Program-made: the position numbers and the translations under genes
NCBI GenBank assembly: GCA_015063225.1
Contig: SUSU01000005.1
Location: 1-64,000, forward strand
Direction: 5' to 3'
Length of the DNA: 64,000 nucleotides
Origin: Thermoplasmata archaeon
Lineage (GTDB): Archaea; Thermoplasmatota; Thermoplasmata; Methanomassiliicoccales; Methanomethylophilaceae
Shown here: positions 1 through 64,000 of the stretch, piece by piece
Position numbering within the stretch: the stretch's first letter is position 1
Layout of the letters: each line of letters opens with the position of its first letter
Notes under the pieces: model-generated
Databases searched by the model: none
Told to the model about the DNA's origin: nothing
The model's input: the letters and a program-made list of their open reading frames with translations, nothing else

Positions 1-930
1 ATGGTCATCTTCATCATCACTCTCAATCAATACATCTGCAAACACAACTTGTGCTTTTACATGTCCCTGATTTGCAGCTAACTCTATCCATCTTCTAAAT
101 AGCCCCTCATCCTGTTCAACTTTAACACCTTGTTTATAGAACATCGCCAAACGATATTGGGCATCAGACAGCCCCGATTTAGCTTGATCCAATACAACAT
201 CCAAGGAATCCATTGAGGCTTCGTGGTAAAGAGCACACACCTTTTTTGGCCTACCGTCTGCAACAATAGCGCCTTTATCAATCCACACAACACGAGTGCA
301 TAAGGATTCTACAGATCCAGGCGAATGAGACACGTACACTACAGTTTTGCCATCTTTCAAAATTTTTCTAAAATAATCTGAAGCTTTAGCAGAAAAAGTA
401 GCATCGCCCGTGCTCAATATTTCATCCACAAGCATAATTTCTGCATCAACATGGATCATTATGGAAAAGGCAAGTCTGCTTCTCATTCCAGAAGAATATG
501 TCCTCACAGGGTTGTCAATATAGCTCCCTATTCCCGAATAATCTATTATTTCGTCAATTTTTGATTCAATTTGCTTCTTCGAAAAACCATACAGTTCTCC
601 TTTTAAAACAATATTTTCCCTGCCAGATAAATCTGGGTGGAACCCCATACCCAATTCAAGTATTGCTGCGACCTTCCCATCTATGTTGACTGTTCCCGAA
701 TCTGGTTCCAATATTTTGGCCATTATGCTAAGAAGTGTTGATTTTCCTGCACCATTATTTCCGATAATTCCCAATATTTCCCCCTTTTTCACATCTAAAT
801 TTAATCCATCTAAAACGCGATTTTCGATTCTTGTTTTTCCCTTTTTCAATAACCCTTTCTTATTCCCATCACTATCCAAATAGTATGCAAGTGTAACATC
901 CCTCAATTCAATAGCATTATCTGGATTCAT
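1..930 (-). CDS. Polysaccharide-export ABC transporter ATPase with C-terminal Sel1 repeat (3' end outside window)
   Basis: This is the ATP-binding subunit of a Wzt/TagH-type exporter that would power movement of a lipid-linked glycan across the cytoplasmic membrane. Reading from ATG at 930, the 310 visible codons show Walker A GNNGAGKST, the signature YSSGMRSRLAFS and Walker B LVDEILSTGD. After the nucleotide-binding domain, the last roughly 55 visible residues form a Sel1-type helical repeat (SDAQYRLAMFYKQG, then WIELAANQGHVKAQ). The frame is open to the window edge, so the tail may contain more repeats. The permease partner starts from 1870 on the same strand, upstream. Wzt tails usually bind glycan through a beta-sandwich; a Sel1 tail here is unusual. 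The region is AT-rich compared with the rest of the window. Confidence 0.9.
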   Translation of the reverse strand, partial: MNPDNAIELRDVTLAYYLDSDGNKKGLLKKGKTRIENRVLDGLNLDVKKGEILGIIGNNGAGKSTLLSIMAKILEPDSGTVNIDGKVAAILELGMGFHPDLSGRENIVLKGELYGFSKKQIESKIDEIIDYSGIGSYIDNPVRTYSSGMRSRLAFSIMIHVDAEIMLVDEILSTGDATFSAKASDYFRKILKDGKTVVYVSHSPGSVESLCTRVVWIDKGAIVADGRPKKVCALYHEASMDSLDVVLDQAKSGLSDAQYRLAMFYKQGVKVEQDEGLFRRWIELAANQGHVKAQVVFADVLIESDDEDDH

Positions 931-1066
931 GTTTTCACCCGATTAGAACAATATTTTCGCCCGAATCTTTCAATTATAACGGATCACACGCCTGCAAGTG
1001 TTCGCTTTGCGTACATTAGAAACTGACATTTACTCTGTTAAATGTAATTTGCATTGGCATAATAAA

Positions 1067-1870
1067 TTATAGTCTTTTCACAAAACCACGTTTAAGTTTC
1101 TGAAATACTAAATAACCAACTAAAAGCATGGACACAGACAACAATGGGCACATCATTATGTAAATTGTACCTGGCATCTCAGCCCAATACAAAATATCAT
1201 GAACCCACTCAATATAATAGGTGAGTGGATTTAACCATATTACTTCCAATAAAATGCCCGTAGCATCAGATGCCATGTAACGCATAGGAGTCAATACAAA
1301 CAATGCAATGCCCATTGATCCAAGAGCGTACTGAATGTCCCTCACATAAACAGTCAGTGAAGAAAGAAGAAAAATGCAACCAACTCCAAAAATAAATGCT
1401 AATATCAACAAGGGAACTAATGTAAGGAGACAGACGATATCAATAGGATATCCCGTAATTACCAACGTAACCAGCACTATAAAATATCCGATTATGCAAA
1501 CAATCATTGCAGATATCGCATTTGCTAACACAAGAATTTCTTTTGGAAGATACATTTTTTTAATCATTCCAGCGTTCCCAGTAAATGCATTAGTGCCCCC
1601 AACTATACAACGAGTAAGAAAATGAAAAAGAAATATAGCTGTTGAAATAAAGACCCACCTATTTTCGATAGATGTGCTTGTTCTAATCTCTGTGAATATC
1701 ACATAATACATCAGCATCAAAATAAGTGGCGTTATAAAATTCCAAGCAAACCCCAGAACAGAGTTTCTATACTTGCCATATAAATTCTTAGCTACAAGCG
1801 AACGAAGAATGGTCCGGGAGTTATAAACCTCCATGATATCGTGCTTGAGTGATTCAAAAGCGCCCGTCAT
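1067..1870 (-). CDS. ABC-2 type polysaccharide exporter permease
   Basis: A 267-residue Wzm/TagG-family membrane subunit. It has the family's short amphipathic N-terminus followed by about six hydrophobic helices. It retains the typical N-terminal motif of this family (LVAKNLYGKYRNSVLGFAWN) and the C-terminal motif WLNPLTYYIEWVHDILYW. It lies upstream of the ATPase ending off the window, and the two would assemble into one exporter. The start ATG at 1870 fits the family length. The stop is TAA. It is not a close copy of the second permease at 11589-12368, so the window encodes two separate export systems. Confidence 0.9.
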   Translation of the reverse strand: MTGAFESLKHDIMEVYNSRTILRSLVAKNLYGKYRNSVLGFAWNFITPLILMLMYYVIFTEIRTSTSIENRWVFISTAIFLFHFLTRCIVGGTNAFTGNAGMIKKMYLPKEILVLANAISAMIVCIIGYFIVLVTLVITGYPIDIVCLLTLVPLLILAFIFGVGCIFLLSSLTVYVRDIQYALGSMGIALFVLTPMRYMASDATGILLEVIWLNPLTYYIEWVHDILYWAEMPGTIYIMMCPLLSVSMLLVGYLVFQKLKRGFVKRL

Positions 1871-2196
1871 CTAACATCACTATACAGTTTACTCATCAAC
1901 AGACCAATTAGCATTTCCGAAACCCCGCAAACAGGGCATCAGCAATATAACAAACTAAGAAGTGTGAATCATCCACTCTTTATTATCATTACTCTCACAA
2001 AAGACAACAATGATGATTGGATTATCTATTAAGAAAGGTGAGAATCCCAATAAATAGCATTTAGTCGTAGGAGCGTTTGACGAACACAATTACGAAAATC
2101 TTTACTAGACAATCTAATTCATTTAAAACAAATATAACAAACAATGTTTCATAAAACGTTCAAAACAATAGATACCGCGAATGGAGGTTGTTAACC
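1871..2196. other. AT-rich divergent intergenic region
   Basis: This 326-bp gap separates the minus-strand exporter from the plus-strand sugar-acid cassette and should carry promoters for both. No coding frame with convincing features was seen. A 10-bp motif, ACGTTCAAAA, at 2156-2165 sits 41 bp before the first cassette gene and recurs at 2752-2761, 52 bp before the cytidylyltransferase start. It may be a shared promoter element, but two occurrences in AT-rich DNA are weak evidence. Confidence 0.5.
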
Positions 2197-2646
2197 GTGA
2201 TCATTGATAGAATAGAAAAAGTAACGCAATATTGCCCCCCACCCTTTCAACCAATAGTTTCCAAGATTTTGTGCAATATTAATCAATTTGAGATTGGGGA
2301 GCATACAATCAATGAACGCATACTCGTAAAACACGTTGTTGTAAAAACTGTTCCAATTGATGAAGCAATCATAGAAGACCATAACCACCACATTGACATC
2401 CAGATTCCTTTAAACAACACAGAATTGATGAATATTTATAACAGAAACAATTCGAAATTGAAAACAAAATACGATTCCCTAAATGACGTTTCATACTACA
2501 AAACTCCAGGCGACATGATTGCATCTGCTCGCATCCTGCCAGGATACTTTATACTCATAGAACCCCATGAGATGCATCAACCTCAAATTGCCATAGGGCC
2601 CTCGTACACTTTAGATAAGATTGTGATAAAAATAGACCTGTCATGA
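2197..2646 (+). CDS. YhcH/YjgK/YiaL family protein (NanQ-like sugar anomerase candidate)
   Basis: A 149-residue cupin-like protein of the YhcH/YjgK/YiaL (DUF386) family. Family hallmarks are EDHNHHIDIQIPL in the middle and PGYFILIEPHEMHQPQIAIG near the end, where histidines and acidic residues line the metal-binding barrel. Characterised relatives include NanQ, which speeds anomerisation of N-acetylneuraminate. GTG at 2197 is preferred over TTG at 2188 because GGAGGT lies eight bases upstream and the resulting N-terminus matches the family. It opens a cassette with a CMP-sugar-acid cytidylyltransferase, which supports a role on a 2-keto sugar acid. The exact substrate cannot be read from sequence. 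Confidence 0.8.
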   Translation: MIIDRIEKVTQYCPPPFQPIVSKILCNINQFEIGEHTINERILVKHVVVKTVPIDEAIIEDHNHHIDIQIPLNNTELMNIYNRNNSKLKTKYDSLNDVSYYKTPGDMIASARILPGYFILIEPHEMHQPQIAIGPSYTLDKIVIKIDLS

Positions 2647-2803
2647 TGTCATCCAGAATTCATTGTCAATCAACCATCATGAACATATTGTGTACTTATG
2701 GAACGCCACCATGATTATTAGCTAATACCTTTCAAATGATGATGTTTAATTACGTTCAAAATCATATTATACCCAAATGTCTTGCTATGTCTGTGAGGTA
2801 TAA

Positions 2804-3466
2804 TTGTCTTCGAAAGTTGTGGCTTTGGTACCCATAAAACTCGGATCGAAAAGAGTTCCGAAAAAAAATATAAGGCCGTTCTACGACGGCACACCATTGA
2901 TGCACTTTATTCAACGCGCTTGCATCGATTCTCAGCTTATAGATGACATTTATGTCTACTGCTCAGATGAATCCATAAAAGACTATATTCTACCTGAAGT
3001 TCATTTCCTTAAACGCCCAGAGTATCTTGACGGCGATAACATCAATGCCAATGATATTATACGGGAATTCATGAAATCCGTCCCCGCAGATATTTACGTT
3101 AATGTCCATGCTACATCGCCTTTTGCAAAATCAACAACAATTGACAGCTGCATCCGCCACGTATCAAGTGGCGAATATGACAGTGCTTTCTGCGCAGAAT
3201 GCGTCAGAGCATTTATGTGGGAAAATAACAAACCAATTAACTTCGATCCAAGCCACTTCCCCCGCACACAGGATCTGCCAGACATATATGCCGAGACATC
3301 TATCGCATATGTCTTTACCCAAGAAACTTTTAACAAATACAACAGGCGTGTTGGAACCAACCCATTTATCCAAGTTGTTGATAAAATCGAAGCCATAGAT
3401 ATCGATTATCCTGAAGATTTTATCATTGCAGATGCCATTTACAAGGAGGTTATTAACAGATCATGA
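2804..3466 (+). CDS. Acylneuraminate/CMP-sugar-acid cytidylyltransferase
   Basis: This enzyme would activate a 2-keto sugar acid with CTP to give a CMP-sugar for glycosyl transfer. The 220 residues match the NeuA/KdsB family: N-terminal PIKLGSKRVPKKNIRPF is the nucleotide-binding loop, followed by NVHATSPFAKSTTIDSCI and a late DIDYPEDFIIADA motif. The start is TTG at 2804 with GAGGT just upstream; GTG at 2819 is an alternative. The stop codon overlaps the next gene by four bases. Whether the substrate is a sialic acid, legionaminic-type acid, Kdo or another ulosonate is not decided by sequence. No NeuB-type synthase is visible in the window. Confidence 0.85.
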   Translation: MSSKVVALVPIKLGSKRVPKKNIRPFYDGTPLMHFIQRACIDSQLIDDIYVYCSDESIKDYILPEVHFLKRPEYLDGDNINANDIIREFMKSVPADIYVNVHATSPFAKSTTIDSCIRHVSSGEYDSAFCAECVRAFMWENNKPINFDPSHFPRTQDLPDIYAETSIAYVFTQETFNKYNRRVGTNPFIQVVDKIEAIDIDYPEDFIIADAIYKEVINRS

Positions 3467-4491
3467 CAGTGCAAATTACCGACTGCACCATAAGAGATGG
3501 GGGGTATTTGATGAATAAAAACTTCAGCCCCGAATTCGTAAAATCAATCATGAAAAATCTTGCTGATGCAGGAATAAACTTCGTAGAAACAGGATTTTTA
3601 CAAACAAAAGTAAACGGCGAATCGATTGTATATCACAACTCCAAGGACGTCGTTAAATATCTCCCACTTGACAGAAAGAATACTCAATTTCTTGGTTTCT
3701 GCGATAACAGCAGATATTCGATTGATGATTTAGACGATTATAATGGACAATCCTTTAAATGGATGCGCATTTCCTTTGGAAAGCACGAAATCGACCCATC
3801 ATTACGTTTTTGTGCTGAAGCTCAAAAAAAAGGATATATAGTACAATTCAACCCAATGGACGCTATAGGATATTCAGATGAAGAATGGAAGTCACTGGTT
3901 TCAAAAGTCAACGAGGTTAAACCGGGCTCCTTTTCATTAGTCGACACATTTGGGGCAATGCACCTAAGTGACCTCATACACTTCTTTAAGATGACGGACG
4001 AGGTCTTGGATAAAGATATCAAAATTGGTCTCCACTCCCATGATAATCTTGGTCTCTCAAATGCTCTCGCCGAAACCATGATGATGCTGGCCGAAGAATC
4101 CGGAAGAGACATCATTGTTGACGGATCATTATTCGGAATGGGGCGCGGTGCAGGCAATGCCTCTACCGAACTGTTGGCTGATCTAATCAATAGAAAGTAT
4201 GGGGGTAATTACAACCTGCCACTTCTACTTGACACAATTAATGAATTCATCATCCCCCTTCGTGAATCGATTAATTGGGGCTATGACCTGCCAATGTTCA
4301 TTTGTGGCACCAAACGTGCACATGTGGATAATGTTTATCATCTCCAAAAAACCCACAATTGTTCAATTAGTGATATGTATGAGGTAATAAGCAACCTCTC
4401 ACCTTCAGATCGTACCAGGTATGGGAATCATTATTCAAAAACCGATTTTTCTGCTCTTGAGAAAGAATACGAAACGATCAAATCTAAGTGA
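3463..4491 (+). CDS. DRE-TIM (HMG-CoA lyase-like) aldolase
   Basis: A 342-residue TIM-barrel metalloenzyme of the family that includes 4-hydroxy-2-oxovalerate aldolase, homocitrate synthase and HMG-CoA lyase. It has the opening DCTIRDGG motif, the divalent-metal HxH motif in LHSHDNLGLSNA, and the glycine-rich GMGRGAGNASTELL segment. These enzymes form or break a carbon-carbon bond next to a keto acid such as pyruvate. It overlaps the cytidylyltransferase stop and runs directly into a TPP enzyme, so in this cassette it probably builds or trims the carbon skeleton of an activated sugar acid. That role is inferred from context. Confidence 0.8.
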   Translation: MTVQITDCTIRDGGYLMNKNFSPEFVKSIMKNLADAGINFVETGFLQTKVNGESIVYHNSKDVVKYLPLDRKNTQFLGFCDNSRYSIDDLDDYNGQSFKWMRISFGKHEIDPSLRFCAEAQKKGYIVQFNPMDAIGYSDEEWKSLVSKVNEVKPGSFSLVDTFGAMHLSDLIHFFKMTDEVLDKDIKIGLHSHDNLGLSNALAETMMMLAEESGRDIIVDGSLFGMGRGAGNASTELLADLINRKYGGNYNLPLLLDTINEFIIPLRESINWGYDLPMFICGTKRAHVDNVYHLQKTHNCSISDMYEVISNLSPSDRTRYGNHYSKTDFSALEKEYETIKSK

Positions 4492-4497
4492 GTTCAT

Positions 4498-6094
4498 ATG
4501 AATTGTGCAGACTATCTAGTTGATTTCCTAATATCCAAAGGAGTCACAGACATATTCGGTTATTCCGGCGGATACATAGTACCATTCATAGAAGCATTGT
4601 ACAACAGAAGAGATCAAATTACAACACACATATGCTACCACGAACAGGGTTGTGCTTTCGCCGCCAATGGTTTTGCACGCGCATCTGGGAGACTAGGGGT
4701 TTATTTTACAACATCTGGGCCTGGTGCAGTTAACGCATTTGGCGGATTAGCTGATGCGTGGTTCGACGGCATTCCAGTTATGGGGATATGTGGGAATGTA
4801 CCAACCCATGAGCAAAAAGGTTACTCGGGCATCCGTCAAAACGGATTCCAAGAAATGGACATCGTATCCATGACTAAACACATTACTAAATACTCAGTTA
4901 CTCCACTCAATGCAGAAGAATTCCCAGAAATCATTAATCGTGCATACAATCTTGCAATGATTGGCAGGCAAGGAGGTGTAATCATTGATTTTCCATTCAA
5001 CATCCAAAAAGCCGATTGTAATTGTAGGTAATGGTGTTAGAGAATCAGGAGCCGCAGATATTCTCCATGAATTCTACGAAAAAACCAAAATACCGGTTCT
5101 AACAACGATGAATGCTGTAGACCTCATGCAAGATGAATGGAAATTAGGATTCATTGGCACGTATGGACACCGCGTTGCCAACATGATTGTATCCCAATGC
5201 GATTTAGTTATAGCGATAGGCGCACGCCTTGGTCTTAGGCAAACTGGCAATAAAAAAGAATACTTCGCACCAAATGCTAAACTGATACGTGCAGATATTG
5301 ATCAGTCAGAACTCAGCAGAACAGTAAAGAATGATGAAGAGAAGTATCTTATTGATGCTAAAGAGTTCCTTTCAAAATTACTAGCTGAAAATATTCCCAC
5401 ATATTCCGAATGGAATTCAAAATGCTTCCAAGCCAAAGCAATTCTAAGCCCTTTTGACAAAGAACTTGGAAACTTATGTATTGAGTATATTTCCTCATTG
5501 TTACCGGATGATCCCCTTGTAGCAGTAGATATTGGTCAAAATCAATGTTGGGCCGCCCAATCCCTAACATTAAAAGGTAAAAACGGACGCATTCTTATCG
5601 GAGGCAGTTACGGATCCATGGGTTGTGGTTTACCTTATGCTATAGGCTCTTCGATTTATCTCAAAAAACAGCCTATTTATTGCATTACTGGAGATGGTGG
5701 ATTACAAATGAATATCCAAGAACTACAAACTGTAGCTTCTGAACAATTACCAATCAAAATATTTGTAATTAATAATAAAACGCTCGGCAAAATAACCGAA
5801 ATTCAAAGAGGCGGCTACAATGAACACTATCTGATAACTACCGAAAGTAGTGGATATGTCGCCCCGGATTTTGAAAAAATTTCAAATGCATATGGCATTA
5901 GATCAACTACTGTGTATTCGTATTTGGAATTAGAATCATTCAAAGACTGGTTGTATGATTTAGAACCTTGCTTATTCAACATCATATTGCCTGAAGCAAC
6001 ATGGCTATTACCAAAAATGAACTGGAATGAAAAAGAAATGCTCCCGCTCCTCGATTCGAATATTATGCAACAAGTAAAAGACATCCTTTCATGA
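4498..6094 (+). pseudogene. Acetolactate-synthase-like TPP enzyme, frameshifted at the domain linker
   Basis: The protein family condenses a 2-keto acid through thiamine diphosphate. The first frame (from ATG 4498, 177 codons) is the pyrimidine-binding domain with catalytic glutamate in CYHEQGCAFAANGFARASG. The second frame (ending 6094) holds the central domain, from KPIVIVGNGVRESG, and the diphosphate-binding domain with GDGGLQMNIQ and INNKTLG. They meet at the A5 run 5006-5010, where a one-base shift joins FNIQ directly to KPIVIVG. In known family members this boundary is a linker of roughly 40 residues, which is missing here. Either a small out-of-frame deletion has broken the gene, or the assembly is wrong. 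Flanking cassette genes are intact. Confidence 0.75.
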
Positions 6095-6103
6095 GGACAG
6101 TAA

Positions 6104-6592
6104 ATGCGCATCAAACTACTAGTCATGGATGTTGACGGCACCCTAACGGATGGTAAAATCCATATGGGACAATCAGGAGAATTATTCAAAACATTCGACA
6201 TCAAAGATGGCTATGGGATTTATTCTCTATTGAAAAAATATGATATTATACCCGCCATAATAACTGGTAGATTCTCAGATATTGTGTTAAACAGATGTAG
6301 TGAACTGGGCATTACTGAGATATACCAAGGATGTACAGATAAAATTCAACCATTGTACAATCTTGCTACAAAATATAACCTTATGATTGACAAATATGGC
6401 ATTATTAAGGGTTGTGCGTATATCGGCGATGATCTTATTGATTTGCCATGCATGGAAAAATGCGAACTAACCGCGTGCCCCGCAGACGCGGTCCAAGAAA
6501 TACGTAGCATAGCTAACTATGTCTGTAAAACCAATGGCGGCAACGGTGCTGTACGTGAATTCATCGAATGGATTATCGACAACAATGACTAA
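6104..6592 (+). CDS. KdsC-like HAD phosphatase
   Basis: A 162-residue member of the haloacid dehalogenase C0 group, like KdsC and the phosphatase domains attached to some NeuA enzymes. It removes phosphate from an 8- or 9-phosphorylated sugar acid before CMP activation. Visible motifs are DVDGTLTDG near residue 9, IITGR in the middle and the late GDDLIDLPCMEKC. It has no cap insertion, which is normal for tetrameric KdsC enzymes. It starts ten bases after the TPP enzyme with GAGGA upstream. It supports the view that the cassette makes a phosphorylated ulosonic-type acid. Confidence 0.85.
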   Translation: MRIKLLVMDVDGTLTDGKIHMGQSGELFKTFDIKDGYGIYSLLKKYDIIPAIITGRFSDIVLNRCSELGITEIYQGCTDKIQPLYNLATKYNLMIDKYGIIKGCAYIGDDLIDLPCMEKCELTACPADAVQEIRSIANYVCKTNGGNGAVREFIEWIIDNND

Positions 6593-6637
6593 CTACTTAT
6601 GAGACTATCTAATAATCAAATAAAAGGAATTGAAAGA

Positions 6638-7678
6638 TTAACGTTCCATTTTAGATCTGATCGTTCTCTTAATGTCTGTTATAGGATCAACATTCAATGG
6701 ATCGACATTTCTATTAACTGCAACAAAGAAAGATAGATGGTCCCCGAACATAATCGAATAAACCATCCTCTCAAGAAGAGTATCCCCCTTAATGTCCACG
6801 ACAATCGGGGACAATCCCTTCTTCTTCATGACCTCGACAGTGGAATCCACCAGCTTGCAGATGTCCTTGTCCATATAATCCCTGAGGATGATGGGCAAGA
6901 ACAACTCCCTGTGTGAATCCTCATACCACCCCACAATCTCATTGTGGTTGAACTCGGGCATCACGCCGGAGAAAGCAATCAATTTGGAATTCTCGTTCAG
7001 CTGGTTCTTCAGTCTCACCGCAACGGCATCCATATCCGGAGTACCGTACACGACGGGGATCCTCGCACCGGAGGAACAGCACTCCTTCGTTACCTCATCC
7101 GCAATCCAATGAGTGTACGAATCATCAAGCTCCATATGCTCCATAGATGCTTGCAGCCACGGCAGCATCCTCCTGAGCTGATACCTTATGCCGGGACCTC
7201 CGGCATCCTCGATGATCCCGCCGACGATACCGATGAACCATCCGATGGCGGAACGGGGTTGTATCTTCTCCCCGCCGATCTTCACAAGTATATTCCCGTT
7301 CTCATGAGCGAGTCTCTCGAGCTCCCCACCATAGGTAACGACAACGGTATCGATACCCATGCCCATGGCCTTGTTGTACAGCTCGATGGTCTCGAAGGTG
7401 TTCCCACTATAGGAACACGCAACAAACAGCGTATCGTCCCCGACCCACGCGGGCAGGGCCATCGTCTTGGCGACGGAAACGTCGACAGGACAGCTGTAGT
7501 ACATGGAATCCCTGTAAACTGCACCTCCTATCGCGGACGCACCCATACCGGCAAGGATGATGTGCTTGTAGTCCTTGTTAATCCCAGAGACAACGTTCAA
7601 TCCGGCCTCGAGATCATCCACAAACCCGTGGACCTCCTCATACATGCCATTCAGCGATTCGGTAGCGTACTGTCCCAT
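6638..7678 (-). CDS. Bifunctional phosphoglucose/phosphomannose isomerase family protein
   Basis: A 346-residue SIS-fold enzyme that interconverts fructose 6-phosphate with glucose 6-phosphate and/or mannose 6-phosphate. It shows the SIS entry motif GMGASAIGG (about residue 45), the phosphate-binding serine cluster CSYSGNTFET and PEFNHNEIVGW, whose histidine and glutamate belong to the active site. Base composition is nearer the GC-rich genome than the preceding cassette. It is transcribed towards the cassette, separated by 45 bp. It supplies hexose phosphates for the surrounding glycan genes. Which of the two isomerase activities predominates is uncertain. Confidence 0.88.
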   Translation of the reverse strand: MGQYATESLNGMYEEVHGFVDDLEAGLNVVSGINKDYKHIILAGMGASAIGGAVYRDSMYYSCPVDVSVAKTMALPAWVGDDTLFVACSYSGNTFETIELYNKAMGMGIDTVVVTYGGELERLAHENGNILVKIGGEKIQPRSAIGWFIGIVGGIIEDAGGPGIRYQLRRMLPWLQASMEHMELDDSYTHWIADEVTKECCSSGARIPVVYGTPDMDAVAVRLKNQLNENSKLIAFSGVMPEFNHNEIVGWYEDSHRELFLPIILRDYMDKDICKLVDSTVEVMKKKGLSPIVVDIKGDTLLERMVYSIMFGDHLSFFVAVNRNVDPLNVDPITDIKRTIRSKMER

Positions 7679-7820
7679 GAAGGAGACTCTCCAATACTCT
7701 CAGTATTTTCTTTCACTATAATAATAGTCCTCATATCAGAAATGACAACATTTTACACATCACAATAAGTGTAAACCCATAATCCAAACCCCCATCGATA
7801 CTCCGAAACAATAACAGGCG

Positions 7821-9398
7821 ATGTCTGAAATACCACCACCAGGATTCACATCCGTGGCCGAGGAACAGGATTCCGAATCACTCCAATTCACCGAAGGAAT
7901 CATATCGTCCAGGGAATCCTCCGTCGATGCCATCATCCATCCCGCCGGGAAGGAACCCGACCGCATCGACGACCTCAGGGCCAAACTCTACATCCTCAAG
8001 GACGCCCTCAGGACCAAAGGCTTCAAGGGGTTCGTGGACTGCGGCTACAACGCCGTCATGAGCATGATCGGCCGCAAGGACCTCCTCCCTCCGGAACAGA
8101 AACCAGAGGAGAATGAAGAAGAAGTCCCGGATATCGAGGGGGACATCGACAAAGCCATCCAATCCTCCCACCCTTGCGATTCAAATATCCGCATCCTCGA
8201 CATCGTCAACTACATGATCTGCCCCCCCGTATCCGGCGGGATGCTCAGGGTCCTCGCCCCCCTGGAAAAAATACCGAAGGACAGCGGCATCACCATCGAC
8301 ATGGTGTTCGGCACCTGGGGCGCACAGTACGCCAGATCCTGCGAGGACTATCTCAACCGCATACCCGTGATCGGCCTCTCCAAGGGAGTCGTGGTTCCCC
8401 TCTACACCAAGGACCTCCCGGGTATCCCCGAGGACCTCCCCAAGGACGTGTGGATCACCGTATCCAAAGTACTCTTAGACTATGCCGTCACCCTCGTATC
8501 CAAGGAGAAGTACGACATCATCCAGATAGAGCACTCCCAGCTCTCATGGATGGTTCCCGCTCTCCGTATGGCATCCCCCTCCTCCAAGATTGTTCTCGAC
8601 GCCCACAACGCCGAATACAGGGTGTTCGAGACCTGGCTCCCCCATACCACAGAGAAGGACCGTAGGGAGATTGAATCAAACTATCAGAAGATGAAAGCCT
8701 GGGAATCCAGGGTGTGGGGCTGGTACGATGCCGCCTTCACCGTCTCCCCGGTCGAGGAGGACCTCCTCCGCGCCGCAGGCGTGGAGGACGTCTGTCTCGT
8801 CCCCACTGGGGGCGGCATCGACCCCGCTAAGTACGCCCCCGTCCCCGGTATCGAGAAGAGATACGACATCCTCTACATCGGGAGCATGAACTGGTTCCCC
8901 AACTACCACGGCCTCAAATGGTTCCTCAGGGAGGTCTATCCCATCATCGTCTCCAGGAGGCCCGGCACCGACTTCCACATCGTCGGCAACGGTACGCCTG
9001 ACAAGGAACTCCTCAGGATAGTGTCCAAGGTCAAGGGGGTCAAGTTCTGGGGCTTCCAGGAAGACGATGTGCAGTTCTTCCACACCTCCAGGGTGTTCGT
9101 CGTCCCCCTCTGGATCGGCGCAGGTGCCAGGGTGAAGATTCCCACAGCCTGGGCCGCGGGAATCCCCATCGTGTCCACCGTCTTCGGGGCCGAGGGCCTT
9201 CCCGCCGAGGACGGGAGGAACATGTTCCTCACCGACTCCCCCGAGACCTTCGCCGAGGATGTCATCTCCCTCCTCAACAATCAGGAACTCTCCGACAGGA
9301 TATCACAGAACGCACTCGAGACCCTCCGCGGCAATTACACCACGGAGATCTGCGCCGAGAAACTGGTGAAGGACTACAAGGAGATCGCGAAGCATTAA
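7821..9398 (+). CDS. GT4-family glycosyltransferase with long N-terminal extension
   Basis: A 525-residue GT-B glycosyltransferase. The GT4 core begins near residue 118 (NIRILDIVNYMICPPVSGG). It contains LDAHNAEYRVFE, DILYIGSMNWFPNYHGL, and the donor-binding region WIGAGARVKIPTAWAAGIPIVST. The first roughly 115 residues are acidic and low in predicted structure except for a helical stretch, and match no domain recognised here. The gene is divergent from the isomerase and converges on a paralogue whose stop codon overlaps its own at 9395-9398. Donor and acceptor sugars are unknown. Confidence 0.88.
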   Translation: MSEIPPPGFTSVAEEQDSESLQFTEGIISSRESSVDAIIHPAGKEPDRIDDLRAKLYILKDALRTKGFKGFVDCGYNAVMSMIGRKDLLPPEQKPEENEEEVPDIEGDIDKAIQSSHPCDSNIRILDIVNYMICPPVSGGMLRVLAPLEKIPKDSGITIDMVFGTWGAQYARSCEDYLNRIPVIGLSKGVVVPLYTKDLPGIPEDLPKDVWITVSKVLLDYAVTLVSKEKYDIIQIEHSQLSWMVPALRMASPSSKIVLDAHNAEYRVFETWLPHTTEKDRREIESNYQKMKAWESRVWGWYDAAFTVSPVEEDLLRAAGVEDVCLVPTGGGIDPAKYAPVPGIEKRYDILYIGSMNWFPNYHGLKWFLREVYPIIVSRRPGTDFHIVGNGTPDKELLRIVSKVKGVKFWGFQEDDVQFFHTSRVFVVPLWIGAGARVKIPTAWAAGIPIVSTVFGAEGLPAEDGRNMFLTDSPETFAEDVISLLNNQELSDRISQNALETLRGNYTTEICAEKLVKDYKEIAKH

Positions 9399-10798
9399 GC
9401 CCTCTTCCTTCCCGCGATGTCGTAGTAGCAATCCGTTATCGGCCGGGCGCACCTGTCCAGGGAATAGTGCTCCAGAACGGTTTCGAAAGCGTTCTCCGCG
9501 ATCCTCTTCCCCTCCTCCGGATCGTCCAGCAACCTCAATACGGCGGAGGCGAACCCCTCCGGGGTATCCTCCAGAAGGATGTTCTCCCCGGGCACCGTCT
9601 CGGCACCCTCCGCTCCGAACACTGTAGAAACCACAGGAACCTTCGCGCACCACGCGGTGGGGATCTTCACCCTCGCGCCCGCCCCTATCCACAGGGGCAC
9701 CACGAACACCTTCGCCCTGTGGAAGAACTGCACATCATCATCCTGGAAACCCCAGAAACGGACGTTCCCGTTCCTCCTGCACAATGAAATCAGATCAGCA
9801 TCCGGGATCCCGTTACCCACTATGTGCAGGACGGCCGACGGCTTCTTCTCCACTATCAGGGGCAGGACCTCCCTGATGAACCACTCCAGACCGTGGCAGT
9901 TCGGGAACCAGTTCATGCTCCCGATGTAGAGCATGTCGTAATCCTTCTCATGCTCCTCCTTGGGACAGTACTTCTCCGGGTCCATCCCGCCGCCGGTGGG
10001 CACCTGATAGACACGGGGGACCTTCGCATTGCAGAGGATGCCCGCCTCCATCTTCGACACGGCGAAAGCCGCATCATGCCACGGGAAGCAATCCGTCTCC
10101 CACACCCACATGGACTCCATGTTCCTCTGCACGGCCTTCCTCTGCCTCCCCTCGGCATAGGGGAGCCAGGTACGGAAGATCCTGTACTCTATGTTGTGGG
10201 CGTCCAGCACCAGCTTGGATGAAGGGGAAGCAGCCCTCAGCAGGGGGGTCATCCACGCCAGCTGCGAATGTTCGATCTGGATGATGTCGTACCTCTCACG
10301 GGAAACCAGATCCAGGACGTAATCCATCAGGGCGGGGCTCATGGTGGCCCACACCTCCTCCGGGATGCCCTCAGGGATACTGCCGTGGTGGGAGAGGTAG
10401 TTCTCGGCCACCAATCCCTTGGCGAACCTCACCACGGGGAGTCTCATGAGATACTCCTCGCAATCCCTCGCGTACTCCTTCCCCCAGGTGGAGAACACGA
10501 AATCCACCGAGATCCCGTCCTCAGGGGACATCCTCGTCAGGGGGTTGATTATCCTCAGGCTCCCGCCAGAGGTGGGGGGACAGTTGATGTAGTACGAGAT
10601 GTCGAGGACCCTGATGCACCCCTCCGGGACCGGAGGGACCGACTCGGTCTCCTCCCTGGACCCCTCCTGGGAGTCAACCCTGCGGTTCAGGAACTTCTTG
10701 GCGACGGCCATGGCCTCCCTGATGCCCTGTGCCCTCACTATGCCTATGAAATCCGATACCTTCTCCCTGTAGAACCCGAACTTGCCGGAACCCTTCAC
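9395..10798 (-). CDS. GT4-family glycosyltransferase, paralogue of the preceding gene
   Basis: A 467-residue GT-B enzyme that aligns with the 7821-9398 product over its whole core: CIRVLDISYYINCPPTSGG, LDAHNIEYRIFRTWLPY, DMLYIGSMNWFPNCHGLEW and WIGAGARVKIPTAWCAKVPVVST. Its N-terminal extension is shorter, about 75 residues. GTG at 10798 is chosen because no other start exists in frame before the upstream ABC ATPase. It is the last gene of a minus-strand set after a permease and ATPase, so it may decorate the glycan handled by that exporter. The tail-to-tail paralogue pair suggests inverted duplication. Confidence 0.88.
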   Translation of the reverse strand: MKGSGKFGFYREKVSDFIGIVRAQGIREAMAVAKKFLNRRVDSQEGSREETESVPPVPEGCIRVLDISYYINCPPTSGGSLRIINPLTRMSPEDGISVDFVFSTWGKEYARDCEEYLMRLPVVRFAKGLVAENYLSHHGSIPEGIPEEVWATMSPALMDYVLDLVSRERYDIIQIEHSQLAWMTPLLRAASPSSKLVLDAHNIEYRIFRTWLPYAEGRQRKAVQRNMESMWVWETDCFPWHDAAFAVSKMEAGILCNAKVPRVYQVPTGGGMDPEKYCPKEEHEKDYDMLYIGSMNWFPNCHGLEWFIREVLPLIVEKKPSAVLHIVGNGIPDADLISLCRRNGNVRFWGFQDDDVQFFHRAKVFVVPLWIGAGARVKIPTAWCAKVPVVSTVFGAEGAETVPGENILLEDTPEGFASAVLRLLDDPEEGKRIAENAFETVLEHYSLDRCARPITDCYYDIAGRKRA

Positions 10799-10848
10799 GG
10801 AGTCCCTGGAACGGACGGCCTCCTCCAGGGCGATGGGTTCCCGGGAGG

Positions 10849-11589
10849 TCAGTCGCCTCCCCCCAGCATCTCCTCGGTGTAGGCGTCACAGACCTCGCCG
10901 CATTCCCCGTACATGCGTATCTTACCGCTGTCGAGCCAGATGGCGTTGTCGCAGATCTCCTTTGCTTGACTTGGAGTCTGCGTCACCAACACGATGGTGA
11001 CCCCCTGCTCCTTCAATTCCCTGATTCTGTCGAGGCACTTCTTCTGGAACGCTATATCCCCGACGGAGAGGATCTCATCAATGACTAGCAGATCGGCATC
11101 CACGTTGATAGCGATCGAAAAGGCGAGCCTCATGTACATGCCCGAGGAGTAATCCCTCACCCTCTCGTGTATGTGGTCCCTGATCTCGGAGAAGTCGATG
11201 ATGGCGTCCAGCCTCTTGTCCACTTCTTTCTCATCCAATCCGAAGATGGAGGCGTTGATGTAGATGTTCTCCAACCCGGACATGTCGGGGTGGAAACCGG
11301 CCCCGAGCTCGATCAGACAGGAGACCCTTCCCTTGGTCTCCACGGTACCGCTGTTGGGCCTGATGATCCTTGTCAGCAGTTTCAGGATCGTACTCTTCCC
11401 GGAGCCGTTCCTCCCTATGATACCAAGCGCCTCGCCCTTCTTCACGCTGAAAGAGACACCATCGAGGACCAATCTCCCCTTGGGCTTCCCGCTCTTGTGG
11501 TAGACCACCCTCTCCTTGAGGGAGGCGTTGCTGTGGGTGCCGTAGACCTTGCGGACGTCGCGCACCTCGACGATGTTCCCGTCCTCCAT
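10849..11589 (-). CDS. Polysaccharide-export ABC transporter ATPase (Wzt/RfbB-like)
   Basis: A 246-residue nucleotide-binding subunit with Walker A GRNGSGKST, signature YSSGMYMRLAFS and Walker B LVIDEILSVGD. The ATG at 11589 overlaps the permease stop codon (ATGA), showing translational coupling. It ends shortly after the ATPase core without the long C-terminal glycan-binding or Sel1 domain, unlike the first-island ATPase at 1-930. The glycosyltransferase gene follows after 50 bp. Together they form a compact export unit for a surface glycan or teichoic-acid-like polymer. Confidence 0.92.
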   Translation of the reverse strand: MEDGNIVEVRDVRKVYGTHSNASLKERVVYHKSGKPKGRLVLDGVSFSVKKGEALGIIGRNGSGKSTILKLLTRIIRPNSGTVETKGRVSCLIELGAGFHPDMSGLENIYINASIFGLDEKEVDKRLDAIIDFSEIRDHIHERVRDYSSGMYMRLAFSIAINVDADLLVIDEILSVGDIAFQKKCLDRIRELKEQGVTIVLVTQTPSQAKEICDNAIWLDSGKIRMYGECGEVCDAYTEEMLGGGD

Positions 11590-12368
11590 CAGAGCACCTC
11601 CGCGAAGTCGGGGGAGTAGCGGTCGTAGACCAACACTCCCACGAGGAAGGTGAACAGCGCGATGGATATCGAGGTCAGCAGCGTCCACCCGGAGGGGATC
11701 TGCATCCAGTAGAGCGCGTCCTGGAAGATCTCGATGAAGTACGTGAGGGGATTGAGGCTCAGGAGTTGCTGGAAGAGATGGTTGTCCACGAAGTCCCTGA
11801 CGTACATGATGGGGGTGAGCCAGATCCACACCATGACCAATACGTTGACGAGATACTGCACATCCCTCATGTACACGTTCGCCGCGGAAAGGATCAGAGC
11901 CATCCCAAGACAGAACACAAGGAGGATGAGCATCGCACCGGGCAGGAACAGCACGGCCCAGGAGAACCCGTGACCGCACACCCCTATGACGATGAGCGCA
12001 ATCGCGATGGATATGACGAAATTCACGAACTTCGACAGCACCACCGAGATGGGGATGACAGCCCTGGGGAAGTAGATCTTCGTGATGAGCTGGGAGTTCT
12101 CCACCACCGAACCCGCCCCTCCGACCATGGAATCGCAGATCATGAACCACGGCACCATGCCCACGATGAGGTACGCATAGTAATCCTCCAGGTCCTGGCG
12201 GAAGATGATGGTGAACACCATCAGGTAAACGAGTATCTGCATCAGGGGGAGGACGAAGTTCCAGATGAACCCCAGGACGGACCCCTTGTAACGGCCCCTC
12301 ACCTCCCTCTTCACGAGATTGCGAATCATCGCACGGTAAACGAACGATTCGCGCAGAGACTCGAGCAT
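11589..12368 (-). CDS. ABC-2 type polysaccharide exporter permease
   Basis: A 259-residue membrane subunit with six predicted helices and the family motifs MIRNLVKREVRGRYKGSVLG near the N-terminus and LNPLTYFIEIFQDALYW near the C-terminus. ATG at 12368 is chosen; an upstream start at 12452 would add 28 residues rich in arginine and aromatic amino acids with no family counterpart. It overlaps the ATPase gene by one codon register and would form the transporter channel with it. Confidence 0.9.
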   Translation of the reverse strand: MLESLRESFVYRAMIRNLVKREVRGRYKGSVLGFIWNFVLPLMQILVYLMVFTIIFRQDLEDYYAYLIVGMVPWFMICDSMVGGAGSVVENSQLITKIYFPRAVIPISVVLSKFVNFVISIAIALIVIGVCGHGFSWAVLFLPGAMLILLVFCLGMALILSAANVYMRDVQYLVNVLVMVWIWLTPIMYVRDFVDNHLFQQLLSLNPLTYFIEIFQDALYWMQIPSGWTLLTSISIALFTFLVGVLVYDRYSPDFAEVL

Positions 12369-12521
12369 AGGGGAAGGATATCCGCGGCTACTAAAAAAGT
12401 TTCCACGCGCGCGCATACGCAAGGGATGAATCATCCAATGCCATAAGCACACATGTGCCAGAGATCATTCCAAAGCGCAATGTATTACAACAAACTGCGT
12501 AAGCGACACCCGTGGAGAGGT

Positions 12522-13613
12522 TCATTCGGGACCTTTCACGAACAGCTTCCTCGCGGGCTTCAGTCTCGGGAACAGGTATTCCACAATCAGGTACGAAACC
12601 ACCGCGAACGCGATGATTATCACGAACGCCTCGGGCTCCCTGCCGTAGAACCATCCCCCTCCGAACCACAGGGGGAAGGAGAGGATGATTATCATGTGCG
12701 TGAGGTACAGCGGGAGGCTGATGTTCCCCAGGAAGGAGGCCACCTTCCCGCACTCGATGTTCCAGGTGATGTCGCTGTACACCAGGGTGACCAGAACGGC
12801 GAACAGGAAGAACACCGTCGAGGAGGAATCATAGAACCTGTCGCCGTTGATGTAGATCACAAGCAAAACGAAACAGAGTATCTCCGCGAGGAGGATCACA
12901 ACCTTCCCCAATATGGTCAGGTCGTAGTGTCTCCTCAGCCACATCGCCACGCTGTAACAAACCGCCCCTATCGCCATCTCGCCTATCGCCCTCAGCATCC
13001 CCATGGGCAGTCCCCAGGGGGCCTCGGTGGTCAGGGTGATGGTGTGGACGGTGAGGTTCATGAACCCGAGGATGAAGACCCCCATCAGCGGGAACAGGAT
13101 GCGCTTGGCATAGGAGTTGAACCTGATGTAGATGGGTGCCAGTATGAGCATCCCGAGGAACATGGCGGAGAGGTACCACATGATGCCGAGATACATGGGG
13201 GTGTCCGCACCCATCCCTGCCATGTTGGCGAAGAACATGTACGGCAGGAGGTTGACAGCATCCATCACGGCATCCAGGGGATTGTACTCGCGGTAGCGGA
13301 GAGCATAGAACGCGATGACAACAATCGTCACGTAAATGACGTAGGGGTAGATCCTCTTGACCTTCTTCAGCACCATGTCGAAGGCGGACTTCGCGTAATC
13401 CCCCTGCATGTCGGAGAGATGCCTCTCGATGCTCTGAGCCATCAGCAGACCGGTGACGATGAAGAAGAACTCCACACCGTAGTGTCCGAACTTGAAGTAA
13501 CCGAGATCGGAGACCCCGTTGAGGTGGACCCCCACGATGCAAATGGCGAAGAAGAACCTGAGCACCTCGATGGTGCCGTTCTTGGAGGATTTCTTCACGG
13601 GCTCCCCTGTCAT
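12522..13613 (-). CDS. Acyltransferase family 3 (OafA-like) membrane protein
   Basis: A 363-residue multi-pass membrane protein of the AT3 family, which moves acetyl or other acyl groups onto exported sugars. The N-terminal IEVLRFFFAICIVGVHL segment has the catalytic histidine typical of this family, followed by GVEFFFIVTGLLMA. About ten hydrophobic segments follow. ATG at 13613 is preferred; an in-frame ATG at 13667 would add residues unlike the family. It stands next to the glycan-export operon and probably acylates its product. The acyl donor and target are not determined. Confidence 0.85.
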   Translation of the reverse strand: MTGEPVKKSSKNGTIEVLRFFFAICIVGVHLNGVSDLGYFKFGHYGVEFFFIVTGLLMAQSIERHLSDMQGDYAKSAFDMVLKKVKRIYPYVIYVTIVVIAFYALRYREYNPLDAVMDAVNLLPYMFFANMAGMGADTPMYLGIMWYLSAMFLGMLILAPIYIRFNSYAKRILFPLMGVFILGFMNLTVHTITLTTEAPWGLPMGMLRAIGEMAIGAVCYSVAMWLRRHYDLTILGKVVILLAEILCFVLLVIYINGDRFYDSSSTVFFLFAVLVTLVYSDITWNIECGKVASFLGNISLPLYLTHMIIILSFPLWFGGGWFYGREPEAFVIIIAFAVVSYLIVEYLFPRLKPARKLFVKGPE

Positions 13614-13670
13614 CGCATGTGAATGGATGCAGGAGTATAAGATTGTGAAGTGCCGGACCCTGCCCACGGC

Positions 13671-14708
13671 TCACGCACGCCTGTACCTCGCGGACCTCGT
13701 GGTGCCTATCTTCACGATCCTGCCCTCATTGAGCATCCTGGACAGCACGGCTTCGACGGTGCTGGGGGACACGTCCACCAGCATCTCGCATATCTCCCTC
13801 TTGGATATGGGGACTAGGGATTCCAACACGACGGACTCTATCCTCTCGGTCTTGCTGTTCTTCCTGGGAACGGCGGATATCCTCCGCCTGTCGAGGTCCG
13901 TCACGCAGCTGTTCAGGACGTCCATGAAATAACCTATGAACGGAACGTAATCGTTCCTGTTCTCGTGCCATCCCTCCGACGAGGCTTTGAGCACATCGTA
14001 GTATCTGTCCTTGGTCGCGTTTATCGCAGATTCGATGGATACGTATCTCTGTATGCTAATTCCGTGACGGTACAGCAGCAGATCCGTCAGGAGCCTCGAC
14101 ATCCTACCGTTGCCGTCGCTGAACGGATGTATGCAGAGGAAATCGAGAATCACGCAGGGTATGAGCAGCATGGGATCGATTTCGGGATTCCCGCACGCCT
14201 CCCTGTACGCGTTGACGAGAGCCTGTACATTCTCCTCGGTCTCGATCGCCGGGACAGGGAGCCATCTAATCGTCTCCTCTCCCCCGGTCCTGTCGACGAT
14301 GATGTTATCCGTAACCTTGAACGACCCGCCTCCTCCGATGCGCTCATACATGGCCTTATGCAGCCCGCATATGGTGATGTCATCGAACGGAAGCTCGTGC
14401 CAGTTCTTATGAATCAGCTCCAATGCATCCCTGTATCCTGAGATGGCGTTCTCGTCGTGTCCCACAGGTTCCGTATTGTGGAGAACTATCCCACGTATAC
14501 GTTCATCAGTGGACCCTATCCCCTCGATCGCATTGCTCCATTTCACGGATTCGATGGAAGCTATCGACATCAGCCTTGAGAACAAAACGGCATTGTTCGA
14601 GATCAGTCCATCCAGCCTATCGTTCAGGGAAATGACCCTGCGCGCGGAACCGAACAGCTTCGAAGGCAGGGAAAGATTCTCGATGAATCCGTAATCGTAT
14701 GTTCTCAT
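13671..14708 (-). CDS. Fic-domain protein with N-terminal inhibitory motif and C-terminal winged helix
   Basis: A 345-residue Fic enzyme, expected to transfer AMP or a related group from a nucleotide to a protein side chain. The catalytic loop HPFSDGNGRMSR (about 194-205) is intact. The self-inhibition motif SNAIEG (about 58-63) is also intact, so activity is probably held off until released. The C-terminal 75 residues look like a winged helix (ISKREICEMLVDVSPSTVEAVLSRMLNEGRI). ATG at 14708 is chosen because a TATA box at 14730-14738 would place the transcription start at about that base. Four iterated motifs surround this promoter, suggesting autoregulation. Confidence 0.9.
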   Translation of the reverse strand: MRTYDYGFIENLSLPSKLFGSARRVISLNDRLDGLISNNAVLFSRLMSIASIESVKWSNAIEGIGSTDERIRGIVLHNTEPVGHDENAISGYRDALELIHKNWHELPFDDITICGLHKAMYERIGGGGSFKVTDNIIVDRTGGEETIRWLPVPAIETEENVQALVNAYREACGNPEIDPMLLIPCVILDFLCIHPFSDGNGRMSRLLTDLLLYRHGISIQRYVSIESAINATKDRYYDVLKASSEGWHENRNDYVPFIGYFMDVLNSCVTDLDRRRISAVPRKNSKTERIESVVLESLVPISKREICEMLVDVSPSTVEAVLSRMLNEGRIVKIGTTRSARYRRA

Positions 14709-14714
14709 GTATTC

Positions 14715-14792
14715 AATATGCATATTATAGAATATAAAATATGCATATTATTTGTAGAATATGCAGATTATAAACACCAAAATATGCAGATT
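14715..14792 (-). promoter_or_regulatory. Fic promoter with four iterated operator-like motifs
   Basis: Four copies of AATATGCA(T/G)ATT(A) begin at 14715, 14738, 14758 and 14781, spaced 23, 20 and 23 bp, about two helical turns. Read on the minus strand, the TATA-like sequence TTTATATTC (14738-14730) lies between the first two copies and about 26 bp before ATG 14708. A protein bound to these sites would cover the promoter. The Fic protein's own winged-helix domain is a candidate. Confidence 0.65.
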
Positions 14793-14798
14793 GAGGAC

Positions 14799-16532
14799 TC
14801 AACTCCTTCTGATGTACGCATACAGCAGCGATATGACAATCACAGCCGCACCGGCCACCAGCACTATCATGTGCCCGAGGAAATCCACGTTGTTCGGGGT
14901 GATCAGCAGGATGATGAAGTCGAATAAAATCACAAGGAGCCAGTTGTTCCTCCTGACGAAGAACCTCATGATCTTCACGCCCAGGCTGTAACCCTGTTTC
15001 TCCCCGGAGCGTATGGCGCGGCGCTCCGCATCCAGCATGATCCTCTGGATGAAGGTCATGTACCTGACGATGAAGTACAGCGACGGGATCAAAACGATGA
15101 AGTTCAGCAGCAGCACCACTATGGACGAGGCGTACATGCTCAGCTCGTCGGGGGTGTGGGCGTTCACGTACTCGGTGATGTCCGAGTTGGTCATGATGAA
15201 CACCACCTCGATGATGGCGATGATGATCACGTTGACGTAAACTGTCGCCAGACCGGTCTTGAACTTGTTCTGCGTGCTCTTGGATATCGATGATATACGA
15301 TCGTAGATCACGCCGCGCTTCACGTCCATGGCGTGATAGGCTCTCTGGATGAAGCGGGGGCTCTTGAACGCGAAGGCGCCGATGACCTTCTGGTTCTGGG
15401 TGTTGATGACCGGCAGAGCTATCATCGATACCAGCGCCGCACCGATGACGGCGGTGTAGAAGTCGTTGGATATGATATTGGCACCCAAAGCCTCCTTGGA
15501 GATGATGAAGGCGAACTCGCCCATCGCCACCAGCGCGATCGACGAATGGTAAGCGAGGGCCATGGGCTTGTTGCCCACGAAGAACGCCAATACGACGGAG
15601 CCGAACTTCAGGAGGAAGTAGATGAGGTAGATGATGAGGATGGGGATTATGTTGTTCGCCAGCCCCTCCACTGAGATCTGCATCCCGATGGAGATGAAGA
15701 ACATCATCATGAACACGTCCTTCATGGGGGAGACGTGATCCTCAATCTCCTTGGATGCGTTCTTGGATTGGGAAACTATGACACCCGCCAGGAAAGCGCC
15801 GATGGCCATGGACATGCCGATCATGATCGACAGATACGCCAGACCGAAACAGATGCCGAGGCCGATGATGACCTGCACCTCGGCGGGCATCTTCTTGTGG
15901 AGCCAGTCGAAGAACTTCGGCAGCAGCGCGATGCCCACCACGATGGCGGTGATCATGAAGGCGATGATGAGGACGAACATCCAGATGATGCCGTCGAGGT
16001 CCATGCTGCTCCCGCTCATCAGCGGGGAGATGGCCGACAGGATGAGAACCTGGAACACGTCCTCCACGACCGTCACCAGAATCAAAGATTCCACGTCGGA
16101 GTGGGACATGTTCTTCTGGTCCGCCAGGACGATGGTGACCACGGCGGTGGAGGAACCGGAGATGATCGCTCCGAATATCAGGGCCTGGAGGGAATCCAGA
16201 CCCAGCAGCATCCCGCCGAGCACTATCCCGCCCACCAGGATGATGGGCACCTGGATCATAACCACCAGGATGGCGAACGAACCCATGCGGCGCAGCTTCG
16301 TGAGGTTGAGCTCCATCCCGATGCAGAACATCATCAGGGCGAGACCGATGTCCGACAGGAACTCCACGATCTCGACGGTCTCCTCACTGGCCCACCCGAC
16401 GGCGGCGATGATGATACCGCTTACCAGGTAACCGATAACGGCGGGCATCTTGAACCGCTTGAAGACGATCGAACAGAACCCTCCCAACAGCAGGAGGATG
16501 GCCATGTTCAATACCAGCAGTTCCTCTTCCAC
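14799..16532 (-). CDS. CPA2-family cation:proton antiporter with extra C-terminal membrane domain
   Basis: A 577-residue monovalent cation/proton antiporter of the KefB/NapA group, exchanging Na+ or K+ for protons across the membrane. The core (residues 1 to about 380) has some twelve helices including GYLVSGIIIAAVGW, LALMMFCIGMELNL, and GAIISGSSTAVVTIVLADQ followed by VESLILVTVVEDVFQV. No RCK/TrkA nucleotide-binding domain follows. Instead there is a charged stretch and four more hydrophobic helices, which is not the usual KefB arrangement. Start ATG 16532 gives the family N-terminus. No ion specificity can be assigned. Confidence 0.88.
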   Translation of the reverse strand: MEEELLVLNMAILLLLGGFCSIVFKRFKMPAVIGYLVSGIIIAAVGWASEETVEIVEFLSDIGLALMMFCIGMELNLTKLRRMGSFAILVVMIQVPIILVGGIVLGGMLLGLDSLQALIFGAIISGSSTAVVTIVLADQKNMSHSDVESLILVTVVEDVFQVLILSAISPLMSGSSMDLDGIIWMFVLIIAFMITAIVVGIALLPKFFDWLHKKMPAEVQVIIGLGICFGLAYLSIMIGMSMAIGAFLAGVIVSQSKNASKEIEDHVSPMKDVFMMMFFISIGMQISVEGLANNIIPILIIYLIYFLLKFGSVVLAFFVGNKPMALAYHSSIALVAMGEFAFIISKEALGANIISNDFYTAVIGAALVSMIALPVINTQNQKVIGAFAFKSPRFIQRAYHAMDVKRGVIYDRISSISKSTQNKFKTGLATVYVNVIIIAIIEVVFIMTNSDITEYVNAHTPDELSMYASSIVVLLLNFIVLIPSLYFIVRYMTFIQRIMLDAERRAIRSGEKQGYSLGVKIMRFFVRRNNWLLVILFDFIILLITPNNVDFLGHMIVLVAGAAVIVISLLYAYIRRS

Positions 16533-16666
16533 GAGTGCACCTGTTCAGGCGCTAAATCGTCCCTGTATTAAACTGTGCGCGTGCGAGTCTTCGAAATCAA
16601 CGTACGCGGAGATGTTTACGGGGAAGGAGGGGATCCTCCCCCGCGTTGCAGTTTCCGATGTCTGGC

Positions 16667-17083
16667 TCATGCGCGGGCGGCACTGCGGATGCCGTTCCTC
16701 GCGGCACGCCCCAGCCACATCTCCGCCTTGGACGGGGAGGTCTCCACCCCGATGCCCTCGCGGTACATCTGACCGATGTAGTACTGAGCGAGGGGGTCGT
16801 CCTTCTGCGCCGCCTTCCTGAACAGGCGGGCGGCGGTCTCCTCCTTCAGGGGGGCGCAGTCCCCGTTGAGGTACATCGATCCGAGGATGCGCAGCGCGTC
16901 GGTCTGACCGGTGAGCTCCGCGGAGTAGTACATCGCCTCCGCACGGCGGGGGTCGCGGGGCACGCAGACGCCCTCGTAGTAGAGCCTTCCCAGGGTTATG
17001 CACGCCATGGCGTCGCCGCTCTCGGCGTGGTCGATGAGGGCGACGAGGTCGCCCGGAGATATCACGGTGTTCTCTGAGTCCAT
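16667..17083 (-). CDS. Sel1-repeat protein
   Basis: A 138-residue protein made almost wholly of three to four Sel1-like repeats (ACITLGRLYYEGVCVPRD, AEAMYYSAELTGQTDALRI, AQYYIGQMYREGIGV). Such helical hairpin arrays mediate protein-protein contact. There is no signal peptide or membrane segment. ATG 17083 lies about 26 bp after the TATA-like sequence TTATATACG on the minus strand (about 17116-17106), so the message may be leaderless. The partner is unknown. The same repeat type is fused to the exporter ATPase at 1-930. Confidence 0.85.
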   Translation of the reverse strand: MDSENTVISPGDLVALIDHAESGDAMACITLGRLYYEGVCVPRDPRRAEAMYYSAELTGQTDALRILGSMYLNGDCAPLKEETAARLFRKAAQKDDPLAQYYIGQMYREGIGVETSPSKAEMWLGRAARNGIRSAARA

Positions 17084-17245
17084 GATACCATATGTCTTAC
17101 CAACGTATATAATGTGTAGGTTGTTATAAATGTTATAACTTCCGCCGTCAGTAACGTCACAGAGGTGTCCGAAAACATTGGATTCATCCGAATATGCTAA
17201 CTCCCGGGCGCGGTTTCATATTATAATTAGGAAAATAACGTGTCC

Positions 17246-18232
17246 ATGGACACCAACGATGGCTCCGACGGTACCCTCAAAGTGATCTACAGCACCAGAA
17301 AATGGAAGGAGAAATGGGACACACGCTTCAAGATCCTCATGCAGGAAGTGCGCATACTCGTACCCATACTGCAGGGCTACATACCCGAACTCGAAGGCCT
17401 CTCTGATTCCCAGATTATCGACCTGCTCCCGATGGAGGAGGACGGGAAGCACGTGAGATTGTCGCAGAGCGAGTACGTCGACCCCTCGGGCGTCGTGAGA
17501 ATGGACGTGGTTATCCACGTATCGGGAGGGCACGGAGTCGAACCTTTCATCCTGCACATGGAGAGCGAATCTAGTTTCCACAGCCACTTGCTGATTATGA
17601 AGAGGGGACTCTACTACCAGTCCCGTCTGACGAACTCGCAGAAGGGCAGCGGTTTCATGAACGACGACTACTCTTCCCTAGTGCCGGTGGATTCGCTGTG
17701 GTTCCTCAGCAGGGTGCCGAAGAGGGATGCGGGCTCGGGATATAGACTTCGGACTTCCGTGGTTCCTTTCGAGGGACGTCCGCTGCCGGCGGGTATATCC
17801 GTGGGAACGGCGCTGTCCGATATCGGAGTGATCTGCTTGGCACCGCCCAGAGAAGGGGACCCGGACGCGGACCGCCTCGTAGGAACGCTCCTGTACAGCG
17901 ATGAGGCCCTGGATGATAATATGAGCTGGCTCCAAACATTTTTAAATATCCAAGAAGGAGATGAATCACTCATGAGCGAGATTGAAAGCATCAGGGACAT
18001 ACTCGGCGGCCGCGATTTGGAGATCTACGATTCCGCTTTCGAAGAAGGCGTGGCACAAGAAAGGGCCAGAAAAGATGCTCAAATCGTATCGGATTTCGCA
18101 GATGTCGCGATGGCCCATCTTCACGAAAACGATGTTTCTCCCAAAGAGGCTGTCGAGAAGGTTGTAACCCTTACGAATTATCGTGACCTCGTGCTCGAAG
18201 AAGTCATGCGGAGACTCGCGAAGAAGGAGTGA
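17246..18232 (+). CDS. Rpn/PD-(D/E)XK nuclease family transposase-like protein
   Basis: A 328-residue protein resembling the Rpn (recombination-promoting nuclease, PDDEXK) family. The nuclease-like core shows RMDVVIHV (Asp 87) and FILHMESES (Glu 106, Glu 108), then RGLYYQSRL. The usual E-x-Q/K is E-x-E here, so catalysis is uncertain. The C-terminal 86 residues begin with an in-frame ATG at 17972 and are repeated as a separate gene immediately downstream. TATA-like bases near 17218-17226 favour ATG 17246; GTG 17240 is also possible. In bacterial Rpn systems the C-terminal segment is also made separately and inhibits the full-length toxin. Confidence 0.7.
   Translation: MDTNDGSDGTLKVIYSTRKWKEKWDTRFKILMQEVRILVPILQGYIPELEGLSDSQIIDLLPMEEDGKHVRLSQSEYVDPSGVVRMDVVIHVSGGHGVEPFILHMESESSFHSHLLIMKRGLYYQSRLTNSQKGSGFMNDDYSSLVPVDSLWFLSRVPKRDAGSGYRLRTSVVPFEGRPLPAGISVGTALSDIGVICLAPPREGDPDADRLVGTLLYSDEALDDNMSWLQTFLNIQEGDESLMSEIESIRDILGGRDLEIYDSAFEEGVAQERARKDAQIVSDFADVAMAHLHENDVSPKEAVEKVVTLTNYRDLVLEEVMRRLAKKE
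17940..17974 (+). promoter_or_regulatory. Possible internal promoter and start for the Rpn C-terminal domain
   Basis: Inside the Rpn-like gene, the TATA-like sequence TTTTTAAATA around 17938-17947 lies about 26-28 bp before an in-frame ATG at 17972. GGAG at 17957-17960 is also present with a long 11-base gap. Translation from this ATG would give an 86-residue protein equal to the domain duplicated downstream. This is sequence geometry only; transcription is not shown. Confidence 0.45.
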
Positions 18233-18236
18233 TCCT

Positions 18237-18515
18237 TTGGCAGAGATTGAAAACATCAGAGATATACTCGGCGGCCGCGATTTGGAGATCTACGATTCCG
18301 CTTTCGAAGAAGGAAAATCCGAGGGGATTTCGGAAGAAAGATCTAGGAAAGACGCTCAGATTGTATCGGATTTCGCCGATGTCGCGATGACCCATCTTCA
18401 CGAAAACGATGTTTCTCCCGAAGAGGCTGTCGAGAAGGTTGTCGCCCTTAAGCATTATCGTGACCTCGTGCTCGAAGAGGTAATGCGGAGACTCGCGGAA
18501 AAACAGCCCCGGTGA
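18237..18515 (+). CDS. Stand-alone duplicate of the Rpn-like C-terminal domain
   Basis: A 92-residue protein nearly identical to residues 243-328 of the preceding product: both contain IRDILGGRDLEIYDSAFEEG, DAQIVSDFADVAM, HLHENDVSP and RDLVLEEVMRRLA. It differs by a six-residue insertion after EEG and about ten substitutions. TTG at 18237 is chosen because AGGAG ends six bases upstream and the protein then starts exactly where the duplicated domain starts. It lies four bases after the full-length gene's stop. By analogy to bacterial Rpn small forms it may be a dedicated inhibitor; this is inference. Confidence 0.7.
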   Translation: MAEIENIRDILGGRDLEIYDSAFEEGKSEGISEERSRKDAQIVSDFADVAMTHLHENDVSPEEAVEKVVALKHYRDLVLEEVMRRLAEKQPR

Positions 18516-18589
18516 CTCCCACCGTCCGAAAGCACCCATGGGACGATATGACATCTTTTTACACAAACCTGTAATCAATCCGATAAAAG

Positions 18590-18626
18590 TTTTAAATATA
18601 CGTGCTAAATGCTAACACTTAGCACG
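18590..18626 (+). promoter_or_regulatory. aro operon promoter with dyad operator
   Basis: A TATA box (TTTTAAATATA, 18590-18600) is followed at once by a perfect 8-bp inverted repeat, CGTGCTAA (18601-18608) and TTAGCACG (18619-18626), with a 10-bp spacer. The predicted transcription start, about 26 bp after the TATA box, falls inside the right arm. A repressor bound to this dyad would block polymerase or TFB entry, as expected for amino-acid feedback on an aromatic pathway. Confidence 0.7.
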
Positions 18627-18663
18627 GTCAGATTCGGAAATCCTTTTTTAGGAAAAAGAATCA

Positions 18664-19491
18664 ATGACAGCCAGAACCTGCCCGGAGCAGAAGGTGAAGA
18701 ACATGGATGGAAAAGGAATCCGTTTGGAAAGGATCATGGACAGGAGAACCGGACGCGCGGTCATCGTCCCCATGGACCACGGGATATCCAACGGGCCGAT
18801 GGACGGCCTGTACGATATGAAGGCCACCGTCGACGCGGTGACCAACGGCGGCGCCACCGCCGTCATCATGCACAAGGGACTCATCCGCTACTCCTACCGC
18901 GGATCCGGAAAGGATGTGGGACTCGTCCTCCACCTCTCGGCCTCCACCGACGTGAACAAGGAGAACGCCAACCACAAGGTCCTCGTGGCCACCGTGGAGG
19001 AGGCCATCAAGATCGGTGCCGATGCCGTCTCCATCCACATCAACTTCGGCGACGAGTACGAGTACGAGATGCTTGAATCCGCCGGGGAGGTGTCCCGCAT
19101 CTGCAGCGAGTGGGGCATGCCCCTCATCGTCATGGCCTATCCCCGCGGGCACGACGTCAACTCCTACGACCCCGACCTCATCGCCCACTGCGCCCGCGCC
19201 TCCGCCGAGCTCGGCGCCGACATCGTCAAGGTGAACTACACCGGCGACATCGACAGCTTCCGCAATGTAGTGAAGGGAGCGCTTGCGCCCATCGTCATCG
19301 CCGGCGGCCCCAAGATGAAGACCGACATGGACGTCCTCAACATGGTGTACGACTCCCTCCAGGCCGGGGGCAAAGGCGTGTCCATGGGGAGGAACATCTT
19401 CCAGAACAGGAACGTCGAGGGCATAACCAAGGCCATCTCCGCCATCGTCCTCGAGGACGCCACCGTCGAGGAAGCCTCGAAGTACCTCTGA
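18664..19491 (+). CDS. 2-amino-3,7-dideoxy-D-threo-hept-6-ulosonate synthase (AroA')
   Basis: First step of the archaeal DAHP-independent shikimate route: a class I aldolase joins a 6-deoxy-5-ketofructose phosphate with aspartate semialdehyde. The 275-residue protein has the FbaB/DhnA-type barrel with VPMDHGISNGP, then GADIVKVNYTGD containing the Schiff-base lysine, and the phosphate site IAGGPK plus GVSMGRNIFQ. AGGAAA lies upstream of ATG 18664. It is the first gene of the aro operon. Aspartate-semialdehyde dehydrogenase at 49281-50345 would provide its co-substrate. Confidence 0.93.
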   Translation: MTARTCPEQKVKNMDGKGIRLERIMDRRTGRAVIVPMDHGISNGPMDGLYDMKATVDAVTNGGATAVIMHKGLIRYSYRGSGKDVGLVLHLSASTDVNKENANHKVLVATVEEAIKIGADAVSIHINFGDEYEYEMLESAGEVSRICSEWGMPLIVMAYPRGHDVNSYDPDLIAHCARASAELGADIVKVNYTGDIDSFRNVVKGALAPIVIAGGPKMKTDMDVLNMVYDSLQAGGKGVSMGRNIFQNRNVEGITKAISAIVLEDATVEEASKYL

Positions 19492-19500
19492 GGGAGAGAG

Positions 19501-20520
19501 ATGGAGAAGAGGATCTTCGTCCGCGCGGACATACCCGAGTCTAAAGACGACCGCAAGGCCTTCGTCACCGACGGCCTCGAGGCGGGAGTGGTTTCTTTCA
19601 TACTCAGGAAGGGGGACGAGCAGTTCGCCACCCTCGGCCGCATGGAGGATATCGTATACTTCGAGAACGGCAAACCTATCGATGAGAAATGGGCGTACGC
19701 CAGGATAGACACCCCCGAGGAACAGTCCGCCGTCCTCGCGATGGCCGGGAAGAAGGACGCCGTGGTGATAGAAACGGGCGACTGGACCGTCATCCCCCTG
19801 GAGAACATGATCGCCAAGTTCCGCACCGCGGGCACCAAGATCTACGCCGTGGCGCGCTCCAAGGAGGACGCCTCCCTCTACCTCCAGACCATGGAGAAGG
19901 GTGTGGACGGAGTGGTCATCGAGACCGACGACTCCGGAGACGTATCCAAGTTCAAGGACCTGCTCACCGTCAGCGAGCCCGTGGAGCTCTCCGAGGTGGA
20001 GGTCACCTCCGTGAAGCCCATCGAGATGGGCGACAGGGTCTGCGTCGACACCTGCTCCAACATGGTCCCCGGCGAGGGGATGCTGGTGGGTTCGTACTCC
20101 AACTGTTTGTTCCTCATCCAGAGCGAAAGCGAGGAGAACGGCTACGTCGCCGCCCGCCCCTTCCGCGTCAACGCCGGCGCGGTGCACGAGTACTGCATGG
20201 TGCCCGGAGGCGGGACGAGGTACCTATCGGAGGTCTCCGCGGGGGACAGCGTACTGGTGTGCGACCGCGACGGGAACACCCGCACCGCGTCCGTCGGACG
20301 CTGCAAGGTGGAGGTCCGCCCCCTCCTCATGGTGGAGGCCACCGACGGGAGGAAGAAGTACAACGTCGTCCTCCAGAACGCCGAGACCATCAAGGTCGTC
20401 ACCTCCTCGGGATCCAAGAGCGTCACCACAATCGTACCCGGGGACAGGATACTGGCACACCTCAGCACCGGGGGCCGCCACTTCGGCATGGCCGTCGAGG
20501 AGACCATCACGGAGAAATGA
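19501..20520 (+). CDS. 3-dehydroquinate synthase II (AroB')
   Basis: Converts 2-amino-3,7-dideoxyheptulosonate to 3-dehydroquinate with NAD+ by oxidative deamination and cyclisation. The 339-residue protein matches archaeal AroB' over its full length. Recognisable blocks are VRADIPESKDDRKAFVTDGL at the start, VDTCSNMVPGEGMLVGSYSN, ARPFRVNAGAVHEYCMVPGG and the final RILAHLSTGGRHFGMAVEE. It follows the previous gene by nine bases, preceded by GAGGGAG, and overlaps the start of the AroD-AroE fusion. Confidence 0.95.
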   Translation: MEKRIFVRADIPESKDDRKAFVTDGLEAGVVSFILRKGDEQFATLGRMEDIVYFENGKPIDEKWAYARIDTPEEQSAVLAMAGKKDAVVIETGDWTVIPLENMIAKFRTAGTKIYAVARSKEDASLYLQTMEKGVDGVVIETDDSGDVSKFKDLLTVSEPVELSEVEVTSVKPIEMGDRVCVDTCSNMVPGEGMLVGSYSNCLFLIQSESEENGYVAARPFRVNAGAVHEYCMVPGGGTRYLSEVSAGDSVLVCDRDGNTRTASVGRCKVEVRPLLMVEATDGRKKYNVVLQNAETIKVVTSSGSKSVTTIVPGDRILAHLSTGGRHFGMAVEETITEK

Positions 20521-21815
20521 GGATGAGGATCTGCGCCACTTACGGGGCGGTCCCCGAGGGGCCCGTCCCGGCCGACATGCAGGAGGTCCGCCTCGACGTC
20601 TTCCCCTCCGTTCCGGAGTGGGCCGATGAGAACACCATCGTCACCGCCGCGGGCAAGGACCACATCACCCTCCCCGAGGGGTTCGAAGGGATAGTAGACG
20701 TGGGGGACAGGGACACCTTCGTCCCCTGCAGGAAGATCCGCTCCTTCCACCATTTCAACGGGGTACCCCCGTCCGCGTTCCTCATGATGGAGATGGGTTC
20801 CGGCGACCAGTGGCTGTCGAAGTGCGCATGCACCGTCAATTCCTTCAGGGACCTCCACACCCTCTACAGGGTATCCAAGGTTATCGACCGCAGGCACGTC
20901 ATCCTCGGTATGGGCGAACTCGGTACGGTCACCCGCATCAGGCAGGATGTCCTCAACAACGTCTTCACCTTCGCATATTCCGGACAGCCCACCGCCCCCG
21001 GACAGCTCTCCGTGGAGGAGATGAACGAACTCGGGGATAATCCCGAGATTATGGGGATCATAGGACATCCCCTCTCCCATTCCAAATCGCCGAGGATGCA
21101 GAACGCCGCCATGAGGAAGGCGGGGATCAAAGGGAGATATCTCGTCTTCGACTCCCCCGACCTCACCGACCTCCCCGACGTCATCAGGGAGTACCGCATC
21201 CGCGGACTCAACGTCACCATCCCCTACAAGCAGGACGTCGCCCCCATGATGGACGTCCTCGAGGGACCCGCGAAGACCATCGGTGCTGTGAACACGATCA
21301 TCAACGACGACGGGAGACTCATAGGCACCAACACCGACGTCGCCGGCATAATCCATGCCTTCTCCAAAACTGGTAAAGAACTCTCCGAACACTCGAAAGT
21401 CCTCATCCACGGCACCGGCGGAGCGGCCCGCGCGGCAGTCTACGCTGCCATGAGCCAGGACTGCGAAGTCACTGTCATGGGGAGGACCCCGGAACACGTC
21501 TCCTCCCTCTGCGAGGAGGCGGGATGCGAGGCATTCGCCGGAGGCTCCGTCTCCTCATTCGATGCTGTCATCAACTGCACCCCCATCGGGATGAAGGAGG
21601 ACTCCGCATACCTCTTCGACATCAACGACATCCGCGGTTCCATGACTGTCCTCGACATGGTCTACAACCGCAAGACCGCCCTCGTCAGGGCGGCGGAAGC
21701 AAGGGGATCGAAGATAGCGAAGGGATCCGACATGCTCGTCGGACAGGGGGCGGAATCCTTCCGCCTCTGGTTCGGAAAGGACCCCGACATCCGCACCATG
21801 GAGGATGCGCTTTGA
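20517..21815 (+). CDS. aroDE: Fused 3-dehydroquinate dehydratase (type I) and shikimate dehydrogenase
   Basis: A 432-residue bifunctional enzyme for two consecutive steps. Residues 1 to about 172 are a short type I dehydroquinase: EVRLDVFP, the lysine in LSKCACTVNS, then ILGMGELGTVTRIR and a PTAPGQLS end. That is 40-60 residues shorter than usual. Residues about 180-432 are AroE: MGIIGHPLSHSKSP, LNVTIPYKQDV with the catalytic lysine, GAVNTI, GTNTDVAG, and the nucleotide loop GTGGAARAAV. ATG 20517 overlaps the previous stop as ATGA; ATG 20523 is also possible. Fusion ensures channel proximity of dehydroshikimate. Confidence 0.92.
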   Translation: MRMRICATYGAVPEGPVPADMQEVRLDVFPSVPEWADENTIVTAAGKDHITLPEGFEGIVDVGDRDTFVPCRKIRSFHHFNGVPPSAFLMMEMGSGDQWLSKCACTVNSFRDLHTLYRVSKVIDRRHVILGMGELGTVTRIRQDVLNNVFTFAYSGQPTAPGQLSVEEMNELGDNPEIMGIIGHPLSHSKSPRMQNAAMRKAGIKGRYLVFDSPDLTDLPDVIREYRIRGLNVTIPYKQDVAPMMDVLEGPAKTIGAVNTIINDDGRLIGTNTDVAGIIHAFSKTGKELSEHSKVLIHGTGGAARAAVYAAMSQDCEVTVMGRTPEHVSSLCEEAGCEAFAGGSVSSFDAVINCTPIGMKEDSAYLFDINDIRGSMTVLDMVYNRKTALVRAAEARGSKIAKGSDMLVGQGAESFRLWFGKDPDIRTMEDAL

Positions 21816-22621
21816 CCGGAACGGGGGTCTCCCACGGATGCATATCCGTGATCAACGGGATAGTCAACGGCACCGGCGCGGTGATAGGTATCGCCCTCGA
21901 GACCGTCGCCACCTACACCGAAGGTGGGGACTCCAAGAAGGTCATAATAGAGGGGGAGAAGACCGGCGACCGCCTCGCCAAGCTCTGCGTGAAACGCACC
22001 CTCGAACATCTGGGGGCTGCGGATTGCAACTACACCCTCACCATAAGGTCGCAGATCCCCCCGTCCAGGGGACTGAAGAGCTCCTCCTCCGTATGCAATG
22101 CCGTCATCAAGGCGGTGCTCGACGAACACGGAGCGGACATGAACACCCTCGACATGATCAAGCTGGGGGTGGAATGCGCCAAGGAGGCGGGGGTCACCGT
22201 CACCGGGAGCTTCGACGACGCCTGCGGATGCGAGATCGGGGGATTCATCATGACGTACAACTACGAGAACCGCATCCTCGAGCAGAGGCCGGTGAGGAAG
22301 GACGCGGTTGTCCTCTGCATACCCGGCCATGTGAAGAAGAATGTCCCCAAGGAGGAGTATCAGGCCCGTTCCCGTATCATAGAACAGGCGATAGCCCTCT
22401 GCGAAACGGACATCTATTCAGCCATGACCCTCAACGGCAGGGCCATCGCGGAGGTCACCGGGGAATCCGGGGACCTGATAGACATAGCAATCAAGAACGG
22501 GGCGATAGCCGCGGGGGTCTCCGGCACGGGTCCCGCCGTGGGGATAATCTGCTCCGGGGACGATGCCGTGCGTATCGCGCAGGCGATGCCCTGCGAGACC
22601 ATCATCACGGAGGTGCGCTGA
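21812..22621 (+). CDS. Shikimate kinase, archaeal GHMP type
   Basis: Phosphorylates shikimate at the 3-hydroxyl with ATP. Archaea use a GHMP-superfamily enzyme in place of bacterial AroK. The 269 residues include the ATP-binding PPSRGLKSSSSVCNAV, TVTGSFDDACGCEIGG, and the late GVSGTGPAVGI. TTG at 21812 is chosen because it overlaps the AroE stop (TTGA) and gives the complete N-terminal strand GVSHGCISVINGIVNGTGA. The 3' end overlaps the next start as TGATG. Confidence 0.93.
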   Translation: MTGTGVSHGCISVINGIVNGTGAVIGIALETVATYTEGGDSKKVIIEGEKTGDRLAKLCVKRTLEHLGAADCNYTLTIRSQIPPSRGLKSSSSVCNAVIKAVLDEHGADMNTLDMIKLGVECAKEAGVTVTGSFDDACGCEIGGFIMTYNYENRILEQRPVRKDAVVLCIPGHVKKNVPKEEYQARSRIIEQAIALCETDIYSAMTLNGRAIAEVTGESGDLIDIAIKNGAIAAGVSGTGPAVGIICSGDDAVRIAQAMPCETIITEVR

Positions 22622-23877
22622 TGGACGTCTCCTTCTCGGGCGGGGAACTGAAAGGCACTGTATCCCCTCCGCCTTCCAAGAGCCACACGCACCGCGCGAT
22701 CATCCTCGCCGCCCTCTCCGGGGGGACGTGCAGAATAGATTCACCTCTCCTCTCCTTCGACACGAGGGCCACCATGGACGCCGTCCGCGCCCTCGGTGCG
22801 GATGTGGAGGAGCACGGGGATCACATCATAGTCAGGGGAGGGGATATCCACGCCCCCGAACGCCCCATCGACGTCGCCAACTCCGGGACCACCCTCCGCC
22901 TGATGACCGGGATATGCTCCCTCTTCGGTTCGGAGACCGTCCTCACAGGGGACGCTTCGATCCGGAAGAGGCCCATGGGACCCCTCCTGGAATCCCTCTC
23001 CGCGGCCGGGGTCGCATGCTCGTCGGAGAACGGGAAGCCCCCGGTCATGGTGAAGGGCCCGGTCACCGGCTCCCGCCTGACCATAGACGGATCGGTGAGT
23101 TCACAGTTCGTATCCTCGCTGCTGATGATGTCCCCTCTCACCGGGAAGGAGATGGAGGTCCGCATCACAGGGGACCTCGTCTCCAAGCCCTACATAGACA
23201 TCACCCTCGCCCTCATGAAACGTTTCGGGGTCTCCGCAAAGGAGGTCTCCGAAGGACTCTACCGCATAGAGCCAGGCAATTACATTCCTGCAGATTACAC
23301 CGTCCCCGCCGACTTCTCCTCCGCCGCCTTCCCGCTGGTGGCGGGCGCCCTCGGCGGTAGCGTGACCGCCAGGGGACTCGACCTCTCCGACGCCCAGGGG
23401 GATTCCAAGGTCATAGACATCCTCAGGGACACGGGAGCGGAGATCAAGATAGACGGGGACAAGGTGACCTGCACCCGCAGGGGCAGACCGAAGGCCGCCG
23501 AGATAGACATGGGCGACATACCCGACCTGTTCCCGGTCATCGCAGTCCTCCTCTCCACCGCCGAGAGCACCAGCCGCCTCTACGGCGCGCCCCACCTGAG
23601 GTTCAAGGAATCCGACCGCATCGCCCTGACCGAGAGGATGCTGAGGACACTCGGAGCGGACATCACGGCCACCGACGACGGTTGCATCATCAGAGGAGTC
23701 CCACGCCTCCGCGGAGGGAGGATCGAACACGAGGGAGACCACAGGATGTTCATGGCGGGCGCCGTTGCATCGCTGGTCTCCGACGGCCCGGTCTCCATGG
23801 AGGACGACGGATGCTGGAACGTCTCCTATCCCGGATTCCCGGAACAGATGAGGGACGTAGGGTTAAGGATGGACTGA
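22621..23877 (+). CDS. aroA: 5-enolpyruvylshikimate-3-phosphate synthase
   Basis: Transfers enolpyruvate from PEP to shikimate 3-phosphate, the penultimate step to chorismate. The 418-residue protein has both EPSP domains, with PPPSKSHTHRAIILAAL, DVANSGTTLRLMTG, RKRPMGPLLESL, SVSSQFVSSLLM, and RFKESDRIALTERM near the end. It is the last gene of the operon, which therefore runs without a break from the heptulosonate to EPSP. Chorismate synthase is not in the window. Confidence 0.95.
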   Translation: MDVSFSGGELKGTVSPPPSKSHTHRAIILAALSGGTCRIDSPLLSFDTRATMDAVRALGADVEEHGDHIIVRGGDIHAPERPIDVANSGTTLRLMTGICSLFGSETVLTGDASIRKRPMGPLLESLSAAGVACSSENGKPPVMVKGPVTGSRLTIDGSVSSQFVSSLLMMSPLTGKEMEVRITGDLVSKPYIDITLALMKRFGVSAKEVSEGLYRIEPGNYIPADYTVPADFSSAAFPLVAGALGGSVTARGLDLSDAQGDSKVIDILRDTGAEIKIDGDKVTCTRRGRPKAAEIDMGDIPDLFPVIAVLLSTAESTSRLYGAPHLRFKESDRIALTERMLRTLGADITATDDGCIIRGVPRLRGGRIEHEGDHRMFMAGAVASLVSDGPVSMEDDGCWNVSYPGFPEQMRDVGLRMD

Positions 23878-23933
23878 TCCGGGAATCAATCATTCCCAAA
23901 TGATTGATTGGATGGATTTCCGCGTGCTGCATC

Positions 23934-24020
23934 CCGCGCCAAGTTATATGAACTGGCAAAGGATGATAGATTCCGGAGGCTGAAAATGGCTACGGAATCG
24001 TTCTTCGAGGACCTTGTGAT
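23934..24020 (+). repeat. Direct repeat copy 1 (87 bp) over antitoxin promoter and start
   Basis: Bases 23934-24020 are identical to 24829-24915, an offset of 895 bp. The block covers a TATA-like sequence (AAGTTATATGAA), a ribosome binding site (GGAGG) and the first codons of a small antitoxin gene. Perfect identity over non-coding and coding bases shows a recent duplication or gene conversion. Confidence 0.9.
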
Positions 24021-24174
24021 CGATACCCCTGAAGCTGCAGAGAGATTCGCAGAGATGCTCAGGAAGAACAAACCCTTCAACCTCGAGGGCCCCCGTATAA
24101 AAGAAGCTGATGAGGCGTTTATACGCAAAATAGGCGAGATATACGGCCTCAAAGAGAGGTCGGATTGTGACTGA
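23986..24174 (+). CDS. Putative antitoxin of GNAT toxin pair
   Basis: A 62-residue acidic protein starting MATESFFEDLVIDTPEAAER. It overlaps the acetyltransferase gene by eight bases, the usual arrangement for an antitoxin and toxin. GGAGG ends seven bases before ATG 23986, which is why this start is taken over an upstream in-frame ATG at 23908 that lies before the TATA box. The protein is short and helical, and no ribbon-helix-helix DNA-binding domain is evident, unlike TacA-type antitoxins. A close paralogue lies at 24881-25069. Assignment rests on gene order. Confidence 0.6.
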   Translation: MATESFFEDLVIDTPEAAERFAEMLRKNKPFNLEGPRIKEADEAFIRKIGEIYGLKERSDCD

Positions 24175-24709
24175 CGGGAACCATACGATCGTTCCTCTAT
24201 CGGACCTTATCAACATATACGGAGATAACCTCAAGAACATACTCATCAAGTTTGTCCCTTATTCGACGAATGATGCGTCCCTGTTCCTGACCAAACAAGC
24301 CGTCCAGATGGAGAAACGTGACCTGTCAAGAACATATCTTGCCTTTTCTGACATCGATGGGAGTATACTCGGATTCGTCACCATAGGTCTCAAATGCATC
24401 AGGATTCCCGAAGAAAACAACCTCAGCAGATCCCTCCTGAAACAATGCAACATCGAGAGATCGACAGGGGTCGCCCAAGCATACCTCATAGGTCAGCTCG
24501 CCCGTTCTGCGGATTCTCCCAAAGGTTTCGGAGAACGCCTGATGCAATACGCTATCGACAAGCTCCGCGATGCGAAGGGGATAGTCGGATGCCGCATGGC
24601 CCGCCTCGACTGCGCGGATGAGCTCATCGGCTACTATGAAAGATATGAATTCAACCAAATCCGCAAGGATCACCACCATGGTCTCAATCAGATGATGATT
24701 CTCATCTGA
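24167..24709 (+). CDS. GNAT-family acetyltransferase, probable toxin
   Basis: A 180-residue GCN5-related acetyltransferase. The acetyl-CoA binding region is AQAYLIGQLARSADSPKGFGERLMQYAIDKL, where pairs of hydrophobic residues lead to the G-x-G turn; a late YYERYEFNQI helix closes the fold. The layout matches TacT/AtaT-like toxins that acetylate charged tRNA. The GTG start at 24167 overlaps the antitoxin gene. Toxicity and the tRNA target are inferred from the pair and from family knowledge. Confidence 0.7.
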   Translation: MTDGNHTIVPLSDLINIYGDNLKNILIKFVPYSTNDASLFLTKQAVQMEKRDLSRTYLAFSDIDGSILGFVTIGLKCIRIPEENNLSRSLLKQCNIERSTGVAQAYLIGQLARSADSPKGFGERLMQYAIDKLRDAKGIVGCRMARLDCADELIGYYERYEFNQIRKDHHHGLNQMMILI

Positions 24710-24828
24710 TTCCCATAACCCAGTTTCCCGAAAAAGATAGGAGCCAGGGAACATAGGTTGGACTAATCCCGACAATCAGCGTCTTTCCAGAATGGCTATT
24801 TGGATTGCTTTCCGAATGGTGTGGTGTT

Positions 24829-24915
24829 CCGCGCCAAGTTATATGAACTGGCAAAGGATGATAGATTCCGGAGGCTGAAAATGGCTACGGAATCGTTCTT
24901 CGAGGACCTTGTGAT
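24829..24915 (+). repeat. Direct repeat copy 2 (87 bp)
   Basis: Second copy of the block at 23934-24020, identical base for base, driving the second antitoxin gene. Beyond the block the two loci diverge at the DNA level while still encoding similar protein. Confidence 0.9.
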
Positions 24916-25069
24916 AGATACACCCGAAGCGGCGGAAAGATTCGCAGAGATGCTCAGGAAGAACAAGACATTCAGCCTCGACGGACCGGTCTTTAAAGAG
25001 GCCGATGAGGAGTTCATACGTGAATTTGCCATTGCACACGGACTCAAGGAGAAGTCAGACTGTGACTGA
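24881..25069 (+). CDS. Second, orphan copy of the putative antitoxin
   Basis: A 62-residue protein that shares its first 33 residues with the 23986-24174 product and about three quarters of its positions overall. It has the same promoter, GGAGG site and ATG context through the identical repeat. Unlike the first copy it has no full toxin: the downstream frame ends after 15 codons. It may cross-neutralise the intact toxin, or regulate the first operon. Confidence 0.6.
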   Translation: MATESFFEDLVIDTPEAAERFAEMLRKNKTFSLDGPVFKEADEEFIREFAIAHGLKEKSDCD

Positions 25070-25109
25070 AGGCGAATACGCCATCGTTCCCTTTTCAAAC
25101 CCCCTCTGA
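25062..25109 (+). pseudogene. Truncated GNAT toxin stub
   Basis: Starting at GTG 25062, overlapping the orphan antitoxin exactly as in the intact pair, 15 codons read VTEGEYAIVPFSNPL before TGA. The intact toxin begins VTDGNHTIVPLSDLI. This shows the duplicated locus once carried a toxin gene whose body has been lost. Confidence 0.75.
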
Positions 25110-25220
25110 AGGGATGATGATGAACCCGAGAACCTACCCATCATCCTCGTCTGAAAGTCCATAATCCCGTAGCAGGGAAAGAGGTTTTTAAACGGTTTGG
25201 CGGGGACGTCCACCCCGCGG

Positions 25221-28200
25221 TCAATCCTTGATGACGCTCAGGGAACTCCCCTTCCCCTGGGTGTACTCCACGACCACCTGACGGGGTATCCTCTCCCTCA
25301 GCTTCTGCACATGGGAGATTATGAGCACGGTCTTGGAGGAACCGCTCAGATCCTCCAGCACATCTATGGCCTGGTCGAGGGACTCGTCCTCATCCAAGGT
25401 ACCGAACCCCTCGTCGATGAACAGGGCGTCTATCTTCTGGCCGGCGGCGTTCTCCTTGATTGCATCCGACAATCCGAGAGCAAGAGCCAGGGAGGCCTTG
25501 AAGCTCTCACCTCCCGACAGGCTCGAGGCGGGACGGGGACCGGACCCGGGACTGTCGTTGTCGATGATCTCCAGGTCGAGGAGGTGGGATTTCCTCTCGC
25601 CGGAGGCATCTGCTATGCGCCTCATCACGTACCTCCCGCCGGTCATGTGCTCCAGGCGCCTAGCGGAGAGGGCGAGGATGCTGTCGAAGTAGCGCGACTG
25701 CACATACTCGGCGAAGCTCACGATGGTGCCCGTCTGGTCCTTGTAGTTGTACGCTACCTCGGCCATCCTCTGCAGTTCGAGACTGTCCTTCAGGGACCTG
25801 GAGATGTCGGTCAGCATGGCATCCACCTCTGCGGCCACCCTCGCGTTGTCACCCTTTCTGGCGGCGACCTCCGACTTATGAGCCAGCAAGGCCTTGAACG
25901 TCTCCTCTGCTGCGATCTTGGTTGCCTTCAGTTCCTCCAGGTCGGCGGGACGTTCCCTGCCCGCGATCCTCTCCCTCGCCTGCTGGAGCCTGCCGTTGGC
26001 GACGGACACGGATTTGTCGTAAACGGACACCTCATCCTCCAGGGATTTGATCTCCGCCTCGGTCCTCAGGGCGGCACGGTAGGCATCCTCCCCGTCGAAC
26101 CCGTTCTTGGAGAGCGCCTCACGGAACGCGGTTCCGCAGGATTCCGCCTTCTTCTCGGCAGCATCGAGGGAGGTACGGAGGGTTTCCCCTCTCGACCTCT
26201 CCGCGGCGACCTTCGCCTCCGCATCCGCACGGGCCTTCGAGGAGGATTCGATGGCCCTTCTGATGCCGGACGCCTCATTCGTCAAGGCATCGCGTCTGGC
26301 CTCGGCCTCCGTCCTCGATGCGAACGGGAGACCCTTGGAACACTCCTCCTTCTTCGCCTTGAGCACGCTGAGCCTCTCGGATGCTTTCCTCTCCGCGTTA
26401 TCGGCGGCTTCCTTAAGCTCGAGCATCTCCGCCTTAGGGTCCTTGTTCTTTTCGAAATAGGTATTGATGCTGTCGATCTTGGACACGATCGCCTCCAGGG
26501 CCATCCTGTCGGATGCGAGGCCGGCCTTCCTGGAACGCAGTTCCTCGATGGCGGCGTTCACCCTCTCCGGAGCATCGGACGATTCGGGATCCGCATCGAT
26601 GCCGGCGGTCTCCGCAGCGGACCTAGCCTCCCCGACCATGGTGCCGAGTTCGGATCTCTTCTTCTCCAGGACGTCGCGCGCTTCGTCGCGGTCCTTCTCC
26701 GCACCGGCTAGTTTACCCCTCAGACCGTCTATCTCCTCGGACGTGGGGCAGCCCTCCGCCCTGGATGCGGGGCGGGGGTGGGACACCGACCCGCAGACGG
26801 GACACGGCAGCCCCTCGTGCAGTTCCGCTGCCAGGATCCCTGCCTGTCCCTTGACGAACAGTGCATACTTCTCCGACAGTTCTTCATTAAGAGCCAGACA
26901 GCGGTTCGAACGTTCCGTGAAGACCTTTTCCGCCTTCTCCGCCTCGCCTCTCTTGACGGATATCGCGGTGAGGGAGGAGAGCAGTCTCGATGCCTGTCCG
27001 ATCCTCCCGTCCACGGCCTCTATGTCCCTGACGATGATTGCGTACCTCTCCTTGGAATCGGAGTTCTTATGCAGGTACTCACGGTAGGTGTCGACCTTCT
27101 CGGCGGTCTTCAGATACTCCGCCTTGGAGCTCTCCGCCTTATCTACGGCGGATGCGTGCTCCTTCTCCGCGACAGCAATCTCCTTGAGGACAGAGTCGAG
27201 GGACTCGTATTTGGAAAGGGAATCGTTGATCACGGCGGCCTCGTTCGAGAGGGATTCCGCCTTGTCCTTACCCTTCAAGGCCTCCGCCTCGGCCTCTTTT
27301 GCCCTCCCCAGCGCCGCTGTCGCGGATTCCAGGTCCGTCTCGGCCTTCGCCAGGTCCTTCCGGAGGGAATCGACGTCGTTCTTCGCAGCCTTCAAGGCAT
27401 CATCAGCGGGTTTCACGTGGACGAGTATGTCCCTCGCCCTCATGATCTCCGTCCTCTTGACGTCGAAAGCATCCTTCTCGGAGGCGAGCTCATTCAGCCT
27501 TCCCTCCTCGGCCTCCGCCTCCGCGAACGCATCCTCGATCGACTTGGCGGCCATGAAGACGTCGACGGCCTTCTTCTGGGCCTCCCCTCCTTTCCTCTCC
27601 TCATCGAGAGCGGATTGGAGATCGATGGAATCGGCCTCCGTCATCACTTTCAGGAGCCTGCGGATGTCGTCCCCCTGGTAGACGGAGTTCTTCCCCTCCA
27701 GGATCGAGACGTACTCCTTGTACTCCGGGCACTCCGACCTGAAGGTCCTCCCGGTCGCGGCCAGCCCCATGCGGGCCTCGTTTATCCTGTTGGACGCCTC
27801 CTTGCTGCGGTTCTGCAGCTCCTGCGTTATCTTGGAATAGATGCCGATGCCGAATATGGACTCCAGGATCTCCCCGCGTTCCCCGCTCTCGGCCTGCAGG
27901 AACCTCTCGAACTGACCCTGTGCCAGCATGACGACCTGACGCCACTGTTCGGCGGTCAGCCCGGTGAGGTTCACGACCTCCTCCTTGACGTCCTTCTTCT
28001 TGTCGAGCTTGCGTCCGTCGGGCAGGAGCATGTAGACGGATTCCGCCTCCTCGCGGGTGCCCTGCCCCTTCTGCTTGCGGCGTATGTATGCGGGGATGCG
28101 GTTGATGGTGTACTCCTTCCCGTTGTGCTCGAACACCAGTTCCACGTAGGGGTTCGCATCGAGTCCCGCGAAGGATGATTTGAGGGTGGACGTGGGGCGG

Positions 28201-28373
28201 TCCTTCCCGCTGGTCTCGCCGTAGAGGGCGAAGGTCACCGCGTCGAAGAGGAACGTCTTCCCGCATCCGGTGTTCCCGAACACGAGGGTGAGACCCTCCA
28301 GTTCGCTGAAGTCGATGGTCTCCTTCCCGGGATAGGGACCGAGGGCGGAGATGGTGAGCCTCAGGAACCTCAT
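25221..28373 (-). CDS. sbcC: SbcC-type SMC-like exonuclease ATPase subunit
   Basis: A 1050-residue ATPase that works with the nuclease SbcD to open and trim DNA ends and hairpins. The N-terminal lobe has Walker A GNTGCGKT (about residues 33-40) and QLAQGQFERFL-like VMLAQGQFERFLQ. Long coiled coils flank a zinc hook, CPVCGSVSHPRP, near residue 530. The C-terminal lobe has the signature LSGGESFKASLALALGLS and Walker B DALFIDEGFGTLDEDE. The hook motif and overall form are closer to bacterial SbcC than to archaeal Rad50. It overlaps sbcD by four bases. Confidence 0.93.
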   Translation of the reverse strand: MRFLRLTISALGPYPGKETIDFSELEGLTLVFGNTGCGKTFLFDAVTFALYGETSGKDRPTSTLKSSFAGLDANPYVELVFEHNGKEYTINRIPAYIRRKQKGQGTREEAESVYMLLPDGRKLDKKKDVKEEVVNLTGLTAEQWRQVVMLAQGQFERFLQAESGERGEILESIFGIGIYSKITQELQNRSKEASNRINEARMGLAATGRTFRSECPEYKEYVSILEGKNSVYQGDDIRRLLKVMTEADSIDLQSALDEERKGGEAQKKAVDVFMAAKSIEDAFAEAEAEEGRLNELASEKDAFDVKRTEIMRARDILVHVKPADDALKAAKNDVDSLRKDLAKAETDLESATAALGRAKEAEAEALKGKDKAESLSNEAAVINDSLSKYESLDSVLKEIAVAEKEHASAVDKAESSKAEYLKTAEKVDTYREYLHKNSDSKERYAIIVRDIEAVDGRIGQASRLLSSLTAISVKRGEAEKAEKVFTERSNRCLALNEELSEKYALFVKGQAGILAAELHEGLPCPVCGSVSHPRPASRAEGCPTSEEIDGLRGKLAGAEKDRDEARDVLEKKRSELGTMVGEARSAAETAGIDADPESSDAPERVNAAIEELRSRKAGLASDRMALEAIVSKIDSINTYFEKNKDPKAEMLELKEAADNAERKASERLSVLKAKKEECSKGLPFASRTEAEARRDALTNEASGIRRAIESSSKARADAEAKVAAERSRGETLRTSLDAAEKKAESCGTAFREALSKNGFDGEDAYRAALRTEAEIKSLEDEVSVYDKSVSVANGRLQQARERIAGRERPADLEELKATKIAAEETFKALLAHKSEVAARKGDNARVAAEVDAMLTDISRSLKDSLELQRMAEVAYNYKDQTGTIVSFAEYVQSRYFDSILALSARRLEHMTGGRYVMRRIADASGERKSHLLDLEIIDNDSPGSGPRPASSLSGGESFKASLALALGLSDAIKENAAGQKIDALFIDEGFGTLDEDESLDQAIDVLEDLSGSSKTVLIISHVQKLRERIPRQVVVEYTQGKGSSLSVIKD

Positions 28374-29527
28374 TGCTGACCCCTCCCGAGGGATTCCACC
28401 ACATCGTCCAACACTTTCTTCTGATATTCGGACAGGGGCTCCCCGGTCCTCTCCTCGAAGAACCTCGCGAAGAGCTCCTGCGGGGGGATCGCACGGATCT
28501 CCGCCACGGATGCTTCCAATCCCGTAGTATCCGCCCTCCCCCTGTCATAGAGACGCTTGACGCCGAGCACGCGGTAGACCTCGGCAAGCCTGTCGGTGGC
28601 CTTGTCCGCGGGTTCGGTGAGCTCGGCGAGCACGTATTCGTCGCCGTAGGCGTCCTTCCTGGAGAGGATCTCCTCTATGGTGCCGGTCAGCCTCACCATG
28701 CGGCGCTTGGGGACGAGGGGGACGGTCTCCACGGAGACGTCGCCCTTCCCCCTGACCTCCACGATGACCGCGTGCTTCTCATCATCTATCTCGGATTCGG
28801 AGTACTTCAGGGGGGAGCCGCAGTAGAGGACGGTGTCCCTGCCCGCCCTCTGGGGGCGGTGGATGTGCCCCAGAGCGACATAGTCGAAGGGTTCGAGGAG
28901 CTTGCTGGAGATGCAGTCCGCCCCTCCCACGGAGGGGAGCATCGTCATCTCCGAATCGGACCTGGAGAGCTCGATGTCCTTCCCCGTGACGAACTCGTGG
29001 GCCACGAGGATGTTCCTAGCACCGGGATCCGCCCCCGTGTTCGCCATCGTCAGGGCAAAGGCCGCGTCGGGACCGTCGATCGCGTCGGCGTCCGCACCGT
29101 TGTCCCTGCACCACCTGCGGACCGTCGACGTCTTGGTATAAGGTAATATGAAAATAGAGAGGGGACCGAAGGGATCCTCGAGATCGAACCTCTCCGCCTT
29201 CCCGGAGTAACGGCCGGTGACGAACACGTTCTGCCTGCTGAGGATCTCCTTCGCGAAGGACAGCCTCTCCACGGAATCGTGGTTGCCGGCGATCATGTAC
29301 ACCTTGCAGAACGTTGACAGCTCGGTCAGGAACCAATCCAAAAGGTTCACAGCGTCCTCGTTGGGCATGGCAGTGTCGTAGACGTCGCCGGCGATGAGGA
29401 CGGCGTCCACCCCCTTCTCCCTGGCGATGGCGCACATCTTCTCCAGGATGTCCCTCTGGTCGTCTATCATGCTGTAGCCGTGCAGTTTCCTCCCGATATG
29501 GAGGTCGGAACAATGCAGGAACTTCAT
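28370..29527 (-). CDS. sbcD: SbcD/Mre11-type DNA repair nuclease
   Basis: A 385-residue calcineurin-like phosphoesterase, the Mn-dependent nuclease of the SbcCD complex. It has the five phosphoesterase blocks: CSDLHIGRKLHG, IAGDVYD, IAGNHDS, a VAHEFV histidine, and ALGHIHRPQ. The C-terminal half carries the capping domain and the region that contacts the base of the SbcC coiled coil. It is first in a two-gene operon. Confidence 0.93.
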   Translation of the reverse strand: MKFLHCSDLHIGRKLHGYSMIDDQRDILEKMCAIAREKGVDAVLIAGDVYDTAMPNEDAVNLLDWFLTELSTFCKVYMIAGNHDSVERLSFAKEILSRQNVFVTGRYSGKAERFDLEDPFGPLSIFILPYTKTSTVRRWCRDNGADADAIDGPDAAFALTMANTGADPGARNILVAHEFVTGKDIELSRSDSEMTMLPSVGGADCISSKLLEPFDYVALGHIHRPQRAGRDTVLYCGSPLKYSESEIDDEKHAVIVEVRGKGDVSVETVPLVPKRRMVRLTGTIEEILSRKDAYGDEYVLAELTEPADKATDRLAEVYRVLGVKRLYDRGRADTTGLEASVAEIRAIPPQELFARFFEERTGEPLSEYQKKVLDDVVESLGRGQQ

Positions 29528-29622
29528 GGGGACGGCGAAGAATTGTGATTATAAATTCCTAACGATGTTATTGTTATTGGTATCATTCGGAAGACGATGC
29601 AACAACGCAGCATAGGACCTCG

Positions 29623-30663
29623 TCAGGCCACCTTGTAGCGCAGCAACGCGCCCATCCCGCCGATGGCGGCCAGGCGTTTGCCGCCCTCGTGGTCCTCGGA
29701 GACCACCATCACCTTCCCGCGGTTGGTCTCAACGCACCTGACGACGTCGTCGAGGTCCTTCTCCCTGAGCACCGACTCGAGCACGAGGAGGACCTCCACC
29801 GCGCCCGCGTTGGCGGCGTCCATGACCTCCTGAGGACCGTACGCGACGGCGCCGTCCCTGGCGATACCCTCCATGAGCCTCTCCACAGCCTCCATCTCCG
29901 CGCCCACGGCTGAATCCTTGAGGATCTGCGAACCGAGGCCGCTGCGGATGAGCTCGTTGACCCCGGCCATCCCGCACTGTCCCGTGTGCTGCACGTAGAC
30001 CGTTCCGAAAGTACCCGCGGGGAGCCTCTTGATGGTCTCCGCGAGGTTCTCCTTCTCGAAGCCCGGGCCCAGCAGGACGAGGGGCATGTCGGGGGTGGCG
30101 ACCGCCTTCAGCTTCTCGATAATCTCCCCGTGGTAGTCCAGCGGCTTCCCCTTCTCCTCGTACTGCTTCCCGGAGCGCATGGAGCGCACCGTGACAATCT
30201 CTTTCAGACCTGAGCGCCTCTGCACGGCGACGGTGGCCTCGTCCTGGTCGAGGGAGACGAAGACTATCCTCGGCTTCACGGTCTCCGCGGCGGCGCCCTC
30301 CAGGCGGTCCACCTGCGTCTTCTTCCAATGGTCCTTGCCGATTGTCAGGGGGGAGCCGACCTCAACCATGAGGGTGTGGTGCTGCCCTATGTCCTGCGGA
30401 CCGGTCTCGATGGTGCCGAGGAGCCTCATGCGGAGGCCCTCGTCATCGTACTCGATCTTCTCCACCCTCACTCCGAGGGTCATCCTCTTCTTCTCCGCCC
30501 TCTCGGCCCTGAGCTTGTCGTCGGCCTTCTCGTCGCGGCGGTAGGTGGATGCGGTGATGAGATCCCCTGTGCAGATGACGTTGTATAGATGCCAGATGTC
30601 GTCGTCGGTCTCGGGGATGACCTTGATCTCGTTGGTTGACGGCGACCTGCCGAGGATCTTCAT
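29623..30663 (-). CDS. pelA: Pelota/Dom34 ribosome-rescue protein
   Basis: Archaeal Pelota enters the A site of stalled ribosomes with aEF1A/ABCE1 and promotes their splitting. The 346 residues contain the N-terminal Sm-like domain, the central eRF1-like domain 2 without GGQ, and the C-terminal domain (VLRE...VVRCVETNRGKVMVVSEDHEGGKRL). It starts MKILGRSPSTNEIKVIPET, typical of the family. ATG 30663 has a weak TATA-like sequence about 26 bp upstream. It is monocistronic here. Confidence 0.93.
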   Translation of the reverse strand: MKILGRSPSTNEIKVIPETDDDIWHLYNVICTGDLITASTYRRDEKADDKLRAERAEKKRMTLGVRVEKIEYDDEGLRMRLLGTIETGPQDIGQHHTLMVEVGSPLTIGKDHWKKTQVDRLEGAAAETVKPRIVFVSLDQDEATVAVQRRSGLKEIVTVRSMRSGKQYEEKGKPLDYHGEIIEKLKAVATPDMPLVLLGPGFEKENLAETIKRLPAGTFGTVYVQHTGQCGMAGVNELIRSGLGSQILKDSAVGAEMEAVERLMEGIARDGAVAYGPQEVMDAANAGAVEVLLVLESVLREKDLDDVVRCVETNRGKVMVVSEDHEGGKRLAAIGGMGALLRYKVA

Positions 30664-30751
30664 GCCCCGTCGGATGGCGCCCGTGTTTATGGGGATTTCG
30701 CAGGGTTGCGGATACGGGGATTGTTGACTGTTTGTTGCATTCCCACCGACG

Positions 30752-30761
30752 TATTATATAG
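30752..30761 (+). promoter_or_regulatory. TATA box ahead of structured RNA candidate
   Basis: TATTATATAG at 30752-30761 is a strong archaeal TATA box. A start about 26 bp downstream falls at 30780-30784, exactly where the helix-rich element begins. No protein-coding start lies near that position. Confidence 0.6.
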
Positions 30762-30780
30762 TCACAAAACGCGTGAGAAA

Positions 30781-30954
30781 TCCGCCAGGGAGGGTCCGAC
30801 TGCAGCGGACTTACACTCCCGCGGTCGGACCCCTGTCCTTGGAGGAGGTGAAAAAATCACCAAAGATACCGAGGGCCAGGTCAGTAACCGTAGGAAAGTT
30901 CTCCTGGCCCTCGTAAGACTCGTCCTCCTTTTGGCGGACATCCTCTTGTGAGGA
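30781..30954 (+). ncRNA. Candidate structured noncoding RNA or leader
   Basis: The bases fold on inspection into a closed multi-branch shape. Closing stem: 30781-30787 (TCCGCCA) with 30932-30938 (TGGCGGA). Inside it are a 9-bp stem 30792-30800 with 30824-30832 extended by GCGG/CCGC, a 5-bp stem GGTGA/TCACC (30847-30851, 30857-30861), and an 11-bp perfect stem 30870-30880 with 30903-30913. A small TCCTC-TTGT-GAGGA hairpin follows at 30941-30954. A TATA box sits 26 bp before the first stem. It does not show the conserved cores of RNase P, SRP RNA or a known riboswitch. It could be an independent RNA or a leader of carAB. Confidence 0.55.
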
Positions 30955-31065
30955 AGACACATCAGGCCCTTGCGGAACCGTTCCGTGTCCGTCCGAAAAT
31001 CCCCCTGTCCGTATATAAGGAACGCGCAGATCCCCGCCGTCGCGGGAACCGTCAGGGATACAAAT

Positions 31066-31102
31066 CCGTCTCGTGGGAGACGCACCCCGTCTCGTGGGAG
31101 AC
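31066..31102 (+). repeat. Two direct repeats that each form a hairpin
   Basis: CCGTCTCGTGGGAGAC occurs at 31066-31081 and 31087-31102, a 21-bp period. Each copy folds as GTCTC-GTGG-GAGAC. A TATA box (GTATATAAG, 31011-31019) about 50 bp upstream would put both copies in the 5' part of a transcript. The rest of 30955-31218 shows no coding frame or other feature that can be supported. Confidence 0.6.
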
Positions 31103-31218
31103 ATGTTACGGCGGTCACCTTCACCCCCGCCGGTGCCCGGACCGTCTACAAGAGTCTCACGGGCGCGTCCGAGAGGTTATCGATTGTCCGAAGATGGACA
31201 AAGCCCGTTCACCCGTGT

Positions 31219-31246
31219 CCAACCTAAAAGGTTGGGATTATATAGG
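31219..31246 (+). promoter_or_regulatory. carAB promoter with upstream dyad
   Basis: A perfect inverted repeat, CCAACCT-AAA-AGGTTGG (31219-31235), abuts the TATA box TTATATAGG (31238-31246). The TATA box lies about 27 bp before ATG 31270. The dyad occupies the position of the BRE/TFB site, so a bound factor could block or assist TFB. Confidence 0.65.
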
Positions 31247-31269
31247 TTCCCAAATTGAGTCAATTCTCG

Positions 31270-32352
31270 ATGTCAAGTTATCTTGTCCTCGAGGACGGAA
31301 CGGTATACGAGGGAGACGCCTTCGGATACCGTGCCGAAGCCTCCGGAGAGGTCGTTTTCAGCACCGGAATGAGTGGATATCAGGAAAGCCTTACCGACCC
31401 GTCCTACCGCGGACAGATTCTGGTCATGACATTCCCCACCATCGGCAATTACGGTACAACCGATGATTTCTACCAGTCGGACGCGGTACAGGTCCGCGCA
31501 CTCGTCGTGAGGGAGTACACCAAGGAACCCTCCGACTCCTACCACGGGAAGACCATCGACGAGTTCCTGAAGGACTACAAGGTCCCCGGGATCTCCGGCG
31601 TGGACACCCGCGACCTTGTTATCAAGATCAGGGAGCACGGTACCCTCAAGGGGGCCATCATCTACGATGAGGCGGCCATCCCCGAGACCGTCGCCAGACT
31701 GAAGAAGATGCCCGCCCCCTCCGAGGCCGACCTCGTGGGCGAGGTGTCCTGCAAACAGATCCAGAGGTTCGACAACGGGAAGGAATACACCGTCGCCCTG
31801 CTCGACTGCGGCGAGAAGCTCCGCATCCTCCAGGACCTCAGCATGTTCTTCAACGTCGTCATGTACCCCTACGACACCCCCTCCGACGTCATCATGGAGG
31901 ACAAGGTCAGCGGCATGCTGGTCTCCAACGGCCCCGGCGACCCCAGCCACCCCAACATGGTGAAGGGCCCGGCCAGGACCATCAACGACCTCTCCACCGC
32001 GATCCCCATCATGGGCATCTGCCTCGGGAACCAGGTCACCGCCGTCGGACTCGGCGCCAAGACCTACAAGATGAAGTTCGGCCACAGGGGATGCAACCAG
32101 CCCGTCATGTACGACGGGAAGGTGTACATCACCAGCCAGAACCACGGCTTCGCCGTCGACGAGGACAGCCTCAAGGGCACCGGCCTCATCGCCGACCAGT
32201 TCAACATCAACGACCACACCATCGAGGGACTGAGGCTGGAGAACCTCCCGGTCTTCACCGCACAGTACCACCCCGAGGCCAACCCCGGCCCGCACGACAC
32301 TTCGTTCCTGTTCACGCGCTTCAGGGACGCCGTCAAGGAGGCGAAGAGATGA
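31270..32352 (+). CDS. carA: Carbamoyl-phosphate synthase small subunit (glutaminase)
   Basis: Releases ammonia from glutamine for carbamoyl phosphate synthesis. The 360-residue protein has the N-terminal CarA domain (LVLEDGTVYEGDAFGY) and a class I amidotransferase domain with SNGPGDP and the nucleophile block MGICLGNQ, followed by SQNHGFAV and QYHPEANPGPHD. ATG 31270 is chosen over an upstream TTG at 31255 since the promoter would start transcription at about 31268, giving a leaderless message. The end overlaps carB. Confidence 0.95.
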   Translation: MSSYLVLEDGTVYEGDAFGYRAEASGEVVFSTGMSGYQESLTDPSYRGQILVMTFPTIGNYGTTDDFYQSDAVQVRALVVREYTKEPSDSYHGKTIDEFLKDYKVPGISGVDTRDLVIKIREHGTLKGAIIYDEAAIPETVARLKKMPAPSEADLVGEVSCKQIQRFDNGKEYTVALLDCGEKLRILQDLSMFFNVVMYPYDTPSDVIMEDKVSGMLVSNGPGDPSHPNMVKGPARTINDLSTAIPIMGICLGNQVTAVGLGAKTYKMKFGHRGCNQPVMYDGKVYITSQNHGFAVDEDSLKGTGLIADQFNINDHTIEGLRLENLPVFTAQYHPEANPGPHDTSFLFTRFRDAVKEAKR

Positions 32353-35300
32353 GGAAGGAATACAAGAAGCTCCTGGTCATCGGATCGGGACCCATCGTCA
32401 TCGGTCAGGCCGCCGAGTTCGACTTCTCCGGTTCGCAGGCCTGCAGGTCCCTCCGCGAGGAGGGCTACAAGACCGTCCTGGTCAACAGCAACCCCGCCAC
32501 CATCCAGACCGACCCCGAGACCGCGGACAGCGTCTACATCGAGCCCATGACCGCGGAGCACGTCGCCAAGATCATCGAGAAGGAGGGCGTCGACGGCGTC
32601 CTCTCCGGAATGGGAGGACAGACCGGTCTGAACATCTCCGCCGAGCTCGCCGAGAAGGGATACCTCGAGAAGTACGGGGCATGCCTCGTCGGTACCCAGC
32701 CGGACGCCATCGAGAGGTCCGAGGACAGGGAGCTGTTCAAGGAGGCCATGGAGGAGATCGGCGAGCCCGTCCCCAAGTCCATGCCCGCCAACTGCATCGA
32801 GGACGCGCTCAAGGCTGTGGAGTACATCGGCCGCTACCCCGTCCTCATCCGCCCCGCGTTCACCCTCGGAGGTACCGGGGGAGGTATCGCTTACAACGAG
32901 GAGGAGCTCCGCGACATCTGCGCCCGCGGTCTCGCCTACAGCCGCATCCACCAGGTCCTCATCGAGGAGAGCGTCCTCGGATGGAAGGAGATAGAGTATG
33001 AGGTCATGAGGGACTCCAAGGACAACTGCATCGTCATATGCAACATGGAGAACCTCGACGCCATGGGTATCCACACCGGGGAGTCCATCGTCTGCGCCCC
33101 CTGCCTGACCCTTTCCGACAAGGACCTGCAGATGTTCCGCACCGCGTCCATCAAGATCATCCGCACCCTGCAGATCGAGGGAGGCTGCAACGTGCAATTC
33201 GCCTTCGACCCCGTCACCCACGACTACAGGGTCATCGAGGTCAACCCCCGCGTGTCGAGGTCCTCCGCCCTCGCCTCCAAGGCGACCGGATACCCCATCG
33301 CGAGGGTCGCCACCAAGATCGCCGTCGGTTACACCCTCGACGAGATCCCCAACCGCATCACCGGCAACACCTTCGCCGCCTTCGAGCCCGCCATCGACTA
33401 CATCGTCCTGAAGATCCCCCGCTGGCCGTTCGACAAGTTCCGCACCGTCGACAGGCACCTCGGCACCCAGATGAAGTCTACCGGGGAGGTCATGGCCATC
33501 GGCCGCACCGTGGAGGAGGCCCTGCTGAAGGGACTCCGCTCCCTCGAGATCGGCGTGAAGGGTCTCGACCCCATCGACATGACCGACGACGAGCTCCACG
33601 AGGAGTTCAAGAACGCCACCGACAGGCGCATCTTCGCCATGGGCGAGGCCCTCAGACGCGGATGGACCCCCGAACAGGTCGCCAAGGAGACCTGCTGGGA
33701 CATCTACTTCATCAAGAAGCTGAAGAACATCGTCGACATGGAGAACCGCCTCAAGAAGGAGGAGCTCACCGACGCCCTCCTCAAGGAGGCCAAGGAGATG
33801 GGCTTCTCCGACGAGACCATCGCCACGCTCCGTAAGGACACTGACGAGTGGAAGGTCCGCGAGCAGAGGGAGAAAGCCGGCATCATGCCGTACTACAAGA
33901 TGGTCGACACCTGCGCCGCCGAGTTCACAGCCGCCACCCCCTACTTCTACAGCACCTACAAGGGCAGGGCCTCCGAGGTCGTCCCCGACGGGAAGAAGAA
34001 GGTCGTCATCATCGGAGGCGGACCCATCCGCATCGGACAGGGTATCGAGTTCGACTACTGCTGCGTCCACGGCGTCAAGGCCCTCCAGGAGGAAGGCATC
34101 GAGGCCATCATGATCAACAACAACCCCGAGACCGTCTCCACCGACTTCGACATCTCGGACCGCCTATACTTCGAGCCCCTGGAACTCGAGGACGTGCTCA
34201 ACGTCATCAAGGCAGAGCAGGCCGACGGAGTGATATGCCAGTACGGCGGACAGACCTCCGTCAACCTCGCCATCGACGTGGAGAAGGGACTCAAGGGCAC
34301 CAAGACCAAGGTGCTCGGGACCTCCCCCGACCAGATGGACGTCGCCGAGGACAGGAAGAGGTTCACCGACCTCATGCGCCAGCTGGACATCAGGCAGCCC
34401 CCGTCCGGGACCGCCTACTCCTACGACGAGGCCATGAAGATCGCCGAGGACATCGGCTACCCCGTGCTCGTCAGGCCCTCCTACGTCCTGGGAGGGAGGG
34501 GAATGGAGATCGTCTACTCCGACGAGGAGCTCCACACCTACATGGAGACCGCCGTCAAGGTATCCCGCAACCACCCCGTCCTCATCGACAAGTATCTCTC
34601 GGAGGCCATCGAGATCGACGTCGACTCCGCCTGCGACGGCGAGGACGTGTACGTGGGTGGCATACTCGAGCACATCGAGTACGCCGGCTGCCACTCCGGT
34701 GACGCCACCATGGTCATGCCCCCCTACACCCTCTCGCAGAAGACCATCGACGAGATTGTCGAGATCAACAGGAAGGTCGCACTGGCTCTTCAGATCAGAG
34801 GACTCATGAACCTGCAGCTCGCCTACAAGGACGGACAAATCTGGATGATCGAGGCCAACCCCAGGGCCTCCAGGACCGTGCCCTTCATCTCCAAGGCCAC
34901 CGGCGTCCCGCTGGCCAAGATCGGTGTGAAGATCATGCTCGGCCGCAAGCTGAAGGAGTTCGGACTCTCCGGCTACAGGCCCATCGACCACTACGCCGTC
35001 AAGGCCTCCGTGTTCCCCTTCCTCAAGCTCGTCGGCGTGGATTCCATCCTCACCCCCGAGATGAAGTCCACCGGTGAGGTCATGGGTATCGACCCCGACC
35101 TGCACACCGCCTGCCTCAAGGCGTTCACCGCCGCCGGCACCGTCCTCCCCACCGAGGGCGGAGTCTATATCACGGTCAACGACCACGACAAGCCCCGCGC
35201 GGCCAAGATCGCCAAGGCCCTCGTCGAGATGGGCTTCAGGATCTACGCCACCAAGGGAACCTCCACCTACCTCCGCGAGAACGGTGTGGAGAACACCGCC

Positions 35301-35561
35301 GTGTTCAAGAACAACGAGGGAATGAAGCCCAACGCCATCAGCCTGATGCGCGACGGCTCCATCAACCTGGTCATCAACTCCCCCTCGGAGCACTCCGGTG
35401 CCGTCCGCGACGGACACAGGATGCGCAGGCTCGCCGTGGAGCTCGAGATACCCTTCATCACCACCATCAACGGTGCCGAGATGGCAGTGGGTGCCATCGC
35501 CGTGAAGAAGAAGGGCGACATCGGCGTCAAGAGCATGCAGGAATACCACAAGCTCGTCTAA
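32349..35561 (+). CDS. carB: Carbamoyl-phosphate synthase large subunit
   Basis: Uses bicarbonate, ammonia from CarA and two ATP to form carbamoyl phosphate for pyrimidine and arginine synthesis. The 1070-residue protein has the duplicated ATP-grasp halves, each starting with a GSGPI/GGGPI-type loop (VIGSGPIVIGQAAEFDFSG; IIGGGPIRIGQGIEFDYC), and a C-terminal MGS-like allosteric domain. ATG 32349 overlaps the carA stop. The same product is the carbamoyl donor used by HypF, encoded at 57233-59407. Confidence 0.96.
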   Translation: MRKEYKKLLVIGSGPIVIGQAAEFDFSGSQACRSLREEGYKTVLVNSNPATIQTDPETADSVYIEPMTAEHVAKIIEKEGVDGVLSGMGGQTGLNISAELAEKGYLEKYGACLVGTQPDAIERSEDRELFKEAMEEIGEPVPKSMPANCIEDALKAVEYIGRYPVLIRPAFTLGGTGGGIAYNEEELRDICARGLAYSRIHQVLIEESVLGWKEIEYEVMRDSKDNCIVICNMENLDAMGIHTGESIVCAPCLTLSDKDLQMFRTASIKIIRTLQIEGGCNVQFAFDPVTHDYRVIEVNPRVSRSSALASKATGYPIARVATKIAVGYTLDEIPNRITGNTFAAFEPAIDYIVLKIPRWPFDKFRTVDRHLGTQMKSTGEVMAIGRTVEEALLKGLRSLEIGVKGLDPIDMTDDELHEEFKNATDRRIFAMGEALRRGWTPEQVAKETCWDIYFIKKLKNIVDMENRLKKEELTDALLKEAKEMGFSDETIATLRKDTDEWKVREQREKAGIMPYYKMVDTCAAEFTAATPYFYSTYKGRASEVVPDGKKKVVIIGGGPIRIGQGIEFDYCCVHGVKALQEEGIEAIMINNNPETVSTDFDISDRLYFEPLELEDVLNVIKAEQADGVICQYGGQTSVNLAIDVEKGLKGTKTKVLGTSPDQMDVAEDRKRFTDLMRQLDIRQPPSGTAYSYDEAMKIAEDIGYPVLVRPSYVLGGRGMEIVYSDEELHTYMETAVKVSRNHPVLIDKYLSEAIEIDVDSACDGEDVYVGGILEHIEYAGCHSGDATMVMPPYTLSQKTIDEIVEINRKVALALQIRGLMNLQLAYKDGQIWMIEANPRASRTVPFISKATGVPLAKIGVKIMLGRKLKEFGLSGYRPIDHYAVKASVFPFLKLVGVDSILTPEMKSTGEVMGIDPDLHTACLKAFTAAGTVLPTEGGVYITVNDHDKPRAAKIAKALVEMGFRIYATKGTSTYLRENGVENTAVFKNNEGMKPNAISLMRDGSINLVINSPSEHSGAVRDGHRMRRLAVELEIPFITTINGAEMAVGAIAVKKKGDIGVKSMQEYHKLV

Positions 35562-35568
35562 ACCTCTC

Positions 35569-35586
35569 AAGGGCCGCAAGGCCCTT
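35569..35586 (+). terminator. carAB transcription terminator hairpin
   Basis: AAGGGCC-GCAA-GGCCCTT, a perfect 7-bp stem with a GCAA tetraloop, begins seven bases after the carB stop and is followed by pyrimidine-rich CTCTTAT. Confidence 0.7.
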
Positions 35587-35620
35587 CTCTTATCCCCCGT
35601 ATCTGAATCGGACGGGGTTT

Positions 35621-35893
35621 TCAACTCTTCAGTCTTCTCTCGAGATCGGCATAATCGATCCCTTCCCCGCCGTCGTAGAAGAACTCGTCGATCACTCTGC
35701 TCACGTCGTCGATCAACGATTCATCCACATGGATACCATTCATCCTCTATCCGCCTATATCAGCATCCACGGACTCGAAGTACTTCAGAATAGCAAACCC
35801 CACACCGTCATCGTCCATAGGCCGTGAGAGATCGATCCCGTCAGAATGCTCCCTGATCAGTTGAACTGATCTTTCACTGATTATTTTAGCCAC
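35621..35893 (-). CDS. Small protein gene(s) interrupted by an in-frame TAG
   Basis: From GTG 35893, 48 codons read MAKIISERSVQLIREHSDGI and on to DADIGG, then TAG at 35749-35747. The same frame continues as AGG ATG and 40 further codons (MNGIHVDESLIDDVSRVIDE to RRLKS) ending in TGA at 35621. It is therefore either two tiny coupled genes (48 and 40 residues) or a single 90-residue protein in which TAG is read through, as pyrrolysine would be. GAAGGTGA precedes the first start. Both halves are acidic and helical, with no family recognised. 35894-36154 contains no further gene that can be supported. Confidence 0.5.
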
Positions 35894-36154
35894 GATTCAC
35901 CTTCTTCCGTTATTCCTTTTAGTATCAGTTGTTGGAACAAACCTATGTGAGATCTAGTCTCTTTTTTTGTTGAGGTTTTTGGATGGTCTGTTAAACCCTC
36001 GAATCAGCCTTGTTGTGACGTACAACGGCCATAGTCGGTATGACGTTTCTCGCATCGCGCGGACAAACCGGATACACGGTCCTAACGGTCTTTTCCACCC
36101 GGAAATGTTAACTTTCATACCTAGTATTATATCTTATCCAGACACAATATCCTC

Positions 36155-37423
36155 ATGGACGATATTCAATTATCCCCGGAGGATTCATCATCCTTGCACT
36201 GTTACAGATGTGGGGATGAAATAGGCTTAATCACCGAGATGCTCTGCGACGATGATGGGGACATACGCGAGATGTTTCTCGTATGCCCACACTGCGGGGG
36301 ATTCTCGATCATGTTTGACGAGGAAGAGGGATGGCATGTCAAAGGGACCGACATCCCGTATGTCCCGGGCGCCTTTTCCGATACCGCATACCTCTACTCA
36401 CAATTCGATGAAAAGGAATACCCCGACAAAGAAACTGCACTCCGCAGTAAACTAGGAATCTTGAACACACTCATAATCGAGTGCGAAACATCTGATAGCA
36501 TCGTGCCAACAAAACGTCTGCATTACGAACGGATTAGGATACTGAAGGAAGCCATCGATTCGGGTTTGGAGGCATTCCGCAAAGACTATGCGGAGGCCCT
36601 TTTCGAATCAATATACTCCGGCTACGATACGCCCGAGATAAGGGCTGAAATCACAGAACACCTCCAATACTATGACATCAGGGATCTATCCTTACTGTTG
36701 GACTCGATACTCGCGGAGGAAAATGAAGAAGACCCCCTTAGTAAAACAATCGAAGAAATGCTGCACAAAACGGAGACCGAACTCCTCGATAAAGACGCCG
36801 TGGACTCAACTAAGGGCCTGTTAGAACTAATAGACCACTACATTTACTTCGATGACTGCAAAAAGGCTTTGGAATTACAGGATCATCTCATTATTTGCCT
36901 ACGTGATGCTGGAACAACGGAATCGAATCAGATGATCGGTATGGTATGCAGTCATTGTCTGGAGATAACTACCGATGAAAAACTCGATTCCATCATGTCC
37001 GGCATGAGGAAAATCCGCGAGTGTTGTCCCGAAGATTACTACACGTGTTCGATAGCCAATGCACGCCGTTGGATATACGACCCAGGACACTTAGAAGACA
37101 TCAAACAGGACATGATGTGGCTTCAGAACCATTTAATCCCCATCAACGAAGACCCCTTTGATTACGACGACTACGATAGCCAACAATCAATAGTTGAATA
37201 CGTATATGCAGTCGCATCAAATTCCCCTGAAGAAATGGAAAAAGCTGTGATGGATCTGGTGGATTACTATGATTACTACGACTTCGACACGGATTCATCT
37301 TGGGCGATATGGGACTATTGGATCAACAGGAATCCTGGAAAACGCATGAAGAAATGGATACTACAGAGGTTGAATGAAGAAGGTTTGACTTTGGAACATA
37401 TCCGTGATCTCAGCACCCAGTGA
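36155..37423 (+). CDS. Hypothetical protein with N-terminal zinc ribbon
   Basis: A 422-residue acidic protein of unknown function. The first 50 residues hold CYRC and CPHC pairs forming a probable zinc ribbon. The rest is largely helical, with many acidic residues and tyrosine-rich patches such as DPFDYDDYDSQQ and DYYDYYDFDTDSSW. There is no signal peptide or membrane segment. TATTATATC at about 36125-36133 lies some 26 bp before ATG 36155, supporting a leaderless start. Base composition is lower in GC than the neighbouring carB, so recent acquisition is possible. Confidence 0.75.
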   Translation: MDDIQLSPEDSSSLHCYRCGDEIGLITEMLCDDDGDIREMFLVCPHCGGFSIMFDEEEGWHVKGTDIPYVPGAFSDTAYLYSQFDEKEYPDKETALRSKLGILNTLIIECETSDSIVPTKRLHYERIRILKEAIDSGLEAFRKDYAEALFESIYSGYDTPEIRAEITEHLQYYDIRDLSLLLDSILAEENEEDPLSKTIEEMLHKTETELLDKDAVDSTKGLLELIDHYIYFDDCKKALELQDHLIICLRDAGTTESNQMIGMVCSHCLEITTDEKLDSIMSGMRKIRECCPEDYYTCSIANARRWIYDPGHLEDIKQDMMWLQNHLIPINEDPFDYDDYDSQQSIVEYVYAVASNSPEEMEKAVMDLVDYYDYYDFDTDSSWAIWDYWINRNPGKRMKKWILQRLNEEGLTLEHIRDLSTQ

Positions 37424-37470
37424 TTTGTTTAGAACTGCAACAGAATGATCAAAAATGAGGTTTACTATTA

Positions 37471-37520
37471 ATTTCAAAGTAAAATTTTTTTACTCTGGAA
37501 TTTAAAGTAAATTTTTATAA
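37471..37520 (+). promoter_or_regulatory. Repeated AT-rich elements before the DUF234-type ATPase gene
   Basis: Two similar elements precede the gene: ATTTCAAAGTAAAATTTTTT (from 37471) and ATTTAAAGTAAATTTTTAT (from 37500), the first containing a near-palindrome AGTAAAATTTTTTTACT. The spacing of about 27-29 bp across the expected TATA/TFB region suggests operator sites. Confidence 0.45.
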
Positions 37521-38975
37521 ATGTCACACGATATCACGAACATGGAAAGATTCGTCGGACGTGCCAGAGAACTGAAGTATCTGGAAAAGATGTGGTCTGA
37601 TGAACGCTACAAGACCTGTGCCATCTACGGTCGCAGACGCATAGGGAAAACCAGAATGATTCAGGAATTCATCAGGGATAAGAAAAGTATTGTGTTCGAT
37701 CTCGTATTGGGTACCGAACCTGAAATCATCCGCAGAATGGATGCTACCCTGCGCGACATCACTGGGATAAATACCCCGTCCGATGATCTGTTCGACATCC
37801 TGAAGAATTTGAAACAGATATGCTCCGAAGAGAAAACCGTCATCGTGATAGACGAACTCCCGTACCTCACCGCGGACAATGACCGTGCCGCTTCAGAACT
37901 CCAGCATTTCACAGACTGGCTTGTTGACAATACTGACTCTATGCTGATTGTCAGCGGATCCTCCATCTCTCTGATGCGCGATGAACTGAAAAACAGGAAC
38001 AGTCCCCTGTATCAGAGATTCTTCTTCGAGATCGACCTGAAACCACTTTCATTGGAGGAAGTCAGAGAATTCCATCCCGGAATGTCCGATACAGATATCC
38101 TGAAAACGTACCTCATCCTCGGCGGTATCCCGCTCTACCACGCAGGTGCAGGCAATCGCAACTATGTCGAGATAGTTGAGGACTACCTGTTCGAACCCAC
38201 AAATCTATTTTACAACGATCCCACGGCAATCGTGGTCGGGGAATTGAAGGACCAGGCTGAAAATGCCCTATCCGTCCTTCAAGCCATTGCGTCCGGATCG
38301 ACGAGATTCAGCGAGATCGCCTCACACACTGGACTGTCCGATTATACGGTCGACAGATGCTTGGACGGATTGAAAGGGATGCGCCTAGTCGATACCTTGC
38401 ATCCAATGGCCGATGCACCGAAACAACCAGTCTACATCATCACCGATGCCCCTACCTCGTTCTATTTCAATGTGATAGGACGCCATCCCCAATTATCGAG
38501 ATATTCATCACACATCTTCGAATCGGCCTCCAATCCGATATCCGATTTCCTCGGCAGACAATTCGAGATATTCTGCAGAAACCTCCTGCCCAAGGTATAC
38601 CCATGCTCGGAAATCGGATGCTGGTGGGGAAAGGTTCCCGTCAGGGGAGATGACGGCCGCATCACACGCGATGCCAACGGTAAGGTGCTGACCGAGGGAG
38701 TTGACATCGACATAATCGCCACCCTCCGCAGAAAAAACGAGAGGATTGATCTTTTCGCAGAGTGCAAATTCATGAACCGTAAAATGTCACTGTCCATGCT
38801 GAAGACACTACAGGAACGGGTATCTTCGCTCAAGGGCGGTTACAACGAAAGGCTGGCATTGATCTCTGTGAAAGGGTTCGATGACGAACTACAATTCTAC
38901 GCAGAGGACAACGGGATTTTCCTGATCGATCTGGACACCATCATGGGAAAGAAAGAATATCCCGAAATCATCTGA
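37521..38975 (+). CDS. Archaeal AAA ATPase with DUF234 PD-(D/E)XK-like domain
   Basis: A 484-residue protein of the archaeal/bacterial ATPase family common in mobile or defence-linked genes. It begins MSHDITNMERFVGRARELKY, then Walker A GRRRIGKT (about residue 39) and Walker B-like VIVIDELPYL. A winged-helix segment follows (FSEIASHTGLSDYTVDRCLDGL). The C-terminal DUF234 region has a restriction-endonuclease-like pattern, GVDIDIIA followed by FAECKF. It stands alone. Its biological role in archaea is not established. Confidence 0.85.
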   Translation: MSHDITNMERFVGRARELKYLEKMWSDERYKTCAIYGRRRIGKTRMIQEFIRDKKSIVFDLVLGTEPEIIRRMDATLRDITGINTPSDDLFDILKNLKQICSEEKTVIVIDELPYLTADNDRAASELQHFTDWLVDNTDSMLIVSGSSISLMRDELKNRNSPLYQRFFFEIDLKPLSLEEVREFHPGMSDTDILKTYLILGGIPLYHAGAGNRNYVEIVEDYLFEPTNLFYNDPTAIVVGELKDQAENALSVLQAIASGSTRFSEIASHTGLSDYTVDRCLDGLKGMRLVDTLHPMADAPKQPVYIITDAPTSFYFNVIGRHPQLSRYSSHIFESASNPISDFLGRQFEIFCRNLLPKVYPCSEIGCWWGKVPVRGDDGRITRDANGKVLTEGVDIDIIATLRRKNERIDLFAECKFMNRKMSLSMLKTLQERVSSLKGGYNERLALISVKGFDDELQFYAEDNGIFLIDLDTIMGKKEYPEII

Positions 38976-39050
38976 TCGATCCGACGATGCCCGAGTTCCG
39001 TGCTGCTTCTGCGAATCATATTATGTTGAAACATCTCTCAATTTTTCTAC

Positions 39051-39112
39051 ATTTGTAGTGAATTCACTACTTTCGTAGGTCGCATTTGTAGTGAATTTAC
39101 TACTTTCGTAGG
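39051..39112. repeat. Tandem 33-bp-period repeat containing palindromes
   Basis: A 29-bp unit at 39051-39079 recurs at 39084-39112 with a single difference. Each contains GTAGTGAATTCACTAC (39055-39070, perfect palindrome) or GTAGTGAATTTACTAC (39088-39103, one mismatch). The period of 33 bp is three helical turns, so both sites face the same side of DNA. It lies between convergent genes and covers the last codons of galM. Confidence 0.7.
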
Positions 39113-40089
39113 AAAACGTATTCCACGAAATGTCTGTAATCCTCGTCCGCACGTAGCATGACCGAGGGGAACTCCGAATGGTTCGGAGCGTCCGGCGGGA
39201 ACTGCGCCTCGAAACAAAGACCGCCGAACCTGCCGTAGGTCACGCCTCCCTTCCCAGGCGTCCCGTCCTTCAGGCCTCCGGCGGTATAGAACTGCATAGC
39301 GGGGAGGTCCGTGAACACATCTATCGATATTCCCGATACATCGCAGAATGCGGATGCGGCGTGTCTGTCGGACAGCATGTAATTCTGGTCGAATCCCGAA
39401 TCCCCGAGGACATCCCCCATGAGGGTCTCTTTCCTGAGGTCGAAACGGGTGCCTTCCACGAAACTAATCTCCCCGGTCGGGATGCCGTCGAGATCTGACG
39501 GAGTATAGGAATCGGACAGGACGGAAACGCGGTGTCCTGATACATCACCCTTGCCGGCGAGGTTGAAATACGAGTGGTTCGTGAGGTTGCAGACGGTGTC
39601 CCCGTTCGCATGAGCCAGATAATCAATCCTGAGGCTCTTTCCGTCGACCTTATAGGTCACGCGGACATCGAGTTCGCCGGGATACCCCTCCTCCCCGTCG
39701 GGGGAGTTCAGATGCAGAGTGACGGACGAATCCGATACGGATTCCACATCCCACACGCGCTTGTCGAACCCTCTCTCCCCGCCGTGGATGTGGTCCTTCC
39801 CGCGGTTGAGCGTGAGCTGGTAATCCTTTCCGCCCACGTTGATGTGTCCTCCGGAGATGCGGTTGGTGCACCTACCCATGACCGCTCCCATCCTCCCGGA
39901 ACGCGTACGGTAATCCTCCAGGGACTCGTATCCGAGAACCACATCCACGAAGGAACCGTTCCTATCGGGGACCTTAAGGGAACGCAGGGCGGCACCGTAG
40001 GTGATGACCTCGCATTCAATCTCCCCGGAACCTATGGAGATGCATTGCACCTCCGTTCCGTCGGGCATCACTCCGAAAACGCGCGACAT
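39100..40089 (-). CDS. galM: Aldose 1-epimerase (mutarotase)
   Basis: Interconverts alpha and beta anomers of sugars. The 329-residue beta-sandwich protein has the GalM motifs GAALRSLKVPDR, GRCTNRISGG, NRGKDHIHGGERGFDK (catalytic histidine), NLTNHSYFNLAG, GFDQNYML and the glutamate in FEAQFPPDAPNH. ATG 40089 starts five bases after the hisA stop, so it is the last gene of the his operon. The stop is TAG immediately followed by TAA, and these lie in the downstream tandem repeat. Its place in a histidine operon has no obvious metabolic reason. Confidence 0.92.
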   Translation of the reverse strand: MSRVFGVMPDGTEVQCISIGSGEIECEVITYGAALRSLKVPDRNGSFVDVVLGYESLEDYRTRSGRMGAVMGRCTNRISGGHINVGGKDYQLTLNRGKDHIHGGERGFDKRVWDVESVSDSSVTLHLNSPDGEEGYPGELDVRVTYKVDGKSLRIDYLAHANGDTVCNLTNHSYFNLAGKGDVSGHRVSVLSDSYTPSDLDGIPTGEISFVEGTRFDLRKETLMGDVLGDSGFDQNYMLSDRHAASAFCDVSGISIDVFTDLPAMQFYTAGGLKDGTPGKGGVTYGRFGGLCFEAQFPPDAPNHSEFPSVMLRADEDYRHFVEYVFLRK

Positions 40090-40093
40090 GGAA

Positions 40094-40816
40094 TCAGGCG
40101 AGGTCGGCGACCCAGGGGATCTCCCATTCCCAGGGCTTGATGACTCCGTCATAGAGCGCCATCCCAACGACGGCGGCGATGGCGCCGGAACGGGAGAGGG
40201 TCTCCGCATCCTTGTAGGTGGTGAGGCCGCCGGAGGCAATCACCATGACCGGACAGTCGGTGACGAACTGGCGGGTGGCGTTCTCGTCCACGCCGCCCTT
40301 CTTCCCTTCTACGTCCACGTGGGTGAAGAGCACACCGGCAACGGGCAGGGAACCGATGACGTCGAAGAGGTACTTCAGGGAGTAGGGGCAGGGTTCCTGC
40401 CATCCCTTGATGACGACCTTCCCGCCCTTCATGTCCATCCCCACGACTATCTTGTCGGGGAACTTGTTGGCCATCTCCTTCAGCCATTCGATGTCGGTGA
40501 CGGCCTTGGTGCCGGTGATGACCCTGTCGGCGCCCGCCTCGACGTAACGGCGGATGGTCTCCTCCGAACGGATACCGCCTCCGACCTCGCAGGGCACGCC
40601 GCAGGTGCGGATGATGTCACAGAACACATCGACGTTGTCCCCTTTCCCGAAGGCGCCGTCGAGGTCCACAAGGTGGAGATACTTCGCGCCGAGGTCCACC
40701 CACTTCTTGGCGGTGCTCTTGATGTCGGGGATGACAATCTGCTGGGAACCGGGCTTTCCGCCCACGAGCTGGACCACCTGGTGGTCCAATACATCGACTG
40801 CGGGAATCACTATCAT
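40094..40816 (-). CDS. hisA: ProFAR isomerase
   Basis: Isomerises the ProFAR intermediate to PRFAR in histidine synthesis. The 240-residue (beta/alpha)8 barrel has catalytic Asp in MIVIPAVDVLDHQVVQL, the LHLVDLDGAFG strand, EVGGGIRSEETI phosphate loop, and the late ASGGLTTYKD. ATG 40816 overlaps the hisH stop by four bases. Confidence 0.94.
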   Translation of the reverse strand: MIVIPAVDVLDHQVVQLVGGKPGSQQIVIPDIKSTAKKWVDLGAKYLHLVDLDGAFGKGDNVDVFCDIIRTCGVPCEVGGGIRSEETIRRYVEAGADRVITGTKAVTDIEWLKEMANKFPDKIVVGMDMKGGKVVIKGWQEPCPYSLKYLFDVIGSLPVAGVLFTHVDVEGKKGGVDENATRQFVTDCPVMVIASGGLTTYKDAETLSRSGAIAAVVGMALYDGVIKPWEWEIPWVADLA

Positions 40817-41409
40817 ATCTGTCCCTCCGCGAACTCCACGAAGTTCCTCAGGAACCTCTGTCCCTCCGCCGAGCTCTTCTCGGGGTGGAACTGTGTGGAG
40901 ACGACGTTGTGGTCCCTCATGAGCGTTGGGAAGGTGAACCCCTCGTACTCGGTGATCCCCTTCACGACCTTGGGATCGGCGTCGCAGTAGTAGGAATGGG
41001 CGAAGTAGAACTTGCGCTCGGAGATGCCCTCCATGATGGGGTCGGAGGTGACGACCTCGTTCCATCCCATGTGGGGGACGGTCCTGGATTTCAGAAGGCG
41101 GACCCTCCCGCCGTAGGCGGAGATACCCACGAGCTCGCCCTCGTCGGAACCGGAGAACATCACGTGCGTGCCTATGCACACGGTGAGCGCGGGAAGCCCC
41201 GCCTCGAACTTCTGCCTGAGCTCCTCGCGGACAGGTGCCAGATTCCTCATCACGGCATCGAACGCGCCCACTCCGGGGAGCACGACACACTGCGCCCCCG
41301 GCAGACGGGAGAGGTCCGAGGTGACCTCCACCTCGGCGCCCGCAATCTCCAGGGCCTTCTTGATCGAGTGGATGTTCCCTACGCCGTAGTCGGCCATGAG
41401 GACCTTCAT
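40813..41409 (-). CDS. hisH: Imidazole glycerol phosphate synthase, glutaminase subunit
   Basis: Provides ammonia to HisF, which is encoded in the other histidine operon at 51849-52607. The 198-residue class I glutaminase has DYGVGNIHSIKKAL, LPGVGAFD, the nucleophile block CIGTHVMF, VPHMGWNEV and the His-Glu pair in STQFHPEKSS. The nucleophile elbow is CIGTH where CLGMQ is usual. It overlaps both neighbours by four bases. Confidence 0.94.
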   Translation of the reverse strand: MKVLMADYGVGNIHSIKKALEIAGAEVEVTSDLSRLPGAQCVVLPGVGAFDAVMRNLAPVREELRQKFEAGLPALTVCIGTHVMFSGSDEGELVGISAYGGRVRLLKSRTVPHMGWNEVVTSDPIMEGISERKFYFAHSYYCDADPKVVKGITEYEGFTFPTLMRDHNVVSTQFHPEKSSAEGQRFLRNFVEFAEGQI

Positions 41410-42476
41410 CTCTTCTCACCTGCGAGCACGTCTTCGATTGCGTCTGTCATTATCCTGTTCAGCTCCTCGGTGCCGACGGTGGGGCGTACGCAGTTCTCCG
41501 TGCGGCGCTTGTGTCCGAAGTCCCTGATGAGCACCTTGCGCTCCTTCAGGCCCTCGATTAGCCTGGCGTGGTCGATGGGCGACTCCGCCAGGATGAAATT
41601 GGAATCAGAGGGATAGGGCTTGAATCCTAGTTCCCTGAGTTTGGCCATCAGTTTGGGCCTCTGCTCCGAGACCATGTCCACCGACCTCTTCACGAAATCC
41701 TGGTCCCTGGCCGCGGCGATGGCGGCACCCTCGCTGACGGAGTTGAGGGAATAGGGGACCTTCACGGCGTTGAGCATGTCGGCGACCTTGCGGTTCGCTC
41801 CCATGTACCCCACCCTCATGTTCGCCATGGCGTAGGCCTTGGAGAAGGTCTTCACCACGATGAGATTGTCGAACTCCTCGACCTTGGGCATCATTGTGGT
41901 CCTCGCGTACTCCGCATAGGCCTCGTCGAGGATGACTATGCCCTCGTGTTTCGCGAGCACCTCCTCGATGTCCTTCTGGCGGAAGCAGTTCCCGGTGGGG
42001 TTGTTGGGTGTGGGCATGATGATGATGCCCTTGTTCTCCTCCCCCTTCCCGACTATCGCGTCGACGTCCAGCTGGAAGTCCTCGGTGAGGTCGACCTCCC
42101 TCCTGATCCCGCTGGCAAGGTCGATGAAGTAGGGGTAGAGGGAATAGGAGGGGCACGGGTAGGTGCAGACGGTCTTCCCGGGCTCCGCAAAGGTGGTGTA
42201 GATGGTGTTGAGCATCTCGTCGGAGCCGTTGCCGGCCACGAGGTTCTCCATCTCCAGATCGTAAAGCCTGGCGAGCTCCTCCCTCAGGCCGTTGGAATAG
42301 GTGTTGGGATAGCCGTTGAGGTCCACCCTGAGGTTCCTCAGGTACTCCGCGGCGGCGGGGTTGGAACCGAGGACGTTGGTGTTGGTGTCCATGCGGAGGG
42401 TACCCGGTGCGATGACGGGGTTGTAGTACATCTCCAGCCCGCGCACGGATGCGCGCATGCTGTTGCGGTCCATCAC
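41406..42476 (-). CDS. hisC: Histidinol-phosphate aminotransferase
   Basis: PLP enzyme that makes histidinol phosphate from imidazole acetol phosphate and glutamate. The 356-residue class I/II aminotransferase shows NPTGNCFRQKD, VILDEAYAEY, and the PLP lysine in VKTFSKAYAMANMRVGYMG, ending with TVGTEELNRIMTDAI. It is the second gene of the operon and overlaps hisG and hisH. Confidence 0.94.
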   Translation of the reverse strand: MMDRNSMRASVRGLEMYYNPVIAPGTLRMDTNTNVLGSNPAAAEYLRNLRVDLNGYPNTYSNGLREELARLYDLEMENLVAGNGSDEMLNTIYTTFAEPGKTVCTYPCPSYSLYPYFIDLASGIRREVDLTEDFQLDVDAIVGKGEENKGIIIMPTPNNPTGNCFRQKDIEEVLAKHEGIVILDEAYAEYARTTMMPKVEEFDNLIVVKTFSKAYAMANMRVGYMGANRKVADMLNAVKVPYSLNSVSEGAAIAAARDQDFVKRSVDMVSEQRPKLMAKLRELGFKPYPSDSNFILAESPIDHARLIEGLKERKVLIRDFGHKRRTENCVRPTVGTEELNRIMTDAIEDVLAGEKR

Positions 42477-43336
42477 TCCACCAGCCTCTCGATGGGCATC
42501 GTTAGGATGCCCTTGGCGCCGATCCTCTCGAGGTCGGCGACCGCGCGGAAGACGTCCGCCGCGGATACCACCGCCTGCACGGCGGCGAAGCCGGTGTCCC
42601 CGATGGGGATGATGGTGGGCCCGCCGATGCCGGGGACAATCCTCTCCACCTCTGAGAGCTTGGACACGGGGACGTCGGCCATGAGGTACTTCTTTCCCTC
42701 GGCGCGGATGACGGAGCGGAAGGCGGCTACAATGGAATCGATGGTGCCCTTCTTGGAAGCGTCCTTCATCGCATCGGAACTGGCGAATATGCAGGCCTGG
42801 GACTCCATGATGGTCTCCACCTCGCAGAGGTGGTTCATGCGGAGGGTGGAGCCGGTGGCGACGAGGTCGGCGATGGCGTCGGAGACCCCCAGCTGGGGCA
42901 TGATCTCGGCGGCACCCTGAACGAAGACGACCTGTCCCTTCAAGCCCTTCTTCTTCAGGAAGGCCTCGGTGAGCTTGGGGAACGACGTCGCGATGCGGAT
43001 CCCGTCCTTCATCTCGCCCTTGGCGACGGCGGAATCCTCGGGAGCGGCGATGGAGAGGCGGCAGTGTCCGAACTCGAGGGGGAGGACCATGTCGAGACCG
43101 GTTCCGGCCTCGGCCTCCACGTCCTGTCCGGTGACGCCGAAGTCAACGGATCCGGAGGCGATGAACACGGGGATATCCTGGGCCCTGAGGAAGAAGACCT
43201 GCAGGTTCATGGAGGGCACATCGACCTCCAGCCTGCGGCCCCAGTCGGGACCGAGAGCGATGCCCGCCTTGGTCATCAGCTCGATGGTCCTATCGTTGAG
43301 CCTGCCTTTGTTCGGAACAGCCATTCTCACTGTCAT
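42473..43336 (-). CDS. hisG: ATP phosphoribosyltransferase, long form
   Basis: First step of histidine synthesis: ATP plus PRPP gives phosphoribosyl-ATP. At 287 residues it is the long HisG with the C-terminal ACT-like regulatory domain, which allows inhibition by histidine without HisZ. Motifs include MAVPNKGRLNDRTIELM, GVTGQDVEAE and the PRPP loop ATGSTLRMNHL. It opens the operon hisG-hisC-hisH-hisA-galM. Confidence 0.95.
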   Translation of the reverse strand: MTVRMAVPNKGRLNDRTIELMTKAGIALGPDWGRRLEVDVPSMNLQVFFLRAQDIPVFIASGSVDFGVTGQDVEAEAGTGLDMVLPLEFGHCRLSIAAPEDSAVAKGEMKDGIRIATSFPKLTEAFLKKKGLKGQVVFVQGAAEIMPQLGVSDAIADLVATGSTLRMNHLCEVETIMESQACIFASSDAMKDASKKGTIDSIVAAFRSVIRAEGKKYLMADVPVSKLSEVERIVPGIGGPTIIPIGDTGFAAVQAVVSAADVFRAVADLERIGAKGILTMPIERLVE

Positions 43337-43373
43337 TTCCGCACCTTTCTATAATCCGCGCATACACGCGCCC

Positions 43374-43383
43374 CTAATATAAG
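43374..43383 (-). promoter_or_regulatory. TATA box of the hisGCHA-galM operon
   Basis: CTTATATTAG on the minus strand is centred about 43 bp before ATG 43336. It predicts a 16-base leader carrying AAGGTG as ribosome binding site. No dyad operator like that of the aro operon is seen here. Confidence 0.6.
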
Positions 43384-43551
43384 TGTTGGACTGCCCTCAA
43401 GGCGCCATATATGGCGTGATTGACGGTTTTTCAAACATCTGGCTCTTTTGAAAATATTTTTCAGAGGCCGTGATGTCCCCTCGCGCGCGCCCATCATAAA
43501 ATAAATAATGTGAACGTATCAGCCGATTGCTAACTTGGGGAAAGGTGTCAC

Positions 43552-44901
43552 ATGAACTCCCACGACGATTACTATCTCGAGAAGTCCCGCGCCTGCGAAG
43601 ACCACGGTATCATCCCCGGCGAGCTCTACGACGAGTTCGACGTGAAGAAAGGACTCCGCGACAGGGAGGGCAAAGGAGTCGTCACCGGTATCACCCGCAT
43701 CTCCAAGCTCAACGGTTACGAGACCGTCAACGGCAAGCGCGTCCCCATGGAGGGGAAGCTCGCCTACCGCGGCTACGACATCAACGACCTCGTCTACAAG
43801 CACGGCGACTCCAAGCTCCGCTTCGAGGAGGCAGCCTACCTCCTGCTTTTCGGGGACCTCCCCAACAGGGACGAGGTCGAGACCTTCAGGGCGATCGTCG
43901 AGGACAACATGAGGCTCCCCACCTCCTTCCTCAACCGCGTCATCTTCCGCGAGAACTGCGGCGACATCATGAACACCATGGCCCGCGGAATCCTGGAGCT
44001 GGAGACCTACGACAAGGACATCGGGAACACCTCCGTCGAGCACGTCCTCAAGCAGAGCATGAGGATCCTCAGCGTCGCACCCATGCTCGCAGTCTACGGC
44101 TACCACGCCCACAACCACTACGACAAGGACAAGAGCCTCGTCATCCACAGGCCCAACCACAAGCTCACCGTGGCGGAGAACATCCTCCACATGCTCCACA
44201 CAGACGGGAAGTACAGCGAACTCGAGGCCATGGCCCTCGACGCCGCCCTCACGGTGCACATGGAGCACGGCGGAGGGAACAACTCCGCATTCACCACCAG
44301 GGTCATCACCTCCGCGGGGTCCGACACCTACTCGGTCATCGCCGCCGCCATCCTCTCCCTCAAGGGCCCCAAGCACGGGGGCGCCAACATCAAGGCCATC
44401 CAGATGATGGACGACCTAAGACACCACGTGACCGACCCCCACGACGATGCCCAGATAAGGGACTACATCACCCGCCTGATGAACAAGGAGGCCTTCGACA
44501 AATCCGGGCTCGTATACGGTTTCGGCCATGCGGTCTATTCCATATCCGATCCCCGCGCGAAGATCCTCAAGGACTTCGTCACCCGCCTCGCCAAGGAGAA
44601 GGGCTACCAGAAGGAGCTCGCCTACTACGAGGCGGTGGAGCGCATCGCGCCCGAGATGATCTCCGAGAGGAGGAGGACCACCATCAGGACCTGCATCAAC
44701 GTGGACTACTACAGCGGCCTCCTCTACAGGATGCTGAAGATCCCCGAGGAGCTCTACACCCCCATCTTCGCCATCGCCAGGATCGCCGGGTGGAGCGCGC
44801 ACAGGATCGAGGAAATCGTGAGCTCCGGGAAGATCATCCGTCCCGCCTACGTCAGCATCGCCGAGGACAGGGAATACGTGCCCCTCGAGAAGAGGGAATG
44901 A
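43552..44901 (+). CDS. Citrate synthase
   Basis: Condenses oxaloacetate and acetyl-CoA to citrate, probably for 2-oxoglutarate and glutamate supply in a partial TCA route. The 449-residue protein has the catalytic residues in MEHGGGNNSAF, GPKHGGAN and GFGHAVYSISDPRA, and a CoA-binding RIAGWSAHRIEE near the C-terminus. The first roughly 50 residues are an extra N-terminal segment before the core. A purine-rich site, GGGGAAAGG, precedes ATG 43552. Confidence 0.94.
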   Translation: MNSHDDYYLEKSRACEDHGIIPGELYDEFDVKKGLRDREGKGVVTGITRISKLNGYETVNGKRVPMEGKLAYRGYDINDLVYKHGDSKLRFEEAAYLLLFGDLPNRDEVETFRAIVEDNMRLPTSFLNRVIFRENCGDIMNTMARGILELETYDKDIGNTSVEHVLKQSMRILSVAPMLAVYGYHAHNHYDKDKSLVIHRPNHKLTVAENILHMLHTDGKYSELEAMALDAALTVHMEHGGGNNSAFTTRVITSAGSDTYSVIAAAILSLKGPKHGGANIKAIQMMDDLRHHVTDPHDDAQIRDYITRLMNKEAFDKSGLVYGFGHAVYSISDPRAKILKDFVTRLAKEKGYQKELAYYEAVERIAPEMISERRRTTIRTCINVDYYSGLLYRMLKIPEELYTPIFAIARIAGWSAHRIEEIVSSGKIIRPAYVSIAEDREYVPLEKRE

Positions 44902-44991
44902 ACCCCCTTGGCATGAGCCAGCATGCCCGGTTTGCGGCCAGGCGACAGAACGTAGCGCCAGGTCTATTAGTGAGAACGGCATCCATGTGAT

Positions 44992-46098
44992 ATGGATTCG
45001 ATCGGGGTGTTGTACGGCGACCGCGAGGTCGGAATACTATCTGCGGAACCGGGGAGGATACGTTTCCATTATGCCCCCGGATGGCTGGAGGACGGTTTCT
45101 CCATCTCCCCCGTCTCCCTGCCCCTCGAGAATCGGACCTTCGTTCCCGAGGAGAATCATTTCGGCGGATTGTTCGGGGTTTTCGCCGATTCGCTCCCTGA
45201 CTGGTGGGGAACTTACGTTTCCTCGGTTGCCTTCACCAGGAACGGGAGGTCGTACTCGGAACTCGGACCTCTCGGGAAACTCGCATCGCTCGGAACGGAC
45301 GGATTGGGGGCTCTGCGTTACACCCCGTCGGACTCCGGACCACGGGTTCAGACCGAAAATAACCTTGACGACATTTGCGAGGAATGCATGAAACTGGCCG
45401 AAGAGGACAAGTCCGCCGATATCGAAACCGTATTCCAACTGGCTGCATCCACAGGCGGAGCCAGACTCAAGATATTCCGCAAATTTGGAGATGAGGAGTG
45501 GATGGTCAAGTTCAAGGAACGCAACGACCCCGCATGGATCGGCAGGGCGGAATACGAATACAATCTCGCCGCGAATGAATGCGGCATCGAGGTCCCCGAG
45601 GTCAGGCTGTTCCCTTCGGAGATCTGCGACGGATATTTCGCATCGAAGAGGTTCGACCGTGCCGGAGGAAAACGTGTGCACATGATCTCCCTCGGCGGCC
45701 TCCTCGAGATCCCCCGCCAGCTCCCGCTGCTCGATTACGTCTCGTTCCTCCAGGCCACGGGATTCATTACTAAATCCCAGGAAGAGGTCGTCAAGGCGTT
45801 CCGTCTTGCGTGTTTCAACATCCTTTCAAAGAACATGGACAGCCATTCGAAGAACTTCTCTTATCTGTATTCTGAAAAAGAGGAGAGATACGTACTCTCG
45901 CCCGCATACGACCTCACGAGGACCGTCGGAATGAAGGAACACGAGATGACCTGCATGGGAAAAGGGAACCCGGGGAGGAAGGATCTTCTTGCCCTCGCCG
46001 ATGAGGTCCGCATCCCCAGGAACAAGGCCAAGGACATCCTGGACACCGTAGAGAACATCGTTTCCGACAGATTGTCCGAATGGCTGGCGATGAAGTAA
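44992..46098 (+). CDS. HipA-family protein kinase, no visible HipB partner
   Basis: A 368-residue HipA-type serine/threonine kinase. In bacteria HipA phosphorylates glutamyl-tRNA synthetase or other targets and is neutralised by HipB. Motifs present are the glycine-rich ASTGGARLK, the catalytic loop FNILSKNMDSHSKNFSYL with N-x-D-x-H-x-K-N, and the metal-binding LSPAYDLTRT. No Xre/HipB-like gene lies upstream (only 90 bp to citrate synthase) or downstream. It may be a solitary kinase or its antitoxin is elsewhere. Confidence 0.85.
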   Translation: MDSIGVLYGDREVGILSAEPGRIRFHYAPGWLEDGFSISPVSLPLENRTFVPEENHFGGLFGVFADSLPDWWGTYVSSVAFTRNGRSYSELGPLGKLASLGTDGLGALRYTPSDSGPRVQTENNLDDICEECMKLAEEDKSADIETVFQLAASTGGARLKIFRKFGDEEWMVKFKERNDPAWIGRAEYEYNLAANECGIEVPEVRLFPSEICDGYFASKRFDRAGGKRVHMISLGGLLEIPRQLPLLDYVSFLQATGFITKSQEEVVKAFRLACFNILSKNMDSHSKNFSYLYSEKEERYVLSPAYDLTRTVGMKEHEMTCMGKGNPGRKDLLALADEVRIPRNKAKDILDTVENIVSDRLSEWLAMK

Positions 46099-46119
46099 GC
46101 CCCATCTCCGTATCAATGA

Positions 46120-46157
46120 GTGTTACTTTCATACTTGCAAATTTGATTTAGTAACAC
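46120..46157 (+). promoter_or_regulatory. Inverted-repeat operator before the BtuF/FepB-like gene
   Basis: GTGTTACT (46120-46127) and AGTAACAC (46150-46157) form a perfect 8-bp inverted repeat with a 22-bp spacer, just before TATA-like TATTAATAC near 46171-46179. Nearly the same pair recurs at 62651-62689. Confidence 0.55.
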
Positions 46158-46215
46158 GAAATAGAATGGTATTAATACTAACCCGCATTTCCCATCCCTT
46201 GCAAACGTGATTCAG

Positions 46216-47325
46216 ATGCAAGGGAATCATTCATTCAAAACACTCATGGCATTCGCGATGGTCTCGGTGCTCGCGGTCTCCGCGCTGTGCGCCGTCATCC
46301 CCTCGGATTCCGATGCCGCTTCGGGCTATTCGTTCACCGACGGTACGGGTACGGAATACACCTTCGAGAAGGCCCCGGAACACATCGCCACCGTCGGCGC
46401 GGGCATAACCGCCACCGCCATCCAGATCGGCGCCCTAGATAAGATAGTCGTCTGCGACAAGTACTCCAAGACCTACGACTACGACGTATTCAAGGACCTG
46501 CAGAAGAACATCGCCGACGGGAAAGTCAGGGCGAACGGCTCCGCCTACACCAGCGGCCACTCCGACCTCAAAGCCGACCTCGTCTACATGGCGGACGAAC
46601 TGAAGAAGTTCGACAAGGAGAAGGACATCGTGATCCTCACGGGATCGTTCAGCACGCTCAGCGCGCTCGTCTCCGACCTCAAGGATGCCGGATTCAAAAA
46701 CGTCCTCCAGTGGCAGGACATCAAGGACTATGGCGACCTCATCGGTTTCGTCACCAACGTCTCCATCGCCATCGACGGTGAGAAGACCGATTACGTGGAC
46801 CAGATGGAGAACCTCTCGAAGTACATCGACAGCCATCTCGAGGGAGTAACGAAGAGGAACGCGGTCTACGTCACATACTCCAGCGGGGACTACAAGGTGG
46901 GCAACACCGGGTCCCTCGCCAACTCCATGATCCTCGCAGCCGGAGGGAACTCCGTCAGCATCGACGACTCCAAGAAAGCCACCTACGGCGACAAGAACAC
47001 CCTCGCCAAGTTCGTCACCGACAACCCCGGGATCATCATCTTCATGGACAACAGCGTCGCCAGCGACCAGTCCCGCGTCAACGAGATCGGCGCCATGTCC
47101 TCGGACCAGACCAAGGTGGCCCTCCAGCCCCTCTGGAACAACTACAGCATCGCCAGCATGGACGGCGTATGGACCATGGCCTGCGCCATGTACCCCGACA
47201 TCTTCAGCGGCGACGTCCCCACCGTGGAATCCGACGAGGAGGACAATTTCCTGCTGTATGCCTGCGCCGGGATCGCGTTCGTCGCGATCATAGGTGTCGT
47301 AGCGTTCATCTTCATGAGGAAGTGA
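46216..47325 (+). CDS. BtuF/FepB-like substrate-binding protein with C-terminal membrane anchor
   Basis: The extracytoplasmic receptor of a cobalamin/siderophore-type ABC importer. The 369-residue protein has an N-terminal signal peptide (KTLMAFAMVSVLAVSALCAV), a class III binding fold starting HIATVGAGITATAIQIGALD, and a C-terminal transmembrane helix (LLYACAGIAFVAIIGVVAFI) ending in FMRK that anchors it outside the membrane. There is no lipobox. ATG 46216 is preferred; GTG 46207 is possible. The permease and ATPase follow. The ligand (corrinoid or iron chelate) is undecided. Confidence 0.88.
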   Translation: MQGNHSFKTLMAFAMVSVLAVSALCAVIPSDSDAASGYSFTDGTGTEYTFEKAPEHIATVGAGITATAIQIGALDKIVVCDKYSKTYDYDVFKDLQKNIADGKVRANGSAYTSGHSDLKADLVYMADELKKFDKEKDIVILTGSFSTLSALVSDLKDAGFKNVLQWQDIKDYGDLIGFVTNVSIAIDGEKTDYVDQMENLSKYIDSHLEGVTKRNAVYVTYSSGDYKVGNTGSLANSMILAAGGNSVSIDDSKKATYGDKNTLAKFVTDNPGIIIFMDNSVASDQSRVNEIGAMSSDQTKVALQPLWNNYSIASMDGVWTMACAMYPDIFSGDVPTVESDEEDNFLLYACAGIAFVAIIGVVAFIFMRK

Positions 47326-47370
47326 GCCCCGCTCCAAACATTATAAACCACTTCCCCTTGGGGGTATGCA

Positions 47371-48390
47371 ATGAACAGGAAAGTCGTAATACCCGCCGCG
47401 GTACTGGTCATCCTAGCCGTCACCGTATGCTGCGTACTCCTCGACCTTTCCTGGATATCCGGCCGCGACAGGTACAGCTTCTCCGTGGTCTTGGACGCCC
47501 TCATGGGCCACGGAACAGAAGGTGCCAGATACATCGTCCGCAACCTCAACGCGCCCCGTGTCGCGGCGGGCATATTCGTGGGTGCCGGCCTCGCCATCTG
47601 CGGTTCCGCCATGCAGGCCGTCTTTCGCAACCCCCTCGCGTCCCCGTACATCCTCGGTCTCTCCTCGGGGGCGTCCGTGGGCGCCGCCGTGAGCATCCTG
47701 TTCACCATCCCCCTCATACCCCTGGCGCTCGCCACCCCCGTCCTCGCCTTCTTCACCTGCTTCGGCACCATGGCCCTCGTCTACACCATGTCGAGGGCGG
47801 GCGGACAGGTGAAAACCGAGACCCTCATCCTCTCGGGTGTGGCGGTATCTTCCTTACTGTCAGCAATAGTGTCCTTCCTCACCTTCATCGCCGGCGACAA
47901 GCTGGACGGCATAGTCTTCTGGACCCTCGGCAACCTCGGGAACGCGTCGTGGAGCGAAATCGTGTTCATGGCGCCAGTCATCGTCATGTGCTCCTTCCTC
48001 CTGATGACGCAGGCCAAGAACCTCAACGCCCTCATGCTCGGGGACATCCACGCATCCGACCTCGGGGTGGATGTGAGGAGGACACGCCTGTTCGTCCTGC
48101 TGATGACCACCGTCATCGTCGCCGCCGCGGTGTCTTTCGTGGGGGTCATAGGGTTCATCGGACTCGTCATCCCCCACATCCTGAGGATCCTCCTCGGCCC
48201 GGACAACCGCGTCATAATGCCCATCAGCATGTTCGCCGGTGCGGCGTTCCTGCTGATCTGCGACTTCCTCTCGCACGTCATCGCACCCGAATACGGCACG
48301 ATGCCCATCGGGGTGGTCACATCGCTGATCGGCGCACCCATCTTCATCTACCTGCTCATCCGCAGGAGGAGGGCGGTCGGATGGTCGTGA
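47371..48390 (+). CDS. FecCD/BtuC-family ABC importer permease
   Basis: A 339-residue permease with about nine to ten transmembrane helices. Family blocks are LNAPRVAAGIFVGAGLAICG, MQAVFRNPLASPYILGLSSG, and the coupling segment GVIGFIGLVIPHILRILLGPD. It is 45 bp after the binding protein gene and overlaps the ATPase gene. Confidence 0.92.
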   Translation: MNRKVVIPAAVLVILAVTVCCVLLDLSWISGRDRYSFSVVLDALMGHGTEGARYIVRNLNAPRVAAGIFVGAGLAICGSAMQAVFRNPLASPYILGLSSGASVGAAVSILFTIPLIPLALATPVLAFFTCFGTMALVYTMSRAGGQVKTETLILSGVAVSSLLSAIVSFLTFIAGDKLDGIVFWTLGNLGNASWSEIVFMAPVIVMCSFLLMTQAKNLNALMLGDIHASDLGVDVRRTRLFVLLMTTVIVAAAVSFVGVIGFIGLVIPHILRILLGPDNRVIMPISMFAGAAFLLICDFLSHVIAPEYGTMPIGVVTSLIGAPIFIYLLIRRRRAVGWS

Positions 48391-49178
48391 ACCCCCTGGA
48401 GGTGAAGGACCTCCACTACACGTACAGCAGATACCTCGTCCTAGACGGGGTGGACCTGCAGGTGAAGGAGGGCGAGATCCTCGGCATCCTCGGCCCCAAC
48501 GGCTGCGGGAAGACCACCCTCCTGAGGAACCTCAACAAGAACCTCGAACCCGACGGCGGGTGCATCCTCCTCGACGGGGAGGACATTGCCGGCATGTCCA
48601 AGAAGGACATCGCCAAGAACATCGCCGTGGTCCCCCAGACCAACGAGATCAGCTTCTCGTTCACCGCGAGGGAAATCATCGCCATGGGGAGGATGCCCTT
48701 CAAGCGGCTCATGGACCCCGATACGAGGGAGGACCAGGAGATGATCGACCGTGCGATAGCCGCCACCGGCCTGGAGAAGCTCCAGGACCGCCGCATCAAC
48801 ACCATGAGCGGAGGGGAGAGGCAGAGGGTGATGATCGCCCGCGCCCTCGTCCAGAGCCCCAGGATCCTCCTGATGGACGAACCCACGCTCCACCTGGACA
48901 TCAGCACCCAATTCGAGGCGCTGGACCTCGTATCGAAACTCGCCAGGGAGAACGGGCTGACGGTGGTCATCGTCTCCCACGACCTCCCGATGGTGGCGAG
49001 GTACTGCGACAGAGTCGCCATGATCCACGACCACAAGGTCATGTGCGTGGGGACGTTGGACGAGGTACTCACCCCGGAGAACATGCGCAAGGTGTTCAAC
49101 GTGGACGCCGAACTGGGCATCGATTCCAAGACCGGCGAGAAGACCGTTTTCCTCCACGGCGTCAGCAGAGACGAATGA
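48381..49178 (+). CDS. FepC/BtuD-family ABC importer ATPase
   Basis: A 265-residue ATPase with Walker A GPNGCGKTT, the Q-loop PQTN, signature MSGGERQRVMIARAL and Walker B LLMDEPTLHLD. ATG 48381 overlaps the permease stop; GTG 48387 is also in frame. It completes the importer started at 46216. Corrinoid transport would make sense for a methylotrophic methanogen, but this is inference. Confidence 0.93.
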   Translation: MVVNPLEVKDLHYTYSRYLVLDGVDLQVKEGEILGILGPNGCGKTTLLRNLNKNLEPDGGCILLDGEDIAGMSKKDIAKNIAVVPQTNEISFSFTAREIIAMGRMPFKRLMDPDTREDQEMIDRAIAATGLEKLQDRRINTMSGGERQRVMIARALVQSPRILLMDEPTLHLDISTQFEALDLVSKLARENGLTVVIVSHDLPMVARYCDRVAMIHDHKVMCVGTLDEVLTPENMRKVFNVDAELGIDSKTGEKTVFLHGVSRDE

Positions 49179-49252
49179 GCCAGAGAGCCCTCGTGCTGTT
49201 TTATGTCAACATGTGTTCGCCGGAACGAACCACTCAGTCGGACACGAAAATA

Positions 49253-49272
49253 AAGGGGGCTTCCGCCCCCTT
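49253..49272. terminator. Bidirectional terminator hairpin
   Basis: AAGGGGGC-TTCC-GCCCCCTT, an 8-bp stem with a four-base loop, lies between the convergent importer operon and the aspartate-semialdehyde dehydrogenase gene. Confidence 0.7.
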
Positions 49273-49280
49273 GGGAAGTT

Positions 49281-50345
49281 TCAGAGAAGGCCCTTGCGGT
49301 AAGCGTACTCGGCGTTCAGGATGGAACCGCCGGCACCGCCGCGGAGGGTGTTGTGGGAGACGACCCACATCTTGTAGTAACCGTTGGACTGCCTGATCCT
49401 GCCGACGGTGGAGGCCATGCCGCGGGCCCTGACGGGGGTCCCGGCGTAAACGTCGAACACCGGCTGAGGGCGGTTCTCCTCGGTCCTGACGATGATGGGC
49501 GCCTCGGGGGCGGAGGGCAGGCCGAGCTTCTGGGGCTCGCCGCGGAAGGAGGCGAGGGTGTCGGCGACCTCCTGCAGGGACGGGGTGTCCTTGAGGTCGA
49601 GGACGAGGGACTCGGTGTGTCCGTCGATCACGGGCACGCGGGCGCAGTTCGCCATGACCTTGAAGTCAGCGAAGTTGAAGGAGCCCATGCTGTAGGTACC
49701 GAGCATCTTGGCGAGCTCGGACTCCATCTTCTCCTCCTCGTGGCTGATGAAGGGGAGGACGTTGGAGACGATGTCGAGGGAGGGGACACCGGGGTATCCA
49801 GCACCGGAGATGGCCTGATAGGTGGACACGAACACCTGGTTGAGGCCGTAGGCGTCCATGAGGGCCTTCAGGGGGACCACGATACCGGTGGAAGAGCAGT
49901 TCGCGTTGGTGACGATGTATCCTCCGTTGGAGTATGTCTCCTGGTCCTTGATGGACTCAAACTGGTCGGTGTTGACCTCGGGGACGATGATGGGGACGTG
50001 GGCGTCCATGCGGTGGGAGCCGGCGTTGGTGTACACCGCCACACCCTTCTGGGCGAGGTCGGTCTCCGTCTCCGCGGCGAGGTCGGAGGGGATACCGGAG
50101 AAGGCGACGCGGCATGCCTCGGAGATGTGCTTGGTGTCCATCTTCTTGATCCTCATGTCGAGGGTCTCCTGCTTGTAGACGTAGTCCCTGACCTTCAGTG
50201 CGTCGGCGAACCTCTTTCCCTCGCTCCTCTCGGAAGCGTAAAGCCCCTCAATCTCGAAGTAGGGGTGGTCCTCCAACATCTGGACGAAGCGCTGGCCGAT
50301 CATACCGGTCGCGCCGAGAACGGCAACCTTTACCTTATCGCTCAT
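49281..50345 (-). CDS. asd: Aspartate-semialdehyde dehydrogenase
   Basis: NADPH-dependent reduction of aspartyl phosphate to the semialdehyde, precursor of lysine, threonine and methionine, and co-substrate of the first archaeal shikimate enzyme. The 354-residue protein has VAVLGATGMIGQRFVQML, the active cysteine in NANCSSTG, SGAGYPG, and the histidine in MWVVSHNTLRGGAGGS. It is of the archaeal/fungal subgroup. Confidence 0.94.
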   Translation of the reverse strand: MSDKVKVAVLGATGMIGQRFVQMLEDHPYFEIEGLYASERSEGKRFADALKVRDYVYKQETLDMRIKKMDTKHISEACRVAFSGIPSDLAAETETDLAQKGVAVYTNAGSHRMDAHVPIIVPEVNTDQFESIKDQETYSNGGYIVTNANCSSTGIVVPLKALMDAYGLNQVFVSTYQAISGAGYPGVPSLDIVSNVLPFISHEEEKMESELAKMLGTYSMGSFNFADFKVMANCARVPVIDGHTESLVLDLKDTPSLQEVADTLASFRGEPQKLGLPSAPEAPIIVRTEENRPQPVFDVYAGTPVRARGMASTVGRIRQSNGYYKMWVVSHNTLRGGAGGSILNAEYAYRKGLL

Positions 50346-50366
50346 GGAATATCACTTCTGCAGGAA

Positions 50367-50660
50367 TCAGGCCTTCCCCTCATATATACGGGTCTGGCGG
50401 GCCTTGGAGATCTCGAGTATCACATGGGCGATCTTCTCGGCCTCGGCGGCGGAGAGGCTGACCTCGGAGACGAGGCCGCGGTAGCGGGCGACGATAGCCT
50501 GTTCGACCTTGTCGTCCCAGACGCCCTGTCCGGAGGCCTTCTTGGCCTTGGCGAGCTCATCCGCAATCTCCATCCTCATGGCGATGGCGTCGATGATTGC
50601 GGCATCGGCCTCGGCGATCTCGTCGCGGTACTCGGCAGTGGAAACCTGTTCCTTGCTCAT
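50367..50660 (-). CDS. Chorismate mutase, AroQ type
   Basis: Converts chorismate to prephenate on the way to phenylalanine and tyrosine. The 97-residue three-helix protein shows YRDEIAEADAAIIDAIAMRM, which carries the first-helix arginine pattern, and KKASGQGVWDDKVEQAIVARY. It lies 21 bp upstream of asd on the same strand and may be cotranscribed. It is a single-domain mutase without fused prephenate enzymes. Confidence 0.85.
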   Translation of the reverse strand: MSKEQVSTAEYRDEIAEADAAIIDAIAMRMEIADELAKAKKASGQGVWDDKVEQAIVARYRGLVSEVSLSAAEAEKIAHVILEISKARQTRIYEGKA

Positions 50661-50751
50661 CGGCCGTCAATCGTGTGCGTATAATAAACTATTGCGCGTG
50701 AACCCGCGGAGGCGCGCAAACATAATATTATGCCTGCGGGATGGCGGAGCC

Positions 50752-51249
50752 GTGATCAAGGTCGAGGAATTCTTTTCGAACTACCCCTCCCAGATGAAGG
50801 TCGTGCAGCTCATGATGAGGCACGGCGTCTCGGTGCGCGACTGCAACGCGTACGTGGGCGACATCAAGCTCACGGACGCGGGTCTGGCACAAGCCGCGGA
50901 CGTAGACCGCAGGGTGGTCCGCAGCACCATCGAGAGGATCTCCATGAACCCCGACCTAAAGGCCCTCTTCTCCAAGATCGGCAGCATGGCCGTCCTCACC
51001 GACGCCGCCTCCCTCCTGGGTTGCACCTCCGTGGAGATAGTCCCGGACGACGATACCCGCCCCGGACTCCTCGCCGGCATCATGAACACCTTCTCCGCCG
51101 AAGGCATCAACATCCGCCAGGCGGTCGTCTCCGGGGACAGCGAGGACATCGTGAGCCACCTCATCGTGGTCGTGGACGGGGAGATTCCCGGCAACGTCCT
51201 CGCCACCGTCCGCGGGATCCCCGGCGTGTCCATGGTCATCCTCAGATGA
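50752..51249 (+). CDS. ACT-domain regulator of amino-acid metabolism
   Basis: A 165-residue protein with an N-terminal helical, probably helix-turn-helix part (about 1-80) and a C-terminal ACT domain (PGLLAGIMNTFSAEGINIRQ). It resembles the archaeal family annotated as regulator of amino acid metabolism. GTG 50752 is chosen since TATA-like CATAATATTA (50721-50730) lies about 26 bp upstream, giving a leaderless start. The ligand is unknown. The divergent chorismate mutase gene and the downstream his operon are possible targets. Confidence 0.8.
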   Translation: MIKVEEFFSNYPSQMKVVQLMMRHGVSVRDCNAYVGDIKLTDAGLAQAADVDRRVVRSTIERISMNPDLKALFSKIGSMAVLTDAASLLGCTSVEIVPDDDTRPGLLAGIMNTFSAEGINIRQAVVSGDSEDIVSHLIVVVDGEIPGNVLATVRGIPGVSMVILR

Positions 51250-51303
51250 GCCCGCGCGCGCCTAAAATATAAAACGAATGCACCCGATACCGCCACCGTT
51301 ACC

Positions 51304-51852
51304 ATGACGGCAAGGAAAGCCAAGTTAGAACGCAGCACCCGCGAGACGAAGGTCACCGCCGAGCTGAACATCGACGGTTCCGGCAAGTTCGACGTCAAGT
51401 GCGACATACAGTTCCTCAAGCACATGTGCGAGACCCTCGCCCGCTACGCGGACTTCGACCTGAAGCTCTCCGCCTCCGGCGACAACGACCACCACGTCAT
51501 CGAGGACACAGCCATCACCCTCGGCGAGGCCCTCAAGAAGGCCATCGGCGACAAACCCGTGGAGAGGACCGCCTCCTGCGTGCTCCCCATGGACGACGCC
51601 CTCGTCATGGTCTCCATCGACCTGGTGGACCGCCCCTACTGCGACGCCGACTGCCCGGACGACCTCTACGCCCACTTCTTCAGGAGCTTCGCCATGAGCG
51701 CCGGCATCACCCTCCACATCGTCGAGATCCGCGGATTCGACGACCACCACATTGTCGAGGCCTCCTTCAAGGCCCTCGGAAAGTGCCTGCAGAAGGCCAC
51801 CCGCCCCCGCGTGGCCCTCCTCAGCACGAAAGATGCGGTGAAGACCTCATGA
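51304..51852 (+). CDS. hisB: Imidazoleglycerol-phosphate dehydratase
   Basis: Dehydrates IGP to imidazole acetol phosphate. The 182-residue protein has the two Mn-binding repeats, DNDHHVIEDTAITLGEAL and FDDHHIVEASFKALGKCL. The segment FLKHMCETLARY has a lysine and cysteine where FLDHML is typical. It is first in the second his operon and overlaps hisF by four bases. Confidence 0.93.
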   Translation: MTARKAKLERSTRETKVTAELNIDGSGKFDVKCDIQFLKHMCETLARYADFDLKLSASGDNDHHVIEDTAITLGEALKKAIGDKPVERTASCVLPMDDALVMVSIDLVDRPYCDADCPDDLYAHFFRSFAMSAGITLHIVEIRGFDDHHIVEASFKALGKCLQKATRPRVALLSTKDAVKTS

Positions 51853-52607
51853 CGTTGTACAAGAGGGTCATCCCCTGCCTCGACGTCAAGGACGGGAAGG
51901 TTGTCAAGGGTACCGAGTTCGTCGACCTGAAGGACATAGGCTACCCCCCGGACCTCGCCGCCCGCTACTCCGAGCTCGGAGCCGACGAGATAACCTTCCT
52001 GGACATCGCCGCCTCCAACGAGAGCCGCGGCACCACCCTCGGGCTGGTCAAGGAGACCGCCGAGAAGGTGTTCGTCCCCCTCACCGTCGGCGGAGGGATA
52101 CGCACGGTCGAAGACATGCACGCCGCCCTGCTCGCGGGAGCGGACAAGGTATCCGTGAACTCCGCCGCCGTCGCACACCCGGAGATGATCTCCGAGTGCG
52201 CCGACCGTTTCGGCAGGCAGTGCGTGGTCGTGGCCATAGATGCGAAGAAACAGAAGGACGGCCGCTGGCTCGTCCGCACCCACGGTGCGCAGAAGGGCAC
52301 CGAGCTTGACGCCATCGAATGGGCCGGCAGGGCCGAGGACCTCGGCGCCGGGGAGATCCTCCTCACCAGCATCGACTCCGACGGCACCCGCCACGGATAC
52401 GACATAGAACTCACCAAGGCGGTCGTCGAGGCCGTCAACGTCCCTGTCATCGCATCCGGGGGATGCGGGAACATGGAGGACATCTACGACGTCTTCGCCA
52501 AGACCGACTGCTCCGCCGCGCTGGCCGCGAGCATATTCCACTACAACGAATGCACACCCGCCGAGGTGCGCCAATACCTCCGCGACAGGGGGATCGAAGC
52601 AAGATGA
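51849..52607 (+). CDS. hisF: Imidazole glycerol phosphate synthase, cyclase subunit
   Basis: Uses ammonia from HisH to turn PRFAR into IGP and AICAR. The 252-residue barrel has catalytic aspartates in [15 protein letters not shown] and [14 protein letters not shown], plus [13 protein letters not shown] and [11 protein letters not shown] phosphate loops. The start overlaps hisB (ATGA), and its end overlaps hisI. Confidence 0.95.
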
Positions 52608-53215
52608 CATCAGTTCCCGAGCTGAAATACGACGAGAAGGGCCTCATACCCGTCATCGTCCAGGACTGCAGGACCAACGAGGTCCTCATGATGGCCTACT
52701 CCAACAAAGAGGCCGTCGAGAAGATGTACGAGACCGGCTACACCTGCTTCTGGAGCCGCAGCCGCCAGAAACTGTGGAAGAAGGGCGAGGAGTCCGGCAA
52801 CGTCCAGAGGATCAAATCCATCCAGGCCGACTGCGACGACGACACCCTGCTGGTCAGGGTGGAGCAGACCGGGGTCGCCTGCCACACCGGGAACCCCTCC
52901 TGCTTCCACAAGCTCATCTACGGCGACCTCTCCGAGACCGCCGCCATCATCCCCGACCTCGTCAGGGTCGTGAAGGAGAGGAAGAAGGACCCCTCCGACG
53001 AGAGCTACACCTGCAAACTGTTCAGGAACGAGACCAAGATGTGCAAGAAGGTCGTCGAGGAGGCGGCCGAGGTGGTACTCGCCTGCAAGGACCACGACAA
53101 CGACGAGCTGGCCGGCGAGGTCGCCGACCTGTTCTACCACACCCTCGTCCTCGTGGTGAAGGAGGGATTGGACATCGAGAAGGTCTACGCGGAACTGTGG
53201 GAGAGGAGCCAATGA
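52604..53215 (+). CDS. hisIE: Bifunctional phosphoribosyl-AMP cyclohydrolase/phosphoribosyl-ATP pyrophosphatase
   Basis: Catalyses the second and third steps of histidine synthesis. Residues 1 to about 110 are HisI, with [32 protein letters not shown] and the zinc ligands in QADCDDDT and TGVACHTG. Residues about 120-203 are HisE with [16 protein letters not shown] and [16 protein letters not shown] 52604 overlaps hisF, and the end overlaps the PHP gene. Confidence 0.95.
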
Positions 53216-53862
53216 GGGCCGACCTCCACACCCACACCATCTACAGCGACGGGGAGCTCATCCCCGCCGAGCTCGTGCGCAGGGCGATGGCCCTCGGGCA
53301 CGACGTCATCGCCATCACCGACCACGTGGACATGACCAACGTGGAGTTCGTGGTCACCAATGTGGTGAAGGCGTGCGAGCTGAAGGAGGACTACATCCCC
53401 GTCATCCCCGGCGTGGAGATCACCCACGTCCCCCCGAGGCTCATCGGCGAGGTCGCCAAACAGGCCCGCAAATTCGGGGCGAAATGGATCGTCGTCCATG
53501 GGGAGACGGTCACCGAACCCGTCATGAAGGGCACCGACCGCGCCTCCGTGGAGAACCCCGACATCGACGTTCTGGCTCACCCCGGTTTCATCACCCTCGA
53601 GGAGGCCGAGATCGCGAGGGAGAACGACGTCATCCTGGAGATCACCGGACGCGCCGGGCACAACATCACCAACGGGCACGTGGCGAACATAGCCCGTCAG
53701 GCCCGCTGCAAGATGGTCGTGAACTCCGACACCCACCAGCCCGAGAACCTCATGGACGAGGCCGCGGCGTACACCGTCGCCCTCGGAGCGGGACTCACGA
53801 AGGAGGAGGCAGACCTGGCGATCCAGAAGACCCCCTTCGATGCCGTGAAGCACCTGATCTGA
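53212..53862 (+). CDS. PHP-family phosphoesterase, candidate histidinol phosphatase
   Basis: A 216-residue PHP-domain hydrolase with metal ligands in [37 protein letters not shown] and [11 protein letters not shown]. Its last-place, overlapping position in hisB-hisF-hisIE suggests it removes phosphate from histidinol phosphate, as HisK/HisJ-type PHP enzymes do. No other histidinol phosphatase is seen. Histidinol dehydrogenase is not in this window. Confidence 0.82.
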
Positions 53863-55146
53863 TCACATACAGGCTTCGTATATGCCGCGGATATCCTCCG
53901 CGGTCATGGGCACGGGGTTGCGGACGAGTTTCGTACCCGCGGTCCTCAGTGCGGATTCGGTCAGCCATTTTACGTCGTCATGGCCGAAGCCCTCGTCCGA
54001 AAGGCGGACCTCGAGACCGATGTCCTTCAGGACCCTGCCGATGGCCTCGTGGACGTCGTCCTCGTTGACTCCTCCGAAGAGACGGGACACCTCGGCGAAA
54101 CGTTCGGGGGAACCTTTCGCGCAGAAACGGTAGATCTCCGGGGATATCGCCGCGAGTCCGCGGCCGTGGACGATGTCCTTCATACCCGAGAGGGGATGCT
54201 CGAGGGCGTGGGGTGCGACGGTGCCCGCCTTGTAGATGGACACCCCGGCGATCGAGGATGCGTAGACGACGCGGTCCAATGCGCCGGCGTCGCGGATGTT
54301 CTCGTTCGCGGCCACCAGGGATTCGGAGAGGTAACGGAGGCCCTTCCTGCATATCAGGTCGGTATCGTCGGTCCTCCCGCCGCTGACGTATGACTCTACG
54401 AGATGGCAGAGCGCGTCGAAGGACACGGCGTTCATGATGTTCGGGGGCATGGTCTCCATGAGCTCGGGGTCCACGACGGCCACGCGGGGGACGGCGGCCT
54501 TGCATGTGAGTCCGGCCTTGTCGTGCGTATCGGAATCGGTGAGGACGCTGATGCCGTTCGCTTCGCTCCCGGTACCGCAGGTGGTGGGGACGGCGACCAC
54601 GGGGAGGGCGGTGATCTCCGGGGCGTTGCCCCTTCCCCCGGTGTAATCGCGGACGGATCCTCCGTTCCCGGCGACGAGGGCGATGGCCTTGGCGGCGTCC
54701 ATCTGACTCCCGCCGCCCACTACGAGGACGGAATCGCATCCGTTCTCACGTGCGAAGGCCGCGCCGGCATCGATGGATTCGGTCGTGGGATTGCTGGGGA
54801 CGGAATCGAAAACGACGGAATCGATCCCGTTCATCTGCAATTGAGCCAGAATGCGGTCCCTGAGTCCCGTCTTGACGGAACTCCTGCCGGTGACTACGAG
54901 CGCTTTCCTACCGAACGGTTTGATGTACGCGCCGATGGATTCTGCCTTCTTGCGGCCGAAGATGATCCTCTCGGTTCCAGGGAGGGAATCAACATCGTCC
55001 GTACCGAGGTCGCCGCGGACCTTCGACATGACCTCATGGAAATAGAGGTCGCGGCCCTCGTCGTGGATCTTCTCGTCCTCCTTCAGGAGGAGTTTCATGA
55101 GCTCTTCTTCGCTGAGCATCTCGGGATTACCGTCATTCCCGGCCAT
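53863..55146 (-). CDS. Iron-containing alcohol dehydrogenase
   Basis: A 427-residue group III NAD(P)-dependent dehydrogenase. It shows the nucleotide loop GGGSQMDAAKAIAL, VPTTCGTGSEAN, and metal ligands in SFDALCHLVESYVS and HALEHPLSG. The first roughly 55 residues are a charged helical extension before the usual start ERIIFGRKKAESIG. It is convergent with the histidine operon. The substrate is unknown; aldehydes or alcohols formed in surface-glycan or fermentative reactions are possible. Confidence 0.88.
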   Translation of the reverse strand: MAGNDGNPEMLSEEELMKLLLKEDEKIHDEGRDLYFHEVMSKVRGDLGTDDVDSLPGTERIIFGRKKAESIGAYIKPFGRKALVVTGRSSVKTGLRDRILAQLQMNGIDSVVFDSVPSNPTTESIDAGAAFARENGCDSVLVVGGGSQMDAAKAIALVAGNGGSVRDYTGGRGNAPEITALPVVAVPTTCGTGSEANGISVLTDSDTHDKAGLTCKAAVPRVAVVDPELMETMPPNIMNAVSFDALCHLVESYVSGGRTDDTDLICRKGLRYLSESLVAANENIRDAGALDRVVYASSIAGVSIYKAGTVAPHALEHPLSGMKDIVHGRGLAAISPEIYRFCAKGSPERFAEVSRLFGGVNEDDVHEAIGRVLKDIGLEVRLSDEGFGHDDVKWLTESALRTAGTKLVRNPVPMTAEDIRGIYEACM

Positions 55147-55273
55147 ATTACGCGGTATTGAGTGGTCGGATTAATCAATTCGCTTGCTTTTTCACCATAG
55201 GTTACCAGCGTGTTGGTCTAATAACATTTATAACGTTGTATGTTTTATATATCTAGAAAGCATATACTGAATC

Positions 55274-56158
55274 ATGGGAAAGATGTCTGAAGAGAACCCG
55301 GAAACCGGTCTCGGCGCAAGGATCCGCGCTATCATCGACGAGTGTTTCATGGATCTCGAGGTCCCCCAGGAATCCATCTGCCCCGTCTGCGGCGAGGGAG
55401 AGCTCACCAGGTACGGACAGACGGCCGCCGGAACCCAGAGGTGGAGATGCTCCTGCTGCGGAGTGGTCCGCACCTTCAAAGGAGAGGGCTCCGTCCTCAG
55501 GAACACCAAGCTTCCCTACGACACCTGGCTCTCCTTCATCCCCCACTTCCTCTCCTGTTCTTCGTGCGATGTCGTGGCCGCCGACCTCGGAGTCACACAC
55601 AAGACCGCGTGGTTCATGAGGACCCGCATCCTCGAGGCCCTCTACAAGTCGATCCCCGCCTTCAGGGCGGAGGGGATGACCGTCGGGAAGATGTTCCTCA
55701 GGGAATCCTTCAAGGGCACCTCCCGCGCCCGCACCATCGACCCCGAGACCCGCGGCGAGAGGGTGTGCGTCCTCACCGGAATCAACGACAACAATGGGAT
55801 GTTCTACGACGTCGCCTGCCTCGGGAACCCCTCCGAGAAGAAGATCGCCGATGTCGTGGCCGGGGACATCTCCTCGGGAATCATCGAAACGGAAGATGAT
55901 GAGGTCAGGTGCACCCTGGACAAGGATGACAGGATCTCCTCCCTCCAGACATCCATCCGCTCCTTCCTGAAGCGCTTCCGCGGAGTCTCCACCAAGTGGC
56001 TCCACATCTACCTCGCCTGGTACAAGTGGCTCTTCTCCTTCGGGAGGGACAGGATGGCCGCGGACGCTCAGCTCTCCGCCGGTGACTACAAACACACCTG
56101 GAGGGCAATCCGCAGGATGGCCTACCCTTTCAGGGACGTTACGGGCGCCCTTGCCTGA
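55274..56158 (+). CDS. IS1595/ISXO2-like transposase homologue lacking catalytic residues
   Basis: A 294-residue protein with an N-terminal zinc ribbon (CPVCGEGELTRYG, then WRCSCCGVVRTF), a helix-turn-helix (VVAADLGVTHKTAWFMRTRI), and the DDE-fold strands of IS1595 transposases. Where relatives have ADETYFLESFKG it has VGKMFLRESFKG, and where they have a TDKH-type second aspartate it has TEDDEV, so the metal-binding acids appear lost. The C-terminal STKWLHIYLAWYKWLF matches the family. A TATA box (TTTTATATATC) ends about 22 bp before ATG 55274. It may bind the ends without cutting. Confidence 0.75.
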   Translation: MGKMSEENPETGLGARIRAIIDECFMDLEVPQESICPVCGEGELTRYGQTAAGTQRWRCSCCGVVRTFKGEGSVLRNTKLPYDTWLSFIPHFLSCSSCDVVAADLGVTHKTAWFMRTRILEALYKSIPAFRAEGMTVGKMFLRESFKGTSRARTIDPETRGERVCVLTGINDNNGMFYDVACLGNPSEKKIADVVAGDISSGIIETEDDEVRCTLDKDDRISSLQTSIRSFLKRFRGVSTKWLHIYLAWYKWLFSFGRDRMAADAQLSAGDYKHTWRAIRRMAYPFRDVTGALA

Positions 56159-56348
56159 ATCGATACGACAACCGCATCCAAGGGCCCCCATACACGCTTT
56201 TTCCAGGGGTCGGAAGTCGGGTAGGGCACCTACCTTGACCCAGGGGCAAAAACAGTATGCCGAAGGTAGGTAAGTCCCTCCGTTTCCATCGTGGCCACCT
56301 GGGCCATTCAAGGGGCAAATGAGGGCAAGTGCTTCGGGGCGGTTTCCG
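56159..56348 (+). other. Non-coding tail of the insertion element with a long hairpin
   Basis: Between the transposase-like gene and the right terminal repeat is 190 bp with no coding frame. It holds a 9-bp perfect stem, ACCTACCTT (56228-56236) with AAGGTAGGT (56263-56271), around a 26-base loop. It may be a terminator, a protein-binding site or an RNA. Confidence 0.5.
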
Positions 56349-56423
56349 CCAACACGCTGGTAACCTACTCTTCGCGCGTACACGCGTGCATATGATTATA
56401 TCAACTCATCCGATGCTCCACTC

Positions 56424-57218
56424 ATGGTAGAAATTGCCCTCATAGGCGGATCCGGGGTCATCCCCGAGAACTTTGTGAAGAAGAAGGAAGTGTTCCCGGA
56501 CACCCCTTACGGAAAACCCTCCGACCCCATCGACATCGGGGAGATCGCCGGCGTGGAGGTTGCCTTCCTCTACCGCCACGGCAGGAACCACCAGCACCCC
56601 CCGACATCCGTTCCTTACAAGGCGAACATGTACGCCCTGAAATCCCTCGGTGTCAAGTACGCCATCTCCGTCTGCGCCGTCGGCTCCCTCCAGGAGGAGG
56701 CCCGCCCCGGGGACCTCGTCATCGCCGACCAGGTGATCGACTTCACTAAGCGCCGCGACCTCACCTACTTCCTGAACGACACGGTGCACATCTCCATGCC
56801 CGACCCCTGCTGCCCATACGCCAGCGGCGTCTTCGCCAAGGTCGCGAAGGAGATGGGTATCCGCTACCACGACAAGGGGACTTACGTGTGCATCGAGGGC
56901 CCGAGGTTCTCCACCCGCGCCGAGAGCGCCATGTTCCGTTCCTTCAACGGCACCATCATCGGCATGACCATGATCCCCGAGGTCAACCTCGCCCGCGAGC
57001 TCGGAATGTGCTACGTCAGCCTCGCCACCGTCACCGACTACGACTGCTGGAAGGACGAGGACGTCACCATCGAGATGGTCATGAAGACCATGTCCGAATG
57101 CAACTCCAGGATCCAGCAGCTTCTGACCCTCGGGCTCCCCAGGATCGAGACCGGCTCCCACTGCAGCTGCATCGAGGCCGCCAAGGGCTGCGGTTCCCTC
57201 GAGAAGTTCAAGTTCTGA
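56424..57218 (+). CDS. S-methyl-5'-thioadenosine phosphorylase family
   Basis: Phosphorolysis of methylthioadenosine (or methylthioinosine) to recycle methionine and purine. The 264-residue PNP/MTAP protein has ALIGGSGVIP, LYRHGRNHQHPPTSVPYKAN, CAVGSLQEEARPGDLV, the substrate segment YVCIEGPRFSTRAESAMF and GMTMIPEVNLARELGMCY. TATA-like GATTATATC (56394-56402) is about 27 bp before ATG 56424, indicating a leaderless message. Cysteines are abundant near the C-terminus (HCSCIEAAKGCG). Confidence 0.9.
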   Translation: MVEIALIGGSGVIPENFVKKKEVFPDTPYGKPSDPIDIGEIAGVEVAFLYRHGRNHQHPPTSVPYKANMYALKSLGVKYAISVCAVGSLQEEARPGDLVIADQVIDFTKRRDLTYFLNDTVHISMPDPCCPYASGVFAKVAKEMGIRYHDKGTYVCIEGPRFSTRAESAMFRSFNGTIIGMTMIPEVNLARELGMCYVSLATVTDYDCWKDEDVTIEMVMKTMSECNSRIQQLLTLGLPRIETGSHCSCIEAAKGCGSLEKFKF

Positions 57219-57232
57219 ATCCCGGGATCCCC

Positions 57233-59407
57233 ATGAGGATAGTGTTCCGCGGTACGGTGCAGGGGGTGGGTTTCCGCCCCGCCGTATACCGTACCGCGGT
57301 CTCCCTCGGCTGCAGGGGAAGTGTGAGGAATGACGGTTCCTCCGTCACCGTCGAGGTCGACAAAGGCGAGGAATTCCTGGAGGCCTTCCTCAAGGAACTC
57401 CCCCCTCTGGCTCATGTGGATTCCGTGGAGAAGTCCGAGTACACTGTACCCGATTCCGTCAAGGGATTCACCATCGCCGGATCTTCCCGTTCCGCCTCGG
57501 AACACATACCTTCGATCCCCGCCGACACCGCCGTCTGTCCCGAATGCATAGCGGACATGAAACACGGCAGGAGGAAGGGATACCCGTTCACCACCTGTAC
57601 CGACTGCGGCCCCCGCTTCACGTTGCTGGAGGCTCTCCCCTATGACAGGGAGAGGACCGCCATGGCCGCCTTCCCCCGCTGTTTCAGATGCGGGGAGGAG
57701 TACTCCGACCCCTCCAAACGCAGGTTCCACCATCAGACCATCTGCTGTCCCGTCTGCGGACCGTCCTACCGTCTCGTGGATTCACAGGGCAATCAGATCG
57801 AGGGTGACCCCATCGCCACCTTCGCATCCATGCTCGAGGAGGGCAAGATAGGGATCTCCAAGGGATGGGGCGGGATGCACATCAGCTGCACCCTCGGCCG
57901 CGTGAAGGAGCTCCGCGAATGGTACGGCAGGAAGTACAAGCCCTTCGCCATCATGGTGAGGGACGCGGAAGCGGCGGAGAGGTACACGGACATCACCCCC
58001 GAGGAGATGGAACAGCTCACCTCCCCCCAGAGACCGATAGTCCTCCTCAGGAAGAAGAGGAATGATGAGACTCTCGAACTCCTCTCCCCCGGGATCGACA
58101 CCGTCGGGGTGTTCCTCCCGTACACCGGCATGCAGGTCCTCCTGTTCGACATCCTGAAGACGGATGCCCTCGTGATGACCTCGGCCAACCCTCCCGGCGA
58201 ACCCATGATCACCGACGACAACGAGATACTGAATCTCGGTGCCGACATGTACCTCCTCCACGACCAGGAGATAATCAACCGTGCCGACGACAGCGTCCTC
58301 CGCCTGTGCGGGGAGGATGTCTTCTTCCTCCGCAAATCCCGCGGGAACATCCCCTGCTACTACACCGTGGATGAGAAAGAGGATGTCGCCGCCGTCGGGG
58401 CCCAGGAGAACCTCGCGGGCGCGGTCGCTTCCAAGGGGAGGATCTATCCCACTCAGTACATCGGGAACGGTGAGGGCATGGGTGTGCCCGAATATCTGGA
58501 GGAGGCGGTCAGACTGCAGATCCGCCTACTCGGGGCGAGACCCTCCATCATAGCGGAGGATCTGCACCTGGCATACCTCAACCGTCCCTTCGCCAGACGC
58601 CTCGCCGAGGAGACCGGCGCCGAGATTGTGGATGTACAGCACCACTGGGCCCACGGGGCCTCCCTCATGGTGGACAGGGGGATAACCGACCATCTCACCG
58701 TCCTCACCCTCGACGGCACCGGCCACGGCGACGACGGGAAGGCGTGGGGAGGGGAGGTGCTGTCCTGCACCCTCGAAGGCTACAAGCGCCTCGCGCATCT
58801 GGAATACATACCGCTCATCGGAGGGCAGAAGGCGGTCCACGACATCCGCCGCCTGCGCCTCGCCATCGACATGATCAACGGAGAGAGGTCCAACACGGGA
58901 TTCAGCGACCAGGAGGTATCGATACTCACCAAGCTGGCAAATAACAGCGTGGGGACCTCGTCCTTCGGACGCATTTTAGACGCTCTGGCTTATTCCACCG
59001 GAGTGTGTTCCGAGCGCACCTATGACGGGGAGCCCGCCATGAGGATGGAGAGATACCTCGACCCCTCCGATTACGAGGATTATTCCACGGAGACGAGGAA
59101 CGGCGTCATCTCCACCGCCCACCTCTTCTCCGGACTCGGGAGGATGAAGGACCCCACCGCGGAGGTCTCCGGCATAGTCCGCGCCATCCTCTCGGAGATG
59201 GTCGACATAGCATGCGACGATGCGGCATCCAACGGCGAGAGCAGAATCGGGATCACCGGAGGGGTGTCCTACAACGTCCCCATAACCCTCATGGTCCGCG
59301 ACCTCGCCAAGGCCCGCGGGATGGATGTCGTCACCCACTGCCGCATCCCCAACGGGGACGGCGGGATCTCCACCGGCCAGGCGGCCATCGCCCTGCGCCG
59401 TGCCTGA
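57233..59407 (+). CDS. hypF: [NiFe]-hydrogenase maturation carbamoyltransferase
   Basis: HypF converts carbamoyl phosphate to the carbamoyl group used to build the CN ligands of [NiFe] hydrogenase. The 724-residue protein has all domains in order: acylphosphatase (GTVQGVGFRPAVYR, 1-85), two zinc fingers with paired CxxC (about 100-185), the YrdC-like domain (about 190-370), and the Kae1-like domain with VQHHWAHGASLMVD and LTLDGTGHGDDG, ending GDGGISTGQAAIALRR. It points to membrane or F420-reducing hydrogenases elsewhere. CarAB is the carbamoyl phosphate source. Confidence 0.95.
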   Translation: MRIVFRGTVQGVGFRPAVYRTAVSLGCRGSVRNDGSSVTVEVDKGEEFLEAFLKELPPLAHVDSVEKSEYTVPDSVKGFTIAGSSRSASEHIPSIPADTAVCPECIADMKHGRRKGYPFTTCTDCGPRFTLLEALPYDRERTAMAAFPRCFRCGEEYSDPSKRRFHHQTICCPVCGPSYRLVDSQGNQIEGDPIATFASMLEEGKIGISKGWGGMHISCTLGRVKELREWYGRKYKPFAIMVRDAEAAERYTDITPEEMEQLTSPQRPIVLLRKKRNDETLELLSPGIDTVGVFLPYTGMQVLLFDILKTDALVMTSANPPGEPMITDDNEILNLGADMYLLHDQEIINRADDSVLRLCGEDVFFLRKSRGNIPCYYTVDEKEDVAAVGAQENLAGAVASKGRIYPTQYIGNGEGMGVPEYLEEAVRLQIRLLGARPSIIAEDLHLAYLNRPFARRLAEETGAEIVDVQHHWAHGASLMVDRGITDHLTVLTLDGTGHGDDGKAWGGEVLSCTLEGYKRLAHLEYIPLIGGQKAVHDIRRLRLAIDMINGERSNTGFSDQEVSILTKLANNSVGTSSFGRILDALAYSTGVCSERTYDGEPAMRMERYLDPSDYEDYSTETRNGVISTAHLFSGLGRMKDPTAEVSGIVRAILSEMVDIACDDAASNGESRIGITGGVSYNVPITLMVRDLAKARGMDVVTHCRIPNGDGGISTGQAAIALRRA

Positions 59408-59478
59408 TGGTTGGATGCGTATTCCAACATCCCCACAGTTTATCTATGGATGGAGGGCATATCCATCGGAGGATTGTG

Positions 59479-60483
59479 ATGGAGCATACGCTTTTCGTGC
59501 TGCTTGACGGGATGGAGGACGACCCCAATCCCGCTCTCGGAGGGAGGAAACCATACGAGGCCGCACGCCTCCCCTTCATGCGCTCCAAATGCCCCCATCT
59601 CAACTACACCTCGGGAAGGGGATACACGCAGCTGTTCCTCAACGAGTTCTGGACCGGACACCCCCCGGAGACCCCGAGGGCCGCCCTGGAGGCCGCGGGC
59701 CTCTCCATGGACGTCTCCGGTGACAGGCAGGCCTTCCGCATGAGTCCCGCCAGGATTGTCGACGGGGAGGTCGTATGGGCTTACGGCGACGACGACGAAG
59801 CCATGAGGATGAACGAGAGCATGAGGAAGCATCTCGACATCCTCTCCGCCAGGAAACCCGAGATCAGGTTCTTCGTCCACGGACGCAGCGTCCTCACCAT
59901 GGAATGCAAAGAGAACGTCCCCGTTGGACCGCAGGCGCCCGTCGACGGCCCCTACGTCACCCCGCTCCCCGACCTCGAGGAGTTCATCAACGCCGTCGCC
60001 GACGAGAACGACGGCCTCACAGTCTATCCATGGGGGGTCGGGAGACCCAAGAGCACATACCCCTGCTACAAAGGGCTCGAGGACCTGCACGCAGTCTCCA
60101 ACAGCCCCACCGCCCTCGGCGTAGCCGCCACGCTCGGGCATCACATCACCTTCGAGGAGGACCTCGGGTCGAGGTTCCCCATCGCGAAAAGGCTGCTCGC
60201 GGAGCACGACGTGTTCCTGCACCTCGACGAAGTCGACGAGTACAGCCACCAGAAGGACCACATGAAGAAGATCGCCGTCCTGGAGAGGATAGACTCCCTG
60301 ATGGCGGAATACTTCTCGGATGCGGGGAGGATCATCCTCTTCGTGGACCACGGTACGTCGTGCGTCACAGGGGAGCATATCTTAATGGATGTCCCCTTCC
60401 GTACCAACATCGAATGCTTCGGGGACGGCAACCGCTTCGCCACGGGCGAGGTAGTCCCCATGATACTGGAGGATAAAGAATGA
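59479..60483 (+). CDS. ApgM-like phosphoglycerate mutase homologue (alkaline phosphatase superfamily)
   Basis: A 334-residue protein of the cofactor-independent archaeal phosphoglycerate mutase family. It keeps VLLDGMEDDPNPALGGRKPY at the start, GDRQAFRMS, HLDEVDEYSHQKDHMKKI and DHGTSCVTGEHILMDVPF. It is about 60 residues shorter than typical ApgM, and the nucleophilic serine block after the N-terminal motif is not recognisable (the region reads YTSGRGYTQLFLNEFWTG). Catalysis as a mutase is doubtful. GGAGG precedes ATG 59479. The end overlaps the CobT-like gene, suggesting a function linked to cofactor nucleotide chemistry. Confidence 0.75.
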   Translation: MEHTLFVLLDGMEDDPNPALGGRKPYEAARLPFMRSKCPHLNYTSGRGYTQLFLNEFWTGHPPETPRAALEAAGLSMDVSGDRQAFRMSPARIVDGEVVWAYGDDDEAMRMNESMRKHLDILSARKPEIRFFVHGRSVLTMECKENVPVGPQAPVDGPYVTPLPDLEEFINAVADENDGLTVYPWGVGRPKSTYPCYKGLEDLHAVSNSPTALGVAATLGHHITFEEDLGSRFPIAKRLLAEHDVFLHLDEVDEYSHQKDHMKKIAVLERIDSLMAEYFSDAGRIILFVDHGTSCVTGEHILMDVPFRTNIECFGDGNRFATGEVVPMILEDKE

Positions 60484-61589
60484 CTTTCGAATTCCCGCCG
60501 TCCCTCGGAGTGAACGGCGACAAAGAACAGGCTGCCGGGATCGTATCCAAGATTTGGGGCAAGAAGGGTGTCTTCACCTGCACCATCGCCAACACCCTCA
60601 CGTCCACCATCCCCGGCGTCTCGGATGCCGGCGACACCCCGGACCTGACCATGTACACCCCCGCCGCGGATGCTGAGCTCCTCGTCCTCAACAAAGTGGT
60701 GTGCATGAAGGGCATCCCGATCAACCCCGGAGGCATCCCCACCCCTGCAACCCTCACCAAGGCCGCCCTCGACCTCTCCCGCATGCCCTACTTCATCATC
60801 GACGGCGGGTGCGGCGTGAAGGCGAACATCCCCATGATCGAGGTCGGAGGGGAATGCGGACAGAAGATCACCACCGGCCACTCCGTAAAGAACGTGAAGC
60901 ACTCCTTCGAGTACGGGAAGATCCTCGGCGCCCAGCTCGCCTCCTATTACGATTACGTCGTCATCAGCGAGAGCTGCGCCGGCGGGACCACCACCGCCCT
61001 CGCCGTACTCCAGGCCATGGGCACCGTGACGGAGAACCTCGTGTCCTCCTCATCGCCCAAGAACCCCAAGGAGCTGAAGTCCAAGCTCGTCGCCGAGGGT
61101 ATCGCGGCCGCCGGGAAGAAGCCCGGGGACTTCGCGGACGACCCCCTCGGAGCCATCGAGGCCGTGGGGGACCCCATGATGCCCGTGAACGTCGGCATCC
61201 TCATCGGCGCCTGCAACGCGGGAGTCCCCGTCATCGTCGGCGGAGGGACTCAGATGGCCGCCGTCATGGCCGCCGCCGTGAAGCTCGACCCCTCCGTCAT
61301 CGGGAAGTTCTTCCAGGGCACTACCAGGTGGCTGCTCAACGACCCCAACTCCTCGATGGTGAAGCTCAGGGACGCCATCGACGCCCGCATCCCCATCGTC
61401 TACATCAACATGAACTACTCCGACAGCCCCTACGAGGGCCTGCAGGCGTACGAGTGGGGATTCATCAAGGAAGGCGTCGGATGCGGAGGCTCCTCCGTGG
61501 CCGCCGTCATCGGCAGTTCCGGCAAGATCGACTGCGCGAAGCTCCTCGACCGCGTCCACGAGATCTACCGCGGGATCATGGGTTTCTGA
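60480..61589 (+). CDS. Nicotinate-nucleotide:base phosphoribosyltransferase, archaeal CobT-like (TIGR00303)
   Basis: A 369-residue protein of the archaeal family that replaces bacterial CobT. It is expected to attach ribose phosphate from nicotinate mononucleotide to the lower-ligand base during cobamide synthesis. Key blocks are CTIANTLTSTIPGVSDAG, IDGGCGVKANIP, ESCAGGTTTALAVLQAMG, GGGTQMAAVMAAA and the C-terminal GVGCGGSSVAAV. Methylotrophic methanogens depend on corrinoids, in line with the BtuFCD-like importer at 46.2-49.2 kb. It overlaps the preceding gene by four bases. Confidence 0.88.
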   Translation: MTFEFPPSLGVNGDKEQAAGIVSKIWGKKGVFTCTIANTLTSTIPGVSDAGDTPDLTMYTPAADAELLVLNKVVCMKGIPINPGGIPTPATLTKAALDLSRMPYFIIDGGCGVKANIPMIEVGGECGQKITTGHSVKNVKHSFEYGKILGAQLASYYDYVVISESCAGGTTTALAVLQAMGTVTENLVSSSSPKNPKELKSKLVAEGIAAAGKKPGDFADDPLGAIEAVGDPMMPVNVGILIGACNAGVPVIVGGGTQMAAVMAAAVKLDPSVIGKFFQGTTRWLLNDPNSSMVKLRDAIDARIPIVYINMNYSDSPYEGLQAYEWGFIKEGVGCGGSSVAAVIGSSGKIDCAKLLDRVHEIYRGIMGF

Positions 61590-61602
61590 GCCCCGCGTCC
61601 CG

Positions 61603-61621
61603 CCAACACGCTAGTAACCTA
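61603..61621 (-). repeat. Solo copy of the insertion-element terminal repeat
   Basis: CCAACACGCTAGTAACCTA matches the right terminal repeat at 56349-56367 in 18 of 19 positions and has the same orientation. No second end or transposase lies nearby, so it is probably a remnant of an excised or deleted copy, 14 bases after the CobT-like gene stop. Confidence 0.7.
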
Positions 61622-61635
61622 TAATGGTAACAAGA

Positions 61636-61668
61636 GGGAGCGGGCCGTCCGTCAGGGCGGCCGCTTCC
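61636..61668. terminator. Hairpin between convergent genes
   Basis: GGGAGCGG (61636-61643) pairs with CCGCTTCC (61661-61668), with further GCC/GGC pairs inside, between the CobT-like gene and the TerB/flavin-barrel gene. It could end transcription from both sides. Confidence 0.6.
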
Positions 61669-61680
61669 CCAAAAACAGTT

Positions 61681-62541
61681 TCAGAATAGTTTCTTCTTCT
61701 GATTGCTTACATCGACGATCTCAGCGGTGTCGTCCTGCAGAGTGAAGAAGGCAAGCTTCCAGCCCATCTCATCGTACATCTTGATCAGTTCGGGCATCAT
61801 GTTGGCGACGATGAGCTTGAGCCTGGGATCCTCGACGAAGACGGCCTTACCGTCCCAGCGGAGGAACTCGGGTCCGACGGAGGCGAGGATCTCGCAGTTC
61901 GGGTTGGCCCTGAGCTGCTTGTAGACGTCCTTGAAGGAGCCCACGGCGAAGAACAGACCGCCGTCGAGGCGGATCTTGAGTCCGAGGACCCTCATCCTGG
62001 GCTTGTCGCCGTCGCAGGTGCCGAGCATGAAGACGCCGGCCTTGCCGAGGAACTCGTCGATGACGTCCATCGCGTCGACCTGGATGGTGAGGGGCTCGAC
62101 GAGCTGCCTAATCCAGTCCTTCTCCTCCTCGGAGACGTTGCCGTCTACGGCGCAGACCATGAGGCTGAGGAGGACGATGTTGTCCTTGAGGCCATCGTCG
62201 AAGACGCCGATGATGTCGACCATGGTGTCGATGACATCCTTGTAGGCGGCGGGGTCGTCGAGACCCATCTCCTTGAACATGTCAACGGCCTCCTCGTAGG
62301 TGACGTCCTTGCCGGCCTCGCGGTCGAAGACGGGTTTGATGAGAGCGAACTCCTCCTCGGCGAGAGTGCCGTCGGCAGCGACGGCGGCGAGGATGAAATG
62401 CAGGTAGGCGTCGATACCGTCGACACCGGACATCTCCATGAGGGCGTTCAGGACCTCGACGGATTTGGCATTGAAGATGGCAGTGAAATCTCCCCTGTCT
62501 ATCTGCTCGAAGGCTTCGCATAGTTTGTCGAAAGAGCTCAT
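61681..62541 (-). CDS. TerB-like domain fused to pyridoxamine 5'-phosphate oxidase-type flavin barrel
   Basis: A 286-residue two-domain protein. Residues 1 to about 150 are helical with two TerB-like acidic motifs, AAVAADGTLAEEEFALIKPV and VCAVDGNVSEEEKDWIRQL, of the tellurite-resistance/metal-sensing type. Residues about 160-286 form an FMN-binding split barrel (VFMLGTCDGDKPRMRVLGLKI to FLRWDGKAVFVEDPRL). The flavin domain alone is common in methanogens; its fusion to TerB is unusual. TATA-like ATTTATCATATG is about 26-30 bp before ATG 62541. The function may be a redox or metal-stress response. Confidence 0.8.
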   Translation of the reverse strand: MSSFDKLCEAFEQIDRGDFTAIFNAKSVEVLNALMEMSGVDGIDAYLHFILAAVAADGTLAEEEFALIKPVFDREAGKDVTYEEAVDMFKEMGLDDPAAYKDVIDTMVDIIGVFDDGLKDNIVLLSLMVCAVDGNVSEEEKDWIRQLVEPLTIQVDAMDVIDEFLGKAGVFMLGTCDGDKPRMRVLGLKIRLDGGLFFAVGSFKDVYKQLRANPNCEILASVGPEFLRWDGKAVFVEDPRLKLIVANMMPELIKMYDEMGWKLAFFTLQDDTAEIVDVSNQKKKLF

Positions 62542-62650
62542 GTCTATCGTCTCTAGGGTATGCGCCCATATGATAAATGGGACGCTGCCCGCCGGCGTAT
62601 CGGCAGCCGGAAACGGGTTTCTAGAGTGTTCTTAAATGGTCTTTAAATGA

Positions 62651-62689
62651 GTATTACTCAAATTAAAATAATTATGAAAGTAGTAACAC
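62651..62689 (-). promoter_or_regulatory. Inverted repeat matching the importer operator
   Basis: GTATTACT (62651-62658) and AGTAACAC (62682-62689) flank a 23-bp spacer. This repeats the design at 46120-46157 with one base change in the left arm, and the bases AATGAGT precede the left arm in both. It lies about 110 bp upstream of the TerB/flavin-barrel gene. The remaining bases of 62542-62712 are AT-rich, with CTTAAA and TTTAAA runs and no coding frame. Confidence 0.5.
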
Positions 62690-62712
62690 CTTAAAAAGGC
62701 ATTTAAACTAAC

Positions 62713-63048
62713 TTAAAAACCAGGCTCGGACTCGATGACGTTGTAGTGCGAATCGAGCATATCGAACTCCATCGAGATGCGGTGGTTGCGGCACCTGTTG
62801 CACTCGATGGGTTTGTTCAGGGCGTGCTTGCGGCGGCAGGTGTCGGAATCGATGTCGACGATCCTTCCGCATGCGCAGTAGATCTTGGTGAAACTGTCCA
62901 GTCCAGTGCCGGAAAGCGCACGGATGTGCGTATCCTCGCAGGGAACAAAGGGGTCGAACTGGAATTCAGCGTCCATGGTATCTACCGTTACGGCGCTTGG
63001 AAACCTAGGTCCCACCCTATTTCCAACGTCCTCAAGCTCATCTGACAT
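62713..63048 (-). CDS. Small zinc-ribbon protein of unknown function
   Basis: A 111-residue protein whose C-terminal half contains YCACGRIVDID and IECNRCRNHR, four cysteines in two pairs that probably bind zinc. A CxC-x(n)-CxxC pattern is not typical of a known family recognised here. ATG 63048 is supported by TATA-like CAATATAAATG about 26 bp upstream; ATG 62976 would give an 87-residue form. It could be a transcription- or RNA-associated ribbon. Confidence 0.65.
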   Translation of the reverse strand: MSDELEDVGNRVGPRFPSAVTVDTMDAEFQFDPFVPCEDTHIRALSGTGLDSFTKIYCACGRIVDIDSDTCRRKHALNKPIECNRCRNHRISMEFDMLDSHYNVIESEPGF

Positions 63049-63259
63049 GATACATATAAACGCTTGTAGGAGGCATTTATATTGACTCCGATGTTGGCAT
63101 AATTATTGTTGATTACTGGGCAAACCTTTAAATATGTCTGGTGTGGACTTTTTGGCCGTTCTGTCATATGGTTTCCGGGATTTCGCGGCCGTCCGCGGCG
63201 CCGGAAAAACGCCGTCCCGACAAAGAATCAAAAACGATAACGCCATCATTCGGAGCATG

Positions 63260-63817
63260 ATGAGGTACACGGAGACGGCCAACATTTCCGACCCCCGTTT
63301 CCTCACATTGTACAACTCCGCGTTCCCTCCCGAGGAGAGGATCCCGCCCGCTCTGCTAGCTAGGACCTTCGGCCACGGGGGACGCCTGAGATACTACTTC
63401 GACTCCGACACCTTCGTCGGGTTCAGCCTGACCTACGACCACGACGGGGTCCGTTTCATCACCTACATCGCCGTGGTCCCCGAACTGAGGGGCGAAGGAT
63501 ACGGCTCGGAGATCCTCGATTCCATCGCCTCGGACGGGACGCCGCGCGGGATGTTCCTGACGGCCGAGACCGTGGAGGGGAAGGGCGAGGAGATGAAGCA
63601 GAGGAACGACCGCCGCCGTTTCTACCGCAGGAACGGGTGGAAGCCCACCGGTTTCATAATACCCGGCAAGGTGACGATGGAGGTCTACCAGCTCGACCAC
63701 GAACTGGCGCCGCCGGAGATCGTCCGCTGCCGCGAGAGCTTCTATTTCGCACTCGACGGACAATACCGCCGAATCAGAGCTTCAGGTCCTTCAGCTGTCC
63801 GAGGACGTAGTCCCTGA
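63260..63817 (+). CDS. GNAT-family N-acetyltransferase
   Basis: A 185-residue acetyltransferase. The acetyl-CoA site is YIAVVPELRGEGYGSEILDSI, with the R/Q-x-x-G-x-G/A turn, followed by MFLTAETVEG and RRRFYRRNGWKPTGF. An upstream in-frame start at 63134 is unlikely because a TATA box (TTTAAATATG, 63127-63136) overlaps it; CGGAGC precedes the paired ATGs at 63257 and 63260. The 3' end overlaps the convergent nicotinate phosphoribosyltransferase gene by 44 bp. The substrate is unknown. Confidence 0.8.
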   Translation: MRYTETANISDPRFLTLYNSAFPPEERIPPALLARTFGHGGRLRYYFDSDTFVGFSLTYDHDGVRFITYIAVVPELRGEGYGSEILDSIASDGTPRGMFLTAETVEGKGEEMKQRNDRRRFYRRNGWKPTGFIIPGKVTMEVYQLDHELAPPEIVRCRESFYFALDGQYRRIRASGPSAVRGRSP

Positions 63818-64000
63818 TCTCGGATGGAGAGCGCTGCTTCTGCACGCGCTTGCCGTTCTTCAGCACGGGGACCTCGATCATCTCCATGGGCGTACCGCAG
63901 TCGGCGCACTTCATGTGCTCGTCGGGACTGAGGGAGACGGCCATGGCGAAGCAGTGTGGGCAGCGGTAGGGGAACTTCCTGCCGGAGAACTTGCCCCTCT
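63774..64000 (-). CDS. C-terminal part of archaeal nicotinate phosphoribosyltransferase (5' end outside window)
   Basis: The last 74 residues of a protein continue past the window edge. They show a zinc-knuckle-like RCPHCFAMAVSL and KCADCGTPMEMI followed by EIRDYVLGQLKDLKL. This matches the C-terminal extension of archaeal NAPRTase, which makes nicotinate mononucleotide, the donor used by the CobT-like enzyme at 60480-61589. With only the tail visible the assignment is provisional. Confidence 0.6.
   Translation of the reverse strand, partial: RGKFSGRKFPYRCPHCFAMAVSLSPDEHMKCADCGTPMEMIEVPVLKNGKRVQKQRSPSEIRDYVLGQLKDLKL

Follow-up and report, generated by a model that had tools for sequence, protein, structure and literature searches.

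Genomes are screened for sialic acids and Kdo by way of NeuB and KdsA, and the locus described here raises the question of how a CMP-activated acidic sugar might be made where both are missing. The window, by which we mean the whole 64,000-nucleotide stretch of DNA that was analysed, carries near its start a cassette for which the original prediction had proposed a CMP-ulosonic acid pathway with an aldolase and a ThDP enzyme in place of the usual synthase. Pfam and NCBIfam matches place the predicted genes where they had been claimed: a YhcH/DUF386 protein, a cytidylyltransferase, an HMGL-type aldolase, a ThDP enzyme and KdsC. We infer the reactions, their order and the product from here on, and put at about one in two the probability that this island makes, independently of NeuB and KdsA, a 3-deoxy-2-ulosonic (sialic/Kdo-like) acid that is activated with CMP and destined for a surface glycan, with a split carboligase adding an acyl branch.

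Table 1 Features of the cassette and its flank, in window coordinates
Feature	Position	Strand	Evidence
ABC transporter ATPase (Wzt-like)	1..930	-	ABC_tran 78 bits; frame open up to contig end, gene runs off contig start
ABC-2 permease (Wzm-like)	1067..1870	-	ABC2_membrane 47 bits; weak match to galactan-export Wzm
YhcH/YjgK/YiaL (DUF386) protein	2197..2646	+	PF04074 81 bits, cut-off 26.5
CMP-sugar-acid cytidylyltransferase (PseF/NeuA-like)	2804..3466	+	CTP_transf_3 71 bits
DRE-TIM (HMGL-like) class II pyruvate aldolase, short form	3463..4491	+	HMGL-like 81 bits
tppN, ThDP enzyme subunit 1, PYR domain	4498..5031	+	TPP_enzyme_N 122 bits
Shine-Dalgarno site AAGGAGGT for ORF2	4970..4977	+	Within ORF1 Gly-Gly-Val codons; anti-SD duplex -12.7 kcal/mol
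tppC, ThDP enzyme subunit 2, middle + PP domains, TTG start	4985..6094	+	TPP_enzyme_M 107 bits, TPP_enzyme_C 105 bits
KdsC-like HAD phosphatase	6104..6592	+	TIGR01670 157.7 bits, cut-off 107

The cytidylyltransferase belongs at family level to the CMP-acyl/nonulosonate cytidylyltransferases; it scores 85 bits against the PseF equivalog (cut-off 206), and a profile of nine orthologues finds its nearest solved relatives among the NeuA/CMP-sialate synthetases (9t4z, 2e-22; 1qwj, 2e-19). The phosphatase falls within the KdsC subfamily, with KdsC structures as its nearest solved relatives (2e-39). The cytidylyltransferase and aldolase genes overlap by 4 nt, 6 nt separate the aldolase gene from the first ThDP ORF and 9 nt lie between the second ThDP ORF and kdsC, whereas yhcH lies 157 nt upstream of the other genes. 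For yhcH, a GTG start at 2197, which follows GGAGG, is preferable to the mechanical TTG at 2188. Its product is a DUF386 family member that scores 47.6 bits against the N-acetylneuraminate anomerase NanQ (NF040884, cut-off 160), and it is possibly a sugar-acid mutarotase. It had been predicted to be a NanQ-like part of the cassette, but only two other loci (L015 and L043) have YhcH near the aldolase, in both cases fused to KdsC, and we dropped it from the conserved core. We conclude that YhcH is an accessory protein.

The aldolase, originally described as HMG-CoA-lyase-like, is nearer to the 4-hydroxy-2-oxovalerate aldolases, one of which is its best NCBIfam relative (85.1 bits, cut-off 229); a second model of that name scores 77.7 bits (cut-off 286). 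In a profile search the closest solved sequence was 3dxi (5e-34), and DmpG-type aldolases were also matched. Residues R11, D12, H191 and H193 align with DmpG and are invariant among the relatives; in DmpG, we take the Asp and the HxH pair to be the metal site and the Arg to belong to the active site. Tyr15, invariant in the eight aldolases compared, stands where DmpG has a His after RDG, and since that His is presumably the catalytic base of DmpG, the chemistry of the aldolase may differ. Orthologues in six loci are 55-71% identical. Longer aldolases carry a C-terminal domain of about 200 residues, for which a sequence-profile search gave no clear match among solved structures (best E 0.054); a match to D-lyxose isomerase (22.2 bits, cut-off 20.8) was taken as chance.

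The ThDP enzyme had been read as a one-gene acetolactate-synthase-like protein and is instead encoded by two ORFs, tppN and tppC, which lie in different frames and overlap by 47 nt. By sequence profile it is closest to the YerE-like enzyme 8rph (2e-58), with the acetohydroxyacid synthase 5ahk almost as close (5e-58), and a structure model of tppC (pLDDT 90.8) has JanthE as its top fold match (8rpj, 9e-30). The division into two ORFs, in place of the single PYR-M-PP chain of YerE-like enzymes, is kept in 11 genomes of archaea, Bacteroidota, Spirochaetota and Lachnospirales/Clostridia; the nine of these 11 copies taken into a tree form one clade (support 1.0). TppN is 72-85% identical in eight other copies, and its Glu49 is invariant. 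That the gene is simply broken, as a pseudogene or through sequencing error, is scarcely credible: relatives do have one ORF where there are two here, and the L015 copy has decayed (the aldolase N-terminus and the cytidylyltransferase are absent and ORF2 is interrupted), but the same split recurs in 11 genomes with both halves open in 10, dN is 0.07-0.18 for ORF1 and 0.19-0.40 for ORF2 (dS being saturated for most pairs), and the catalytic Glu and GDG...NN motifs are invariant.

Translation signals at the junction are consistent with separate initiation of ORF2. At a position where all 29 scored full-length copies have Pro (29 of 34 had a recognised motif, and five were left out), all 11 split copies have Gly, a change that creates a Shine-Dalgarno site before the TTG start in 10 of the 11. 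The exception, L120, in which ORF2 has its own ATG and Shine-Dalgarno site, with an ATGA overlap and in a different frame, shows how the start site moved once the gene was split. Shine-Dalgarno strength alone does not separate the two classes, because the corresponding site in L088, a full-length copy, scores -12.0 kcal/mol; the combination of Gly-Gly-Val, TTG and split does. Programmed +1 frameshifting, which would make one protein from both ORFs, could account for a conserved overlap with ORF2 in the +1 frame in 10 of 11 copies. We consider it very improbable, given the frame and start signals of L120, the lack of a slippery run common to the copies (CAAAAAGCC, CAAAAGGCC, CAGCAGGCC) and a spacing of 8 nt between the Shine-Dalgarno site and TTG, which fits initiation; moreover, a fused product would miss about 29 residues of linker and first helix. 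We conclude from sequence and structure model that the enzyme is most probably a naturally split YerE-like carboligase, not a frameshift error.

As had been claimed, profile and protein searches of the window for a NeuB/KdsA-type synthase came back blank. Neither NeuB (PF03102) nor the KdsA/DAHP family (PF00793) was found in the source genome, which is 91.5% complete, and this extends to the surroundings of the window, where a synthase gene would have counted against the pathway, with the contig itself ending at position 1 of the window. Searches with two NeuB proteins and with E. coli KdsA as queries, run alongside a positive control, gave no match either in the window or at 141 loci; thus neither the NeuB of the nonulosonic acid pathway nor the KdsA of the Kdo pathway was detected in the source genome or at those loci. 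Among seven genomes with the cassette, two have a strong NeuB on other contigs, which counts against the pathway; the NeuB match is weak in one and absent in four.

The five ORFs for the CMP-transferase, aldolase, TppN, TppC and KdsC are contiguous in the window and in five other genomes (L014, L016, L120, L121 and L122), with kdsC ahead of tppN in L121; YhcH is not part of this recurring set. Conservation was also scored in 78 of 80 aldolase neighbourhoods, these being the best 80 of at least 571 loci, mostly from Lachnospiraceae and several ending at contig ends. Within this best 80, 44 of the 78 neighbourhoods pair the aldolase with a CMP-transferase, 41 of them without a ThDP enzyme and three with one, which in all three is the split enzyme; KdsC is present in 30 of 78, and 24 of these 30 also have the CMP-transferase (Fisher p=0.001, kinship ignored). 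Loci with the ThDP enzyme tend to avoid the CMP-transferase (3/25, Fisher p=5e-8, kinship ignored; again from the best 80 of at least 571). GT52/POLYST (sialyl/polysialyltransferase-like) genes lie near the cassettes in L016 and L122; no POLYST gene was found in the source genome. The NeuA-like and KdsC-like structures, the contiguity, the frequent CMP-transferase and these neighbours argue for the predicted CMP-activated acidic sugar pathway without NeuB or KdsA, and nothing was seen of the genes serving an amino-acid pathway unrelated to it. Viral contigs searched with ORF2 gave no match, phage records gave one weak aldolase match, and matches on plasmids were to catabolic aldolases or to partial relatives. 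In the literature searched, whose coverage leaves out most subscription journals, neither this cassette nor a split enzyme of the YerE-like kind was found described.

The proposed route would begin with the DRE-TIM aldolase, which would join pyruvate, as its enolate, to a phosphorylated sugar aldehyde (or ketone) and so give a 4-hydroxy-2-oxo acid phosphate, the counterpart of the NeuB/KdsA step with PEP. The KdsC-like phosphatase would take off the phosphate, YhcH, if present, may accelerate anomer exchange, and the PseF/NeuA-like enzyme would form a CMP sugar to be consumed by a GT52/POLYST-type transferase. The PYR subunit and the middle-plus-PP subunit would assemble into a YerE-like carboligase that decarboxylates a 2-oxo acid, probably pyruvate, and transfers the acyl unit to a carbonyl group in either the precursor or the product, in which case the sugar would probably be C-branched or chain-extended. 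It is rather unlikely that the aldolase serves instead to supply the donor, making a 4-hydroxy-2-oxo acid for the ThDP enzyme to decarboxylate and transfer in the manner of ErwE, with the CMP sugar acid coming from uptake or an unrecognised synthase and being branched by the aldolase-ThDP pair. A review gives 4-hydroxy-2-oxo acids as known donors for the YerE-like ErwE, and within the best 80 of at least 571 loci, 22 of 78 neighbourhoods pair the aldolase with a full-length YerE-like enzyme and no CMP-transferase, while RfbF/G/H-like genes occur at 12 of 25 ThDP loci. However, in the larger class of 41 of those 78 the aldolase cannot be a donor maker, because the ThDP enzyme is absent, and searches of the source genome with NeuB and KdsA/DAHP profiles found no other ulosonate synthase.

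In L025, L151 and L123 the ThDP enzyme is found where the aldolase is missing, adjoining an IspD-like CTP transferase together with either HisC or an SDR and LicD, and its function is therefore not necessarily linked to an ulosonic acid; this company of IspD-like and LicD genes points to a second, CDP-linked product. L025 combines an aminotransferase, a CTP transferase and the ThDP enzyme, a set that raises phosphonate chemistry as a possibility.

The cassette is found right at the beginning of contig C30. G+C content is 36-42% over positions 1-6600, against about 57% (50-61% just beyond), and we conclude that this AT-rich island is either horizontally acquired or part of a chimeric contig. 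The Wzt-like ATPase upstream is possibly an exporter of the same glycan as the cassette product. The Wzm-like permease gene is AT-rich, as is the cassette. It is unlikely that the first 6.6 kb are bacterial DNA wrongly joined to an archaeal contig, in which case the cassette would be real but not this methanogen's, although such a misjoin would explain the G+C drop at a contig start, the absence of the split ThDP enzyme from all 249 other genomes of the class and the Lachnospirales origin of its nearest copy (72% identity). Horizontal transfer likewise yields a low-G+C polysaccharide island, the junction falls between convergent genes with no reading frame visibly broken, and in G013, from the same genus, a cytidylyltransferase (46% identical) adjoins an aldolase (38% identical), from which it follows that the genus uses related cassettes.

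If the aldolase can replace NeuB/KdsA, acidic sialic-like sugars may be made even where a genome lacks both genes, and the set of aldolase, CMP-transferase and KdsC would be a marker for them, here mostly in gut Lachnospirales. More tentatively, the cassettes suggest a third way to CMP-ulosonic acids, in which a metal-dependent DRE-TIM pyruvate aldolase would replace NeuB/KdsA across gut bacteria and archaea, and the split carboligase of one sub-lineage would give C-branched or acyl-extended sialic-like acids new to glycans. The split enzyme itself would be a two-chain relative of YerE, of use in biocatalysis.

The cassette resembles the sialic, legionaminic and pseudaminic acid and Kdo pathways in combining a NeuA/PseF-type CMP-transferase and a KdsC-type phosphatase in one operon, and in the POLYST/GT52-type genes near two homologous cassettes, but where those pathways have a PEP-dependent synthase (NeuB/KdsA) it has a DRE-TIM aldolase and a ThDP enzyme. 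The DmpG/BphI/MhpE 4-hydroxy-2-oxovalerate aldolases are the best characterised relatives of its aldolase by profile and fold and share the RDG and HxH motifs; the cassette aldolase is set apart by scores far below the NCBIfam cut-offs, Tyr in place of His and sugar-acid gene neighbours. The RDGGY motif is shared with 3DXI (BVU_2661), a putative aldolase of Bacteroides vulgatus, which according to the entry title is the N-terminal domain of a longer protein and to which the entry assigns no function. YerE-like carboligases of C-branched sugars (YerE, ErwE and JanthE) are the nearest solved structures of the ThDP enzyme by profile and fold, and relatives have aldolase and YerE-like pairs with RfbF/G/H-like genes; here, in contrast, the enzyme is encoded by two genes with a separate PYR domain, beside CMP-sugar-acid genes, and no RfbF/G/H genes are among the annotated ORFs of the cassette flank. 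Its architecture recalls the split-gene transketolase of Carboxydothermus, which has PYR and PP domains on separate chains from adjacent genes, with the linker missing and activity only when the two are together (PMC7661550); that enzyme belongs to the transketolase family, whereas the cassette enzyme shares its separate chains, adjacent genes and missing linker but belongs to the acetolactate-synthase/YerE family and carries its middle domain on the PP chain.

Domain searches recovered every gene listed in the original prediction: YhcH/DUF386, a cytidylyltransferase (CMP-transferase), an HMGL-like aldolase, a thiamine diphosphate (ThDP) enzyme and a KdsC-like phosphatase. The last four form a cassette of five ORFs, since two ORFs (tppN, ORF1; tppC, ORF2) encode the ThDP enzyme. 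These ORFs are contiguous in the window and in loci L014, L016, L120, L121 and L122 of other genomes, with kdsC ahead of tppN in L121. L015 is a decayed copy, in which the cytidylyltransferase is absent, the aldolase N-terminus is missing and ORF2 is interrupted. GT52/POLYST-type genes adjoin kdsC in L016 and lie two genes upstream of the cytidylyltransferase in L122; a POLYST search of the window's genome, G000, found none. In L015 (10597-11412) and L043 (9832-10575), a YhcH/DUF386 domain is joined in frame to a KdsC-type phosphatase, which ties YhcH to ulosonate phosphate metabolism.

Features of the window, and loci with the split ThDP enzyme in its second setting
Feature	Sequence	Position	Strand	Region
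ABC exporter pair	window	1-930 (cut by contig end) + 1067-1870	minus	AT-rich part
YhcH/DUF386	window	2197-2646	plus	AT-rich part
Cytidylyltransferase	window	2804-3466	plus	AT-rich part
HMGL-like aldolase	window	3463-4491	plus	AT-rich part
ThDP enzyme	window	4498-6094	plus	AT-rich part
KdsC-like phosphatase	window	6104-6592	plus	AT-rich part
Second setting, split ThDP enzyme	L025	1137-4546		
Second setting, split ThDP enzyme	L151	4636-8914		
Second setting, split ThDP enzyme	L123	7500-11782		

The claim that the window has no NeuB/KdsA-type synthase was borne out more widely. With two NeuB proteins and KdsA from E. coli as queries, a search whose positive control worked gave no match in the window or 141 loci, and genome searches that were positive in control genomes found neither family in G000. 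Among the seven cassette genomes, G063 and G524 have a strong NeuB, on contigs other than the cassette's, G062 has only a weak match, and NeuB was not found in G000, G061, G190 or G598. From this distribution we conclude that the cassette is independent of any neighbouring NeuB; given incomplete assemblies, four of the seven seem to be without any NeuB.

From a contig scan we took the best 80 of at least 571 aldolase loci and counted neighbours within 3.5 kb in the 78 with a clustered aldolase: CMP-transferase in 44, KdsC in 30, ThDP enzyme in 25 and RfbF/G/H-like genes in 21. Only three of the 78 (L014, L016, L025) combine a CMP-transferase with a ThDP enzyme. The latter is split in all three, and in L025 the two belong to separate gene groups. 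Since these partners rarely co-occur, we infer that the aldolase family has two settings, one with CMP-transferase and KdsC, which fits a ulosonate maker, and one with YerE-like enzymes. A review (PMC12247030) describes 4-hydroxy-2-oxo acids as donors for ErwE, a YerE-like carboligase; the setting with YerE-like enzymes fits an aldolase that would make such a donor. The window cassette combines both settings.

By sequence comparison, 4-hydroxy-2-oxovalerate aldolases, and not HMG-CoA lyase, are the nearer relatives of the window aldolase, which corrects its earlier description as HMG-CoA-lyase-like. The predicted model of a longer relative, L028, best matches 3dxi and DmpG-type aldolases. The His that acts as catalytic base in DmpG is aligned with a Tyr in the window aldolase, a warning from the alignment that the chemistry may differ. 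L028 (8010-9614) and about 60 other loci encode long aldolases (520-560 residues) with an extra C-terminal domain of ~200 residues, which the window aldolase lacks and for which we found no confident Pfam or solved-sequence relative. In L130 (4467-7667), a 1066-residue protein combines HMGL-like aldolase and family 2 glycosyltransferase domains and adjoins a transketolase-like pair and a full-length ThDP enzyme. Another aldolase/ThDP-enzyme pairing, on a Desulfobaculum plasmid (L010, 5837-10005), has rfbH and a two-gene transketolase, then the aldolase.

In the window's ThDP enzyme, one frame encodes the PYR domain and another the middle and PP domains, and ~29 linker residues of acetolactate synthase are missing. 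Split copies occur in 11 genomes (G000; those of L014, L015, L016 and L025; G190, G524, G598, G852, G1305 and G1552); the genome sets searched, whose matches overlap, gave 4/10, 2/393, 4/392, 1/139, 1/250 and 4/391. All share 53-72% identity with the window's ORF2, and the next relatives, at 37-43%, are full length (frames of 569-597 residues, in one 392-genome search). A tree that took in nine of the 11 copies placed all nine in one clade (support 1.0), with the window's copy paired with L122 and the full-length L074 enzyme beside the clade. In L074 (3204-4493), the gene of this enzyme, the nearest full-length one to the clade, precedes that of a protein combining CTP_transf_like and Gfo/Idh/MocA oxidoreductase domains.

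In 10 of the 11 copies, a conserved TAA ends ORF1 and ORF2 starts with TTG in the +1 frame. The split copies have G-G-V where all 29 full-length relatives scored have G-P-V or G-P-A, and its codons form a Shine-Dalgarno site. The strength of this site is -8.3 to -12.9 kcal/mol among the 10 TTG copies; the corresponding place in full-length copies scores between -1.5 and -12.0 kcal/mol, mostly weaker than -5. In L120, ORF2 lies in a different frame: it starts with an ATG behind a GGAGGTG of its own (-10.6), and the two ORFs overlap in an ATGA. This favours separate initiation of ORF2 over frameshifting. A first reading of the split as a frameshift was dropped, since the arrangement recurs in 11 genomes and the L120 start signals differ. 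Substitution patterns indicate purifying selection on both halves (dN ≤0.18 for ORF1 and ≤0.40 for ORF2, with dS mostly saturated). The predicted model of ORF2 alone has a pLDDT of 90.8, and JanthE, a YerE-like carboligase, is the top match by fold and by sequence, with acetohydroxyacid synthase a close second in sequence.

The split enzyme also adjoins an IspD-like cytidylyltransferase, together with a HisC-like aminotransferase in L025 and L151 and with an SDR in L123; LicD-like genes are nearby in L123 and L151, and an SDR-like frame adjoins it in L150, which is cut by a contig end. This second setting of the split enzyme suggests a further product, a CDP-linked amino or deoxy polyol.

G000 (1.46 Mb, 39 contigs, 91.5% complete) encodes methyl-coenzyme M reductase and is therefore a methanogenic archaeon. 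The window starts with the first base of contig C30, and its G+C content is 36-42% in the first 6.6 kb, 50-61% in the adjoining stretch and 57% overall. Assignment of the cassette to an archaeal host depends on this single contig, whose AT-rich end could be a misjoin. The G+C-rich stretch next to it (6638-14723) encodes a phosphoglucose/phosphomannose isomerase, a pair of similar glycosyltransferases, another ABC exporter, an acyltransferase and a Fic protein, and is a resident polysaccharide locus.

Our preferred reading, from gene content, is that the aldolase would add pyruvate to a phosphorylated sugar carbonyl, the phosphatase would dephosphorylate the aldol product and the cytidylyltransferase would activate the sugar acid with CMP, while the split carboligase would add an acyl unit before or after other steps. 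A literature search, with most subscription journals outside its scope, found no description of the cassette or of a two-gene YerE-like enzyme. The cassette enzymes all fall into known families, of which their combination and the ThDP split are new variations. That a phosphatase is present implies an intermediate carrying phosphate, as is the case for the Kdo and sialic pathways. A two-chain ThDP enzyme has a known precedent in a split-gene transketolase, whose chains must be combined for activity (PMC7661550).

Follow-up and report, generated by a model that had tools for sequence, protein, structure and literature searches.

The folded RNA upstream of carAB belongs to a previously undescribed gene family present in many copies among gut methanogens

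The pelota-carA interval and its fold

The segment at positions 30752-30954 of the window (the whole 64,000-nucleotide stretch of DNA that was analysed) lies within the 606-bp interval between pelota, which carries the eRF1 domains, and the divergently oriented carA, in a 1.46-Mb genome of the methanogen order Methanomassiliicoccales. The initial annotation, made from the letters of the sequence, took this segment to be a promoter-linked, multi-helix RNA encoding no protein, which would be either an independent small RNA or a regulatory leader of carAB. As far as folding is concerned, this was borne out: the stems described are present in the sequence, and the segment folds to -90.7 kcal/mol, its dinucleotide-shuffled versions averaging -62.7 +/- 4.5 kcal/mol (z = -6.3; none of 200 shuffles reached this value). 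The segment beginning at 30781 also gave the best plus-strand fold (z = -5.65) in a coarse folding scan that sampled about 400 plus-strand segments of 160 nt across the window. Unusually stable folds were encountered in the sampled scan at 7901-8060 (plus strand, z = -4.9) and at 8701-8860 (z = -3.3 on one strand and -4.4 on the other) as well.

The 160-nt core has two global folds that differ by less than 2 kcal/mol (-79.8 vs. -81.7 kcal/mol). Fold A is the one initially proposed, with a 7-bp closing helix (30781-30787/30932-30938) and a GGAGGA/UCCUCC helix, while in fold B the same 5′ strand closes a long first hairpin (30781-30846). According to the folding model, this strand can pair with either the near or the far partner, in the manner of a bistable RNA or a pseudoknot. 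No Rfam covariance model matched the locus at its gathering score, in agreement with the earlier remark that no known archaeal RNA core could be recognised. RNase P RNA (RF00373) and SRP RNA (RF01857), being likewise compact structured archaeal RNAs, were both considered and rejected as identities, the gene for each being located elsewhere in the genome and the locus remaining unmatched by either model. The features of the locus are collected in Table 1.

Table 1. Features assigned to the folded locus between pelota and carA (window coordinates).
Feature	Position	Strand	Basis
Sense TATA box ATTATATAG	30753..30761	+	Sequence; A+T peak in the family
Predicted sense transcript	30781..30990	+	TATA spacing; R2 covariance match
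5′ hairpin	30781..30846	+	MFE fold; family helices 1-3
Shine-Dalgarno GGAGGTGA	30844..30851	+	Nearly invariant in the 48-copy alignment
Hairpin GGUGA/UCACC covering Shine-Dalgarno and start codon	30847..30861	+	Pair probability >0.9 here; 22-35 of 48 copies per core pair in the family
31-codon ORF, (I/M)TKDTEGQVSNRRKVLLALVRLVLLLADILL; likely start AUC 30856-30858, stop TGA 30949-30951	30856..30951	+	Frame conservation; start-codon enrichment; predicted helix
11-bp arm inside the ORF, coding for KDQG...LVL in relatives	30870..30913	+	Family helix 4
Hairpin GUCCUCC/GGCGGAC inside the ORF	30922..30939	+	MFE fold; family helix 5
Hairpin TCCTC/GAGGA around the stop codon	30941..30954	+	Fold; present in many copies
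3′ hairpin CGGAA/TTCCG	30971..30987	+	Divergent form of the conserved AAAC..CTTAC-stem
Opposite-strand TATA box TTATATAC (minus-strand letters)	31011..31018	-	Constant spacing to the 3′ hairpin across family copies; column-aligned

The suggestion of a carAB leader (a riboswitch or an attenuator) draws on the position of the element upstream of carA in this genome, but both here and in relatives the start of carA is closely preceded by a conserved TATA box of its own. Moreover, the divergent pelota/carA adjacency is kept in most relatives, where the interval mostly measures 147-430 bp and, in those examined, holds no folded-RNA insert, and the strand of the neighbouring gene is random across the family described below, with 25 downstream genes on the same strand as the copy and 27 on the opposite one. 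A cis-regulatory role towards carAB was accordingly rejected as extremely improbable. In two of the relatives (L029 and L030), an interval of 868 bp was seen by eye to contain ferredoxin-like ORFs inserted instead, so that the pelota-carA interval may be prone to insertion.

A many-copy family with covarying helices and two opposed predicted promoters

A BLAST-level DNA search among 61 relatives returned only short, near-chance matches. A covariance model built from the single sequence of the locus (R1) and searched over 147 genomes of the order returned matches spanning the whole element in six other genomes, five of these matches coming from a single genome. A second model (R2), built on the alignment of the R1 matches, detected the element in 53 of the 147 genomes (E up to 0.1), dozens of the copies being strong and full-length; its match at the locus itself spans 30779-31005 (130 bits, E 1.5e-37). 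Four clear copies are found in the genome of the window and up to 13 R2 hits in another, tandem copies being frequent, with pairs lying 350-450 bp apart. When 400 Thermoplasmata genomes were covered, matches at E up to 0.001 were confined to members of one family of Methanomassiliicoccales, to which the RNA family is thus limited, and the carrier genomes of that family include rumen ‘Candidatus Methanomethylophilaceae’ assemblies. The existence of the RNA family is nearly certain, and the folded RNA upstream of carAB is one of its many copies.

For the search for conserved helices, 48 copies were aligned with MAFFT and subjected to an unbiased column-pair scan, which recovered the 5′ hairpin at its base, two further 5′ helices (one local, one of longer range), the 11-bp arm, a hairpin close to the ORF end, and the 3′ hairpin. 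Over the first five of these helices, 90.1% of the cells are paired and 100 cells have changed on both sides, compared with 31 in shuffles (0 of 500 shuffles reaching the observed count), though these shuffle counts are not probabilities, the related copies not being independent of one another. Helices 1-3, which make up the 5′ hairpin, are 86-93% paired with compensatory changes, and helix 4 (the 11-bp arm) is 95% paired, with both sides changed in seven of its ten aligned pairs. The strands of the local and longer-range 5′ helices overlap, so these two are either alternatives or the parts of an H-type pseudoknot. The hairpin at 30922-30939 occupies a position equivalent to that of a conserved UUCGGCU..GUCGAA hairpin.

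Loss of the stems in homologous loci had been named beforehand as the result that would speak against the RNA. Of the five stems initially drawn, the 5′ hairpin and the 11-bp arm are clearly kept, the small hairpin over the Shine-Dalgarno is only partly conserved, and two are not preserved: the closing helix and GGAGGA/UCCUCC pair in just 49% of cells (48 copies), with no clear excess over controls, and were rejected as conserved elements.

The strong TATA box noted at the outset, with its spacing of about 26 bp, recurs in the family, where the A+T content peaks at 0.92 at position -26 from a conserved GCCAGG (50 copies with enough upstream sequence). Position -26 is the usual place of an archaeal TATA box. 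A second TATA box follows at a distance of about 55-70 nt beyond the opening AAAC of the 3′ hairpin; its score is higher on the opposite strand in 23 copies, and the same strand is favoured in four. At least six of its eight positions match in 22 of 37 non-redundant copies, as opposed to 3-6 of 37 in control windows, and at least seven of eight in 11 copies on the minus strand and one on the plus strand; at the cut-off of six, the box is missed in approximately 40% of copies. Since both TATA boxes lie outside the region used for model building and searching, they lend independent support to the unit. Judged from the sequence, a putative antisense promoter is probable, with a predicted start near 30985-30992. 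Just upstream of this opposite-strand TATA box are two identical repeats of CCGTCTCGTGGGAGAC (31066-31081 and 31087-31102), each an inverted repeat in itself, which are possible regulatory sites of the antisense promoter.

The unit, in order, comprises the TATA box, the 5′ fold, the Shine-Dalgarno, an ORF of about 30 codons carrying covarying helices, the 3′ hairpin, and the opposite-strand TATA box. The extent first assigned to the element must hence be prolonged beyond 30954 to about 31018, whereas its description as a promoter-linked, structured, and undescribed RNA unit of its own holds, with the exception of its non-coding character.

A peptide reading frame inside the fold

In place of the absence of protein coding initially assumed, a 31-codon ORF extends across the right half of the fold, in a frame kept in 48 of 48 copies. 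An ORF of about 30 codons follows the near-invariant Shine-Dalgarno in every aligned copy and stops just before the 3′ hairpin, all 48 ends falling within 10-16 codons of one reference column (TGA in 32, TAA in 15, and TAG in one). A purely structural, non-coding RNA, in which the ORF simply results from the helices being conserved, would account for the two covarying helices inside the ORF and for the lack of a canonical start in about half of the copies, but it fits poorly with several properties of the alignment. The loop of the 11-bp arm (P5) measures 17, 20, 23, or 26 nt, and its lengths are equal modulo 3 in 47 of 48 copies; no stop occurs in the ORF frame over the 46 columns compared, while 318 and 1489 comparisons include a stop in the two alternative frames; and replacements are conservative, the mean BLOSUM62 score of differing codons being +1.27 in the ORF frame versus -0.73 and -1.2 in the others. 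Differences per codon position amount to 0.48, 0.26, and 0.59, the third position being the most variable, and the pattern of hydrophobic and charged residues is kept outside the helices too. The non-coding explanation is very unlikely in this light and the unit very probably encodes a conserved peptide, even if the helices within the ORF could by themselves conserve some of its codons. A sequencing or frame error in the A-run of the present copy is unlikely because copies in other genomes share the same phase.

The N-terminal part of the peptide is charged (KDQG) and is partly set by the RNA arm, whereas the helix that follows has the pattern L-V-L-E-x-x-R-L-L-x-E-L-L-R, and its charged residues form an E..R...E..R strip of alternating sign at a 3-4-3 spacing. 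Among 42 peptides, alignment positions 24 and 31 are acidic and positions 27 and 34 basic, and the residues in between are never charged; the strip is less regular in the present copy than in the family consensus. AlphaFold2 predicts a single helix over residues 9-30 of the peptide encoded here. Searches of Pfam, NCBIfam, and PADLOC gave no family match, and PHROGs only weak ones, to two entries whose function is unknown (E 0.18 and 0.28).

The manner in which translation begins is less uniform. At 6-8 nt past GGAGG, a start-like codon is present in 33 of 48 copies (AUC in 15, CUG in 13, AUG in four, and AUA in one), relative to a background of 24% elsewhere in the ORF, and the remaining 15 copies have none at this favoured position. 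Neither ATG, GTG, nor TTG lies at a usable distance from the Shine-Dalgarno in 26 of 48 copies, and the GUG of GGAGGUG was rejected as a common start because it does not share the ORF frame in roughly half of the copies, among them the present one, where AUC is the sole candidate and lies within the hairpin that holds the Shine-Dalgarno. From this codon usage, the start is likely to be AUC or CUG in most copies, which suggests that weak initiation may be deliberate. In several copies the frame is interrupted ahead of or within the ORF by a stop codon, most often TAG; among them are those at L095 4001-4601 and L096 8258-8492, where TAG falls within the ORF (two such copies belong to the genome studied here). 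UAG is read as pyrrolysine by many members of the order. Some of the in-frame TAG copies may be readable in this way and others have probably decayed; more generally, copies without a start or with a stop may in part be decayed or may follow an initiation rule different from those recognised.

A type I toxin-antitoxin-like reading and its rivals

With respect to ORF conservation, composition, and predicted helix, the predicted product is a hydrophobic/amphipathic helical peptide of fewer than 60 residues, as is characteristic of type I toxins, and it is encoded in a covarying structure with an antisense TATA box at a fixed distance, in copies that stand alone or in tandem. The locus is, on balance and by a modest preference, read as a type I toxin-antitoxin-like module. 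The sense promoter would give rise to a compact, highly folded mRNA, in which the Shine-Dalgarno and the usually weak AUC or CUG start, placed in or beside the structure, would allow the peptide of about 31 residues to be made only rarely. Once made, the peptide would form an amphipathic helix, one face of which is lined by alternating charges, and act on the membrane of its own cell by depolarising or permeabilising it. The convergent minus-strand promoter would produce an antisense RNA whose 5′ end is the complement of the 3′ hairpin, beginning at the foot of that hairpin and running back through it towards the ORF, and its pairing with the 3′ region of the mRNA would lead to silencing or decay in the fashion of TxpA/RatA. 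Growth arrest or defence against invasion may be the physiological role of such a module.

The charge strip has a counterpart in TisB of Escherichia coli, on the helix of which acidic and basic residues likewise alternate (PMC8309996). TisB/IstR-1 resembles the family in its amphipathic helix of about 30 residues, one face of which carries this alternation, and its inhibitory structure at the 5′ end of the mRNA and its control at the RNA level are what would be expected of the family too. In contrast, IstR-1 pairs with a 5′ standby site whereas the putative antisense RNA of the family would be cis-encoded and convergent, no homology to TisB or other known type I toxin families was detected (Pfam, NCBIfam, PADLOC, and PHROGs), and the family has archaeal promoters and a start that is often AUC or CUG. 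TxpA/RatA and BsrG/SR4 of Bacillus subtilis provide the convergent arrangement of an mRNA for a small hydrophobic peptide and an antisense RNA, the 3′ sides of which are expected to overlap, but they too lack homology to the family, which is archaeal, has an ORF that is itself heavily structured, and would show such an overlap to judge from the position of its promoter. Hok/Sok and Ldr/Ibs are multi-copy and often tandem, with structured mRNAs in which alternative pairing limits access to the ribosome site, as may hold for the family; they differ in the absence of homology, in the placement of the antisense RNA, and in that the family's host is an archaeon.

Type I systems had been known only from Proteobacteria, Firmicutes, and Tenericutes, according to a 2025 paper that itself adds one cyanobacterial case (PMC12390103), and no archaeal example was found in the open-access literature. 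That the present family is the first of its type in Archaea, i.e. a multi-copy, convergent sense/antisense module whose TisB-like membrane peptide starts at AUC or CUG and is hidden in a covarying fold, is given even odds. If so, the type I class would extend to Archaea through a large family of gut methanogens, candidates for RNA-controlled, self-toxic archaeal peptides would be in hand, and non-AUG initiation in archaea would become a testable question. A strongly folded ‘non-coding’ RNA can, by this example, conceal a conserved peptide gene.

The same peptide and RNA evidence applies to a small, membrane-associated regulatory peptide that is no toxin, acting at a membrane complex of the host and made from a structured mRNA under post-transcriptional control, with the antisense promoter tuning its level. 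Small proteins of methanogens do regulate membrane complexes, MtrR being an example (PMC13370731). However, tandem, patchy, multi-copy occurrence, the lack of fixed neighbours (among 41 loci, at most five have any neighbouring protein family in common), and weak starts are more in keeping with a dangerous product than with a housekeeping regulator, and this explanation is considered unlikely.

Distinctly doubtful is a non-autonomous element, selfish or mobile, or else a satellite of a mobile element, the RNA and peptide of which would serve its own spread or retention. Such an element would explain copies that are multiple, tandem, and patchy among species, and here inserted between conserved neighbour genes, but no match was found in 50,697 phage records, in 72,556 plasmid records, or, by pattern search, in viral contigs, nor was any transposase or integrase a common neighbour at the 41 loci. 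An addiction module would look alike, and the mobile-element and toxin-antitoxin readings overlap to that extent.

Two minor observations were made outside the unit. A palindrome, TTGTCCGAAGATGGACAA, lies at 31184-31201 upstream of the carA TATA box, with a similar palindrome, TTGTCC..GGACAA, occupying a comparable position in most relatives within the order, and is likely to be a carAB operator (putative). The tRNA-Gln called by ARAGORN at 28818-28911, inside the sbcD-like gene and on the other strand, is probably a false call.
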